A DNA stretch of 33,371 nt from Ignavibacteria bacterium (GTDB taxonomy: Bacteria > Bacteroidota > Ignavibacteria > Tepidaquicellales > OLB5): positions 1-33,371 of the forward strand of contig JACSRQ010000083.1 of the NCBI GenBank assembly GCA_014879675.1. The letters run 5' to 3'. Within the stretch, counting starts at the first letter, position 1, and every line of letters starts with the position of its first letter. Made by a program: the position numbers and the translations under genes. Below, in pieces: positions 1-33,371 of this stretch. The notes beneath the pieces are model-generated. The model searched no databases, was not told the DNA's origin, and was given only the letters and a program-made list of their open reading frames with translations.

Positions 1-24
1 TCCAAATTGTGACCAATATTGAAT

Positions 25-1458
25 ATGAAAAACTACAAGTTTATTACTGTACTCAAAACTTTCAGTAAAGAAGAAACCGTTAAGTTTGAAAAGTTTTTAA
101 ATTCACCTTATTTTTCTGTGAAACCTTACACTGTCCCATTCTTTAAAGAGATCATGAAATACTATCCCTCTTTTGATGAAGGCTTTTCTATGGAAAATGT
201 CTGGGGAAAAGTTTATAAAGGGACTGCTTACAATGACACAACTGCCAGGAAGATATTGAGCCTGCTTCTGAACTATGCATGTGAATTCATAAAAGTTGAA
301 ACCTCAATGCTTGATAGCACTCATCGTAAGATCGAAGCGGCACATGTTTACATTAGCCGGAATCTGTATTCACTTGCCGGCAAGCTTCTTGATGAAGCAG
401 AACACGAACTGCAATCAGGCAATAGTCATGAATTTGAAATATTGACTTACTTTGAAGGGATCAAGATCTATTATAATGTCCAGGCTTCATCCCAAAAAGA
501 GGCTGCCCAGCATGTTTTCAAATCGGCTAAATGGATCTTTCTTGATTTCATTTCCAAATACGCTGATACAATTTATTACTCTCATACAAATAAACAAAGG
601 TATAACATTGACTACAACAAAGAAGAGTCTAAGCTTGTTATGAATATGCTTGATACAAGCAGGCTGCCTTCTGCAGAGAAAAATGACGTTTACTCATTTT
701 ATTACAAAATAATCTATTACCTGAATAAGATCATATTGGATGATGATTACAGCCGCCTTACTGATTTTTACATGGATTTCCGAAAGTTTGATAAAAAATT
801 TCCCGGTGACGATGACGGAAGCCGAAGGCTGAACAGGAAAGTTCTGAGGATACTTAACAATCTTTCAGCGTTCAGGCACGGGCAGGAAAACATCTGGTTT
901 GAAACGGCAAAAATGGGAGATGAAAAAGAGATCATACATATTTATAAAGCAGAGCTTATTCTTCGAGATTATGTGGCCGGGATAATTCCCTCTTTTTATA
1001 CAAATCAGCAGAAATGGGCTGAGAAATTCGCGATGAAGTACCTGCCACGTATGAACAGTGAGCAAAGAAAGCAGTCTGAAGAATTTACAAATGCAAATCT
1101 GAATTACCTCCGCGGCAGGTTTGACGAAGCTTTAAGGAATTGCGTCAGCGTTACCGCTAAAGATTACCAGGTTGGCCTATTGACAAAGATCCTTATGATG
1201 AAAATTTGTTTTGATACGGGTGAATATGAAAAGGCTTACAGCCTTCTGGATGCATTTCATCACTATATGAGGCAAAATAAGTACATTTCGGCAGAGATCG
1301 TTAACAGGCACTTGCCATTTGCCGAGAGCTTTAAAAAATTGTTAAATGCATTGCACAGCCATAATGCATCTATTATTGAAGATAACTGCCTTGAGTTGAG
1401 AAAACAAAGTTTCTTCGATAAAGACTGGATTACAGAGAGGTATAACAGGCTAAAATAA
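25..1458 (+). CDS. Hypothetical helical protein
   Basis: I do not recognise this protein of about 477 residues and assign no function. It opens with a basic and aromatic segment (NYKFITVLKTFSKEE), has no signal peptide and no membrane segment, and is rich in Lys, Glu, Tyr and Phe. Its second half has helix-turn-helix stretches of the TPR/SEL1 type, for example LNYLRGRFDEALRN and CFDTGEYEKAYSLLDAF, so an alpha-solenoid fold is likely. The frame also has a TTG at 19, but the ATG at 25 is the better start. The upstream region is cut off by the window edge, so no promoter or ribosome site can be judged. It converges with the T9SS protein downstream and shares a hairpin terminator with it. Confidence 0.75.
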   Translation: MKNYKFITVLKTFSKEETVKFEKFLNSPYFSVKPYTVPFFKEIMKYYPSFDEGFSMENVWGKVYKGTAYNDTTARKILSLLLNYACEFIKVETSMLDSTHRKIEAAHVYISRNLYSLAGKLLDEAEHELQSGNSHEFEILTYFEGIKIYYNVQASSQKEAAQHVFKSAKWIFLDFISKYADTIYYSHTNKQRYNIDYNKEESKLVMNMLDTSRLPSAEKNDVYSFYYKIIYYLNKIILDDDYSRLTDFYMDFRKFDKKFPGDDDGSRRLNRKVLRILNNLSAFRHGQENIWFETAKMGDEKEIIHIYKAELILRDYVAGIIPSFYTNQQKWAEKFAMKYLPRMNSEQRKQSEEFTNANLNYLRGRFDEALRNCVSVTAKDYQVGLLTKILMMKICFDTGEYEKAYSLLDAFHHYMRQNKYISAEIVNRHLPFAESFKKLLNALHSHNASIIEDNCLELRKQSFFDKDWITERYNRLK

Positions 1459-1459
1459 A

Positions 1460-1490
1460 AAATGCCCGGAACTATTAATACCGGACATTT
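1460..1490. terminator. Bidirectional hairpin terminator
   Basis: Arms 1460-1469 (AAATGCCCGG) and 1481-1490 (CCGGACATTT) pair with one C/A mismatch around an 11-nt AT-rich loop. It begins 2 nt after the stop codon of the plus-strand gene. On the minus strand the stem is followed by a T-rich tail (positions 1459 down to 1449), so it would also end the convergent T9SS gene. Seen in sequence; termination itself is inferred. Confidence 0.6.
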
Positions 1491-1499
1491 AATGATTTT

Positions 1500-1608
1500 G
1501 CTTTTCTATTTTCCTGCTTACCTACTGGCCCACTTACCTGCTCACCCATTCAACTACTCAACTACTTCACTACTCACCCAATACACTATTTCATTATTTC
1601 ACTATTTC
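1500..1608. repeat. Degenerate octamer tandem repeat
   Basis: Read on the minus strand this stretch is a run of about a dozen degenerate 7-10 nt units of the type GAAATAGT, GAGTAGT, GAATGGGT. The three units nearest the gene are almost exact on the plus strand: CACTATTT at 1584-1591, CATTATTT at 1592-1599 and CACTATTT at 1600-1607. The array runs across the stop codon (1602-1604) of the T9SS gene. It has no coding character on either strand and looks like a decayed microsatellite. Confidence 0.6.
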
Positions 1609-3092
1609 AACAAACACATTTTTTTTGTATCCACTATCTTTCCATCTGATGTTAACTGATAAAAATACAAACCGCTTGTGTATTTTGAGCCATCAAAAGT
1701 GACTTCGTAAATTGAGGGAGAAAGTTGTTTATCCACAATCGTTTCAATAAGCCGCCCCGCAACATCATAAATTTTTAATTGTACAAAACCGGTTTTTGGT
1801 ATAACAAACCGGATCTTTGTTTCCGGGTTAAACGGGTTGGGATAATTCTGCAACAGTGAACTTTCTTTGGGTATAATTTGACTAATTTGCGTAATGCCAA
1901 TCGGTAATGCCTGAAGCAATGAGTCCGTCTTAGCCGCATACAAACTAAATGCAGAATTATTGTTAGCACCGCCTCCGCATATGAACCCACCGTCATTGGC
2001 TAATTCTACATCATTGAAATCTCCGCCCCTGTTTGAAGGAAAGAAAGTTTGCTGCCTTAATAAAATACCATTTGTATCAACCATCTTGATCAAAGCCCTT
2101 GAGTGCGAAATTTCTGTAGTATCCATATACCCTGCCATAACATATCCCGTTCCGGGTTTATATTTAACTGCATTGCATACTTCTGAATAACTACCACTGT
2201 ACGATTTCTGCCAAATCATGCTACCGCTTGTATCAGTCTTTATCAGATATGATTCAGTGTTTGAAACACTGAACGATCCGGTTGAACCTGCAATCAAATA
2301 TCCATGGTTACCCAGCAGTTCAAGAGAATATGCGGCATCTGAGCCACTTCCGCCGTAAGTTTTTGTCCAGATAGTATCGCCTACTAGGTTCGTTTTTATA
2401 AGCAAAGCATTTGAAGGCTGGGAATTTATCCACCCCGCAAACAGATAGCCGTTGGGAACAATTTCCAATTCTTGTAGTGAAATAGCTGTGTTGTAAGTTA
2501 TAACCTTCTGCCACTGTCGTATTCCTGCATTGTCAGTTTTTATTATTAACCCATCATCGTATGACATTAAGGTGTTTCTGCATGTCAGTATGAATCCACC
2601 ATCAGAAGTTTGCTTTACACAATTTCCCTGATCCAAACTACTGTATGTATAATATCTTTGCCATTGAATATTTCCTGTAGAATCAGTTTTCAAAAGATAC
2701 ACTTTTGAATTTCCCGATGCCGAATCTGAATATCCGCATATAATTAACCCATTATCGGTTGTTTCTTCAGCCCATCTTGCAACTGCATATCCGGTTCCGT
2801 ATATCTTTACCCATAAAATATTCCCGTGTATATCTATTTTTGTAAGATTAATTTTGTAAAGATTATTTATGCGAACATTGCCGACCGAGGCATACCCACC
2901 ATCGCTAGTTTGCAGTATTTTGCTTACGCCACCGTAATGTGTGCTATCTAATATCCTTTGCCATGTAATAGATTGCGCCATACTTGTGATACTTGAGAGC
3001 AACAATATACAAAGCAATATCATTGATAACTTAATCAATGATAAATTACCAAAAGTGAAGTTTTTTATAAATTGCGGCATATTTGTTATCAT
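1602..3092 (-). CDS. Secreted repeat protein with T9SS sorting domain
   Basis: A cargo protein for the type IX secretion system, exported through the inner membrane and then across the outer membrane. From the chosen ATG at 3092 it has a long basic n-region, a hydrophobic core (MILLCILLLSSI) and a likely cleavage after SMA. The body is a series of roughly 50-residue repeats built around 'TSDGGY..(A/C)G', 'K(T/I)D..GN' and 'W.K.YGGSGSD', which probably form a beta-propeller-like surface. The last 85 residues are a type A sorting domain starting QNYPNPFNPETKI and ending with a lysine. The frame also allows an ATG at 3125 and a TTG at 3161. I prefer 3092 because GGAAA lies about 9 nt upstream and the n-region is shorter. 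The substrate or ligand is unknown. Confidence 0.85.
   Translation of the reverse strand: MITNMPQFIKNFTFGNLSLIKLSMILLCILLLSSITSMAQSITWQRILDSTHYGGVSKILQTSDGGYASVGNVRINNLYKINLTKIDIHGNILWVKIYGTGYAVARWAEETTDNGLIICGYSDSASGNSKVYLLKTDSTGNIQWQRYYTYSSLDQGNCVKQTSDGGFILTCRNTLMSYDDGLIIKTDNAGIRQWQKVITYNTAISLQELEIVPNGYLFAGWINSQPSNALLIKTNLVGDTIWTKTYGGSGSDAAYSLELLGNHGYLIAGSTGSFSVSNTESYLIKTDTSGSMIWQKSYSGSYSEVCNAVKYKPGTGYVMAGYMDTTEISHSRALIKMVDTNGILLRQQTFFPSNRGGDFNDVELANDGGFICGGGANNNSAFSLYAAKTDSLLQALPIGITQISQIIPKESSLLQNYPNPFNPETKIRFVIPKTGFVQLKIYDVAGRLIETIVDKQLSPSIYEVTFDGSKYTSGLYFYQLTSDGKIVDTKKMCLLK
1615..1851 (-). repeat. Duplicated sorting-domain DNA, copy 1
   Basis: This 237-nt block encodes most of the C-terminal sorting domain. 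It aligns without gaps to 3350-3586 in the neighbouring gene, with about 14 mismatches counted by eye (roughly 94% identity). The parts of the two genes upstream of the block are unrelated. Confidence 0.85.
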
Positions 3093-3200
3093 TTGTTTTT
3101 CCAGCAAGAGAAGCAATAGTTTCATAAATATAATATTGATTTGCCGGATTTGCAACAACAAATGCTCAAAGGGGTCGGGTTATGCCTATCGGTGACAGTT

Positions 3201-3231
3201 CAAATATAATACACACTTCAGGCGAAAACAA
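3201..3231 (-). promoter_or_regulatory. Bacteroidota-type promoter for the T9SS repeat gene
   Basis: Read on the minus strand: TTG at 3231-3229, a 20-nt spacer, then TATATTTG at 3208-3201. This fits the Bacteroidota consensus TTG / TAnnTTTG. Transcription would begin near 3195, leaving a leader of about 70-100 nt before the candidate starts at 3125 and 3092. Confidence 0.5.
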
Positions 3232-3255
3232 TGTCATGAGTCATAAAATCTTCAC

Positions 3256-3316
3256 TCATCCGATGACTCAATTCAACGAAATCCTCAAGCCAACTTCAAT
3301 TGCAGTCATCGGATGA
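3256..3316. repeat. Perfect 13-bp inverted repeat
   Basis: TCATCCGATGACT at 3256-3268 is the exact reverse complement of 3304-3316, with 35 nt between. Each arm also contains a near-palindrome (TCATC-N-GATGA), so the two arms match as direct repeats as well. It lies between the stop of the BNR-repeat gene (3337) and the promoter of the next gene. It could be a weak terminator or a paired protein-binding site. The T-run after it on the minus strand is short (TTTT), so a strong intrinsic terminator is unlikely. Confidence 0.5.
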
Positions 3317-3336
3317 ATAAAGGCTCCTTTAACTTG

Positions 3337-5937
3337 TTATTTCACCAGGCACATTTTTTTTGTGTCCACTATCTTTCCATCTGATGTTAACTGATAAAAA
3401 TACAAACCGCTTGTATATTTTGTGCCATCAAAAGTGACATCGTAAATTGAGGGAGAAAGCTGTTTATTCACAATCATTTCAATAGTCCGCCCCGCAACAT
3501 CATAAATTTTTAATTGTACAAAGCCGGCTTCTGGTATAACAAACCGGATCTTTGTTTCCGGGTTAAACGGATTAGGATAATTCTGCCCAAGCGCAAATTG
3601 TTTTGGCACTTCGCCATTAACTTGGGTTATGCCAACAATATTACTCATGAGATCCCTCTCGTAAACGCCATTGCCGTGGGTAACAGCGCGGATATTACGG
3701 CTTGGATAAACTACCGCGAGATCAAATACCAGCGCATAGGGCATCCCCGTGCGGAACTCAAACCAGCTTGAACCGCCGTTGGATGACGCGTACACTCCGA
3801 GATCATTGCCAACATAAATGTTAGCCGGATATTGTGGATCGATACAAACTGTCTGATGCGGCACATCAGGCAGATTTCCGGAAATATTATTCCACGTTAC
3901 GCCTGCATTAATGGTACGGTAAACATGACCGGAACTGAATCCGCCCATTGTTACATACACATCTGCCGCGTTATTCGGATTAACATGGATATCCGTTGGA
4001 TAGCGGCTGGGAAGCTGTGACCCGCTGATGTTTGCAAATGCTGTACCGTTCACAGACCTGTAGATCAATGCAGGCTGGCCCGCCGAAACCGGTATCACGC
4101 CAACATATACAGTATCTGTTCCAGTCGCGGAAGCATCCATTGAAAGCGCATTGTATGGCAGCGCACCAGTGTTTGCCCATGAAGTACCGCCGTTGGTTGA
4201 ACGGAAAATATTATTTCCTGCGATATACATTACGTTCGGGTTGGAGCGGCAAACAATGTACGGCGTTACGAACGCGAAATTACCTGAAAGTCCCGAGGTT
4301 ATGCCAGACCAGTTTATCCCGCCGTTGGTGGATCGGCTGATCGCGCCGTTGGTGTACTCCATATAACAAATATTATGATTCTGGGAATTGATACCTGCCC
4401 ACATGCCGTCACCTGAAAATGTTTTATACCATGCTGTTGTGCCCTGGTAAAATGCCGCGCGGTTATCCTGCAGCCCGCCCAGGCAGAAGTTTGAATCCTG
4501 CATGGAGTTTGCAAACCCTGCGTAGAATTGTGAAGTTACATATCCGCCATTACACGAATAGTATGTCTCGCCGAAATCATTTGAGCGGTAGAGGCCGCCA
4601 TCAGTAATGCAGTAGATCTTATTCGGGTCTTTTGGATTTGATTCAAAGCTGTGATGATCGGCGTGTGCAAACAGCGGCGATGAACTCTCCGGCTGACCGG
4701 GCGGTGTTGCGCCCGTATTCCACGCTGACCAGCTTGATTTGGTAGTAAATGATGTACCGCCGTTAGTTGATTTCACAAGGTCAATTGTACCAACAATTAT
4801 CTGGTTCGGGTCATTGGCTTTTACCATATGCGCATTATTATACCATCCCTGGTTTCCAATTGGCACGGTTGTTGATCTCACCGTCCAGTTCAGACCGGCA
4901 TTGGTGCTTGTATAATATCCAACGTAAGAAAGATCATTTGCTATGCTGGCATAAACAAAATCCGGGTTACCCCTGTAGAGTTCGAGTGTGGTTTTACCTG
5001 TCCATGTTGCAGGCAGTCCTCCCGACAGCTTCACCCATGAAGTGCCCGCATTGGTGCTTTTATATATGCCAACATTTGCATTAGGAACATTGTTGGTTAA
5101 ATTTCCAACGGATATATACAGCACACTGGTATCAACCGGATTAATTCTCATATCCATAACCATCTGGTAGTTCAGCATCTGGAACCATGTTGCGCCGGCA
5201 TTTATTGATTTCCATACACCCTCACTTGTAGCTGCATATACAGTGTTTCGGTTTTTTGGATTCAGCAGTACCTTCCAGACTCCCCGCTGGCTGTTGTAAG
5301 TCCAGTCAAGAGATTTGCTCCAGGTTACGCCACCATTTGTAGTTTTAAGAATTCCGATTCCATACATACCGCGCGTTACCCGCACATCAAGTCCGTTAAA
5401 TGAATACTGATAACCATAATTTTCGCCGGTGCCGATATACATTGTATTCGGGCTGGTAGAATCAATAGCAATAGTGCTCACAGCAAGCGAAGGATAACCC
5501 GTTTCAATATATTGCCACGCATTTGCACCGAGTCCACCTGTAATTGATTTCCACAATCCACCCGAAGCAGAGCCCATATATAAAGTGGCGGTATCTACAG
5601 GTGAAAAAGCAAGGCACAGGCTTCTTCCGCCGATATTGTTGGGGCCAATTGATGTCCACTGTGTTGGTGAATCCGACAACTCATCATACTTCGGCATAGT
5701 TTTGGAGTACTCAACTGCAGAGAAAAATTTATCCTGCGGAATATCCTGTTCGGGGAATGCACGGATCTGGCTCAGGAATTGCAATGATTGCAGCGCACCC
5801 GAAGGCTTGACATGCTTCATTACGTCTTCGCCGGCCGTAAATTGATCGTCAGATCTGCCAGGAAACAGAAACAAAAAATATACCGCTGCAATTACAACTG
5901 TAATTGCCGGTACAAAGTATATATATTTGCTTTTCAT
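3337..5937 (-). CDS. BNR/sortilin-like propeller protein with T9SS sorting domain
   Basis: A secreted cargo protein of 866 residues. It has an N-terminal hydrophobic export segment (residues 7-26) without a lipobox, then a long region with about ten Asp-box/BNR-type repeats of the form (K/R)S.NGG.(S/T)W, for example KTTNGGVTW, KSTNAGTSW, RSTNGGINW, RTINAGVTW. Such repeats form sialidase/VPS10-type beta-propellers, but I see no sialidase catalytic Arg triad that would justify calling it an enzyme. The C-terminal 85 residues are a type A sorting domain (QNYPNPFNPETKI), nearly the same as that of the downstream T9SS gene. The start is ATG with no visible Shine-Dalgarno. A surface or released protein is inferred; the ligand is unknown. 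Confidence 0.88.
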   Translation of the reverse strand: MKSKYIYFVPAITVVIAAVYFLFLFPGRSDDQFTAGEDVMKHVKPSGALQSLQFLSQIRAFPEQDIPQDKFFSAVEYSKTMPKYDELSDSPTQWTSIGPNNIGGRSLCLAFSPVDTATLYMGSASGGLWKSITGGLGANAWQYIETGYPSLAVSTIAIDSTSPNTMYIGTGENYGYQYSFNGLDVRVTRGMYGIGILKTTNGGVTWSKSLDWTYNSQRGVWKVLLNPKNRNTVYAATSEGVWKSINAGATWFQMLNYQMVMDMRINPVDTSVLYISVGNLTNNVPNANVGIYKSTNAGTSWVKLSGGLPATWTGKTTLELYRGNPDFVYASIANDLSYVGYYTSTNAGLNWTVRSTTVPIGNQGWYNNAHMVKANDPNQIIVGTIDLVKSTNGGTSFTTKSSWSAWNTGATPPGQPESSSPLFAHADHHSFESNPKDPNKIYCITDGGLYRSNDFGETYYSCNGGYVTSQFYAGFANSMQDSNFCLGGLQDNRAAFYQGTTAWYKTFSGDGMWAGINSQNHNICYMEYTNGAISRSTNGGINWSGITSGLSGNFAFVTPYIVCRSNPNVMYIAGNNIFRSTNGGTSWANTGALPYNALSMDASATGTDTVYVGVIPVSAGQPALIYRSVNGTAFANISGSQLPSRYPTDIHVNPNNAADVYVTMGGFSSGHVYRTINAGVTWNNISGNLPDVPHQTVCIDPQYPANIYVGNDLGVYASSNGGSSWFEFRTGMPYALVFDLAVVYPSRNIRAVTHGNGVYERDLMSNIVGITQVNGEVPKQFALGQNYPNPFNPETKIRFVIPEAGFVQLKIYDVAGRTIEMIVNKQLSPSIYDVTFDGTKYTSGLYFYQLTSDGKIVDTKKMCLVK
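3350..3586 (-). repeat. Duplicated sorting-domain DNA, copy 2
   Basis: The partner of 1615-1851: gapless over 237 nt, constant offset 1735, about 14 mismatches by eye. It encodes the sorting domain of the BNR-repeat protein. Confidence 0.85.
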
Positions 5938-6006
5938 TTTAGTGGAATGTGTTAGGTAATTATAGTATATAAAGGAAGAATTTGCAATAACAAATAAAAA
6001 GTAAGT

Positions 6007-6023
6007 CTAACCCTCCGGGTTAG
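6007..6023 (-). terminator. Hairpin at the end of the moeB-nadA-DUF971 run
   Basis: CTAACCC (6007-6013) and GGGTTAG (6017-6023) form a 7-bp stem with a 3-nt loop. The stem includes the TAA stop codon of the DUF971 gene (6022-6020). On the minus strand a T-rich stretch follows after 6 nt, so it is a probable, not ideal, intrinsic terminator. Confidence 0.5.
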
Positions 6024-6346
6024 CTGTTATGGGTGTCGATATTCTGCAGTGCGAGATCTTTAAGGTAATCCCAATTGTACAGGCCTGTATTATGCCCGTC
6101 TTTCCAAAATAATTGAATAGCATAGTTGCCTACCATTTGCGCTTTTTCGAGCTGGTATGATTCTGCGATAAGGTCTTTCAGTTTTGCGGGTGCATATTTA
6201 TAAAGCAGCACTTCTTCTCCGCTGCACTCAGCGCATGGACAGTTATTCCGCAGCTTTTCTGCGGTCAGCTCGGCTTTGAATCCGTTATCAAACTCCAGAT
6301 GAAATGTATTTGTATCCGGGTTACGTTTAAATTGGGTTAGTGTCAT
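6020..6346 (-). CDS. DUF971 (GBBH-like N-terminal domain) protein
   Basis: A 108-residue single-domain protein matching DUF971, the domain found at the N-terminus of gamma-butyrobetaine hydroxylases and as a stand-alone protein near Fe-S cluster genes. Typical features are the opening 'F.LEFDNGF.AEL.AE.LR..CPCAEC' with Cys36, Cys38 and Cys41 (likely metal site) and the later 'GNYAIQLFWKDGHNTGLYNWDYL', a hallmark of the family. It starts 18 nt after the nadA stop and has AAGAG about 5 nt before its ATG, so it is probably co-transcribed. NadA is a [4Fe-4S] enzyme, so a role in cluster handling is a reasonable guess, but it is only inference from position. Confidence 0.88.
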   Translation of the reverse strand: MTLTQFKRNPDTNTFHLEFDNGFKAELTAEKLRNNCPCAECSGEEVLLYKYAPAKLKDLIAESYQLEKAQMVGNYAIQLFWKDGHNTGLYNWDYLKDLALQNIDTHNS

Positions 6347-6364
6347 TTTGCTCTTTTCAATTAA

Positions 6365-7324
6365 TCAGCTCATTTCAAGCATAAGCTGGATCGGCTTTAA
6401 CGCTTTCTGCCTTATATCTTCATCAAGGGTTATCTCTGGCCTGCCATCTTTCATGCATAGATACAGCTTCTCCAGGGTATTAAGCTTCATGTAAGGACAC
6501 TCATTACACGAGCAGTTAGCATCAGGCGGCGCGGGAATAAATTTCTTCTGCGGCGATAGCTTCTGCATCTGGTGGATTATGCCTTCCTCTGTCGCAACTA
6601 TGAACTCATTGGAAGTACTCTCAGCTGTAAATTTAAGCAGCGCGCTGGTGGAACCGATAAATTCTGCGCGGTTGAGAATTACTTCTTCGCATTCCGGGTG
6701 CGCGATCAAAAGCGCATTCGGATTTTCAGTCTTAAGCTGAATAATTTTCCTGTCACTGAATGTTTCGTGTACTATACAGCTTCCGTCCCATAGCAGCATC
6801 TCGCGCCCGGTTTTCTTCATTATGTATCGGCCCAGGTTCCTATCCGGCGCGAAGATTATTTTTTTATCTGCCGGCACCTGTTCAACTATCTTAACCGCGT
6901 TCGATGAAGTGCAGATAATATCGCTTATTGCCTTAACGGCAGCCGAGCAGTTAATATAACTTATTACAATATGTCCGGGGTGTTCTTCTTTGAATTGTTT
7001 CAACATTGGTGCAGGGCAGCCTTCTGCAAGTGAACAGCCGGCGTTGAGATCCGGCAGCAGCACTTTTTTTCCGGGGTTCAGTATCTTAGCAGTTTCTGCC
7101 ATAAAATGCACACCTGCAAAAACGATCACATCGGCTTCTGTAGCCGCGGCACGTTTCGAGAGCTCAAGCGAATCGCCGATGAAATCTGCAAGGTCCTGGA
7201 TTTCAGATTCCTGGTAATAATGCGCAAGGATCACTGCATTCATTTTTTTCTTCAACGCAAGAATTTCCGAGGCAAGGTCTAGTGATGGAATACATATTTC
7301 CTTTTTAAATTCCAGAGTGTTCAT
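6365..7324 (-). CDS. nadA: Quinolinate synthase NadA
   Basis: NadA condenses iminoaspartate with dihydroxyacetone phosphate to give quinolinate, the precursor of NAD; it acts in the cytosol and carries an oxygen-sensitive [4Fe-4S] cluster. At 319 residues it has normal family length. Visible motifs are [15 protein letters not shown] (31-47), [15 protein letters not shown] (70-84), DLNAGCSLA (92-100), the second cluster region GSCIVHE (181-187) and the C-terminal CSCNECPYM (271-279). Cys97, Cys183 and Cys276 fit the three cluster ligands. nadB and nadC are not in the window. It starts 2 nt after the end of the broken hicA frame, so it sits directly downstream of the hicBA locus in the moeB operon. 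Confidence 0.97.
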
Positions 7325-7326
7325 TT

Positions 7327-7553
7327 CTAAACTAATTTAATAAAATCATCCAATTCAATTCGTGCCTGCTTCAGAATGTGAGACAATGTTGAACTCTTGA
7401 CAGGCTTATGTGCAGGTACGGTAAGTTTCAATACTTCATTTACTGTTCTTTTTGCAGTCTAATGTGACTGCCTTTTTGCCGGACAATTATCCAGCCGTCT
7501 CTCTGTAATTCCGAAATAATTCTATAATAGGGTAAGACAGGAACTTTACTCAC
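7327..7553 (-). pseudogene. hicA: hicA mRNA-interferase toxin, frameshifted
   Basis: Reading from a GTG at 7553 that overlaps the hicB stop by 4 nt (GTGA), the frame gives VSKVPVLPYYRIISELQ, then a W-I-I-V-R-Q-K-GSHIRLQK segment, and stops early at TAA 7442-7440 after 37 codons. Re-reading one A in the five-A run after RLQ (7461-7457 region) restores the rest of a HicA: RTVNEVLKLTVPAHKPV...[19 protein letters not shown], ending at TAG 7329-7327. The repaired protein would be 75 residues, normal for HicA, with the conserved GSH residues of the double-stranded-RNA-binding-like fold. HicA toxins cut mRNA. Either the toxin is dead, or the homopolymer is miscounted in the assembly. Confidence 0.8.
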
Positions 7554-7753
7554 AATACAAGCTCTTTAGTTTCAAACCCTTCGTTAAAAGACATTTCGTC
7601 ATCAACAGGCTCTATATAGAGCTCAATTGCCTTAGTAATGTTGGCTACAGCTTCTTCTTTGGTTTCGCCTTCGCTGATGCAGCCCGGCAATGAAGGCACA
7701 AATACAGTGTATCCACCGTCTTCGCTTGTCTCAAGAACAATTTTGATTTTCAT
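7550..7753 (-). CDS. hicB: HicB-type antitoxin
   Basis: A 67-residue HicB-family antitoxin of the partial RNase H-like fold. Key features are the short N-terminal strand KIKIVLE, then GGYTVFVPSLPGCISEGETKEEAVANI and the helix KAIELYIE, the standard HicB core with the 'P.LPGC...G.T..EA' signature. There is no added DNA-binding domain in this short form, so autoregulation through HicB alone is doubtful. The order is antitoxin first, with hicA starting inside the hicB stop codon, which suggests translational coupling. It lies 14 nt after the moeB stop. Its partner hicA is frameshifted, so this antitoxin may be a relic. Confidence 0.9.
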   Translation of the reverse strand: MKIKIVLETSEDGGYTVFVPSLPGCISEGETKEEAVANITKAIELYIEPVDDEMSFNEGFETKELVL

Positions 7754-7767
7754 AGCTGTTTGTTTAC

Positions 7768-9000
7768 CTAATATTTCTTGATTTTTCTGTCGATTCTTTC
7801 ATTCCATGCATATATGCCGCCAAGCAGGTTCTTTACATTCGTGTAACCTTCTTCTTCCTTTAGATAGACCATTACATTATGGCTCCTGCTGCCGGTGCGG
7901 CAATAAACAATTATCTCTTCATTCTTATCCTGCGGAAGGTCTTCAAGCCTGCTTTTAAGCTCAGCCATTGGGATCAGAGTTCCCCCAATGTTTGCAATAG
8001 CTTTTTCGAATGGCTCACGAATATCTAGCAGGAATATTTTCTCACCGCTATCCAGCCTGGCTTTATATTCTTCAACGGTTATCTCTGAATTTGAATAATC
8101 TATTTCCTTATTTTCATCCTGCATGTTTTCTGTCATATCGCTTGCGTTATTTTTTGGATTTATTGATTTTGCCGGATTGCAGAATTCTTCATAATCCGGC
8201 AGCTCTTTGATCTTAGGTTCATCAGAACATGCCGGGCAGCCGGGATCTTTAGAAAACTTCACCTGCCTGAACTCACTCTTAAGCGCGTCAAACATCATAA
8301 GGCGTCCATTAAGAAGCTCGCCTTTGCCAAGTATATACTTCAAAACTTCGTTTGCCTGAAGCGAACCTATAATGCCCGGCAATACACCAAGTACACCGCC
8401 TTCGGCGCAGGATGGAACATCACCGGCAGAAGGAGGCTCGGGGTATAGGCACCTGTAACATGGGCCTTTTTTCGGATCGAAGAATGAAACCTGCCCTTCG
8501 AACCTGAGTATGCTTCCGTAAACGAATGGTTTGCCGAGCAGTACACATGCATCATTAACAAGATAACGTGCCGGAAAGTTATCAGTACCATCAGCAACGA
8601 TATCATACCCGCTGATTATTTCCAAAGCATTCGTGCTAACCAGTTTTTCACAGTGCAGCTTAACTTCAACATTTGGATTGATATCATGCAGCCTGTGCCT
8701 TGCCAGCTCCGCTTTGCCGAGGCCAACATCATTGGTGGAATAAAGAAGCTGCCTTTGCAAATTCGAAAAGCTCACTTCGTCAAACTCAACAATACCTATT
8801 TTGCCAACTCCCGCCGCCGCAAGATACATCGCGATCGGGGAACCGAGTCCACCCGCGCCGATCAACAGCACTTTTGCAGCTTTGAGCTTTTCCTGGCCTT
8901 CAACCCCAACTTCAGGTATTATTATATGCCTGCTGTAACGCTCCATTTCATTAGGCGTAAGGCGGCTATCTATATTAGTGTCAATTGTGCTGTTTGGCAT
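7768..9000 (-). CDS. moeB: MoeB/ThiF-type adenylyltransferase fused to rhodanese
   Basis: An E1-like enzyme that adenylates the C-terminal glycine of a small sulfur-carrier protein (MoaD, ThiS or relatives), here with its own sulfurtransferase domain, as in eukaryotic MOCS3 and some bacterial MoeBR proteins. Residues 1-270 form the E1 domain: GAGGLGS at 48-54 (ATP), DEVSFSNLQRQ (74-84), DGTDNF (137-142), and zinc pairs CYRC (181-184) and CPAC (255-258). A linker of about 35 polar residues follows. Residues 307-410 form the rhodanese domain with the active-site loop CRTGSRS (Cys367). No moaD, thiS or other carrier gene is in the window, so the pathway served cannot be decided. It is the first gene of the minus-strand run that continues through hicBA, nadA and DUF971. 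Confidence 0.93.
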   Translation of the reverse strand: MPNSTIDTNIDSRLTPNEMERYSRHIIIPEVGVEGQEKLKAAKVLLIGAGGLGSPIAMYLAAAGVGKIGIVEFDEVSFSNLQRQLLYSTNDVGLGKAELARHRLHDINPNVEVKLHCEKLVSTNALEIISGYDIVADGTDNFPARYLVNDACVLLGKPFVYGSILRFEGQVSFFDPKKGPCYRCLYPEPPSAGDVPSCAEGGVLGVLPGIIGSLQANEVLKYILGKGELLNGRLMMFDALKSEFRQVKFSKDPGCPACSDEPKIKELPDYEEFCNPAKSINPKNNASDMTENMQDENKEIDYSNSEITVEEYKARLDSGEKIFLLDIREPFEKAIANIGGTLIPMAELKSRLEDLPQDKNEEIIVYCRTGSRSHNVMVYLKEEEGYTNVKNLLGGIYAWNERIDRKIKKY

Positions 9001-9170
9001 ATCCGAACAAAATTACACAAAATGATATTATATATAAAGGCAGGGGTATATAATAGTTGCATATTGAAAAATGAATCAAAAATGCTTAAACAGTTGAATA
9101 ATTATTAGTTTACGTGTTACGGGTGATATTGGGAATAGATAAGTTGAACAAAAATCTGTATTTTTGCCGG

Positions 9171-9470
9171 ATGTTAAATTTAAACAAAGAAAATATCCTG
9201 ATGTTCCTGCGTAAAAACAGGGAATATCTTAGCTCACAATATGGCGTCAAATCAATCGGGCTGATGGGTTCATACGCCCGGGACGAGCATACAATTGACA
9301 GCGATATTGACTTTATTGTAGAATTTGATGAGGTCAGCTACAGCAAACTTGCAGGGCTGGTAACTTATCTTGAATCTGCATTTGCGAGAAAAGTTGACAT
9401 CATAAGGAAAAGAGATATGATGAGAAAATCTCTTTTAACCCGCGCGAAGAAAGAAGCAATTTATGCTTGA
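9171..9470 (+). CDS. mntA: MNT-type nucleotidyltransferase antitoxin (MntA-like)
   Basis: A minimal nucleotidyltransferase. In characterised MNT/HEPN pairs it transfers AMP to the partner HEPN toxin and so blocks it. The active-site signature is visible: GSYARDE (33-39), then S44-D45-x-D47 (metal-binding SDID) and a third acidic strand at VDII (Asp76). The frame extends upstream to a GTG at 9114, but the ATG at 9171 (99 residues) gives the normal family N-terminus. Its last 8 nt overlap the start of the HEPN gene, typical of translational coupling. It is the first gene of a tightly packed plus-strand run that continues into metabolic and envelope genes. Confidence 0.9.
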   Translation: MLNLNKENILMFLRKNREYLSSQYGVKSIGLMGSYARDEHTIDSDIDFIVEFDEVSYSKLAGLVTYLESAFARKVDIIRKRDMMRKSLLTRAKKEAIYA

Positions 9471-9831
9471 CATAATTAAAGAGAATCTGGTGTTTATTCT
9501 GGATTCAATTGACATAATCTCTGACAGGATACAAAAACTTAAAAATGCTGATGATCTAGTTACCTCGGCGGACGGTGTTACAATACTAGATTCTTTAGCA
9601 ATGAGACTCCAAAGTATCGGGGAAACGGTTAAACAAATTGAAAAAAGAGACAGGGCCTTGTTACAGAAATACCCGGATACTGATTGGCAGCAAATCATAC
9701 GTATGAGGGATTTGATTTCGCATCACTATGAGGATATTGATCACGAAATTGTATACAATCTTTGTAACACTCATCTGCCTCAGCTTAGAAGCACAATTAA
9801 AAAAATAATAACAGATTTAAACAAAAAATAA
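9463..9831 (+). CDS. hepT: HEPN-domain RNase toxin (HepT-like, DUF86)
   Basis: A 122-residue all-helical HepT/DUF86 protein, partner of the preceding MntA. The catalytic RX4HXY motif is intact: Arg82, His87 and Tyr89 in RDLISHHYED, so it could be an active ribonuclease. The family toxin acts on RNA in the cytosol and is silenced by AMPylation of the motif tyrosine. It overlaps mntA by 8 nt. The acyl-CoA mutase gene begins 3 nt after its stop, which means the pair is either the 5' end of that operon or was inserted just before it without leaving space. Confidence 0.92.
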   Translation: MLDIIKENLVFILDSIDIISDRIQKLKNADDLVTSADGVTILDSLAMRLQSIGETVKQIEKRDRALLQKYPDTDWQQIIRMRDLISHHYEDIDHEIVYNLCNTHLPQLRSTIKKIITDLNKK

Positions 9832-9834
9832 TAT

Positions 9835-11517
9835 ATGTCAAATCAGAACGGCAAGAAACCAAGTCCATTGTTGAACAAAAGCGCTAACAAAAAGGAATGG
9901 CTTAAAGCAGCAGAAGAGCTTCCTACTACCGATATGAAATTCACTTCGCTCAGCGGTGAAAAAGTCGAAATGCTCTACACCCCCGAAGATGTTAAAACCA
10001 TTGACCACGACAGCGAAATAGGTTACCCCGGAGAGTTTCCATATACCAGGGGAATTCATCACAATCTGTACCGCGGAAAATTGTGGACTATGCGCCAGTT
10101 CGCAGGATTCGGTTCACCCGAAGATACCAACGAACGCTTCAAGTACCTGCTTGCTCACGGGCAAACCGGACTCTCGACAGCATTCGATATGCCCACTTTG
10201 ATGGGCTGGGATTCAGACGACCACCTCGCAGAAGGTGAAGTTGGCATCTGCGGAGTTGCGATCTCCTCGCTCGAGGATATGAAGGTTCTCTTTGATGGTA
10301 TTCCGCTTGATAAGGTTTCAACATCAATGACGATCAACTCGCCTGCCGCTATGGTACTGGCATTTTATCTCTGTGTTGCAGAAGCACAGGGCGTTCCTTT
10401 CAGCAAGCTGAGGGGCACAATGCAGAATGACATTCTGAAAGAGTACATTGCACAGAAAGAGTTTATCTACCACCCTGAGCCTTCAATGAGAATTATTGTT
10501 GATATGATAGAGTACTGCAAAGATAACGTTCCGCAGTTCAATCCCGTATCGGTTAGCGGTTACCATATCCGCGAAGCAGGCTCAACTGCAGCGCAGGAGC
10601 TTGCTTTCACACTTGCCGATGGCTTTGCGTACATCGAAGCGTGCATAGAAAGAGGAATGGATGTTGATTCATTCGCCCCTCGTATCAGCTTCTTCTTTAA
10701 TTCGCACCTGGATTTCTTCGAAGAGATCGCAAAATTCCGCGCCGCAAGAAAAATTTACGCAAAAAGAATGCGTAACAAGTACGGCGCAAAGAACCCGAAA
10801 TCATGGACACTTCGCTTCCATACACAGACTGCGGGATGCTCGCTCACAGCTCAGCAGCCGGAAAATAATATTGTAAGGACTGCCATTGAAGCGCTTGCCG
10901 CAGTGCTTGGCGGAACGCAGAGCCTTCATACTAACTCAATGGATGAAACGCTCGCGCTTCCATCAGATAAGGCTGTAAAAATTGCTCTGCGCACCCAGCA
11001 GATAATCGCATACGAGCATGGTGTAATAAATACTGTTGATCCTTTAGGCGGCAGCTATTACGTTGAATCACTCACCCAAAGAATGGAAGACGAAGCCGAA
11101 AGGTACTTTGAAAAAATTGATGCACTTGGCGGCGTTATTCGTGCCATCGAAGCCGGCTTCTTCCAGAAGGAAATTGCCGATGCAGCTTACCATTACCAGA
11201 TGGAACTTGACCGCAAGGAAAAAATAATAGTTGGAGTGAGCGATTTTGTTGAAGAAGATGAAAAGATCGATATCCCGATACTAAAGATCTCAAAAGAAGT
11301 TGAAGTACAGCAGGTAAAGAGGCTTAAGGAGCTAAAAGCATCAAGGAATGACGCAAAGGTTTCCGAAACACTGGATGCACTTATAGTGGCTGCAAATGAC
11401 GGAACCAACCTGATGCCAAGGATTCTGGATTGCGCTAGGAACCATGTAACACTTGGCGAGATGTGCCACGCGCTAAAAGAGCCATTCGGAGTTTATGAAG
11501 AACAGGCTGTATTTTAG
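9835..11517 (+). CDS. Acyl-CoA mutase large subunit, isobutyryl-CoA-mutase-like
   Basis: A cobalamin-dependent acyl-CoA mutase large subunit (TIM-barrel part only, 560 residues). It has TRG (71-73), [10 protein letters not shown] (84-93), [11 protein letters not shown] (194-204), SGYHIREAG (241-249) and [16 protein letters not shown]. There is no DxHxxG cobalamin-binding motif, so a separate small subunit must exist elsewhere, as in two-gene isobutyryl-CoA and archaeal methylmalonyl-CoA mutases. Residues line up with Propionibacterium methylmalonyl-CoA mutase numbering at Tyr243 and His244. At the two specificity positions it has Phe89 and Gln207 in place of Tyr89 and Arg207. Phe/Gln is the pair reported for isobutyryl-CoA mutase, so I favour a non-carboxylated substrate over methylmalonyl-CoA. 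It is flanked at 3 nt by hepT and at 12 nt by the GT-C gene. Confidence 0.92.
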
Positions 11518-11529
11518 ATCCGGATCTTA

Positions 11530-13068
11530 ATGTTCAAAAATACTGATAAGCATGTATTAACAATAATTCTCCTTTACGCAGCTATACAGATCGCTTATTT
11601 AATTACCGAGTACGGCATCACGGGGCACCAGTTTGGCGCCCCGCTTGATGATGTATGGATACACTTCAGGTTTGCCGAAAACTTTGCACACGGATTTTTC
11701 TATCAATACAATCCCGGCGAGCCCACTCCCGGCACAACCTCGCCTCTGTGGGTAATAATACTCAGTGTGCCATTCCTGTTTTCGCAGACCGCAATAATCC
11801 CATTTGCACTGATCATATGCTCATTGTTTTTCCTTGCTGCACTCATAGAACTTTATCAATACTGTGTACGGCTTGGATTTGACGGCATTTTTTCGCTGTT
11901 CATTACACTGCTTACAATGGGAGCGGGCAGGCTTCTGTGGTCATCGCTCTCGGGGATGGAAATAACTCTGTTTACCCTGCTGTGTGTGCTGATATTTAAA
12001 AATCACCTTGGTGAAACTGAGCGCGGCAGGCTAACAATAGTTAACGGCCTGCTGCTTGGCATTGCTGCCAACACTAGGCCCGAAACATATTTGCTGGCGG
12101 GACTCTATTATGTTACCTCGCTTTACCTGTTACGGAAGAACCTGAAAGAAAACCTAGGCAGATTTGCACTTAGCATATTAATATTTGTTGTGCTTCTGCT
12201 GCCCTATCCTGTCTTCAGCTATATACATACAGGCGGATTCCTGCCAAATACTTATGAAGGTCAGGTTGGCGATACACCTAAATACATTCCCAACTTTACA
12301 TTTTTGCTTGAATCAGGAAAGATATTTGTAAAAGATAACTTTTTCATTTTCCTGTTATGGCTTGCAGGCTCTGGCTATTTTCTTTATTCGGTATTCAAAC
12401 AGAAAATTGAAACTAAGTTCCTGCTCATTAATTTATGGGTAATTTTGCTGCCATTGGTATCTGCTTTTGCTGCCCCAAACTGGAGGCATCACGGCCGCTA
12501 CCTGATTCCATTAATTCCATTTATTAACATTGTTGCAATATATATATTACGTAAGATACTTCAGCATTTTAAAGAACGGGAATTCAGGCATTATACCCTG
12601 CTAAGGAAGATATCGCTGGCGCTGATCCTGATAGCTACGATCAACAGCGCAGTATTATTTGCCGGGGTGCTTGGCTGGAATGTTCAGAACATAAACAGCC
12701 AGCAGGGTAATATTGGCAGCTGGCTTAAAGCCAACCTGCTTGATGAAAAAGCATTCGGCATGAATGATATCGGAATAATTACATTCACCACAAAAAAGTA
12801 CGTGGTGGATATGGCTGGGCTTGTTACACCCGAGATATTCCGGTTCCAGAAGATGAGCTATGAAGAAGGGACTAAATCACTTTTCAGGCTGCTGAAGGAT
12901 AAAGGGGTTAACTATATTATTATTTACCCCGATTGGTTTGAATACATAATGCAGCACCACTCATCTGCATTCGAAAAAGTTTACAGTGCGCGGCTGGAAA
13001 AAAATACCATCTGCGGCGGCATCGAGATGTTTGTTTATAAAATTAACTGGGATAAGATAGACCTCTAA
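11530..13068 (+). CDS. GT-C glycosyltransferase, AftB-like architecture
   Basis: A polytopic inner-membrane protein of 512 residues with about ten hydrophobic segments. After the first one comes a loop typical of GT-C enzymes that use polyprenyl-phosphate sugars: paired acidic residues Asp40-Asp41, then HFRFAENFAHG, then NPGE.TPGTTSPLW (61-74). The same order, DD...R..N...G....N.GE....TS..W, occurs in mycobacterial arabinofuranosyltransferase AftB. The C-terminal 100 residues form a soluble domain (FGMNDIGIITFTTKKYVVDMAGLVTPEIF). It would transfer a sugar from a lipid carrier to an envelope acceptor outside the membrane; donor and acceptor are unknown. The next gene, 9 nt on, is a phosphoribosyl-lipid synthase homologue, which supports this reading. 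Confidence 0.82.
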   Translation: MFKNTDKHVLTIILLYAAIQIAYLITEYGITGHQFGAPLDDVWIHFRFAENFAHGFFYQYNPGEPTPGTTSPLWVIILSVPFLFSQTAIIPFALIICSLFFLAALIELYQYCVRLGFDGIFSLFITLLTMGAGRLLWSSLSGMEITLFTLLCVLIFKNHLGETERGRLTIVNGLLLGIAANTRPETYLLAGLYYVTSLYLLRKNLKENLGRFALSILIFVVLLLPYPVFSYIHTGGFLPNTYEGQVGDTPKYIPNFTFLLESGKIFVKDNFFIFLLWLAGSGYFLYSVFKQKIETKFLLINLWVILLPLVSAFAAPNWRHHGRYLIPLIPFINIVAIYILRKILQHFKEREFRHYTLLRKISLALILIATINSAVLFAGVLGWNVQNINSQQGNIGSWLKANLLDEKAFGMNDIGIITFTTKKYVVDMAGLVTPEIFRFQKMSYEEGTKSLFRLLKDKGVNYIIIYPDWFEYIMQHHSSAFEKVYSARLEKNTICGGIEMFVYKINWDKIDL

Positions 13069-13077
13069 AAATTACGG

Positions 13078-13998
13078 ATGATAATACACCTGTTTAAACT
13101 GATACGCCCCAAGCAATGGATCAAAAACTTCTTTGTTTTTGCGCCGCTGCTCTTTTCGCGCCATATATTTCATTTGGAATATTTAATTCCTTCTCTTGCC
13201 GCGTTCATAATTTTCTCGCTGGCTTCAAGCGCCGTTTATATCATTAATGATATAATGGATGTTGAGAGCGATAGAGTTCACCCGAAGAAAAAATACCGCC
13301 CTATAGCAAGCGGTGAAGTTTCGGTTAAACAGGCGATGATATTCCTGGTTTTCCTTATCGTGGTAATTATTGCAGGGCTGATCTTCCAAAGGCCGGTATT
13401 TTCGTTTGTAATAGTGCTTTACCTTATCACAAACCTGCTTTATTCGCTTAAGGTGAAATCAATTGTACTTTTGGATGTATTTTTCATTTCATTCGGATTC
13501 ATGCTGAGGGTACTTGGCGGCGCGGCTGCAATTGGTGTAACGGTATCAAGCTGGATGATCCTTACCACAATTTTTATCTCACTATTCCTGGCAATATCAA
13601 AACGCAGAAGCGAACTATCGCAGACTCTGAATAAAGAAAATATCGATAAGCAGCGTAAAGTACTTAAAGAGTATTCAGTTGAGTTTGCCGACCAGATAAA
13701 CACCATTGCCGCAGCGGGCACAATTATTTCATACGCATTGTATACCGTTTCCGAAAGAACTGTTTCTACATTTGGCACCGAAAAGCTTATCTATACCACC
13801 CCATTCGTAATTTACGGCATATTCCGGTATATGTACCTGATGCATCAGAAGAACCTGGGAGAGTCTCCAACTTCCATCGTAACTAAAGATATTCCGATCA
13901 TACTTGATGTACTCGGCTGGTTCGCGTTTTCGCTTCTGATCATATACCGCGAAAGCATTCCATATGTACCTCAGCTGATGCAGAAACTTTATCCTTAG
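13078..13998 (+). CDS. Decaprenyl-phosphate phosphoribosyltransferase-like UbiA protein
   Basis: A UbiA-superfamily membrane enzyme of 306 residues. It closely resembles DPPR synthase, which joins 5-phosphoribosyl pyrophosphate to decaprenyl phosphate, rather than quinone or heme prenyltransferases. Diagnostic stretches are IRPKQWIKN (9-17), the first aspartate motif ND..D...D (Asn57, Asp58, Asp61, Asp65) followed by HPKKKYRPIASGEV (68-81), the second motif YSLK...LLD (122-133), and the loop AISKRRSELSQ. About nine membrane helices are visible. In mycobacteria this step feeds decaprenylphosphoryl-arabinose synthesis and the gene lies next to aftB; here it follows an AftB-like GT-C gene by 9 nt. 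The epimerase and phosphatase of that pathway are not in the window, so a ribose-based donor is also possible. Confidence 0.88.
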   Translation: MIIHLFKLIRPKQWIKNFFVFAPLLFSRHIFHLEYLIPSLAAFIIFSLASSAVYIINDIMDVESDRVHPKKKYRPIASGEVSVKQAMIFLVFLIVVIIAGLIFQRPVFSFVIVLYLITNLLYSLKVKSIVLLDVFFISFGFMLRVLGGAAAIGVTVSSWMILTTIFISLFLAISKRRSELSQTLNKENIDKQRKVLKEYSVEFADQINTIAAAGTIISYALYTVSERTVSTFGTEKLIYTTPFVIYGIFRYMYLMHQKNLGESPTSIVTKDIPIILDVLGWFAFSLLIIYRESIPYVPQLMQKLYP

Positions 13999-14004
13999 CA
14001 AACA

Positions 14005-14880
14005 TTGAAAAGATTCAAAGCAGAACTGCTGCTTTTCCTCACTGCCACTATCTGGGCGGGTACCTTCCCTATTGTAAAGATTTCGATGTTATCCATTCCC
14101 CCGTTCTGGTTTGTGGGGATTCGTTTCCTTATAGGTGCTGTATTGTTTACACTGATCTTCTTCAGAAGGCTTGATTTCAGAGAACCGGGAATTTTAAAAG
14201 CGGGACTCATACTGGGATTTCTCCAGATGCTGGGATTCAGCATGCAAACAATTGGCATGATACACACTACAGCATCAAACTCCGCACTCATAACCGGAGT
14301 TACAATACTGATAGTCCCCTTTGCGCAGTACGCAATTACGAAAAAGAAAGTTCAGCTTGAAAACTGGATAGGAGTGATAATTGTCACAATTGGTTTATAT
14401 TACCTCACACAGCCGCAAATTAGCGGCGTGAATATCGGCGACCTGCTGACACTCATTTGCGCCTTCGCATGGGCGTTTTATATAATTTATGTTGATGTGT
14501 TCACAAACAAGTTTGATGTGATAACATTGATTTTCATCCAGCTTTGGTTTGTGGTAATTGCTGCCTGCGGACTGGGATTCGCCTTTGAAGACTTTTCCGC
14601 GATCCGGTTTACACAGGATGAAATCCTTGCATTCCTCTATATGGGAGTACTTGCAACATTTGTCACTACAATATTACTAAACCGTTACCAGAAACAAACT
14701 ACTCCGATACGTGCATCTATTATATATACCTGGGAGCAGCCGGCGGCAGTAATGCTTGCGGTCATAACCATAGGAGAACACTTCTCGCCCTGGCAGCTTA
14801 TTGGCGGCGGATTGATGGTGCTGGGAATACTATTTTCCGAAACATATGAGTTTTTCCGCAGCCGATTTAGCAACAGATAA
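14005..14880 (+). CDS. EamA/DMT-family transporter
   Basis: A ten-helix drug/metabolite transporter-superfamily protein of 291 residues with the two tandem EamA halves. The first starts FLTATIWAGTFPIVKISM, the second at GDLLTLICAFAWAFYIIYVD, each with the usual W-(A/T)-F-type opening; the end is 'TIGEHFSPWQLIGGGLMVLGIL'. The only start that keeps the first helix is TTG at 14005, 6 nt after the UbiA stop; no ATG fits. Most such proteins export small metabolites. In this operon a role in moving a lipid-linked sugar across the membrane is conceivable but unproven. The cargo is unknown. Confidence 0.9.
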   Translation: MKRFKAELLLFLTATIWAGTFPIVKISMLSIPPFWFVGIRFLIGAVLFTLIFFRRLDFREPGILKAGLILGFLQMLGFSMQTIGMIHTTASNSALITGVTILIVPFAQYAITKKKVQLENWIGVIIVTIGLYYLTQPQISGVNIGDLLTLICAFAWAFYIIYVDVFTNKFDVITLIFIQLWFVVIAACGLGFAFEDFSAIRFTQDEILAFLYMGVLATFVTTILLNRYQKQTTPIRASIIYTWEQPAAVMLAVITIGEHFSPWQLIGGGLMVLGILFSETYEFFRSRFSNR

Positions 14881-15308
14881 TTGGTGAATCATTTTCTTCT
14901 TAGTATTTGCGAAAACACATAATACAGTGTTCAACTCCGCTGGAGTCGTAATAATTTTACAATAGCATTTTTATAAATGTACGACCCCGACGTGGTCGGC
15001 AGAGTAATTCTAACCCGAATAGTATGATTAGAGTGCATGCGCTCTCCTCCGTTTTACCATAAGAGAGTCTCTCGATATTTCATAACTAAAATTCCAATCC
15101 CGCCAGGGATTGAAAATGGGTAAAATGAAGATGCCCAAAGTTATTCCGTCCCATACGGGACAGGATAGATGGGGGAAATCCGAAGGCTACCCATATTTCG
15201 TGCCTACGGCACGGGTGCGTGTCAACATGAATAACCGCCTGGCGGGTTATTAAATTGAATTTCATTTTTAATAACCACAGATTATTTTTAGATAATACAC
15301 GAAATTCA
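14881..15308. other. Gene-free stretch carrying a hairpin array
   Basis: No open frame with coding character is visible on either strand over these 428 nt. Apart from an AT-rich lead (14881-14930), it is filled by at least seven short hairpins, described in the repeat entry for 14934-15251. No promoter of the TTG / TAnnTTTG type was found before the acylphosphatase gene. Confidence 0.6.
14934..15251. repeat. Array of short hairpins with 3-4 nt loops
   Basis: In order: ACTCC-GCT-GGAGT (14934-14946); CCGAC-GTG-GTCGG (14987-14999); GAGTGC/GCGCTC (15031-15044, weak, with a G-T pair); GAGA-GTC-TCTC (15063-15073); CAATCCC-GCCA-GGGATTG (15095-15112); GTCCC-ATAC-GGGAC (15148-15161); CGTGCC-TAC-GGCACG (15199-15213); AATAACC...GGTTATT with GC/GC inside (15230-15251). 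Stem sequences differ, but four of them close the loop with C-C and G-G, and loops are 3-4 nt. No shared direct repeat, flanking target duplication or transposase is visible. They are not part of a gene. Confidence 0.7.
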
Positions 15309-15593
15309 ATGAACTATATTCAAAACGCGGCTGTTAAGATAATAGTATCCGGAAGAGTGCAGGGAGTGGGTTTCAGATACTATATTGCGCGATATGCCTC
15401 TGAGCTGGGATTAACAGGATACGCAAAGAACCTGTTCACCGGAGAAGTTGAGATCGCAGCCGAAGGCAGAAAGGAGTTACTTGATGCCCTGGCGGAAAAA
15501 GCGGGCCATGGACCTTCCGGCTCGCATATTAGCTCTTGCAAAGTTGAATGGCTTGACTTTAAGAAGAAATACGATAAATTTGAAATATTATAG
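15309..15593 (+). CDS. acyP: Acylphosphatase
   Basis: A 94-residue cytosolic acylphosphatase that hydrolyses carboxyl-phosphate bonds such as acetyl phosphate or 1,3-bisphosphoglycerate. The family signature GRVQGVGFRYY (residues 15-25) holds the phosphate-binding loop and the catalytic Arg23. The second motif GYAKNL supplies Asn41, the residue that positions the water. The frame runs back to an ATG at 15255, but that adds 18 AT-rich, unconserved residues. The ATG at 15309 gives the normal length and places Arg and Asn at the classical positions 23 and 41. Its 3' end contains a promoter candidate for the next gene. Confidence 0.93.
   Translation: MNYIQNAAVKIIVSGRVQGVGFRYYIARYASELGLTGYAKNLFTGEVEIAAEGRKELLDALAEKAGHGPSGSHISSCKVEWLDFKKKYDKFEIL
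15553..15582 (+). promoter_or_regulatory. Bacteroidota-type promoter for the porQ-like gene
   Basis: TTG at 15553-15555, 19-nt spacer, TAAATTTG at 15575-15582, inside the end of the acylphosphatase gene. Predicted start of transcription is near 15589, about 43 nt before the ATG at 15632. Confidence 0.45.
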
Positions 15594-15631
15594 CAGTCAT
15601 TAAGGCAAAATCCATAAAACACGTCCGTAAA

Positions 15632-16594
15632 ATGCTCAAAAAACTCATATTTTCGGCCCTTTTCGCCGCTTTTATTACAACATTAAATGTAAATATCTAT
15701 TCTCAAAGCGAAATGCCTGCATTTGATTTCCTGAGGGTAGATCCCAGCGCTAAAGCATCTTCACTTGCCGGCGCATTTGATACATACACCGATGACCCGA
15801 ACGCGATGTTCTATAATCCGGCGAGCTTAAGCACAATTACAAAAAGCAAAGTATCAGGCGGATTCGGGAAATACCTGCTTGATATGAATTTCGGCGCAAT
15901 ATCATACGCGCAGAAATACAAAGATATCGGCTGGTTTGGTGTTGGAGTCAAATATTTCGATTACGGTACTTTTGACCGCGCCGATGAACAGGGCAACACC
16001 ACAGGCGAAACCTTCGGCGCCAATGACCTTATGCTTTCGGTAGGCTACGGCAATTTTATCTATGAAAAGATCAATTACGGCATAACAATAAAATATATTT
16101 ATTCGGGAATTGCAGAATACAAATCATCAGCATTCGCTGTAGATTTCGGTCTGCTTTACCTGATGCCTGACCAGCAGCTTGCATTCAGCTTTGGCGTGAA
16201 TAATTTTGGTACACAGATAAAATCTTATCTTGATACCAAAGAGAAGCTTCCGCTTGATGTAAGGTTCGGTGTATCAAAGAGACTGGAGCACACGCCTGTA
16301 AGGCTTAATGTTACTTTCGCAAAGCTCAATGAAAGCAGAGAGAAGTTTGTTCAGCATTTCCGTGCGTTTTCTATTGGTGCTGAATTTATTTTCAGCGATA
16401 ATGTTTCAGCTCGGCTTGGGTATGATAACGAAAGCCGCCAGGATCTTAAACTGGGCACCTCGCTGGGTATTGCGGGATTTTCGACCGGGCTTGGAATAAG
16501 GTTCGCGGATAAGTATGTTTTTGATTACTCCCTTAACTCGCTCGGCAAGGTTGGAAGCACACACAGGGTAAATCTAGGGTACATCTTTAACTAA
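15632..16594 (+). CDS. porQ: PorQ-like T9SS outer-membrane protein (PorV/PorQ family)
   Basis: A 320-residue outer-membrane beta-barrel protein. A signal peptide (MLKKLIFSALFAAFITTLNVNIYSQ) is followed by the family opening 'FDFLRVDPSAKASSLAGAF...DDPNAMFYNPASLSTI', then alternating aromatic beta-strands and a final strand ending in Asn (HRVNLGYIFN). The pattern of 'YFDYGTFDRADEQGNTTGETFGANDLMLSVGYG' and 'LPLDVRFGVSKRLEHTPVRLNVTFAKLN' recalls PorQ more than PorV. In known T9SS these proteins work at the cell surface with the sortase PorU and shuttle cargo. This fits the two T9SS cargo proteins in the window. PorQ versus another family member is not certain. Confidence 0.85.
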   Translation: MLKKLIFSALFAAFITTLNVNIYSQSEMPAFDFLRVDPSAKASSLAGAFDTYTDDPNAMFYNPASLSTITKSKVSGGFGKYLLDMNFGAISYAQKYKDIGWFGVGVKYFDYGTFDRADEQGNTTGETFGANDLMLSVGYGNFIYEKINYGITIKYIYSGIAEYKSSAFAVDFGLLYLMPDQQLAFSFGVNNFGTQIKSYLDTKEKLPLDVRFGVSKRLEHTPVRLNVTFAKLNESREKFVQHFRAFSIGAEFIFSDNVSARLGYDNESRQDLKLGTSLGIAGFSTGLGIRFADKYVFDYSLNSLGKVGSTHRVNLGYIFN

Positions 16595-16623
16595 CAGCTT
16601 AATATTATGAAGGAGAAAACAAA

Positions 16624-16851
16624 ATGAACGAAGAAGGAATTGCCGGCGGAGCCGGAATGGAAGGCGGAGCGGCAGGCGGCGCCAGTAAGGAATCAAGAAC
16701 ATATGTTGTTCAAAGCGGCGATACATTGAGCAAAATTGCCAAAGAATACTATGGTGATGCGAGCAAGTACATGGATATATTCAACGCCAACACAGATAAG
16801 CTCAGCGACCCGGATAAGATCCAGGTTGGCCAGGAACTTGTTATTCCTTAA
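16624..16851 (+). CDS. Small LysM-domain protein
   Basis: A 75-residue protein: a Gly/Ala-rich N-terminal linker (residues 1-22) and one LysM domain (26-75) with the typical 'YVVQSGDTLSKIAKEYYGDASKYMDI' start and 'QVGQELVIP' end. The domain resembles those of YgaU/Kbp and phage-baseplate XkdP proteins. There is no signal peptide, so a periplasmic peptidoglycan role would need another export route; a cytosolic role is possible. It has one of the clearest Shine-Dalgarno sequences in the window, AAGGAG at 16610-16615, 8 nt before ATG, which suggests high expression. It lies 29 nt after the porQ-like gene and ends at a strong terminator. Confidence 0.88.
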   Translation: MNEEGIAGGAGMEGGAAGGASKESRTYVVQSGDTLSKIAKEYYGDASKYMDIFNANTDKLSDPDKIQVGQELVIP

Positions 16852-16874
16852 GCTTAGAGTTTTTTTGCAGTCGG

Positions 16875-16905
16875 GCCGGTTAATTTTTATACCGGCCTTT
16901 CTCAT
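16875..16905 (+). terminator. Terminator after the LysM gene
   Basis: GGCCGGT (16875-16881) and ACCGGCC (16892-16898) form a 7-bp GC-rich stem with a 10-nt AT loop, followed by TTTCTC. It lies 23 nt past the LysM stop codon. Confidence 0.7.
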
Positions 16906-16940
16906 TTATCTTAAACGGCAGCCCAAAATAACAAAGACCA

Positions 16941-17801
16941 ATGAATCTCACATCCAGACGAGTAGTTTCGCCCTTCGTTATACTGATAGTCTTTTATCTC
17001 ACAATAATTCTTGTTTCATGCGGTGAAGATTCGACCCCGGGTATTACCAATCCGCCCGAACCGGTTGATTCATCCCAGTTCTACTATCCAAAGAAACCCG
17101 ATAGCCGCTGGAATTACACACGTATTCAGTCGGTTGAAAATATCCGCCCGGATTCAATTAATCGTTACTTCACAAGTTATCCGCTAACTTCAACAGGATA
17201 CATAAAAATACTGTATGATACATTGATTGCCGGTGAAACGCTGAAGGTTTTCCTGGAAGAATTTAGCGACTCAACAGGAACTCTCACTTCAAGAAGATAT
17301 TATAAGATGGATACTACATCAATGGTGAGTTTTGCATACAGGGGTGTAGGTGGAACAACAATGCCATTCAGACCGGGATTTGGCGGTGTATCGATCAATT
17401 TTGAAAGAAACGGGATCGATATGTGGCAATCCACATATGGTATCCGCGGGGCAGATGACTCTCTGATATTTGAAGAAGACAGGCCCGTAGTTTTAAAATA
17501 TCCGGTAGTTACAGGTAAAGAGTGGATTTTCAGAGCCTTGGGCTCAACAGTATTCACAAAAAGATATACCGGGTTCGAAAATGTGCACATCGATACTGCG
17601 GTTTATGCATGTATGAAAGTTCAAAGGACACTTTCAAACCAAAGCAACTACGTTCTATATGATTATGTGAGCAAATACGGACAGGTGAAAAGAGACTACC
17701 TCTTCAAGAACAGCCAGGTAACAAATATGTTCGGGCAAACGATTGGTTACGTTGATTACAGGGATGTTGTACTGGTAACAAGTATAAGCGGTATAGAATA
17801 A
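16941..17801 (+). CDS. Putative lipoprotein of unknown function
   Basis: I do not recognise the family. The 286-residue protein has a type II signal peptide: a basic n-region, hydrophobic stretch (FVILIVFYLTIILVS) and lipobox LVSC with Cys27, followed by GEDS and a Pro-rich spacer. The mature part is soluble and beta-rich, with 'YYPKKPDSRWNYTR' near its start, a pattern common in Ignavibacteria lipoproteins. It should be anchored to the outer membrane or periplasmic face of the inner membrane; LolA for such transport is encoded nearby. It starts 43 nt after the terminator of the LysM gene, so it is probably transcribed alone. It converges with the TPR gene downstream. Confidence 0.82.
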   Translation: MNLTSRRVVSPFVILIVFYLTIILVSCGEDSTPGITNPPEPVDSSQFYYPKKPDSRWNYTRIQSVENIRPDSINRYFTSYPLTSTGYIKILYDTLIAGETLKVFLEEFSDSTGTLTSRRYYKMDTTSMVSFAYRGVGGTTMPFRPGFGGVSINFERNGIDMWQSTYGIRGADDSLIFEEDRPVVLKYPVVTGKEWIFRALGSTVFTKRYTGFENVHIDTAVYACMKVQRTLSNQSNYVLYDYVSKYGQVKRDYLFKNSQVTNMFGQTIGYVDYRDVVLVTSISGIE

Positions 17802-17815
17802 TATTGATCTTTACA

Positions 17816-17856
17816 GCGCGCTGAGTTTGAAATCACTTTAGCGCGCCTTCTTTTTT
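17816..17856 (+). terminator. Terminator overlapping the convergent TPR gene
   Basis: GCGCGCT (17816-17822) pairs with AGCGCGC (17840-17846), followed by CTTCTTTTTT. It lies 15 nt after the lipoprotein stop and overlaps the last codons of the TPR gene on the other strand (stop at 17833-17835). The 17-nt loop is long, so strength is uncertain. Confidence 0.55.
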
Positions 17857-18972
17857 AAGTCTTGCTGTTTCTTTGGAATTTTCCACATCGCGCATGTTCA
17901 GCACCATATCATAGTACTTTACGGCTTCAGGTTTGTTTCCCTTCATTTCATATATAACGCCAATTCCAAGCGCAGAAAAAACATAGTACGGCGATTCTTC
18001 TCCGGGCTTATCGGTAATCATGCAAATATTTATTGCCGTTTCATATTCTTTAAGTGCTTCATCCAGGCTGCCGGTACGCGATAGGCAAACGCCTGCGTAA
18101 TAATTCGCTTCACGCCTTATAAAATTATTATTGTAACCTGTACGGTTACTATCAGCCTTCGTTATCATACCTCTATACACCATCAAAGCTTCATGAAAAC
18201 GGTTGAGTCCAACATAACATTTTCCCAAAAAGCGCTCGAACACGGGATTCTGCGGATACAATGCCAGCAGCTTCGCCGCATACTTTTCGGCTTCCACATA
18301 GTTCTTTTCGTAGCTCAGGTGAATATACGCAAGCGTAACATTAGCTTCGATTTTTGAATACTTACCGTTTTCAGCACAATCCCTAAGCTGGCTCAAGCCC
18401 AGCTCTTTATTACCTTTCGGGAAGAAGAACAGCACCGCTTTAAGGAATGGATATCTTTCCACCACGTAATCAACTGCATAATTGTAAATTCCCAGACCCA
18501 ATACGGCATCTTTGTTTGAGGGATTCAGTTCATAGCTTTTTTGTATAAGGTTGAGTCCCTGCTTACCGTCATCAATTGCCTTCAGCCAGTTATCGCGCAT
18601 TACATTCATGAATCCGCGGTAGCCAATTACCCCGCCCAAAAGAAATGTGGCCCAGTCATTATATTCATTTTCATCGAGACGCTCTTCACATACTTTAATG
18701 CACCGGTCAACTTTCGCAAGATAGTTATCATCATTCGAACGGTCATCTTTGTTCTGGTAGATGCGCCACCATTCCGTCATAGCCTGGAAAAAATATCCCG
18801 TAGGGTCTTTAGGGTCACTTTCAATAAATGTCTGAAACACTGAATTGGCAGAATCGAACTCAAGCTTGTAAACATAGTCCATTCCCCTGTTTAAACGCTC
18901 ATCTGCAGTTTGTGCAGTAATAAAAACCTGCATAAATAACAAAAAAATTGATACTATGGCTGCTTTCTTCAT
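17833..18972 (-). CDS. Exported TPR-repeat protein
   Basis: A 379-residue protein with a signal peptide (MKKAAIVSIFLLFMQVFITAQ) and at least five tetratricopeptide-like helix pairs. Examples are LNRGMDYVYKLEFDSANSVFQ, AEKYAAKLLALYPQNPVFERFLGKCY, NRFHEALMVYRG and AVKYYDMVLNMRDVE. A central region (about 100-190) with FFPKGNKELGLSQL is typical of this Bacteroidota/Ignavibacteria family. It should be periplasmic and act as a protein-binding scaffold; the partner is unknown. It is the last gene of the lolA run, 49 nt after the UDP-glucose dehydrogenase stop. Confidence 0.85.
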   Translation of the reverse strand: MKKAAIVSIFLLFMQVFITAQTADERLNRGMDYVYKLEFDSANSVFQTFIESDPKDPTGYFFQAMTEWWRIYQNKDDRSNDDNYLAKVDRCIKVCEERLDENEYNDWATFLLGGVIGYRGFMNVMRDNWLKAIDDGKQGLNLIQKSYELNPSNKDAVLGLGIYNYAVDYVVERYPFLKAVLFFFPKGNKELGLSQLRDCAENGKYSKIEANVTLAYIHLSYEKNYVEAEKYAAKLLALYPQNPVFERFLGKCYVGLNRFHEALMVYRGMITKADSNRTGYNNNFIRREANYYAGVCLSRTGSLDEALKEYETAINICMITDKPGEESPYYVFSALGIGVIYEMKGNKPEAVKYYDMVLNMRDVENSKETARLKKEGALK

Positions 18973-19021
18973 GTTATGTATAACTGCAAAATGCCGCTTA
19001 AAATTTCAGTTCTCACTCCGG

Positions 19022-20329
19022 CTAGTATCCTATGCCATAGTATTTGAAACCGTTTGCTTTTACGAATTTTGGATTGTAAATATTCCTGCCATCGAATATT
19101 ACATTCTGATTCATCAGCTTTTTCATGCGGTCTATATCAAGCTTGCGGAATTCATTCCATTCAGTTACAAGCACAAGCCCGTCTGAATTTTTAAGCGCGG
19201 AGTAATTATCCTTATACAGCTTAACATTTTTGAAAACTTTACCATATAGCATTTTGAAGTTATCATTGCTGACCGGATCGAAAGCCTGTACTTTTGCGCC
19301 AAGCGCAAGAAGTTTTTCGATTATCGTCAATGCGGGAGCTTCACGCAGGTCATCTGTTCTTGGTTTGTACGAAAGCCCCCAAACAGTGAACACTTTACCC
19401 TTGATATCATTTTTGAAATGCTTCAATATCTTATCAACAATGATCTGTTTCTGCCTGTCGTTGATCTCGTCAATAGTTTTCAGAATGCGGAAATCGTACC
19501 CATGTTCAATTGAAGTATTGAGCAGCCCTTTTACATCTTTGGGAAAACAGCTTCCGCCGTAACCTACACCGGGAAAAAGGAAACTTGAACCTATTCTCGG
19601 GTCGCTGCCCATTCCCTGCCTTATCATGGCGATATCAGCCTTAACAATACCGCTGAGATTTGCCAGCTCATTCATGAACGATATCCTAAGCGCAAGCATA
19701 GAGTTTGCAGCATATTTTGTTAGCTCGCTTGAGCGTTCATCCATCAATATGAAGCGCTCTGATACACGCATGAAGCTGCTGTAAAGCTCACGCATAATAT
19801 CCGATGCCTTTTTGCTCTTAGTGCCTACAATAACCCTGTCAGGCGACATGAAGTCGGTAACTGCAGCGCCCTCTTTCAGGAACTCCGGATTTGAAACCAC
19901 ATCAAACTTCCTCCTGGTTTTCGAAGCTATCAGCTTCCGGATCTTATCGCAGGTGCCAACGGGTACGGTGCTTTTGCTTACAATAACTTTGTAACCGTTT
20001 ATATACTTAGCCATATTTCCGGCAACCTGCAGCACACGGCTAAGATCTACCGAGCCATCTTCGAGCGGCGGTGTAGGCAGGCAGAGGAAGATCACATCGT
20101 TTTTTTGAACAACATCCTTCAGGTTGGTTGTAAACTCAACTCTTCCTTCCTGGATATTTTTTTCAAGCAGTTCTTCTAGACCGGGCTCGTAGATAACAGG
20201 ATCGCCCTTTTTGAGCCTTTCAACTTTTTTTGCGTCAACATCCATGCAAAGTACATTGTTGCCGTTTTCAGCAAAGCATACGCCTGAAACCAGCCCTACA
20301 TATCCTGTTCCGATTATTCCGAGTTTCAT
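19022..20329 (-). CDS. ugd: UDP-glucose 6-dehydrogenase
   Basis: Oxidises UDP-glucose to UDP-glucuronate with two NAD+, giving a precursor for capsule, exopolysaccharide or lipid-linked glycans. At 435 residues it has normal length. The NAD-binding loop GTGYVG is at 7-12. The catalytic thiolate is Cys261 in GVGYGGSCFPKD. Conserved middle motifs are NPEFLKEGAAVTDFMSPDRVIVG and ELTKYAANS, and the C-terminal domain has VWGLSYKPRTDDLREAP. A related UDP-ManNAc dehydrogenase is less likely given the FLKEG and CFPKD context. It lies 35 nt downstream of the UPF0104-type membrane protein gene. Confidence 0.96.
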   Translation of the reverse strand: MKLGIIGTGYVGLVSGVCFAENGNNVLCMDVDAKKVERLKKGDPVIYEPGLEELLEKNIQEGRVEFTTNLKDVVQKNDVIFLCLPTPPLEDGSVDLSRVLQVAGNMAKYINGYKVIVSKSTVPVGTCDKIRKLIASKTRRKFDVVSNPEFLKEGAAVTDFMSPDRVIVGTKSKKASDIMRELYSSFMRVSERFILMDERSSELTKYAANSMLALRISFMNELANLSGIVKADIAMIRQGMGSDPRIGSSFLFPGVGYGGSCFPKDVKGLLNTSIEHGYDFRILKTIDEINDRQKQIIVDKILKHFKNDIKGKVFTVWGLSYKPRTDDLREAPALTIIEKLLALGAKVQAFDPVSNDNFKMLYGKVFKNVKLYKDNYSALKNSDGLVLVTEWNEFRKLDIDRMKKLMNQNVIFDGRNIYNPKFVKANGFKYYGIGY

Positions 20330-20364
20330 AAAATTTTAGTATAATTTAGAGGCTCAATACAGGT

Positions 20365-21393
20365 CTAAACTGCCTGCTGTTTGATCTCTGAGAATTTGTA
20401 ATTGTATTTAAAGAAGTAAAATAATCCGGCTATAAGGTACAGAACAAAGCTCATAGCATGGGTTGTAGTTCCGTAACCAAGCGCATTTGATTCGCTTACA
20501 GCGAACATATTAACAAGTGTAACTTTACAAATGTAATGGTATGGGCCTGTGGCTGCAGGTGAAGGGATGAACATTGCGACATTTATAAGTACCAGCAGCA
20601 GGTTAGCATCCCATAAGCCCTTTAGCAGGCTGGTTCCGTTATCACTAAGCAGAATGTTAAACGAATAGAAAGGGATATATGTGCTGAACAGATAAACTGC
20701 CCACAATAACACAGAGTATAATGCTATTCTGAAAAAGAGCGATGGTTTTTTCAGCACTTCAAATCCGGTTAGAAGCGAATCAAATATATTATCAACCTTT
20801 TCATGCAGTTTCGCCGGAAGAAAACCGGTTACAAACTTAACAACCCGCAGGCTCTTTATTGGGCTTACCAGCATAAATAGTATCCATGCAAGCATTAAAA
20901 AAATTGCCACGGAAAGTATAATTACCGCAGAACCAATTGAAGGTATTGCGTCGGTGATCTTATCCTGGAAATAAAGCAAGGCAACCCCGAACATAAGAAG
21001 GAACATCACAGTATCGATGATCCTTTCAACAATTATGGTTGCAAATGCCGAAGCACGTGAAATGTTTTCATGTTTACCCAGAATGTAAGGCCTTATAACT
21101 TCACCCGAGCGAGGGAAGAGATTGTTCATCATGTAGCCGATGATGGTGGTTGCAAATAGATTTTTGAAGCTGATATCCTTCTTTACGGGCTCAAGCAATA
21201 CACCCCATCTTACCGCACGAATTGCAGAGCCTGCAAAAACACCCAATGCCATACCAATGAATACATACAGATAATTTGTGGTTTTCAGGATGTTCCAAAG
21301 CTCGTTTATGTTCACATTCCTGAAAGCCAGGTAGAGGAACACGGCAAGCAAAAGCGTACTTATAGCAATATTGAGTTTTCTGCCGCGGCTCAA
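20365..21393 (-). CDS. UPF0104/LPG-synthase-type integral membrane protein
   Basis: A 342-residue inner-membrane protein of the family that includes the membrane domain of lysylphosphatidylglycerol synthase (MprF) and archaeal AglD (UPF0104). About eight hydrophobic helices are visible. The family pattern is 'AIRAVRWGVLLEPV', 'GYMMNNLFPRSGEVIRPYIL' and 'RASAFATIIVERIIDT'. It has no soluble transferase domain, so a flippase or scaffold role for a lipid or lipid-linked sugar is the usual guess. Its start is TTG at 21393, 5 nt after the lolA stop, with no ATG before residue 48. The neighbour UDP-glucose dehydrogenase suggests a link to glycolipid or glycan export. Confidence 0.85.
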   Translation of the reverse strand: MSRGRKLNIAISTLLLAVFLYLAFRNVNINELWNILKTTNYLYVFIGMALGVFAGSAIRAVRWGVLLEPVKKDISFKNLFATTIIGYMMNNLFPRSGEVIRPYILGKHENISRASAFATIIVERIIDTVMFLLMFGVALLYFQDKITDAIPSIGSAVIILSVAIFLMLAWILFMLVSPIKSLRVVKFVTGFLPAKLHEKVDNIFDSLLTGFEVLKKPSLFFRIALYSVLLWAVYLFSTYIPFYSFNILLSDNGTSLLKGLWDANLLLVLINVAMFIPSPAATGPYHYICKVTLVNMFAVSESNALGYGTTTHAMSFVLYLIAGLFYFFKYNYKFSEIKQQAV

Positions 21394-21398
21394 TTTGG

Positions 21399-22040
21399 TT
21401 ATCTCATATCAATTACTTCAGTCCCCTCGGGCGGAGTAAAAGTGAATTTCGAGTTGCTTACACCGGTATTGGTCTGTATATTCTTTACTGAGTATGTTGA
21501 TGATGACTCATCTGTTAAGATATAGATCTTCTTGATGATCCAGTCATCTTTACCAACCCAAAGCTTAGCTGATTTCACATAACCGCTTTCTCGCGGCTTC
21601 AGTGAAAGCACATATACATCTTTTCCGCTGATCTTTTCGGTACCGGTTAGGTCGCTGTAAAAATTTTCAGGGTACTGGAAAAGATATTTGTTGGGTGAAA
21701 AAGTATTACCCGTTTCTTTGTAGTAATCAATTACAACCTGCTTCTTGCTGGGTGTATATGACCATGAAGTGCTGCCATCTGTTACGATAGTCTGGTTTGA
21801 GGTCTCGATCCTGTATTTACTTTCCTTCTTTATGTAGAGCGTACCTGAAGAAGTTTGCGCCTTAGATTTATTGAATTTGATCGTTTGTGTAAAAGAAGCT
21901 TTCGCGTCTGAAATATCTTTATATGCATTCTGCACATTTTGAATTATCTCCTGCGCAGTTATGTCATCCTGTGCAAATACAGGCAAATTTGCCCAAAAAA
22001 CAGCTAAAATTAAGAATTTAGCCAAAAGTAACTTTGTCAT
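21399..22040 (-). CDS. lolA: Outer-membrane lipoprotein carrier LolA
   Basis: A periplasmic chaperone that carries lipoproteins from the LolCDE transporter to the outer membrane. The 213-residue protein has a signal peptide ending VFAQ, then 'NAYKDISDAKASFTQTIKF', 'SGTLYIKKESKYRIE', 'TDGSTSWSYTPSKKQVVID' and 'LSLKPRE', the standard half-barrel LolA pattern. It begins with ATG at 22040 after GGAG 6 nt upstream, and has a recognisable promoter. It is first in a run with the UPF0104-type protein, UDP-glucose dehydrogenase and the TPR protein. No LolB is visible, which is normal outside Gamma- and Betaproteobacteria. Confidence 0.93.
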   Translation of the reverse strand: MTKLLLAKFLILAVFWANLPVFAQDDITAQEIIQNVQNAYKDISDAKASFTQTIKFNKSKAQTSSGTLYIKKESKYRIETSNQTIVTDGSTSWSYTPSKKQVVIDYYKETGNTFSPNKYLFQYPENFYSDLTGTEKISGKDVYVLSLKPRESGYVKSAKLWVGKDDWIIKKIYILTDESSSTYSVKNIQTNTGVSNSKFTFTPPEGTEVIDMR

Positions 22041-22067
22041 TTATTGCTCCTGAAATTATTTATTATG

Positions 22068-22098
22068 CAAATTTACGTTAATTTAATGTAATAAACAG
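22068..22098 (-). promoter_or_regulatory. Promoter candidate for the lolA operon
   Basis: On the minus strand: CTG at 22098-22096 (TTG expected), 20-nt spacer, TAAATTTG at 22075-22068. Transcription would start near 22062, giving a leader of about 22 nt with the GGAG ribosome site. Confidence 0.42.
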
Positions 22099-22118
22099 TG
22101 ATATTTCCAAAGTCATTC

Positions 22119-22177
22119 CCGCAAAAAAAGGGATAAAACCTGCACTGATTCAATGCCTGTTTATCCCTTTTATGCGG
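22119..22177 (-). terminator. Terminator after the TonB-type receptor gene
   Basis: The outer stem CCGCA (22119-22123) / TGCGG (22173-22177) and inner 12-bp stem AAAAGGGATAAA (22126-22137) / TTTATCCCTTTT (22160-22171) pair with a small internal bulge. On the minus strand the inner stem is followed by a T run. It lies 29 nt downstream of the receptor stop codon. Confidence 0.7.
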
Positions 22178-22205
22178 ATTAGAAATTTTTCCAGTCTAAC
22201 TCAGG

Positions 22206-24644
22206 CTATCTTCCCTGGTTGCTATCCTGCTGGTCAGTACCTTCGTTAGTATTCTGCTTGGTTTTCTTCTTCTTCATGTAATATTCATCGGTATTGCCGA
22301 AGCTGAATGTGAGGTTGAGCCCGAAATTCCGGGAGCCCCAATCGCTCCTTGCAATAGTTTTATAGCCTGCAGCGTTTATATCCTGCCCCCATTGAGAAGT
22401 ATCGAACAGGTCACTTACCCTGAGGCTGAGGTTCAGCTTATCGTTCAGAAACATTTTGCTTACCGATACATCAAAGTTTGAATTTGAAAGATCAGAACCC
22501 TGGTAAGTTATCTTTTTGCCTGTGTAAGTGTAGAACAGCTCCAGGTTAAAATATTTAAGTGTAAAGCTTGCGCGTACATTAGTTTTCCACGAAAAACCGT
22601 CTTCTGCTGCATAGCCTGTGAGCGAAGGATCGCTATCGAATTTTGTTTTATAGAGGCTCAGCGTTCCGTTAAGGCTTACCCAGTTAAGTGCCCTTGAGCT
22701 CACAAGGAAGTCCATACCGTATGCTTTGGATGAAGATGCATTCCTGTAGGTATTTAAAGCTACGTTACTATCAACCAGGTAGCTGTAATTTGAGATCACA
22801 TCATGATTTTGGCGGTAAAAAGCCAAAGGCGTTATAGTAATTACGGGTGAATAAAACATCATACTTAACTCATATGAATCTGTATATTCCGGTTTCAACT
22901 GGGGGTTACCTTTATAAATGAAGCGCGGATTGTATTTATTCAGAAACGGGTTAAGCCTCCAAATATTCGGCCTGGTGATCCTCCTGCTGTAGCTTAGCTG
23001 AAGCTGGTGCACGCCGCCGATCTTCTGTGATACATTCACTGTTGGGAATATATCGAAATAGTTCTGTTTAAATTCTTCACCTGTCGTAACCAGTTCACCA
23101 TGCGTATTTGTCTGCTCAAGTCTCAGCCCAAGCTTATAGCTGAAATCCTTGATAGAACTTGAAAACATGAAGTAAGCCGCATTTATATACTCATCCAGCT
23201 TGAAATGATTTGCTACATCTGAATTCAACTGGTATGTATTTAGTGAATTATTAAGTGTATCTGAATCAAAATTATTGTCATTTGTACGGAATGTTCCCTT
23301 ATATCCGCCTTCCAGCTTTGAAACCTTTGATACAGGATGTACATAATCAAGCTGGGTATTCAGGTTATAAGACTTATTGATCGTTGTATCCCTTTGGTAT
23401 GAAGGAAAGGAAGTCAACGGAACACCGTTGGGATCAAAATCCTGTTTATTGAATCCAAATTCGTTTGGATTGCGGTTGCGGCTTAAAGTAATATCCCCCG
23501 AGAGCTCTCTGCCCTGGTCATCCAGCTTATTATTGAGATACAGGCTGCCAGTGAAATTCTGCCACAATCCGTTTCTTTCATTGAATTGCGTGTTATAGTA
23601 ACTGAGCGATCCGGTGGAGCTCAGGTTATCGCTGCGTGAATCATCGGAATTAAACCATTCACCGGTACCAAAGTTCAATTCAAGTCCAACTGTTTTGCCC
23701 TGCGCTATCTCGTATTCAATTCCACCCTGGCCCCAAACCCAATAACCATTATTTTTACCGCTGCTGCTGTATTTGTATAATGAAGCCGGCTGGAAATACT
23801 CGGTAGTGCCTGATGATGTAAATTTGTTGTGCCAATTACCCGAATATATCCCGCTGAAAAATGTCCACGGATTCTTTTTAAAATTGAAATCAATTCCTCC
23901 CCAGCCGGCAACTTTGTTTGTATAATTACTTCCTGCGTTCACGCTTCCTGTAAACCCGATCTTGTTGGATTTTTTCATTACAATATTTATCAGCCCGGTA
24001 ACGCCTTCAGACTCATACTTTGCCGGGGGATTTGTTATAAGCTCGATCCTTTCAATAGCATCAGCGGGGATCTGTTTAAGGCTCACATACCGTGAAGGCT
24101 TATCATCAACAAGTATCTTAACATTCTGGCTGCCGCGAAGGCTCACGTTATCATTTACATCAACATCAACCATTGGCACTTTCTTCAGAACATCGATTGC
24201 GCTTCCGCCTTTGTTTAGATCGGACTGGCTTACATTAAAGATCTTCTTATCCGCGCTGAACTCAACGAGCCCTTTCTGATCTTCAACCAGTATTTCATCT
24301 GTAGTTACATTTTGTTTCTTAAGCCTTATTGTATCAAGACTTATATTTGAACCGGCCGAAACCTTTAGATTTTCGATGGTCAGTGACGCGTATTCAATAA
24401 AACCAACTTCCAGCCTGTAAGATCCGGCAGGAACATCGGATATGGAGAATAATCCCGCCGGGTCGCACTTGGCTCCTTTAAATACTGTACTATCGCTGCC
24501 TGAAAATAACTTAACATCAGCTTCAATTGGGGCTAATCCGTTTGCATCACTAACTTTGCCGCTAATAGAGCCGGTTTGCTGAGCAAAGACTCCACCAGTA
24601 AATAAAACTAGTAATAACAATGACTTCAAACTAAATCTTTCCAT
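22206..24644 (-). CDS. TonB-dependent-receptor-type outer-membrane beta-barrel protein
   Basis: An 812-residue outer-membrane protein of the OMP_b-brl_3 type. A signal peptide ends VFAQ (residue about 22). Residues 24-110 form a carboxypeptidase-regulatory-like domain (GSISGKVSDANGLAPIEADV...GSYRLEVGFIEY). A plug domain follows (about 130-225) with 'GGSAIDVLKKVPMVDVDVNDNVSLRGSQNVKILVDDKP' and 'ERIELITNPPAKYESEGVTGLINI'. The rest is a large barrel with many aromatic strands, including 'RRITRPNIWRLNPFLNKYNP' and 'GNPQLKPEYTDSYELS'. After the last strand (LTFSFGN) there is a Lys/Gln-rich tail of about 30 residues, which is unusual for a barrel end. The substrate is unknown; TonB itself is not in the window. 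It appears to be a single-gene transcript. Confidence 0.9.
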   Translation of the reverse strand: MERFSLKSLLLLVLFTGGVFAQQTGSISGKVSDANGLAPIEADVKLFSGSDSTVFKGAKCDPAGLFSISDVPAGSYRLEVGFIEYASLTIENLKVSAGSNISLDTIRLKKQNVTTDEILVEDQKGLVEFSADKKIFNVSQSDLNKGGSAIDVLKKVPMVDVDVNDNVSLRGSQNVKILVDDKPSRYVSLKQIPADAIERIELITNPPAKYESEGVTGLINIVMKKSNKIGFTGSVNAGSNYTNKVAGWGGIDFNFKKNPWTFFSGIYSGNWHNKFTSSGTTEYFQPASLYKYSSSGKNNGYWVWGQGGIEYEIAQGKTVGLELNFGTGEWFNSDDSRSDNLSSTGSLSYYNTQFNERNGLWQNFTGSLYLNNKLDDQGRELSGDITLSRNRNPNEFGFNKQDFDPNGVPLTSFPSYQRDTTINKSYNLNTQLDYVHPVSKVSKLEGGYKGTFRTNDNNFDSDTLNNSLNTYQLNSDVANHFKLDEYINAAYFMFSSSIKDFSYKLGLRLEQTNTHGELVTTGEEFKQNYFDIFPTVNVSQKIGGVHQLQLSYSRRITRPNIWRLNPFLNKYNPRFIYKGNPQLKPEYTDSYELSMMFYSPVITITPLAFYRQNHDVISNYSYLVDSNVALNTYRNASSSKAYGMDFLVSSRALNWVSLNGTLSLYKTKFDSDPSLTGYAAEDGFSWKTNVRASFTLKYFNLELFYTYTGKKITYQGSDLSNSNFDVSVSKMFLNDKLNLSLRVSDLFDTSQWGQDINAAGYKTIARSDWGSRNFGLNLTFSFGNTDEYYMKKKKTKQNTNEGTDQQDSNQGR

Positions 24645-24753
24645 TTATTTATTGCTTTAACAATTAGTAGCTTTGGGTTTAGAAATGTTACAAAGAGTAT
24701 ATAGTATTAGATGCCGGGAAGGGCGTTTTGGTTTCAGTGATAAGACGATCTTT

Positions 24754-27207
24754 TTATATCAATTGCTCAAGCTGGGCTTCAGTTTCAACCAAAACTTCGC
24801 GGGCTTTGCTGCCGTCAAACGGGCCAACTACGTTGGCAGATTCAAGCTCATCAACTATCCTCGCAGCGCGTGCGTAGCCAATCTTCAGCTTTCTCTGCAG
24901 CAGTGAAACTGAACCCTGCTGGTAACGCACAATTATTCTTGCTGCCTCCTCAAACAGATCGTCTCTTTCGTAACTTTCCTCGTAGGCTTTCTTCTTTTTT
25001 TGGTTTAATGAAGGCAGTTCATAGTTGCGTGTAAATCCCTTTTGTGCGCCTACAAATTCTGCTACCTTTTCCACTTCTTCACCTGAAATAAACGGACTTT
25101 GTATCCTGATCGGTTTGCCAACTCCCGGCGGAGTGTAAAGCATATCGCCTTTGCCAAGAAGCTGTTCCGCGCCGTTCATATCAAGTATAGTGCGGGAGTC
25201 TACCTTTGAATTCACAAGGAACGCAATCCTTGCCGGGAAATTCGCTTTGATAACACCCGTTATAACATCAACGCTTGGGCGTTGTGTTGCAAGTATCAGG
25301 TGAATACCAACTGCCCTTGCAAGCTGTGCAAGTCTCGCAATAGGCTCTTCAACTTCCTTGGATGCAGTAATCATAAGGTCAGCAAGCTCATCAATAATTA
25401 CAATAATGTACGGCATCTTACCGTGTTTAATGTTTTCATGATCTTTAAGCCTGCCTTCAATAAACTTCTTGTTGTAATCAGCAATATTCCTTACAGTAGC
25501 ATTGGCAAGCCTCTCGTAGCGCTTTTCCATTTCTATTTCAAGCCCCTTGAGAGCAAGAACTGCATTCTGCGGAATAGTAATTATTCTTTCAGCATAATCT
25601 TTTGAAAAAGTCAGGTAATGATTCTTCAGTTTTTCATACAGATTAAGCTCGATCTTCTTCGGGTCAATAAGTATAAACTTCAGGTCAGTTGGATGCAGCT
25701 TATACAGCAGGCTGGTTATAATGGTATTTATTCCAACACTCTTACCGGATCCGGTTGAACCTGCTACAAGCAAATGAGGCATTTTCGCAAGGTCATCAAC
25801 ATATACATCACCCGAAATCGTTTTGCCAAGCGCTATGGGCAATGCCATATTTGATTCAGCAAACTTCTTCGAGCCAACTACACTTCTTACTTTTACTGTT
25901 ACCGATTTGTGATTCGGTATTTCTACTCCAACGGTACCTTTGCCGGGTATAGGGATTATCATTCTGATACCGCGCGCCTTCATTGCAAGGGCGATATCAT
26001 CCTGCAGACTCTCGATACGGCTCAGTTTAACATCTTCGGCTGGTACAAGCTCATATAATGTAACAACCGGGCCGGGGGTGGCAATCACTTTTTCGATCTT
26101 TACTCCGAAATTTAGCAGCTTCGCCTGCAGCAGCCTGCCGTTAACTTTAAGTTCCTCGTCAGAGATCAGTTCAAGTTCTTCTTTCAGCGGTTCATCAAGC
26201 AGGTCAAGTGGAGGAAGTTTATAATCTTCGAGAAGCTCGACAGGAAAAATCTGCTCATCTTCAGCCGGCTCATCGGGTATTATATCGCCAATTTGAGGCC
26301 TGCGATTTGATGTTTTTACTATTGGAGGGATTTCAGGTACAGCCGTTTCCGTACTTAGAATATTCTTTTCAACTTCAAGCGGCAAATCTTTCTTAATCTC
26401 CGGTTTAACTTTTGGTTTAGCCTCAACCATTTCATTTTCCACCGGACGGTTTATTTTGGTATCTTTAATTACAGGTTCATCATCAATAATTTCTTCAGCA
26501 GGTTTTTTGCCGCCTCTTGAACGGACTATCTTTTCACGCTCTGATTTTATAACATCACGGTTTGTTTCAAGCTTCTTCTCTTCTTCTTTGCGCTCTTTCA
26601 TTTCATCCATAGAAGCGCGGAATTTCTCGCGGATAGAATCGAACAGCATCTTGATCCTTGCTATTGATTTGGCAATGTCTCTATCTATGAGCAGGAATGC
26701 AAACAGACCAACAAGTCCGAACAGCAGTATATACCCGCCCAGTGTTCCAAGCAGCAGGTAAAATATCGAGGAAAAATACTCTCCGCTTGTGCCAACCAGC
26801 GTGTATGGTATCTTATCAACACCTAATGTTGTGCGGAACATACCGAAGAGCGATGAGGTGAATATCATAAGGAAAAGCATGTACACGGAAAATTGCAGCA
26901 GCTCCAGCAGTGTACGTTTGCGTATCATCTGTATGCCGAATATTATCAGTAAAATGGGTATTACAAGAGAGAAATAACCGAATGCCCCACGCACAAAAAA
27001 TCCTGAGATCGCAACACCGATAATACCAAGCCAGTTTGATGTAGTAAAATTTGATGACTGGTTCTCTTTTTTGAATATTTCTGTAAAGGTCAGATTTTCA
27101 AGACGTGTTTCATCCGCAGCAGAATATGATACAATGCTTAATACTATAAGAAGGCTGAATAATATCAAAAAGAAGCCCAGTATCTGCTTCTTGTTTGAAA
27201 TAGGCAA
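24754..27207 (-). CDS. ftsK: DNA translocase FtsK
   Basis: The septum-anchored ATPase that pumps chromosomal DNA during division. Residues 8-175 hold about four to five membrane helices, and 190-350 form a charged linker, short for the family. The RecA-type motor has Walker A GSTGSGKS (483-490), Walker B VIIDE (603-607) and TQRPSVDVITG (641-651). Residues 751-805 are the gamma winged-helix domain (EEAARIIV...GSVSLLQRKLKIGYARAARIVDELE) that reads the KOPS sites. At 817 residues it has normal length. The start used here is TTG at 27207. Upstream the frame stays open to 27312 and reads as a basic, Ser-rich segment but has no ATG, GTG or TTG, so the true N-terminus is uncertain. It is last in the run that starts at 30172. 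Confidence 0.95.
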   Translation of the reverse strand: MPISNKKQILGFFLILFSLLIVLSIVSYSAADETRLENLTFTEIFKKENQSSNFTTSNWLGIIGVAISGFFVRGAFGYFSLVIPILLIIFGIQMIRKRTLLELLQFSVYMLFLMIFTSSLFGMFRTTLGVDKIPYTLVGTSGEYFSSIFYLLLGTLGGYILLFGLVGLFAFLLIDRDIAKSIARIKMLFDSIREKFRASMDEMKERKEEEKKLETNRDVIKSEREKIVRSRGGKKPAEEIIDDEPVIKDTKINRPVENEMVEAKPKVKPEIKKDLPLEVEKNILSTETAVPEIPPIVKTSNRRPQIGDIIPDEPAEDEQIFPVELLEDYKLPPLDLLDEPLKEELELISDEELKVNGRLLQAKLLNFGVKIEKVIATPGPVVTLYELVPAEDVKLSRIESLQDDIALAMKARGIRMIIPIPGKGTVGVEIPNHKSVTVKVRSVVGSKKFAESNMALPIALGKTISGDVYVDDLAKMPHLLVAGSTGSGKSVGINTIITSLLYKLHPTDLKFILIDPKKIELNLYEKLKNHYLTFSKDYAERIITIPQNAVLALKGLEIEMEKRYERLANATVRNIADYNKKFIEGRLKDHENIKHGKMPYIIVIIDELADLMITASKEVEEPIARLAQLARAVGIHLILATQRPSVDVITGVIKANFPARIAFLVNSKVDSRTILDMNGAEQLLGKGDMLYTPPGVGKPIRIQSPFISGEEVEKVAEFVGAQKGFTRNYELPSLNQKKKKAYEESYERDDLFEEAARIIVRYQQGSVSLLQRKLKIGYARAARIVDELESANVVGPFDGSKAREVLVETEAQLEQLI

Positions 27208-27325
27208 GCCTTCTTCAAATTTCCTGCCTGTAGTCTTCTTTGATGAATCGCCGGAAGACTCTCTTCTTCTATTTCTCGGTTTGCCGCTGCTGATGTTTGT
27301 TGTTTTTAGTGGTTATTAAAGTTTA

Positions 27326-28150
27326 TCAACCTGCGTTCTTTTGGGTTACCCTTTTCATCGTCAGCTTGGGGTCGGATGCAAATGCTTCTATAGATTTGAT
27401 GACACCGCTTCTCAATATTGGCAGCATATCATACTTATCAACAATTGCGCATTCGTTCAGGTCGTCTTCAAATCCGATGGATATAAGGTATTTTCCATGT
27501 TCGCTATCGTGCAGCATTTTCAGCAGGTCCTTTTTATACGCGGAATACAGCTTTGATGCACCGCGTGATGAATCGGTTAGTACATATTTGCCCCTGCCTG
27601 CAAGGGTTTTAAGCCTGCTAACAAGCATTCCGGCACAAACAGTATCTTCAAGCGAGAACTCGCCATCTTTACCTGCGCATAGAATAATAAAATCTTCATT
27701 AAGCTCATAAAGGAACCGTGCAACTCTTTCCATGTTCACAAATCCCAATACAACGCAGTTGTGCGCGAACTTGGATTTAATAAGAGAAGGCGTGCCATTG
27801 GTGCTGTGGAATACAAGTATCTTCCCTTTTACGGTTTCTTCATTGTATTCTTTGATGGAGTTGCCAAGGTTGAATCCCTGAATTATCTTACCGTGTTTTT
27901 CACCGCACAGAAGCGCCTGCCCTTCCGAATTCCGGCCGATCATACCTGCCGATGCGATACTATCGGTAGGTATGATCTCTTTTGCTCCGTTCGAAAGACC
28001 TGTTATCATCGTTGTTGAAGTTCTGAGTACATCAATTACAACAACATTTTTATCTTTTAAAATAAGATCTGAGTCAACATAATCATGAGAAAAGTACAGA
28101 CTTATTTGAAGGGGATTATGTTCCATCTTACTGCTTTCCAAAATATTCAT
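27326..28150 (-). CDS. comB: ComB-family 2-phosphosulfolactate phosphatase
   Basis: A 274-residue ComB-family protein. The characterised archaeal enzyme removes phosphate from 2-phosphosulfolactate in coenzyme M synthesis and needs Mg2+. Family motifs are VVVIDVLRTSTTM (36-48), LLCGEKHGKIIQGFNLGNS and FHSTNGT, followed by LCAGKDGEFSLEDTVCAG. In bacteria the substrate is often unclear, as coenzyme M is rarely made; sulfolactate metabolism or another phosphatase role is possible. The start ATG overlaps the gcvT stop by 1 nt (TAATG). No comA or comC is visible. Confidence 0.88.
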   Translation of the reverse strand: MNILESSKMEHNPLQISLYFSHDYVDSDLILKDKNVVVIDVLRTSTTMITGLSNGAKEIIPTDSIASAGMIGRNSEGQALLCGEKHGKIIQGFNLGNSIKEYNEETVKGKILVFHSTNGTPSLIKSKFAHNCVVLGFVNMERVARFLYELNEDFIILCAGKDGEFSLEDTVCAGMLVSRLKTLAGRGKYVLTDSSRGASKLYSAYKKDLLKMLHDSEHGKYLISIGFEDDLNECAIVDKYDMLPILRSGVIKSIEAFASDPKLTMKRVTQKNAG

Positions 28151-29244
28151 TAACTCTTTCCAACAAAAGGAATTTTATTCACTTCTGCATCTATAAAATC
28201 ATTTCTTACTTTAATTTTGATCCGTGTACCTGGTTCCGCATATTTTGCTTCAACATAACCAAGTCCTATATTTTTGTTCAAACAGGGCGAGATGCTGCCG
28301 CTTGTAACAAATCCGATCTTATTTTCGTCATTATATATTTCATAGCCATGCCTTGCAGCAAGCCTTCCTTCTACAATAAATCCAACCAGTTTCCTTGCCG
28401 GGCCATTAGCCAGCTCAGAATCTACTTTTGCCTTGCCGTTGAATTCACCTTTCTTAGGCTTAGTGATCCAGCCAAGTCCGGCTTCAATCGTATTGGTGGT
28501 TTTATCTATGTCATTTCCATAGAGGCAATATCCTGCTTCAAGCCTAAGGGTATCGCGGGCACCAAGCCCGATCGGTTTTATGTTGAATTCCTCACCGGTT
28601 CTAAAAACCTCTTTCCATATCTTTTCTGAGGTTGTTTTATCCGAGGGAATGTAAATTTCGAATCCCATTCCTTCGCCGGTATAACCGGTCCTTGATATTA
28701 TTGTATCAACTCCGCAAACTTTACCTTCTGCAAAAGTATAATACTTCAGGGATGAAAGGTCTGTATCGGTAAGCTTCTGCAGGATCGTGATCGAATTTTT
28801 GCCCTGTATTGCCAGCAGCGAAAAATCGTCGCTTCTGTTCGTAAGCTCAACTTCAAAGCCGTCCTTATTTGAGGAAAGCCAGTTGAAATCTTTTTCAATA
28901 TTTGAAGCATTTACAACAAGCATGTAGTAATCACCGAAACAGTAAACCAACAGGTCATCAACAACGCCGCCATCTTCGTAGCACATTGCTGAATATTGCA
29001 CTTTACCCGGTGTAAGTTTTGAAGCATCATTGGTTGTACATTTCTGAATAAAAGCGAGTGCATCTTTCCCTTTCACGAAAAATTCACCCATATGAGAAAC
29101 ATCAAAAACACCAACGGAGTTGCGGACTGCCATATGTTCGGCAATGATGCCCTCGTATTGGACAGGCATTTCAAAGCCGGCGAAATCAACTATTTTAGCA
29201 TTGTATGCTTTGTGAAGATCGTAAAAAGCTGTTTGTTTTGACAC
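28150..29244 (-). CDS. gcvT: Aminomethyltransferase GcvT (glycine cleavage T protein)
   Basis: The T protein of the glycine cleavage system, which transfers the methylene group from the aminomethyl-lipoyl H protein to tetrahydrofolate. The 364-residue length fits. Motifs include '[14 protein letters not shown]', '[12 protein letters not shown]', '[13 protein letters not shown]', '[17 protein letters not shown]' and '[20 protein letters not shown]'. The start is GTG at 29244; the next ATG (residue 27) would remove a conserved segment. It begins 2 nt after the HicB stop and ends overlapping comB. gcvH and gcvP are not in the window. Confidence 0.96.
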
Positions 29245-29246
29245 AG

Positions 29247-29519
29247 TTAAGCTATAGCTCTCTTTCTTAATTGTTTGTTCTTTGAAGCAAATTTTACTGC
29301 AGATCTAAACTTAAAAAAACCAGATTTCATTGTTGAGGGTACAGGAATTTTCTCTCCCTGTAAAATCATACCTTCAATATGGAATTCAATGGCTTCTTTA
29401 ATCAATTTCTCTGTTTCCGCTTTTGTTTTACCTGCTGCTGCACATCCCGGAAGATCGGGTACATAAGCCGAATAACCGGTTTTGGTCTTTTCGAAAACGA
29501 CTAAATATTCTACTCCCAA
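29247..29519 (-). CDS. Orphan HicB-family protein
   Basis: A 90-residue HicB-like protein: the core 'VVFEKTKTGYSAYVPDLPGCAAAGKTKAETEKLIKEAIEFHIEGM' matches the family, with a C-terminal basic tail of about 25 residues (FFKFRSAVKFASKN). The start is TTG at 29519, with no ATG available. The gaps are 5 nt to the aldolase gene and 2 nt to gcvT, so there is no room for a hicA partner on either side. It may be a solitary regulator, a relic of a lost toxin pair, or an antitoxin for a toxin elsewhere. It is clearly different from the other HicB in the window (67 residues). Confidence 0.85.
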   Translation of the reverse strand: MGVEYLVVFEKTKTGYSAYVPDLPGCAAAGKTKAETEKLIKEAIEFHIEGMILQGEKIPVPSTMKSGFFKFRSAVKFASKNKQLRKRAIA

Positions 29520-29524
29520 GCTGT

Positions 29525-30172
29525 TTATCCCTGGTTTTTCTTCCAGTCAGCAAGGAATTTCTCCAGTCCCATATCGGTCAGCGGATGTTTTACAAGCTGT
29601 TTGATGACATTGAACGGTATGGTACATATATCTGCCCCAATCATGCATGAATCAACAAAATGCATTGGGTGGCGGACACTGGCAACCAAAATCTCTGTTT
29701 CATAGCCATAATTGCCGTAAATCTGCACTATCTGTTCAATAAGCTGCATTCCATCCTGGGAAATATCATCAAGCCTGCCGATAAACGGACTAATAATTGT
29801 TGCACCTGCTTTTGCTGCCAGAACTGCCTGTGACGGCGAAAAGCATAATGTTACATTTGTGTTTATGCCTTCTTCAGAAAAAGTCTTTACTGCCTTCAAT
29901 CCTTCAAGTATTAAAGGAACCTTAACTACAATATTCGGAGCAATTTTTGAAAGTTCTCTTCCTTCTTTAATGATTCCTTCGTAATCGGTAGAGATAACTT
30001 CGGCACTTACCGGACCTGAGACTATTTTACATATTTCTTCATAAGTTTTGCGGACATCTTTATGTCCTTCTTTTGCCATGAGTGAAGGGTTTGTTGTTAC
30101 GCCATCAAGTATCCCATAACTTGCCGCTTCTTTTATCTCACTTAAGCTTGCGGTATCAATAAATATTTTCAT
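29525..30172 (-). CDS. fsa: Fructose-6-phosphate aldolase / short transaldolase
   Basis: A 215-residue class I aldolase of the small transaldolase/FSA family. The Schiff-base lysine is Lys84 in VVKVPL; Asp6 (IDTA), TTNPS (26-30), [11 protein letters not shown] and 'SPFIGRLDD' are the other active-site stretches. The family splits into fructose-6-phosphate aldolases and true transaldolases. I cannot separate them reliably here, but the short length is shared by both. The ATG at 30172 has AGGAA upstream and is preceded by the best promoter match in the window. It leads a run of genes with an orphan HicB, gcvT, comB and ftsK. Confidence 0.9.
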
Positions 30173-30202
30173 AAGAAATTCCTTTTTTTGTTAGATTATC
30201 TT

Positions 30203-30233
30203 CAAATATAGCGAAAAGTTAGAGTCTTATCAA
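30203..30233 (-). promoter_or_regulatory. Bacteroidota-type promoter for the aldolase-gcvT-ftsK run
   Basis: On the minus strand: TTG at 30233-30231, 20-nt spacer, TATATTTG at 30210-30203. It has the same -7 sequence and spacing as the promoter at 3201-3231. Transcription would begin near 30197, about 25 nt before the ATG. Confidence 0.6.
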
Positions 30234-30362
30234 TTTAATGATTTGCCCCTAATTGGACCTTGTTTTGAAGCAGATTGCCCTGTTTTCAATATATATTAAC
30301 CACTTAGTACCCGAAAAGGTTTGGAAAATCAATTACACTGATTGATGGCAAGTAATATTATA

Positions 30363-30812
30363 CTAATTATGATGCCCAAAAATAATGTTTAGCACCCACA
30401 TTATGAGGATAAATGTCGTAGGAATGTACCACAACCGGTAAGCCGGCTTCCTGAGTACAACTTTCATTTTGAACAGTGCCAGCAGGAAGATCACAAGATA
30501 TATGGCGCCGAAAATGATGTAGAAGGCTAGACCAAGAGGATTGTAGTAGAATGATTGTGCTATGTAAAAGTCTGTTATACATGAAAATACCCTGCCCATC
30601 CCGCACATAGGGCATGGGATATCGGTAAAAGTATAAAGCGGGCAGCCGTTAATGCTTGGCACTCCAAGTACATCGGTAAAAAAATGCTCAAGCGGATTCA
30701 GGTACACGTTCAGCAGTCCAACTCCGGCTATCAGCAGCAATATCCAAATTATACGGCGGCGTTCGGCCGGAAGCACGGGTTCTATTGAGTAAAACTTATT
30801 GCTGCGGAACAT
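30363..30812 (-). CDS. DUF2752 membrane protein
   Basis: A 149-residue inner-membrane protein of the DUF2752 family, function unknown. The family motif is visible: 'GCPLYTFTDIPCPMCGMGR' followed by an aromatic stretch and 'YYNPLGLAF', with three to four hydrophobic segments. The cysteine cluster (CP....CPMCG) could bind metal. Its start overlaps the end of the upstream gene by 17 nt, so the two are probably translated together. A weak hairpin with T tail at 30346-30325 lies just after its stop codon. Confidence 0.88.
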   Translation of the reverse strand: MFRSNKFYSIEPVLPAERRRIIWILLLIAGVGLLNVYLNPLEHFFTDVLGVPSINGCPLYTFTDIPCPMCGMGRVFSCITDFYIAQSFYYNPLGLAFYIIFGAIYLVIFLLALFKMKVVLRKPAYRLWYIPTTFILIMWVLNIIFGHHN

Positions 30813-31305
30813 TGCGGCGTTTATTCATAATTGATGCGGCAAGGAGGCCCCCAAGCGGACCAAAAATGCAATGGCTTACTATTCGTGAAAACAACTCTAC
30901 TCCTATCATGATCGTGCTGAATCCGTTCTTTTGGTATTCGTTGAATACCGTCTGAAGCATTTTTTCGGATTCGGGAGGAATAGGTATGCTGTACTGTTCG
31001 GTCATTTTATAAACAAGATCAACGGGATTCTGCTGGCTTATCATCATTATCAGTGTAGAAAAAATCACATACACTATAGCAGATATGATCCCCGAAAGCA
31101 GCCCTATCATGATGCCGTCTTTGTTCTGTATAAAGCCTCCGGCTTTTTCAAGCTGGCGGCCGTAATAATATGTACCCGCCGCACCGCCGAAGACGATACC
31201 TGCGCAGCACAGTACGTTCAGCAGATTCAGTACAGGGAAAATTGAAATAAAAACCATCAGGAATGAACTGATGATAACAGGTGTAAATTTACTTGGCTGA
31301 TTCAT
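30796..31305 (-). CDS. Small membrane protein, DUF4199-like (tentative)
   Basis: A 169-residue protein with four likely membrane helices: residues 8-35 (VIISSFLMVFISIFPVLNLL), then CCAGIVFGGAAGTYYYG, LLSGIISAIVYVIFSTLIMM and the C-terminal FGPLGGLLAASIM. The layout, with 'GGAAGTYYYGRQ' and 'GIMIGLLSGIISA', resembles DUF4199 and related small membrane families, but I cannot name it firmly. It has ATG at 31305 and overlaps the DUF2752 gene by 17 nt. The loop between helices 3 and 4 is acidic and polar and probably outside. No enzymatic motif is seen. Confidence 0.75.
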   Translation of the reverse strand: MNQPSKFTPVIISSFLMVFISIFPVLNLLNVLCCAGIVFGGAAGTYYYGRQLEKAGGFIQNKDGIMIGLLSGIISAIVYVIFSTLIMMISQQNPVDLVYKMTEQYSIPIPPESEKMLQTVFNEYQKNGFSTIMIGVELFSRIVSHCIFGPLGGLLAASIMNKRRNVPQQ

Positions 31306-31387
31306 ATTATTTAAACTTTATTTTCTAAACAAAGAATTAAAACAAATACCTGCACTTAGATTGTTATAAATTTCCGGAAGCAAATTG

Positions 31388-31891
31388 TTATTTCTTCGGA
31401 ATTACATCCGGCGGTGTAAAATACTCATAAAAAACCCGTATCGTGCCGGGAATAATGAAGAACGGCAGAACAACACCAATTGCCGCACCGGTAAGGTCGC
31501 GTGTCAGGAAGCTGTTCTTTTGTATATCCATCAGGTCGAGGGCAACATCAAGCAGCATAAACCCAACGGGAATAAACAGGTACCAAAGCGAAGGTAGATC
31601 GATATTGCTGAGCTTCCGGATGAACGGGTAAATTATTACGCCAAGCAGGAATGCAAAGTATATCGATGTACAGCGCGAGCACACCCCAAGCTTATGCTCC
31701 CAAAGATGATGCGAGCGGCTATCAAGCTGGTGGCATGACTTCGCGAAAAATCCGTATATGCCTTCCGAAACCTCACCGCGGAATCCCTGCTGACCTGCCC
31801 ACATTGGAGCAATTAGTATTCCCGCGCACCATAAAATTGATATGGCGAGGATGACTGCGAATATTACTTTTTGGTATCTTTTAATTTGCAT
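31388..31891 (-). CDS. DUF2085 membrane protein
   Basis: A 167-residue inner-membrane protein of the DUF2085 family, function unknown. The signature is 'CHQLDSRSHHLWEHKLGVCSRCTSIYFAF', with a His/Cys cluster (CHQ, then CSRC) that could bind metal, between a first helix (residues 8-28) and three later ones. Its start codon is ATG at 31891. It is 82 nt upstream of the small membrane protein gene, and all three genes run in the same direction. The neighbouring DUF2752 protein also has a membrane-flanking Cys cluster, so the three may form one small membrane module. Confidence 0.88.
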   Translation of the reverse strand: MQIKRYQKVIFAVILAISILWCAGILIAPMWAGQQGFRGEVSEGIYGFFAKSCHQLDSRSHHLWEHKLGVCSRCTSIYFAFLLGVIIYPFIRKLSNIDLPSLWYLFIPVGFMLLDVALDLMDIQKNSFLTRDLTGAAIGVVLPFFIIPGTIRVFYEYFTPPDVIPKK

Positions 31892-31905
31892 TTTAGTGAG
31901 ACTTC

Positions 31906-32180
31906 TCGTGCGACGAATACAGGCTTCGATAAACTGCAGAAAAAAATTGTTCCAGACATTCCTAAGTTCACCCTAAAAACTAATTTCGTGACACGAGTAT
32001 CTTCTGTACAATCCTCGCTGCATGACCAGAACTTTCGATAATTCCTTCCATTCCCAAACTGGAGTTTGGGAATGAGGTTAAAAAAGATCTGGTTTCGCAA
32101 AACGAATATCTTTCCATGAGACCCAGCCCTAATGATTGCCCCTTCTCCTTTTAGGAGAGGGGTTGGGGGTGAGGTTAAAA
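31906..32180. repeat. Second hairpin array
   Basis: Two small hairpins have the same stem: TCGT-GCG-ACGA (31906-31916) and TCGT-GAC-ACGA (31986-31996), each followed by a similar (A/G)TA(C/T). Two larger units follow: an 11-bp stem CATTCCCAAAC / GTTTGGGAATG (32049-32074), and CCCC-T-TCTCC / GGAGA-GGGG (32139-32162) followed by GTTGGG. Both larger units end in the same 3' tail, TGAGGTTAAAA (32073-32083 and 32170-32180). This suggests a dispersed repeat family. Confidence 0.65.
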
Positions 32181-32210
32181 TAAAAAACGTCCCGCAAATT
32201 ACGGGACGTT
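32181..32210 (-). terminator. Terminator of the PorV/PorQ-family gene
   Basis: AACGTCCCG (32186-32194) and CGGGACGTT (32202-32210) form a 9-bp stem with a 7-nt loop. On the minus strand a T-rich run follows directly. It lies 36 nt after the stop codon at 32247 and is the strongest intrinsic terminator in the window. Confidence 0.8.
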
Positions 32211-32246
32211 ATTCAAAAATTCTATGAATTTATTTTAGCTGCAGTA

Positions 32247-33302
32247 TTACTCGCCTTTGCGTTTGAACTTCTCATCTTCAAGCGTGAACATAACCGAGAT
32301 CCTGTGAGTATTACCAAGCTGGTCATTGCCATCGAACTTGGCGAACGAATAGTCCAGATTCAGCTTTGGCAGCTTTACACCTGCGCCAAATGTAAGCTGT
32401 TTAACATCGTTATAACCAACTCGGAGAGCGAACAGATCTTTAAATCCATACTCAACCCCCGCATGCATATCAAAGCTCACCGGCCCAACGCTTGCTAATG
32501 AGGCAAACTTGCGGTTTTCAAACCTTACGTCAAAATCAACCGCGGGTGTTATCCTGCCGGTTTTGAAGAACGGGATATCGTATGAACCGCCGACCTTTGC
32601 TGTCGGAGTAATCAGCTCTTTCCTGCCTGTATTCCATGCAAGAAGCGTAGTGGTAATATCCTGCAGGTTTGCGCCGATACGGAATTTTGGAGTAACATTA
32701 TAAATTGCTCCAACATCAAACCCGATACCCCATGCGGAGCCGTTATCGATACTCCTTGAGATAACCTTAAGGTTCACACCATACGAAAAATTATCTGAAT
32801 GTCTTTTTGAATACGTTGCAATGAAAGCCCAGTCAGCAGCATTGAAGAAACTGATCCTGCTGTAGTCAATTCTATCTCCGTTATCAAAGTAACCGTTGTT
32901 ATTGAGATCCACCCACGCATTTTGCGTGTTAGGCACATCATCAACACCAAGCCTGATCACACTTAATCCCAGCGAGGCATTAACACCCCACGGAAGTGCA
33001 ACCGAGCCGTAGTCATAGTTTACCAGGTTGCCAAAGCGTTCATCATGCATAAGTGAGAACTGCGGATAGTTGATCCTTGCAAGCGCACCGGGATTCCAGT
33101 AGCCTGCAGTAACATCGCCAACCAGCGATACGAATGCGCCACCCATTCCAAGCGGCCTTCCGCCAACACCAATTGCCAGAAATTCTCCGGCATATTTGTT
33201 TCCGGTACCCTGTGAGTAGATGTTAAGAGTTGAAAGTACCAGTAATAGAGCAAAAACATTTCTTCTGCCGCACAATAAGGAAAAGAATTTTGATTTCAGC
33301 AT
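32247..33302 (-). CDS. PorV/PorQ-family outer-membrane protein
   Basis: A 351-residue outer-membrane beta-barrel protein. A signal peptide (hydrophobic core VFALLLVLSTLNIYS, cleaved near SQG) leads into 'AGEFLAIGVGGRPLGMGGAFVSLVGDVTAGYWNPGALARI', the start typical of the PorV/PorQ family (formerly UPF0164). The body has regular aromatic beta-strands, and the last strand ends at FTLEDE with a charged tail. An unusual insert, 'WVDLNNNGYFDNGDRIDYSR', looks like a calcium-binding type loop (D.N.NG..D.GD). Members help T9SS cargo cross or attach at the outer membrane, but many Ignavibacteria paralogues have no assigned job. It is divergent from the porQ-like gene in the window and shares only family features. 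The upstream region is cut by adapter sequence. Confidence 0.87.
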   Translation of the reverse strand: MLKSKFFSLLCGRRNVFALLLVLSTLNIYSQGTGNKYAGEFLAIGVGGRPLGMGGAFVSLVGDVTAGYWNPGALARINYPQFSLMHDERFGNLVNYDYGSVALPWGVNASLGLSVIRLGVDDVPNTQNAWVDLNNNGYFDNGDRIDYSRISFFNAADWAFIATYSKRHSDNFSYGVNLKVISRSIDNGSAWGIGFDVGAIYNVTPKFRIGANLQDITTTLLAWNTGRKELITPTAKVGGSYDIPFFKTGRITPAVDFDVRFENRKFASLASVGPVSFDMHAGVEYGFKDLFALRVGYNDVKQLTFGAGVKLPKLNLDYSFAKFDGNDQLGNTHRISVMFTLEDEKFKRKGE

Positions 33303-33337
33303 TATATTATGAGATTTGTTGTGATAAATGATTTAAC

Positions 33338-33371
33338 CTGTCTCTTATACACATCTGACGCTGCCGACGAC
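33338..33371. other. Nextera sequencing-adapter remnant at contig end
   Basis: Positions 33338-33356 equal the 19-bp Tn5 mosaic end (CTGTCTCTTATACACATCT). Positions 33357-33370 (GACGCTGCCGACGA) equal the reverse complement of the Illumina Nextera read-1 adapter tail. One index base may follow at 33371. This is library sequence, not genome, so the contig truly ends at about 33337. Confidence 0.97.

What the first reader, a model, noticed from the sequence alone, without database searches (positions are those of the whole stretch)
14934..15251. Dense array of unrelated hairpins with 3-4 nt loops between two operons
At least seven short hairpins lie within 320 nt with no gene. The stems differ in sequence, yet loop size and C-C/G-G closing pairs recur. 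This is not a tandem duplication, a CRISPR or a terminator cluster. Compensated stems of this kind suggest selection for structure, or a family of palindromic dispersed elements that insert near each other. I have the impression of seeing similar units in other environmental Bacteroidota, but I cannot verify that.
Basis: partly seen in the sequence, partly recalled or inferred. Interest (0 to 1): 0.65.

Follow-up and report, generated by a model that had tools for sequence, protein, structure and literature searches.

The report
Two mobile palindromic repeats, inserted nearby
The hairpin cluster is what is left of two small repeated DNA elements that landed between two genes of an Ignavibacteria-type bacterium; each belongs to a family found next to its own single-strand-DNA transposase gene, a transposase type that had been reported to have no such partner repeats.

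Summary
The array is real: 5 perfect hairpins in 329 nt against 0.36 expected in shuffles; "at least seven" needs weaker palindromes. The hairpins are not unrelated. Three (15095-15213) form one decayed copy of a 117-120-nt element: hairpin, GTAG tag, ~18 variable nt, central hairpin, ~19 variable nt, inverted tag, hairpin. This genome has 14 full and 2 partial copies. Two more (14932-15001) are a half-unit of a second family with 34 tagged copies. The orthologous gap is only 4-23 nt in four congeners. Each family flanks its own Y1 (HUH) transposase gene with a Y...Q..HH motif, the signature of TnpA "subclass 1.2", described as lacking REP partners (PMC6006769). In 142 such loci (about 137 distinct), almost all Bacteroidota, hairpins beside the gene are 12-20 times denser than in shuffles, and a GTAG tag sits 7-9 nt 3' of the hairpin, not at its 5' foot as in classical REPs. 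The triple-hairpin element recurs beside 61-74% identical transposases in other lineages. Best reading: REP/BIME-like, transposase-dependent elements with a different tag geometry. Mobilisation itself is inferred, not shown.

The parts
14932..15001 (-). Element B: half-unit of the C129-transposase family (outer hairpin, tag, spacer, inner hairpin when read on the minus strand); decayed
   Evidence: Second copy at C163:13808-13883, 75% identical; same order of parts upstream of the C129 tnpA; family of 34 tagged units in the genome, 0 in the reversed-pattern control. The window copy itself is too diverged to be among those 34.
14934..14946 (.). Inner hairpin of element B, ACTCC-GCT-GGAGT
14971..14979 (-). 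Tag of element B: CATTTATAA on the minus strand (family consensus CATTTATAG; last base lost)
14982..14999 (.). Outer hairpin of element B, CGACC...GGTCG, imperfect against the family form CGACCCC..GGGGTCG
15095..15213 (+). Element A: one full triple-hairpin unit (two inverted tagged hairpins around a central hairpin), C37-transposase family
   Evidence: 109.9 bits, model positions 1-118; 14 full copies in the genome; alignment A1
15095..15112 (+). H1, left outer hairpin CAATCCC-GCCA-GGGATTG
15113..15123 (+). Left tag, AAAATGGGTAA (family consensus ATATTGGTAG/ATATGGGTAG; final G lost in this copy only)
15144..15165 (+). H2, central hairpin TTCCGTCCC-ATAC-GGGACAGGA
   Evidence: 96% mean pairwise identity between copies
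15187..15196 (-). Right tag, CTACCCATAT (ATATGGGTAG on the minus strand), intact
15199..15213 (+). H3, right outer hairpin CGTGCC-TAC-GGCACG
15230..15251 (.). Further palindrome AATAACCGCCTGGCGGGTTATT, family not established
   Evidence: sequence; no extra genome copy seen
14005..14880 (+). EamA transporter gene, left neighbour (context)
   Evidence: PF00892 E = 6e-37
15309..15593 (+). Acylphosphatase gene, right neighbour (context; used for the site-occupancy test)
   Evidence: PF00708 E = 4e-24; orthologues in congeners

Best explanation
The array is two non-autonomous, REP/BIME-like palindromic elements that inserted near each other between an EamA transporter gene and an acylphosphatase gene. 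Each family depends in trans on its own single-copy Y1 (HUH-tyrosine) transposase of the Y...Q..HH type (subclass 1.2): C37 for element A, C129 for element B. Proposed mechanism: (1) when the region becomes single-stranded, the short stems with CC-NNN-GG loops fold; (2) the cognate TnpA binds the hairpin and cuts at or next to the TAG/CTA tag 7-9 nt from its foot; (3) two inverted tagged hairpins define the piece that is moved or copied to another intergenic site; (4) copies then decay, as this one has (left tag GTAG to GTAA). Shown here: anatomy, dispersal, linkage to transposase genes, tag position, near-empty orthologous site, decay. Inferred: binding, cleavage at the tag, strand transfer and transposase specificity. 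Because many of these genes are flanked by outer-tagged and inner hairpins on both sides, element A looks like that flank pair with the gene replaced by one central hairpin.
For: Dispersal: 14 full + 2 partial copies of A, 15 of 16 outside called ORFs. Islands versus spacers: hairpins and tags 85-96% identical between copies, spacers 42-45% at nearly constant length. Covariation: 16 cells with paired changes against 4.6 +/- 1.6 in shuffles and 0-4 in slid structures. Transposases: four intact Y...Q..HH genes in this genome, each flanked by its own hairpin family; element A lies 49 nt downstream of C37 tnpA. Linkage elsewhere: the triple-hairpin model hits beside 67% identical tnpA in another class (66.7 bits), beside 74%, 72% and 61% identical tnpA in named genomes (89, 77 and 77 bits). 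Generality: hairpins within 300 nt of such genes at 9.35, 5.75, 7.21 per kb against 0.46-0.55 in shuffles. Tag: GTAG at offset 9 is the strongest positional signal at intergenic hairpins of an unselected 727-kb sample (11 against 0.8) and absent at coding hairpins; at transposase loci GTAG peaks at offsets 7-9 (36, 55, 52 against 7.0). Site: 428 nt in this genome, 4, 5, 22 and 23 nt in four congeners and no element in any of 8 with the gene pair.
Against: No transposition event or excision product was seen; the compared congeners are only about 70-80% identical in these proteins, so the near-empty site is not a clean allele and boundaries to the base are not defined. Specificity of each transposase for its family rests on adjacency. 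Element A lies only downstream of C37 tnpA, with no hairpin upstream. The inward orientation of tags is clear in some loci but only 127 to 72 overall. The long-range pairing of the two tags does not covary at its one variable pair (11 of 17 unpaired), so the tags probably act singly. Loci were picked by similarity to C37 and are not independent.
Confidence: 0.8

Rival explanations
1. Each tnpA with its hairpins is an ordinary IS200/IS605-type insertion sequence and the gene-less units are its MITE-like derivatives (ends without a gene), so these are IS remnants rather than a REP system.
For: C37 TnpA passes the NCBIfam IS200/IS605 cut-off (57.7 vs 55) and fails the REP-transposase one (33.2 vs 80). 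Hairpins lie on both sides of the gene in most loci (28/33, 20/29, 55/72). Hairpin-to-tag distance resembles that of hairpin to cleavage site at IS200/IS605 right ends (own knowledge).
Against: In this genome the four genes are singletons, the other three 38-51% identical to C37, while units number 16, 32 and 34. PMC6006769 reports low copy number and no IS properties for this subclass. Tags mostly lie between hairpin and gene, not outside the hairpins.
Confidence: 0.2
2. The conserved stems are kept by host selection: transcribed RNA hairpins or DNA sites (mRNA stability, termination, nucleoid or gyrase binding), and the transposase link is historical.
For: Stems and tags are conserved while spacers drift; stem changes are compensated; classical REPs have such host roles (PMC8266576, PMC6006769).
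Against: The family is absent by BLAST from 12 congeners and the site is nearly empty in several; neighbouring genes are in all orientations; conservation also includes the unpaired tags, and the same units sit beside transposase genes in other lineages. Only weak terminator-like matches.
Confidence: 0.12
3. Chance or an artefact: AT-rich intergenic DNA that happens to fold, or an assembly error.
For: Single draft genome of 255 contigs.
Against: 0 of 1000 shuffles reach five hairpins; repeated copies with conserved parts; recurrence in independent assemblies including isolate genomes.
Confidence: 0.01

Closest known systems
GTAG-tagged REPs and TT dimers / BIMEs (Di Nocera 2013, PMC3733652)
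   Same: Short intergenic palindromes with a GTAG tag, in inverted pairs with tags inside, spacers of similar length but different sequence, some spacers holding stem-loops; many copies; linked to tyrosine transposases.
   Different: Tag lies 7-9 nt 3' of the hairpin instead of next to its 5' foot; a fixed central hairpin in element A; partner transposase is of the Y...Q..HH type rather than class 2 RAYT (Y...NP).
REPtrons: TnpA-REP (RAYT) plus REP (PMC6006769, PMC8266576)
   Same: Low-copy Y1 gene flanked by the palindromes that are scattered through the genome; each gene has its own repeat family.
   Different: Subclass 1.2 was reported as not REP-associated; the published search required GT[AG]G 0-2 nt 5' of a stem of at least 7 bp (PMC6006769), which these 5-6-bp stems with a 3' tag would fail.
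REPINs (Bertels and Rainey 2011, PMC3116915)
   Same: Two inverted REPs acting as one mobile unit dependent on a RAYT in trans.
   Different: Here the pair encloses a third, conserved hairpin and the tag geometry differs.
IS200/IS605 ends and their MITE-like derivatives
   Same: HUH-Y1 transposase closest to this family by model score; hairpin plus a nearby short site.
   Different: No multi-copy autonomous element seen in this genome; tags face the gene.

Membership tests
TnpA-Y1 subclass 1.2 (PMC6006769) | Y1 (HUH, one tyrosine) core domain | tested here: met
   Pfam Y1_Tnp 87.7 bits for C37, 86.9 for C129; HUH histidines and tyrosine invariant in alignment A3
TnpA-Y1 subclass 1.2 (PMC6006769) | Y motif Y---Q--HH | tested here: met
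   33/33, 29/29 and 77/80 loci, including the four of this genome
TnpA-Y1 subclass 1.2 (PMC6006769) | Subclass-specific C-terminal domain and position in the published tree | not tested
   A conserved C-terminal stretch after the HH is visible but was not compared with the published profile
Classical REP (GTAG class) | GTAG/GTGG at 0-2 nt 5' of the hairpin foot | tested here: not met
   GTAG peaks 7-9 nt 3' of the hairpin; the classical position shows no comparable peak at these genes
Classical REP (GTAG class) | Dispersed, mostly intergenic, multi-copy palindrome | tested here: met
   16, 32 and 34 units; 15 of 16 A copies outside called ORFs
REPtron (RAYT + REP) | Low-copy Y1 gene flanked by copies of the dispersed palindrome | tested here: met
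   C37, C54, C129 and C43 loci; dispersed counts
REPtron (RAYT + REP) | TnpA binds and cleaves single-stranded REP | not testable with these tools
   Needs purified protein
REPtron (RAYT + REP) | Class 2 transposase with Y---NP | tested here: not met
   Motif is Y---Q--HH; NCBIfam REP_Tyr_transpos 33.2 bits, below the cut-off of 80
IS200/IS605 insertion sequence | Autonomous multi-copy unit, near-identical copies | tested here: not met
   Four divergent single genes in this genome; not tested in other genomes
IS200/IS605 insertion sequence | Hairpins at both ends with cleavage sites outside them | tested here: inconclusive
   Hairpins on both sides in most loci, tags more often inward (63 vs 20, 35 vs 26, 127 vs 72); cleavage sites unknown
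Rfam RNA family / CRISPR / tandem repeat | Model match or direct repeat | tested here: not met

The most novel reading that the evidence does not exclude
TnpA subclass 1.2 with 3'-tagged hairpins is a separate, widespread REP-type system of Bacteroidota in which the GTAG tag occupies the cleavage-site position rather than the guide position, and whose gene-less form is a three-hairpin element.
Probability: 0.55. Interest if true: 0.68.

Novelty: new variant of a known kind. Interest (0 to 1): 0.52.

Why it matters
REP elements are among the commonest bacterial repeats, and how they spread is still open. A survey of Y1 proteins reported one subclass, 1.2, as having neither insertion-sequence features nor REP partners. 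The loci examined here nearly all have hairpin partners, and relatives of the gene occur in 111 of 247 sampled genomes of the phylum (not every match was checked for the motif). If right, this gives that subclass a substrate to test, adds a second hairpin-to-tag geometry to compare with classical REPs inside one genome (class 2 genes with 5'-GTAG repeats are present too), and explains many unannotated hairpin clusters in Bacteroidota intergenic DNA.

Tried and rejected
Host RNA family: no Rfam match. A long-range stem joining the two tags as the core of the structure: predicted, but its only strongly variable pair does not covary. Terminator cluster: two weak matches only. Direct BLAST of the element in relatives: too diverged, replaced by a covariance model. 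First regex search for the transposase start missed most loci, replaced by tblastn. The four-sequence alignment of element B is poor and is not used as evidence. Comparing near flanks with far flanks mixes intergenic and coding DNA, so shuffles of the near flanks and the own-genome intergenic baseline of 2.8 hairpins per kb were added. Structure prediction was not run; sequence already identifies the fold family.

Full report
Observation. Between the EamA gene (14005-14880) and the acylphosphatase gene (15309-15593) lie five perfect short hairpins in 329 nt; shuffles average 0.36 and never reach five. Nothing in Rfam matches.

Two elements, not unrelated hairpins. Searching the window's own genome with the stretch finds about fifteen further places. 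Fourteen full copies share one design: outer hairpin, an ATATTGGTAG-type tag, about 18 variable nt, a central hairpin CCGTCCC-N4-GGGACGG, about 19 variable nt, the tag inverted, and a second outer hairpin. Window 15095-15213 is one of them, with the left tag decayed from GTAG to GTAA. A covariance model finds these 14 plus two partial copies; 15 of the 16 lie outside called ORFs. Hairpins and tags are 85-96% identical between copies, spacers 42-45%. Window 14932-15001 belongs to a second family, in the order inner hairpin, spacer, tag, outer hairpin; a close second copy is at C163, and 34 tagged units of the family occur in the genome with none in the reversed-pattern control. A third family (GCTCC..GGAGC with ATGTTTGTAG) has 32 units, some in tandem at about 49 nt. 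Seven of 16 A copies lie within 500 nt of a B or GCTCC unit, against about 1.6 expected (P about 6e-4 on a simple model); the window, whose B unit is too decayed for the pattern, would be an eighth.

Transposases. The genome has four strong and four weak Y1_Tnp matches. The four strong ones carry Y...Q..HH, and each has its own hairpin family beside it: C37 has element A 49 nt downstream, C54 the GCTCC units, C129 the B units. PMC6006769 defines subclass 1.2 by Y---Q--HH and says it lacks typical terminal structures and IS properties, and that subclasses other than five class-2 ones are not REP-associated. Its REP search required GT[AG]G 0-2 nt 5' of a stem of at least 7 bp, which the units here would fail. 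The weaker Y1 genes examined, such as C181 and C40, score as REP transposases of class 2, and C181 is flanked by 5'-GTAG palindromes of the classical kind (by eye).

Generality. The motif is present in 33, 29 and 77. At least two hairpins lie within 400 nt in 33/33, 27/29 and 70/72 (the last counting loci with full flanks). Within 300 nt the density is 9.35, 5.75 and 7.21 per kb against 0.46-0.55 in dinucleotide shuffles of the same flanks. GTAG peaks at offset 9 in the first set (20 against 1.6) and at 7-9 in the others. Independently of any transposase, in 727 kb of the window's genome GTAG at offset 9 is the strongest positional signal at intergenic hairpins (11 against 0.8) and absent at coding ones.

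Element A follows its transposase. Model R1, built only from this genome, gives its best foreign matches beside close relatives of C37 TnpA: two copies directly downstream of a 67% identical gene in another class (66.7 and 66.4 bits), and copies beside 74%, 72% and 61% identical genes (89.3, 76.5 and 77.2 bits); the 74% case is labelled a Methylococcaceae MAG, which may be a binning error or transfer. In a 73% identical case (G218) the hits are weaker (44 bits) and dispersed. Adding the G128 copies gives stem covariation: 16 cells with paired changes against 4.6 +/- 1.6 in shuffles and 0-4 in slid structures. In other relatives the same model hits different families with the same order of parts next to their transposases.

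Site. In eight congeners with the same gene pair the gap is 4, 5, 22, 23, 93, 109, 320 and 496 nt, without elements A or B; here it is 428 nt. The elements are therefore lineage-specific additions, though the congeners are too distant to give exact junctions.

How it works. By analogy with REP and IS200/IS605 enzymes (PMC8266576), the transposase would fold and bind the single-stranded hairpin and cut nearby. The tag's position fits a cleavage site better than a 5' guide. This step, and movement itself, are inference. Whether to call it a REP system or a MITE-like derivative of an IS is open; single divergent genes with many units favour the former.

Verdict. The array itself is an ordinary member of a dispersed repeat class; the link to subclass 1.2 transposases and the 3' tag geometry appear unreported in the library I could search, which does not hold most subscription papers.

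Noticed in passing
own genome G000, C40, C89, C181, C255 (loci L015, L034, L035, L036): Four further Y1 genes of lower score, each beside its own palindrome family (for example AAACTGGAGTTT, GTCAGGA..TCCTGAC, GTAGCACAGACA..TGTCTGTG, CTCGTKCCACGAA); those of C181 resemble classical 5'-GTAG REPs.
   Followed up: partly
L012, C43 tnpA flanks: A fourth Y...Q..HH transposase is flanked by alternating GCGATGGGC..GCCCATCG and GCCCC..GGGGC hairpins with no GTAG-type tag found, so the tag is not universal.
   Followed up: partly
G000:C233:10990-11063: A truncated copy of element A with an internal deletion running from the loop of the central hairpin to the right outer hairpin, near two full copies that share downstream flanks (segmental duplication).
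   Followed up: no
G000:C2:2093-2265 and C125, C33: GCTCC-family units repeat in tandem every 49-50 nt, all in one orientation.
   Followed up: no
L238 (QYQN01000132.1): A contig labelled Methylococcaceae carries a 74% identical transposase with two triple-hairpin elements; either a binning error or transfer between phyla.
   Followed up: no
window 15030-15076 and 15230-15251: Palindromic stretches AGAGTGCATGCGCTCT, GAGAGTCTCTC and AATAACCGCCTGGCGGGTTATT inside the array, not assigned to a family.
   Followed up: no
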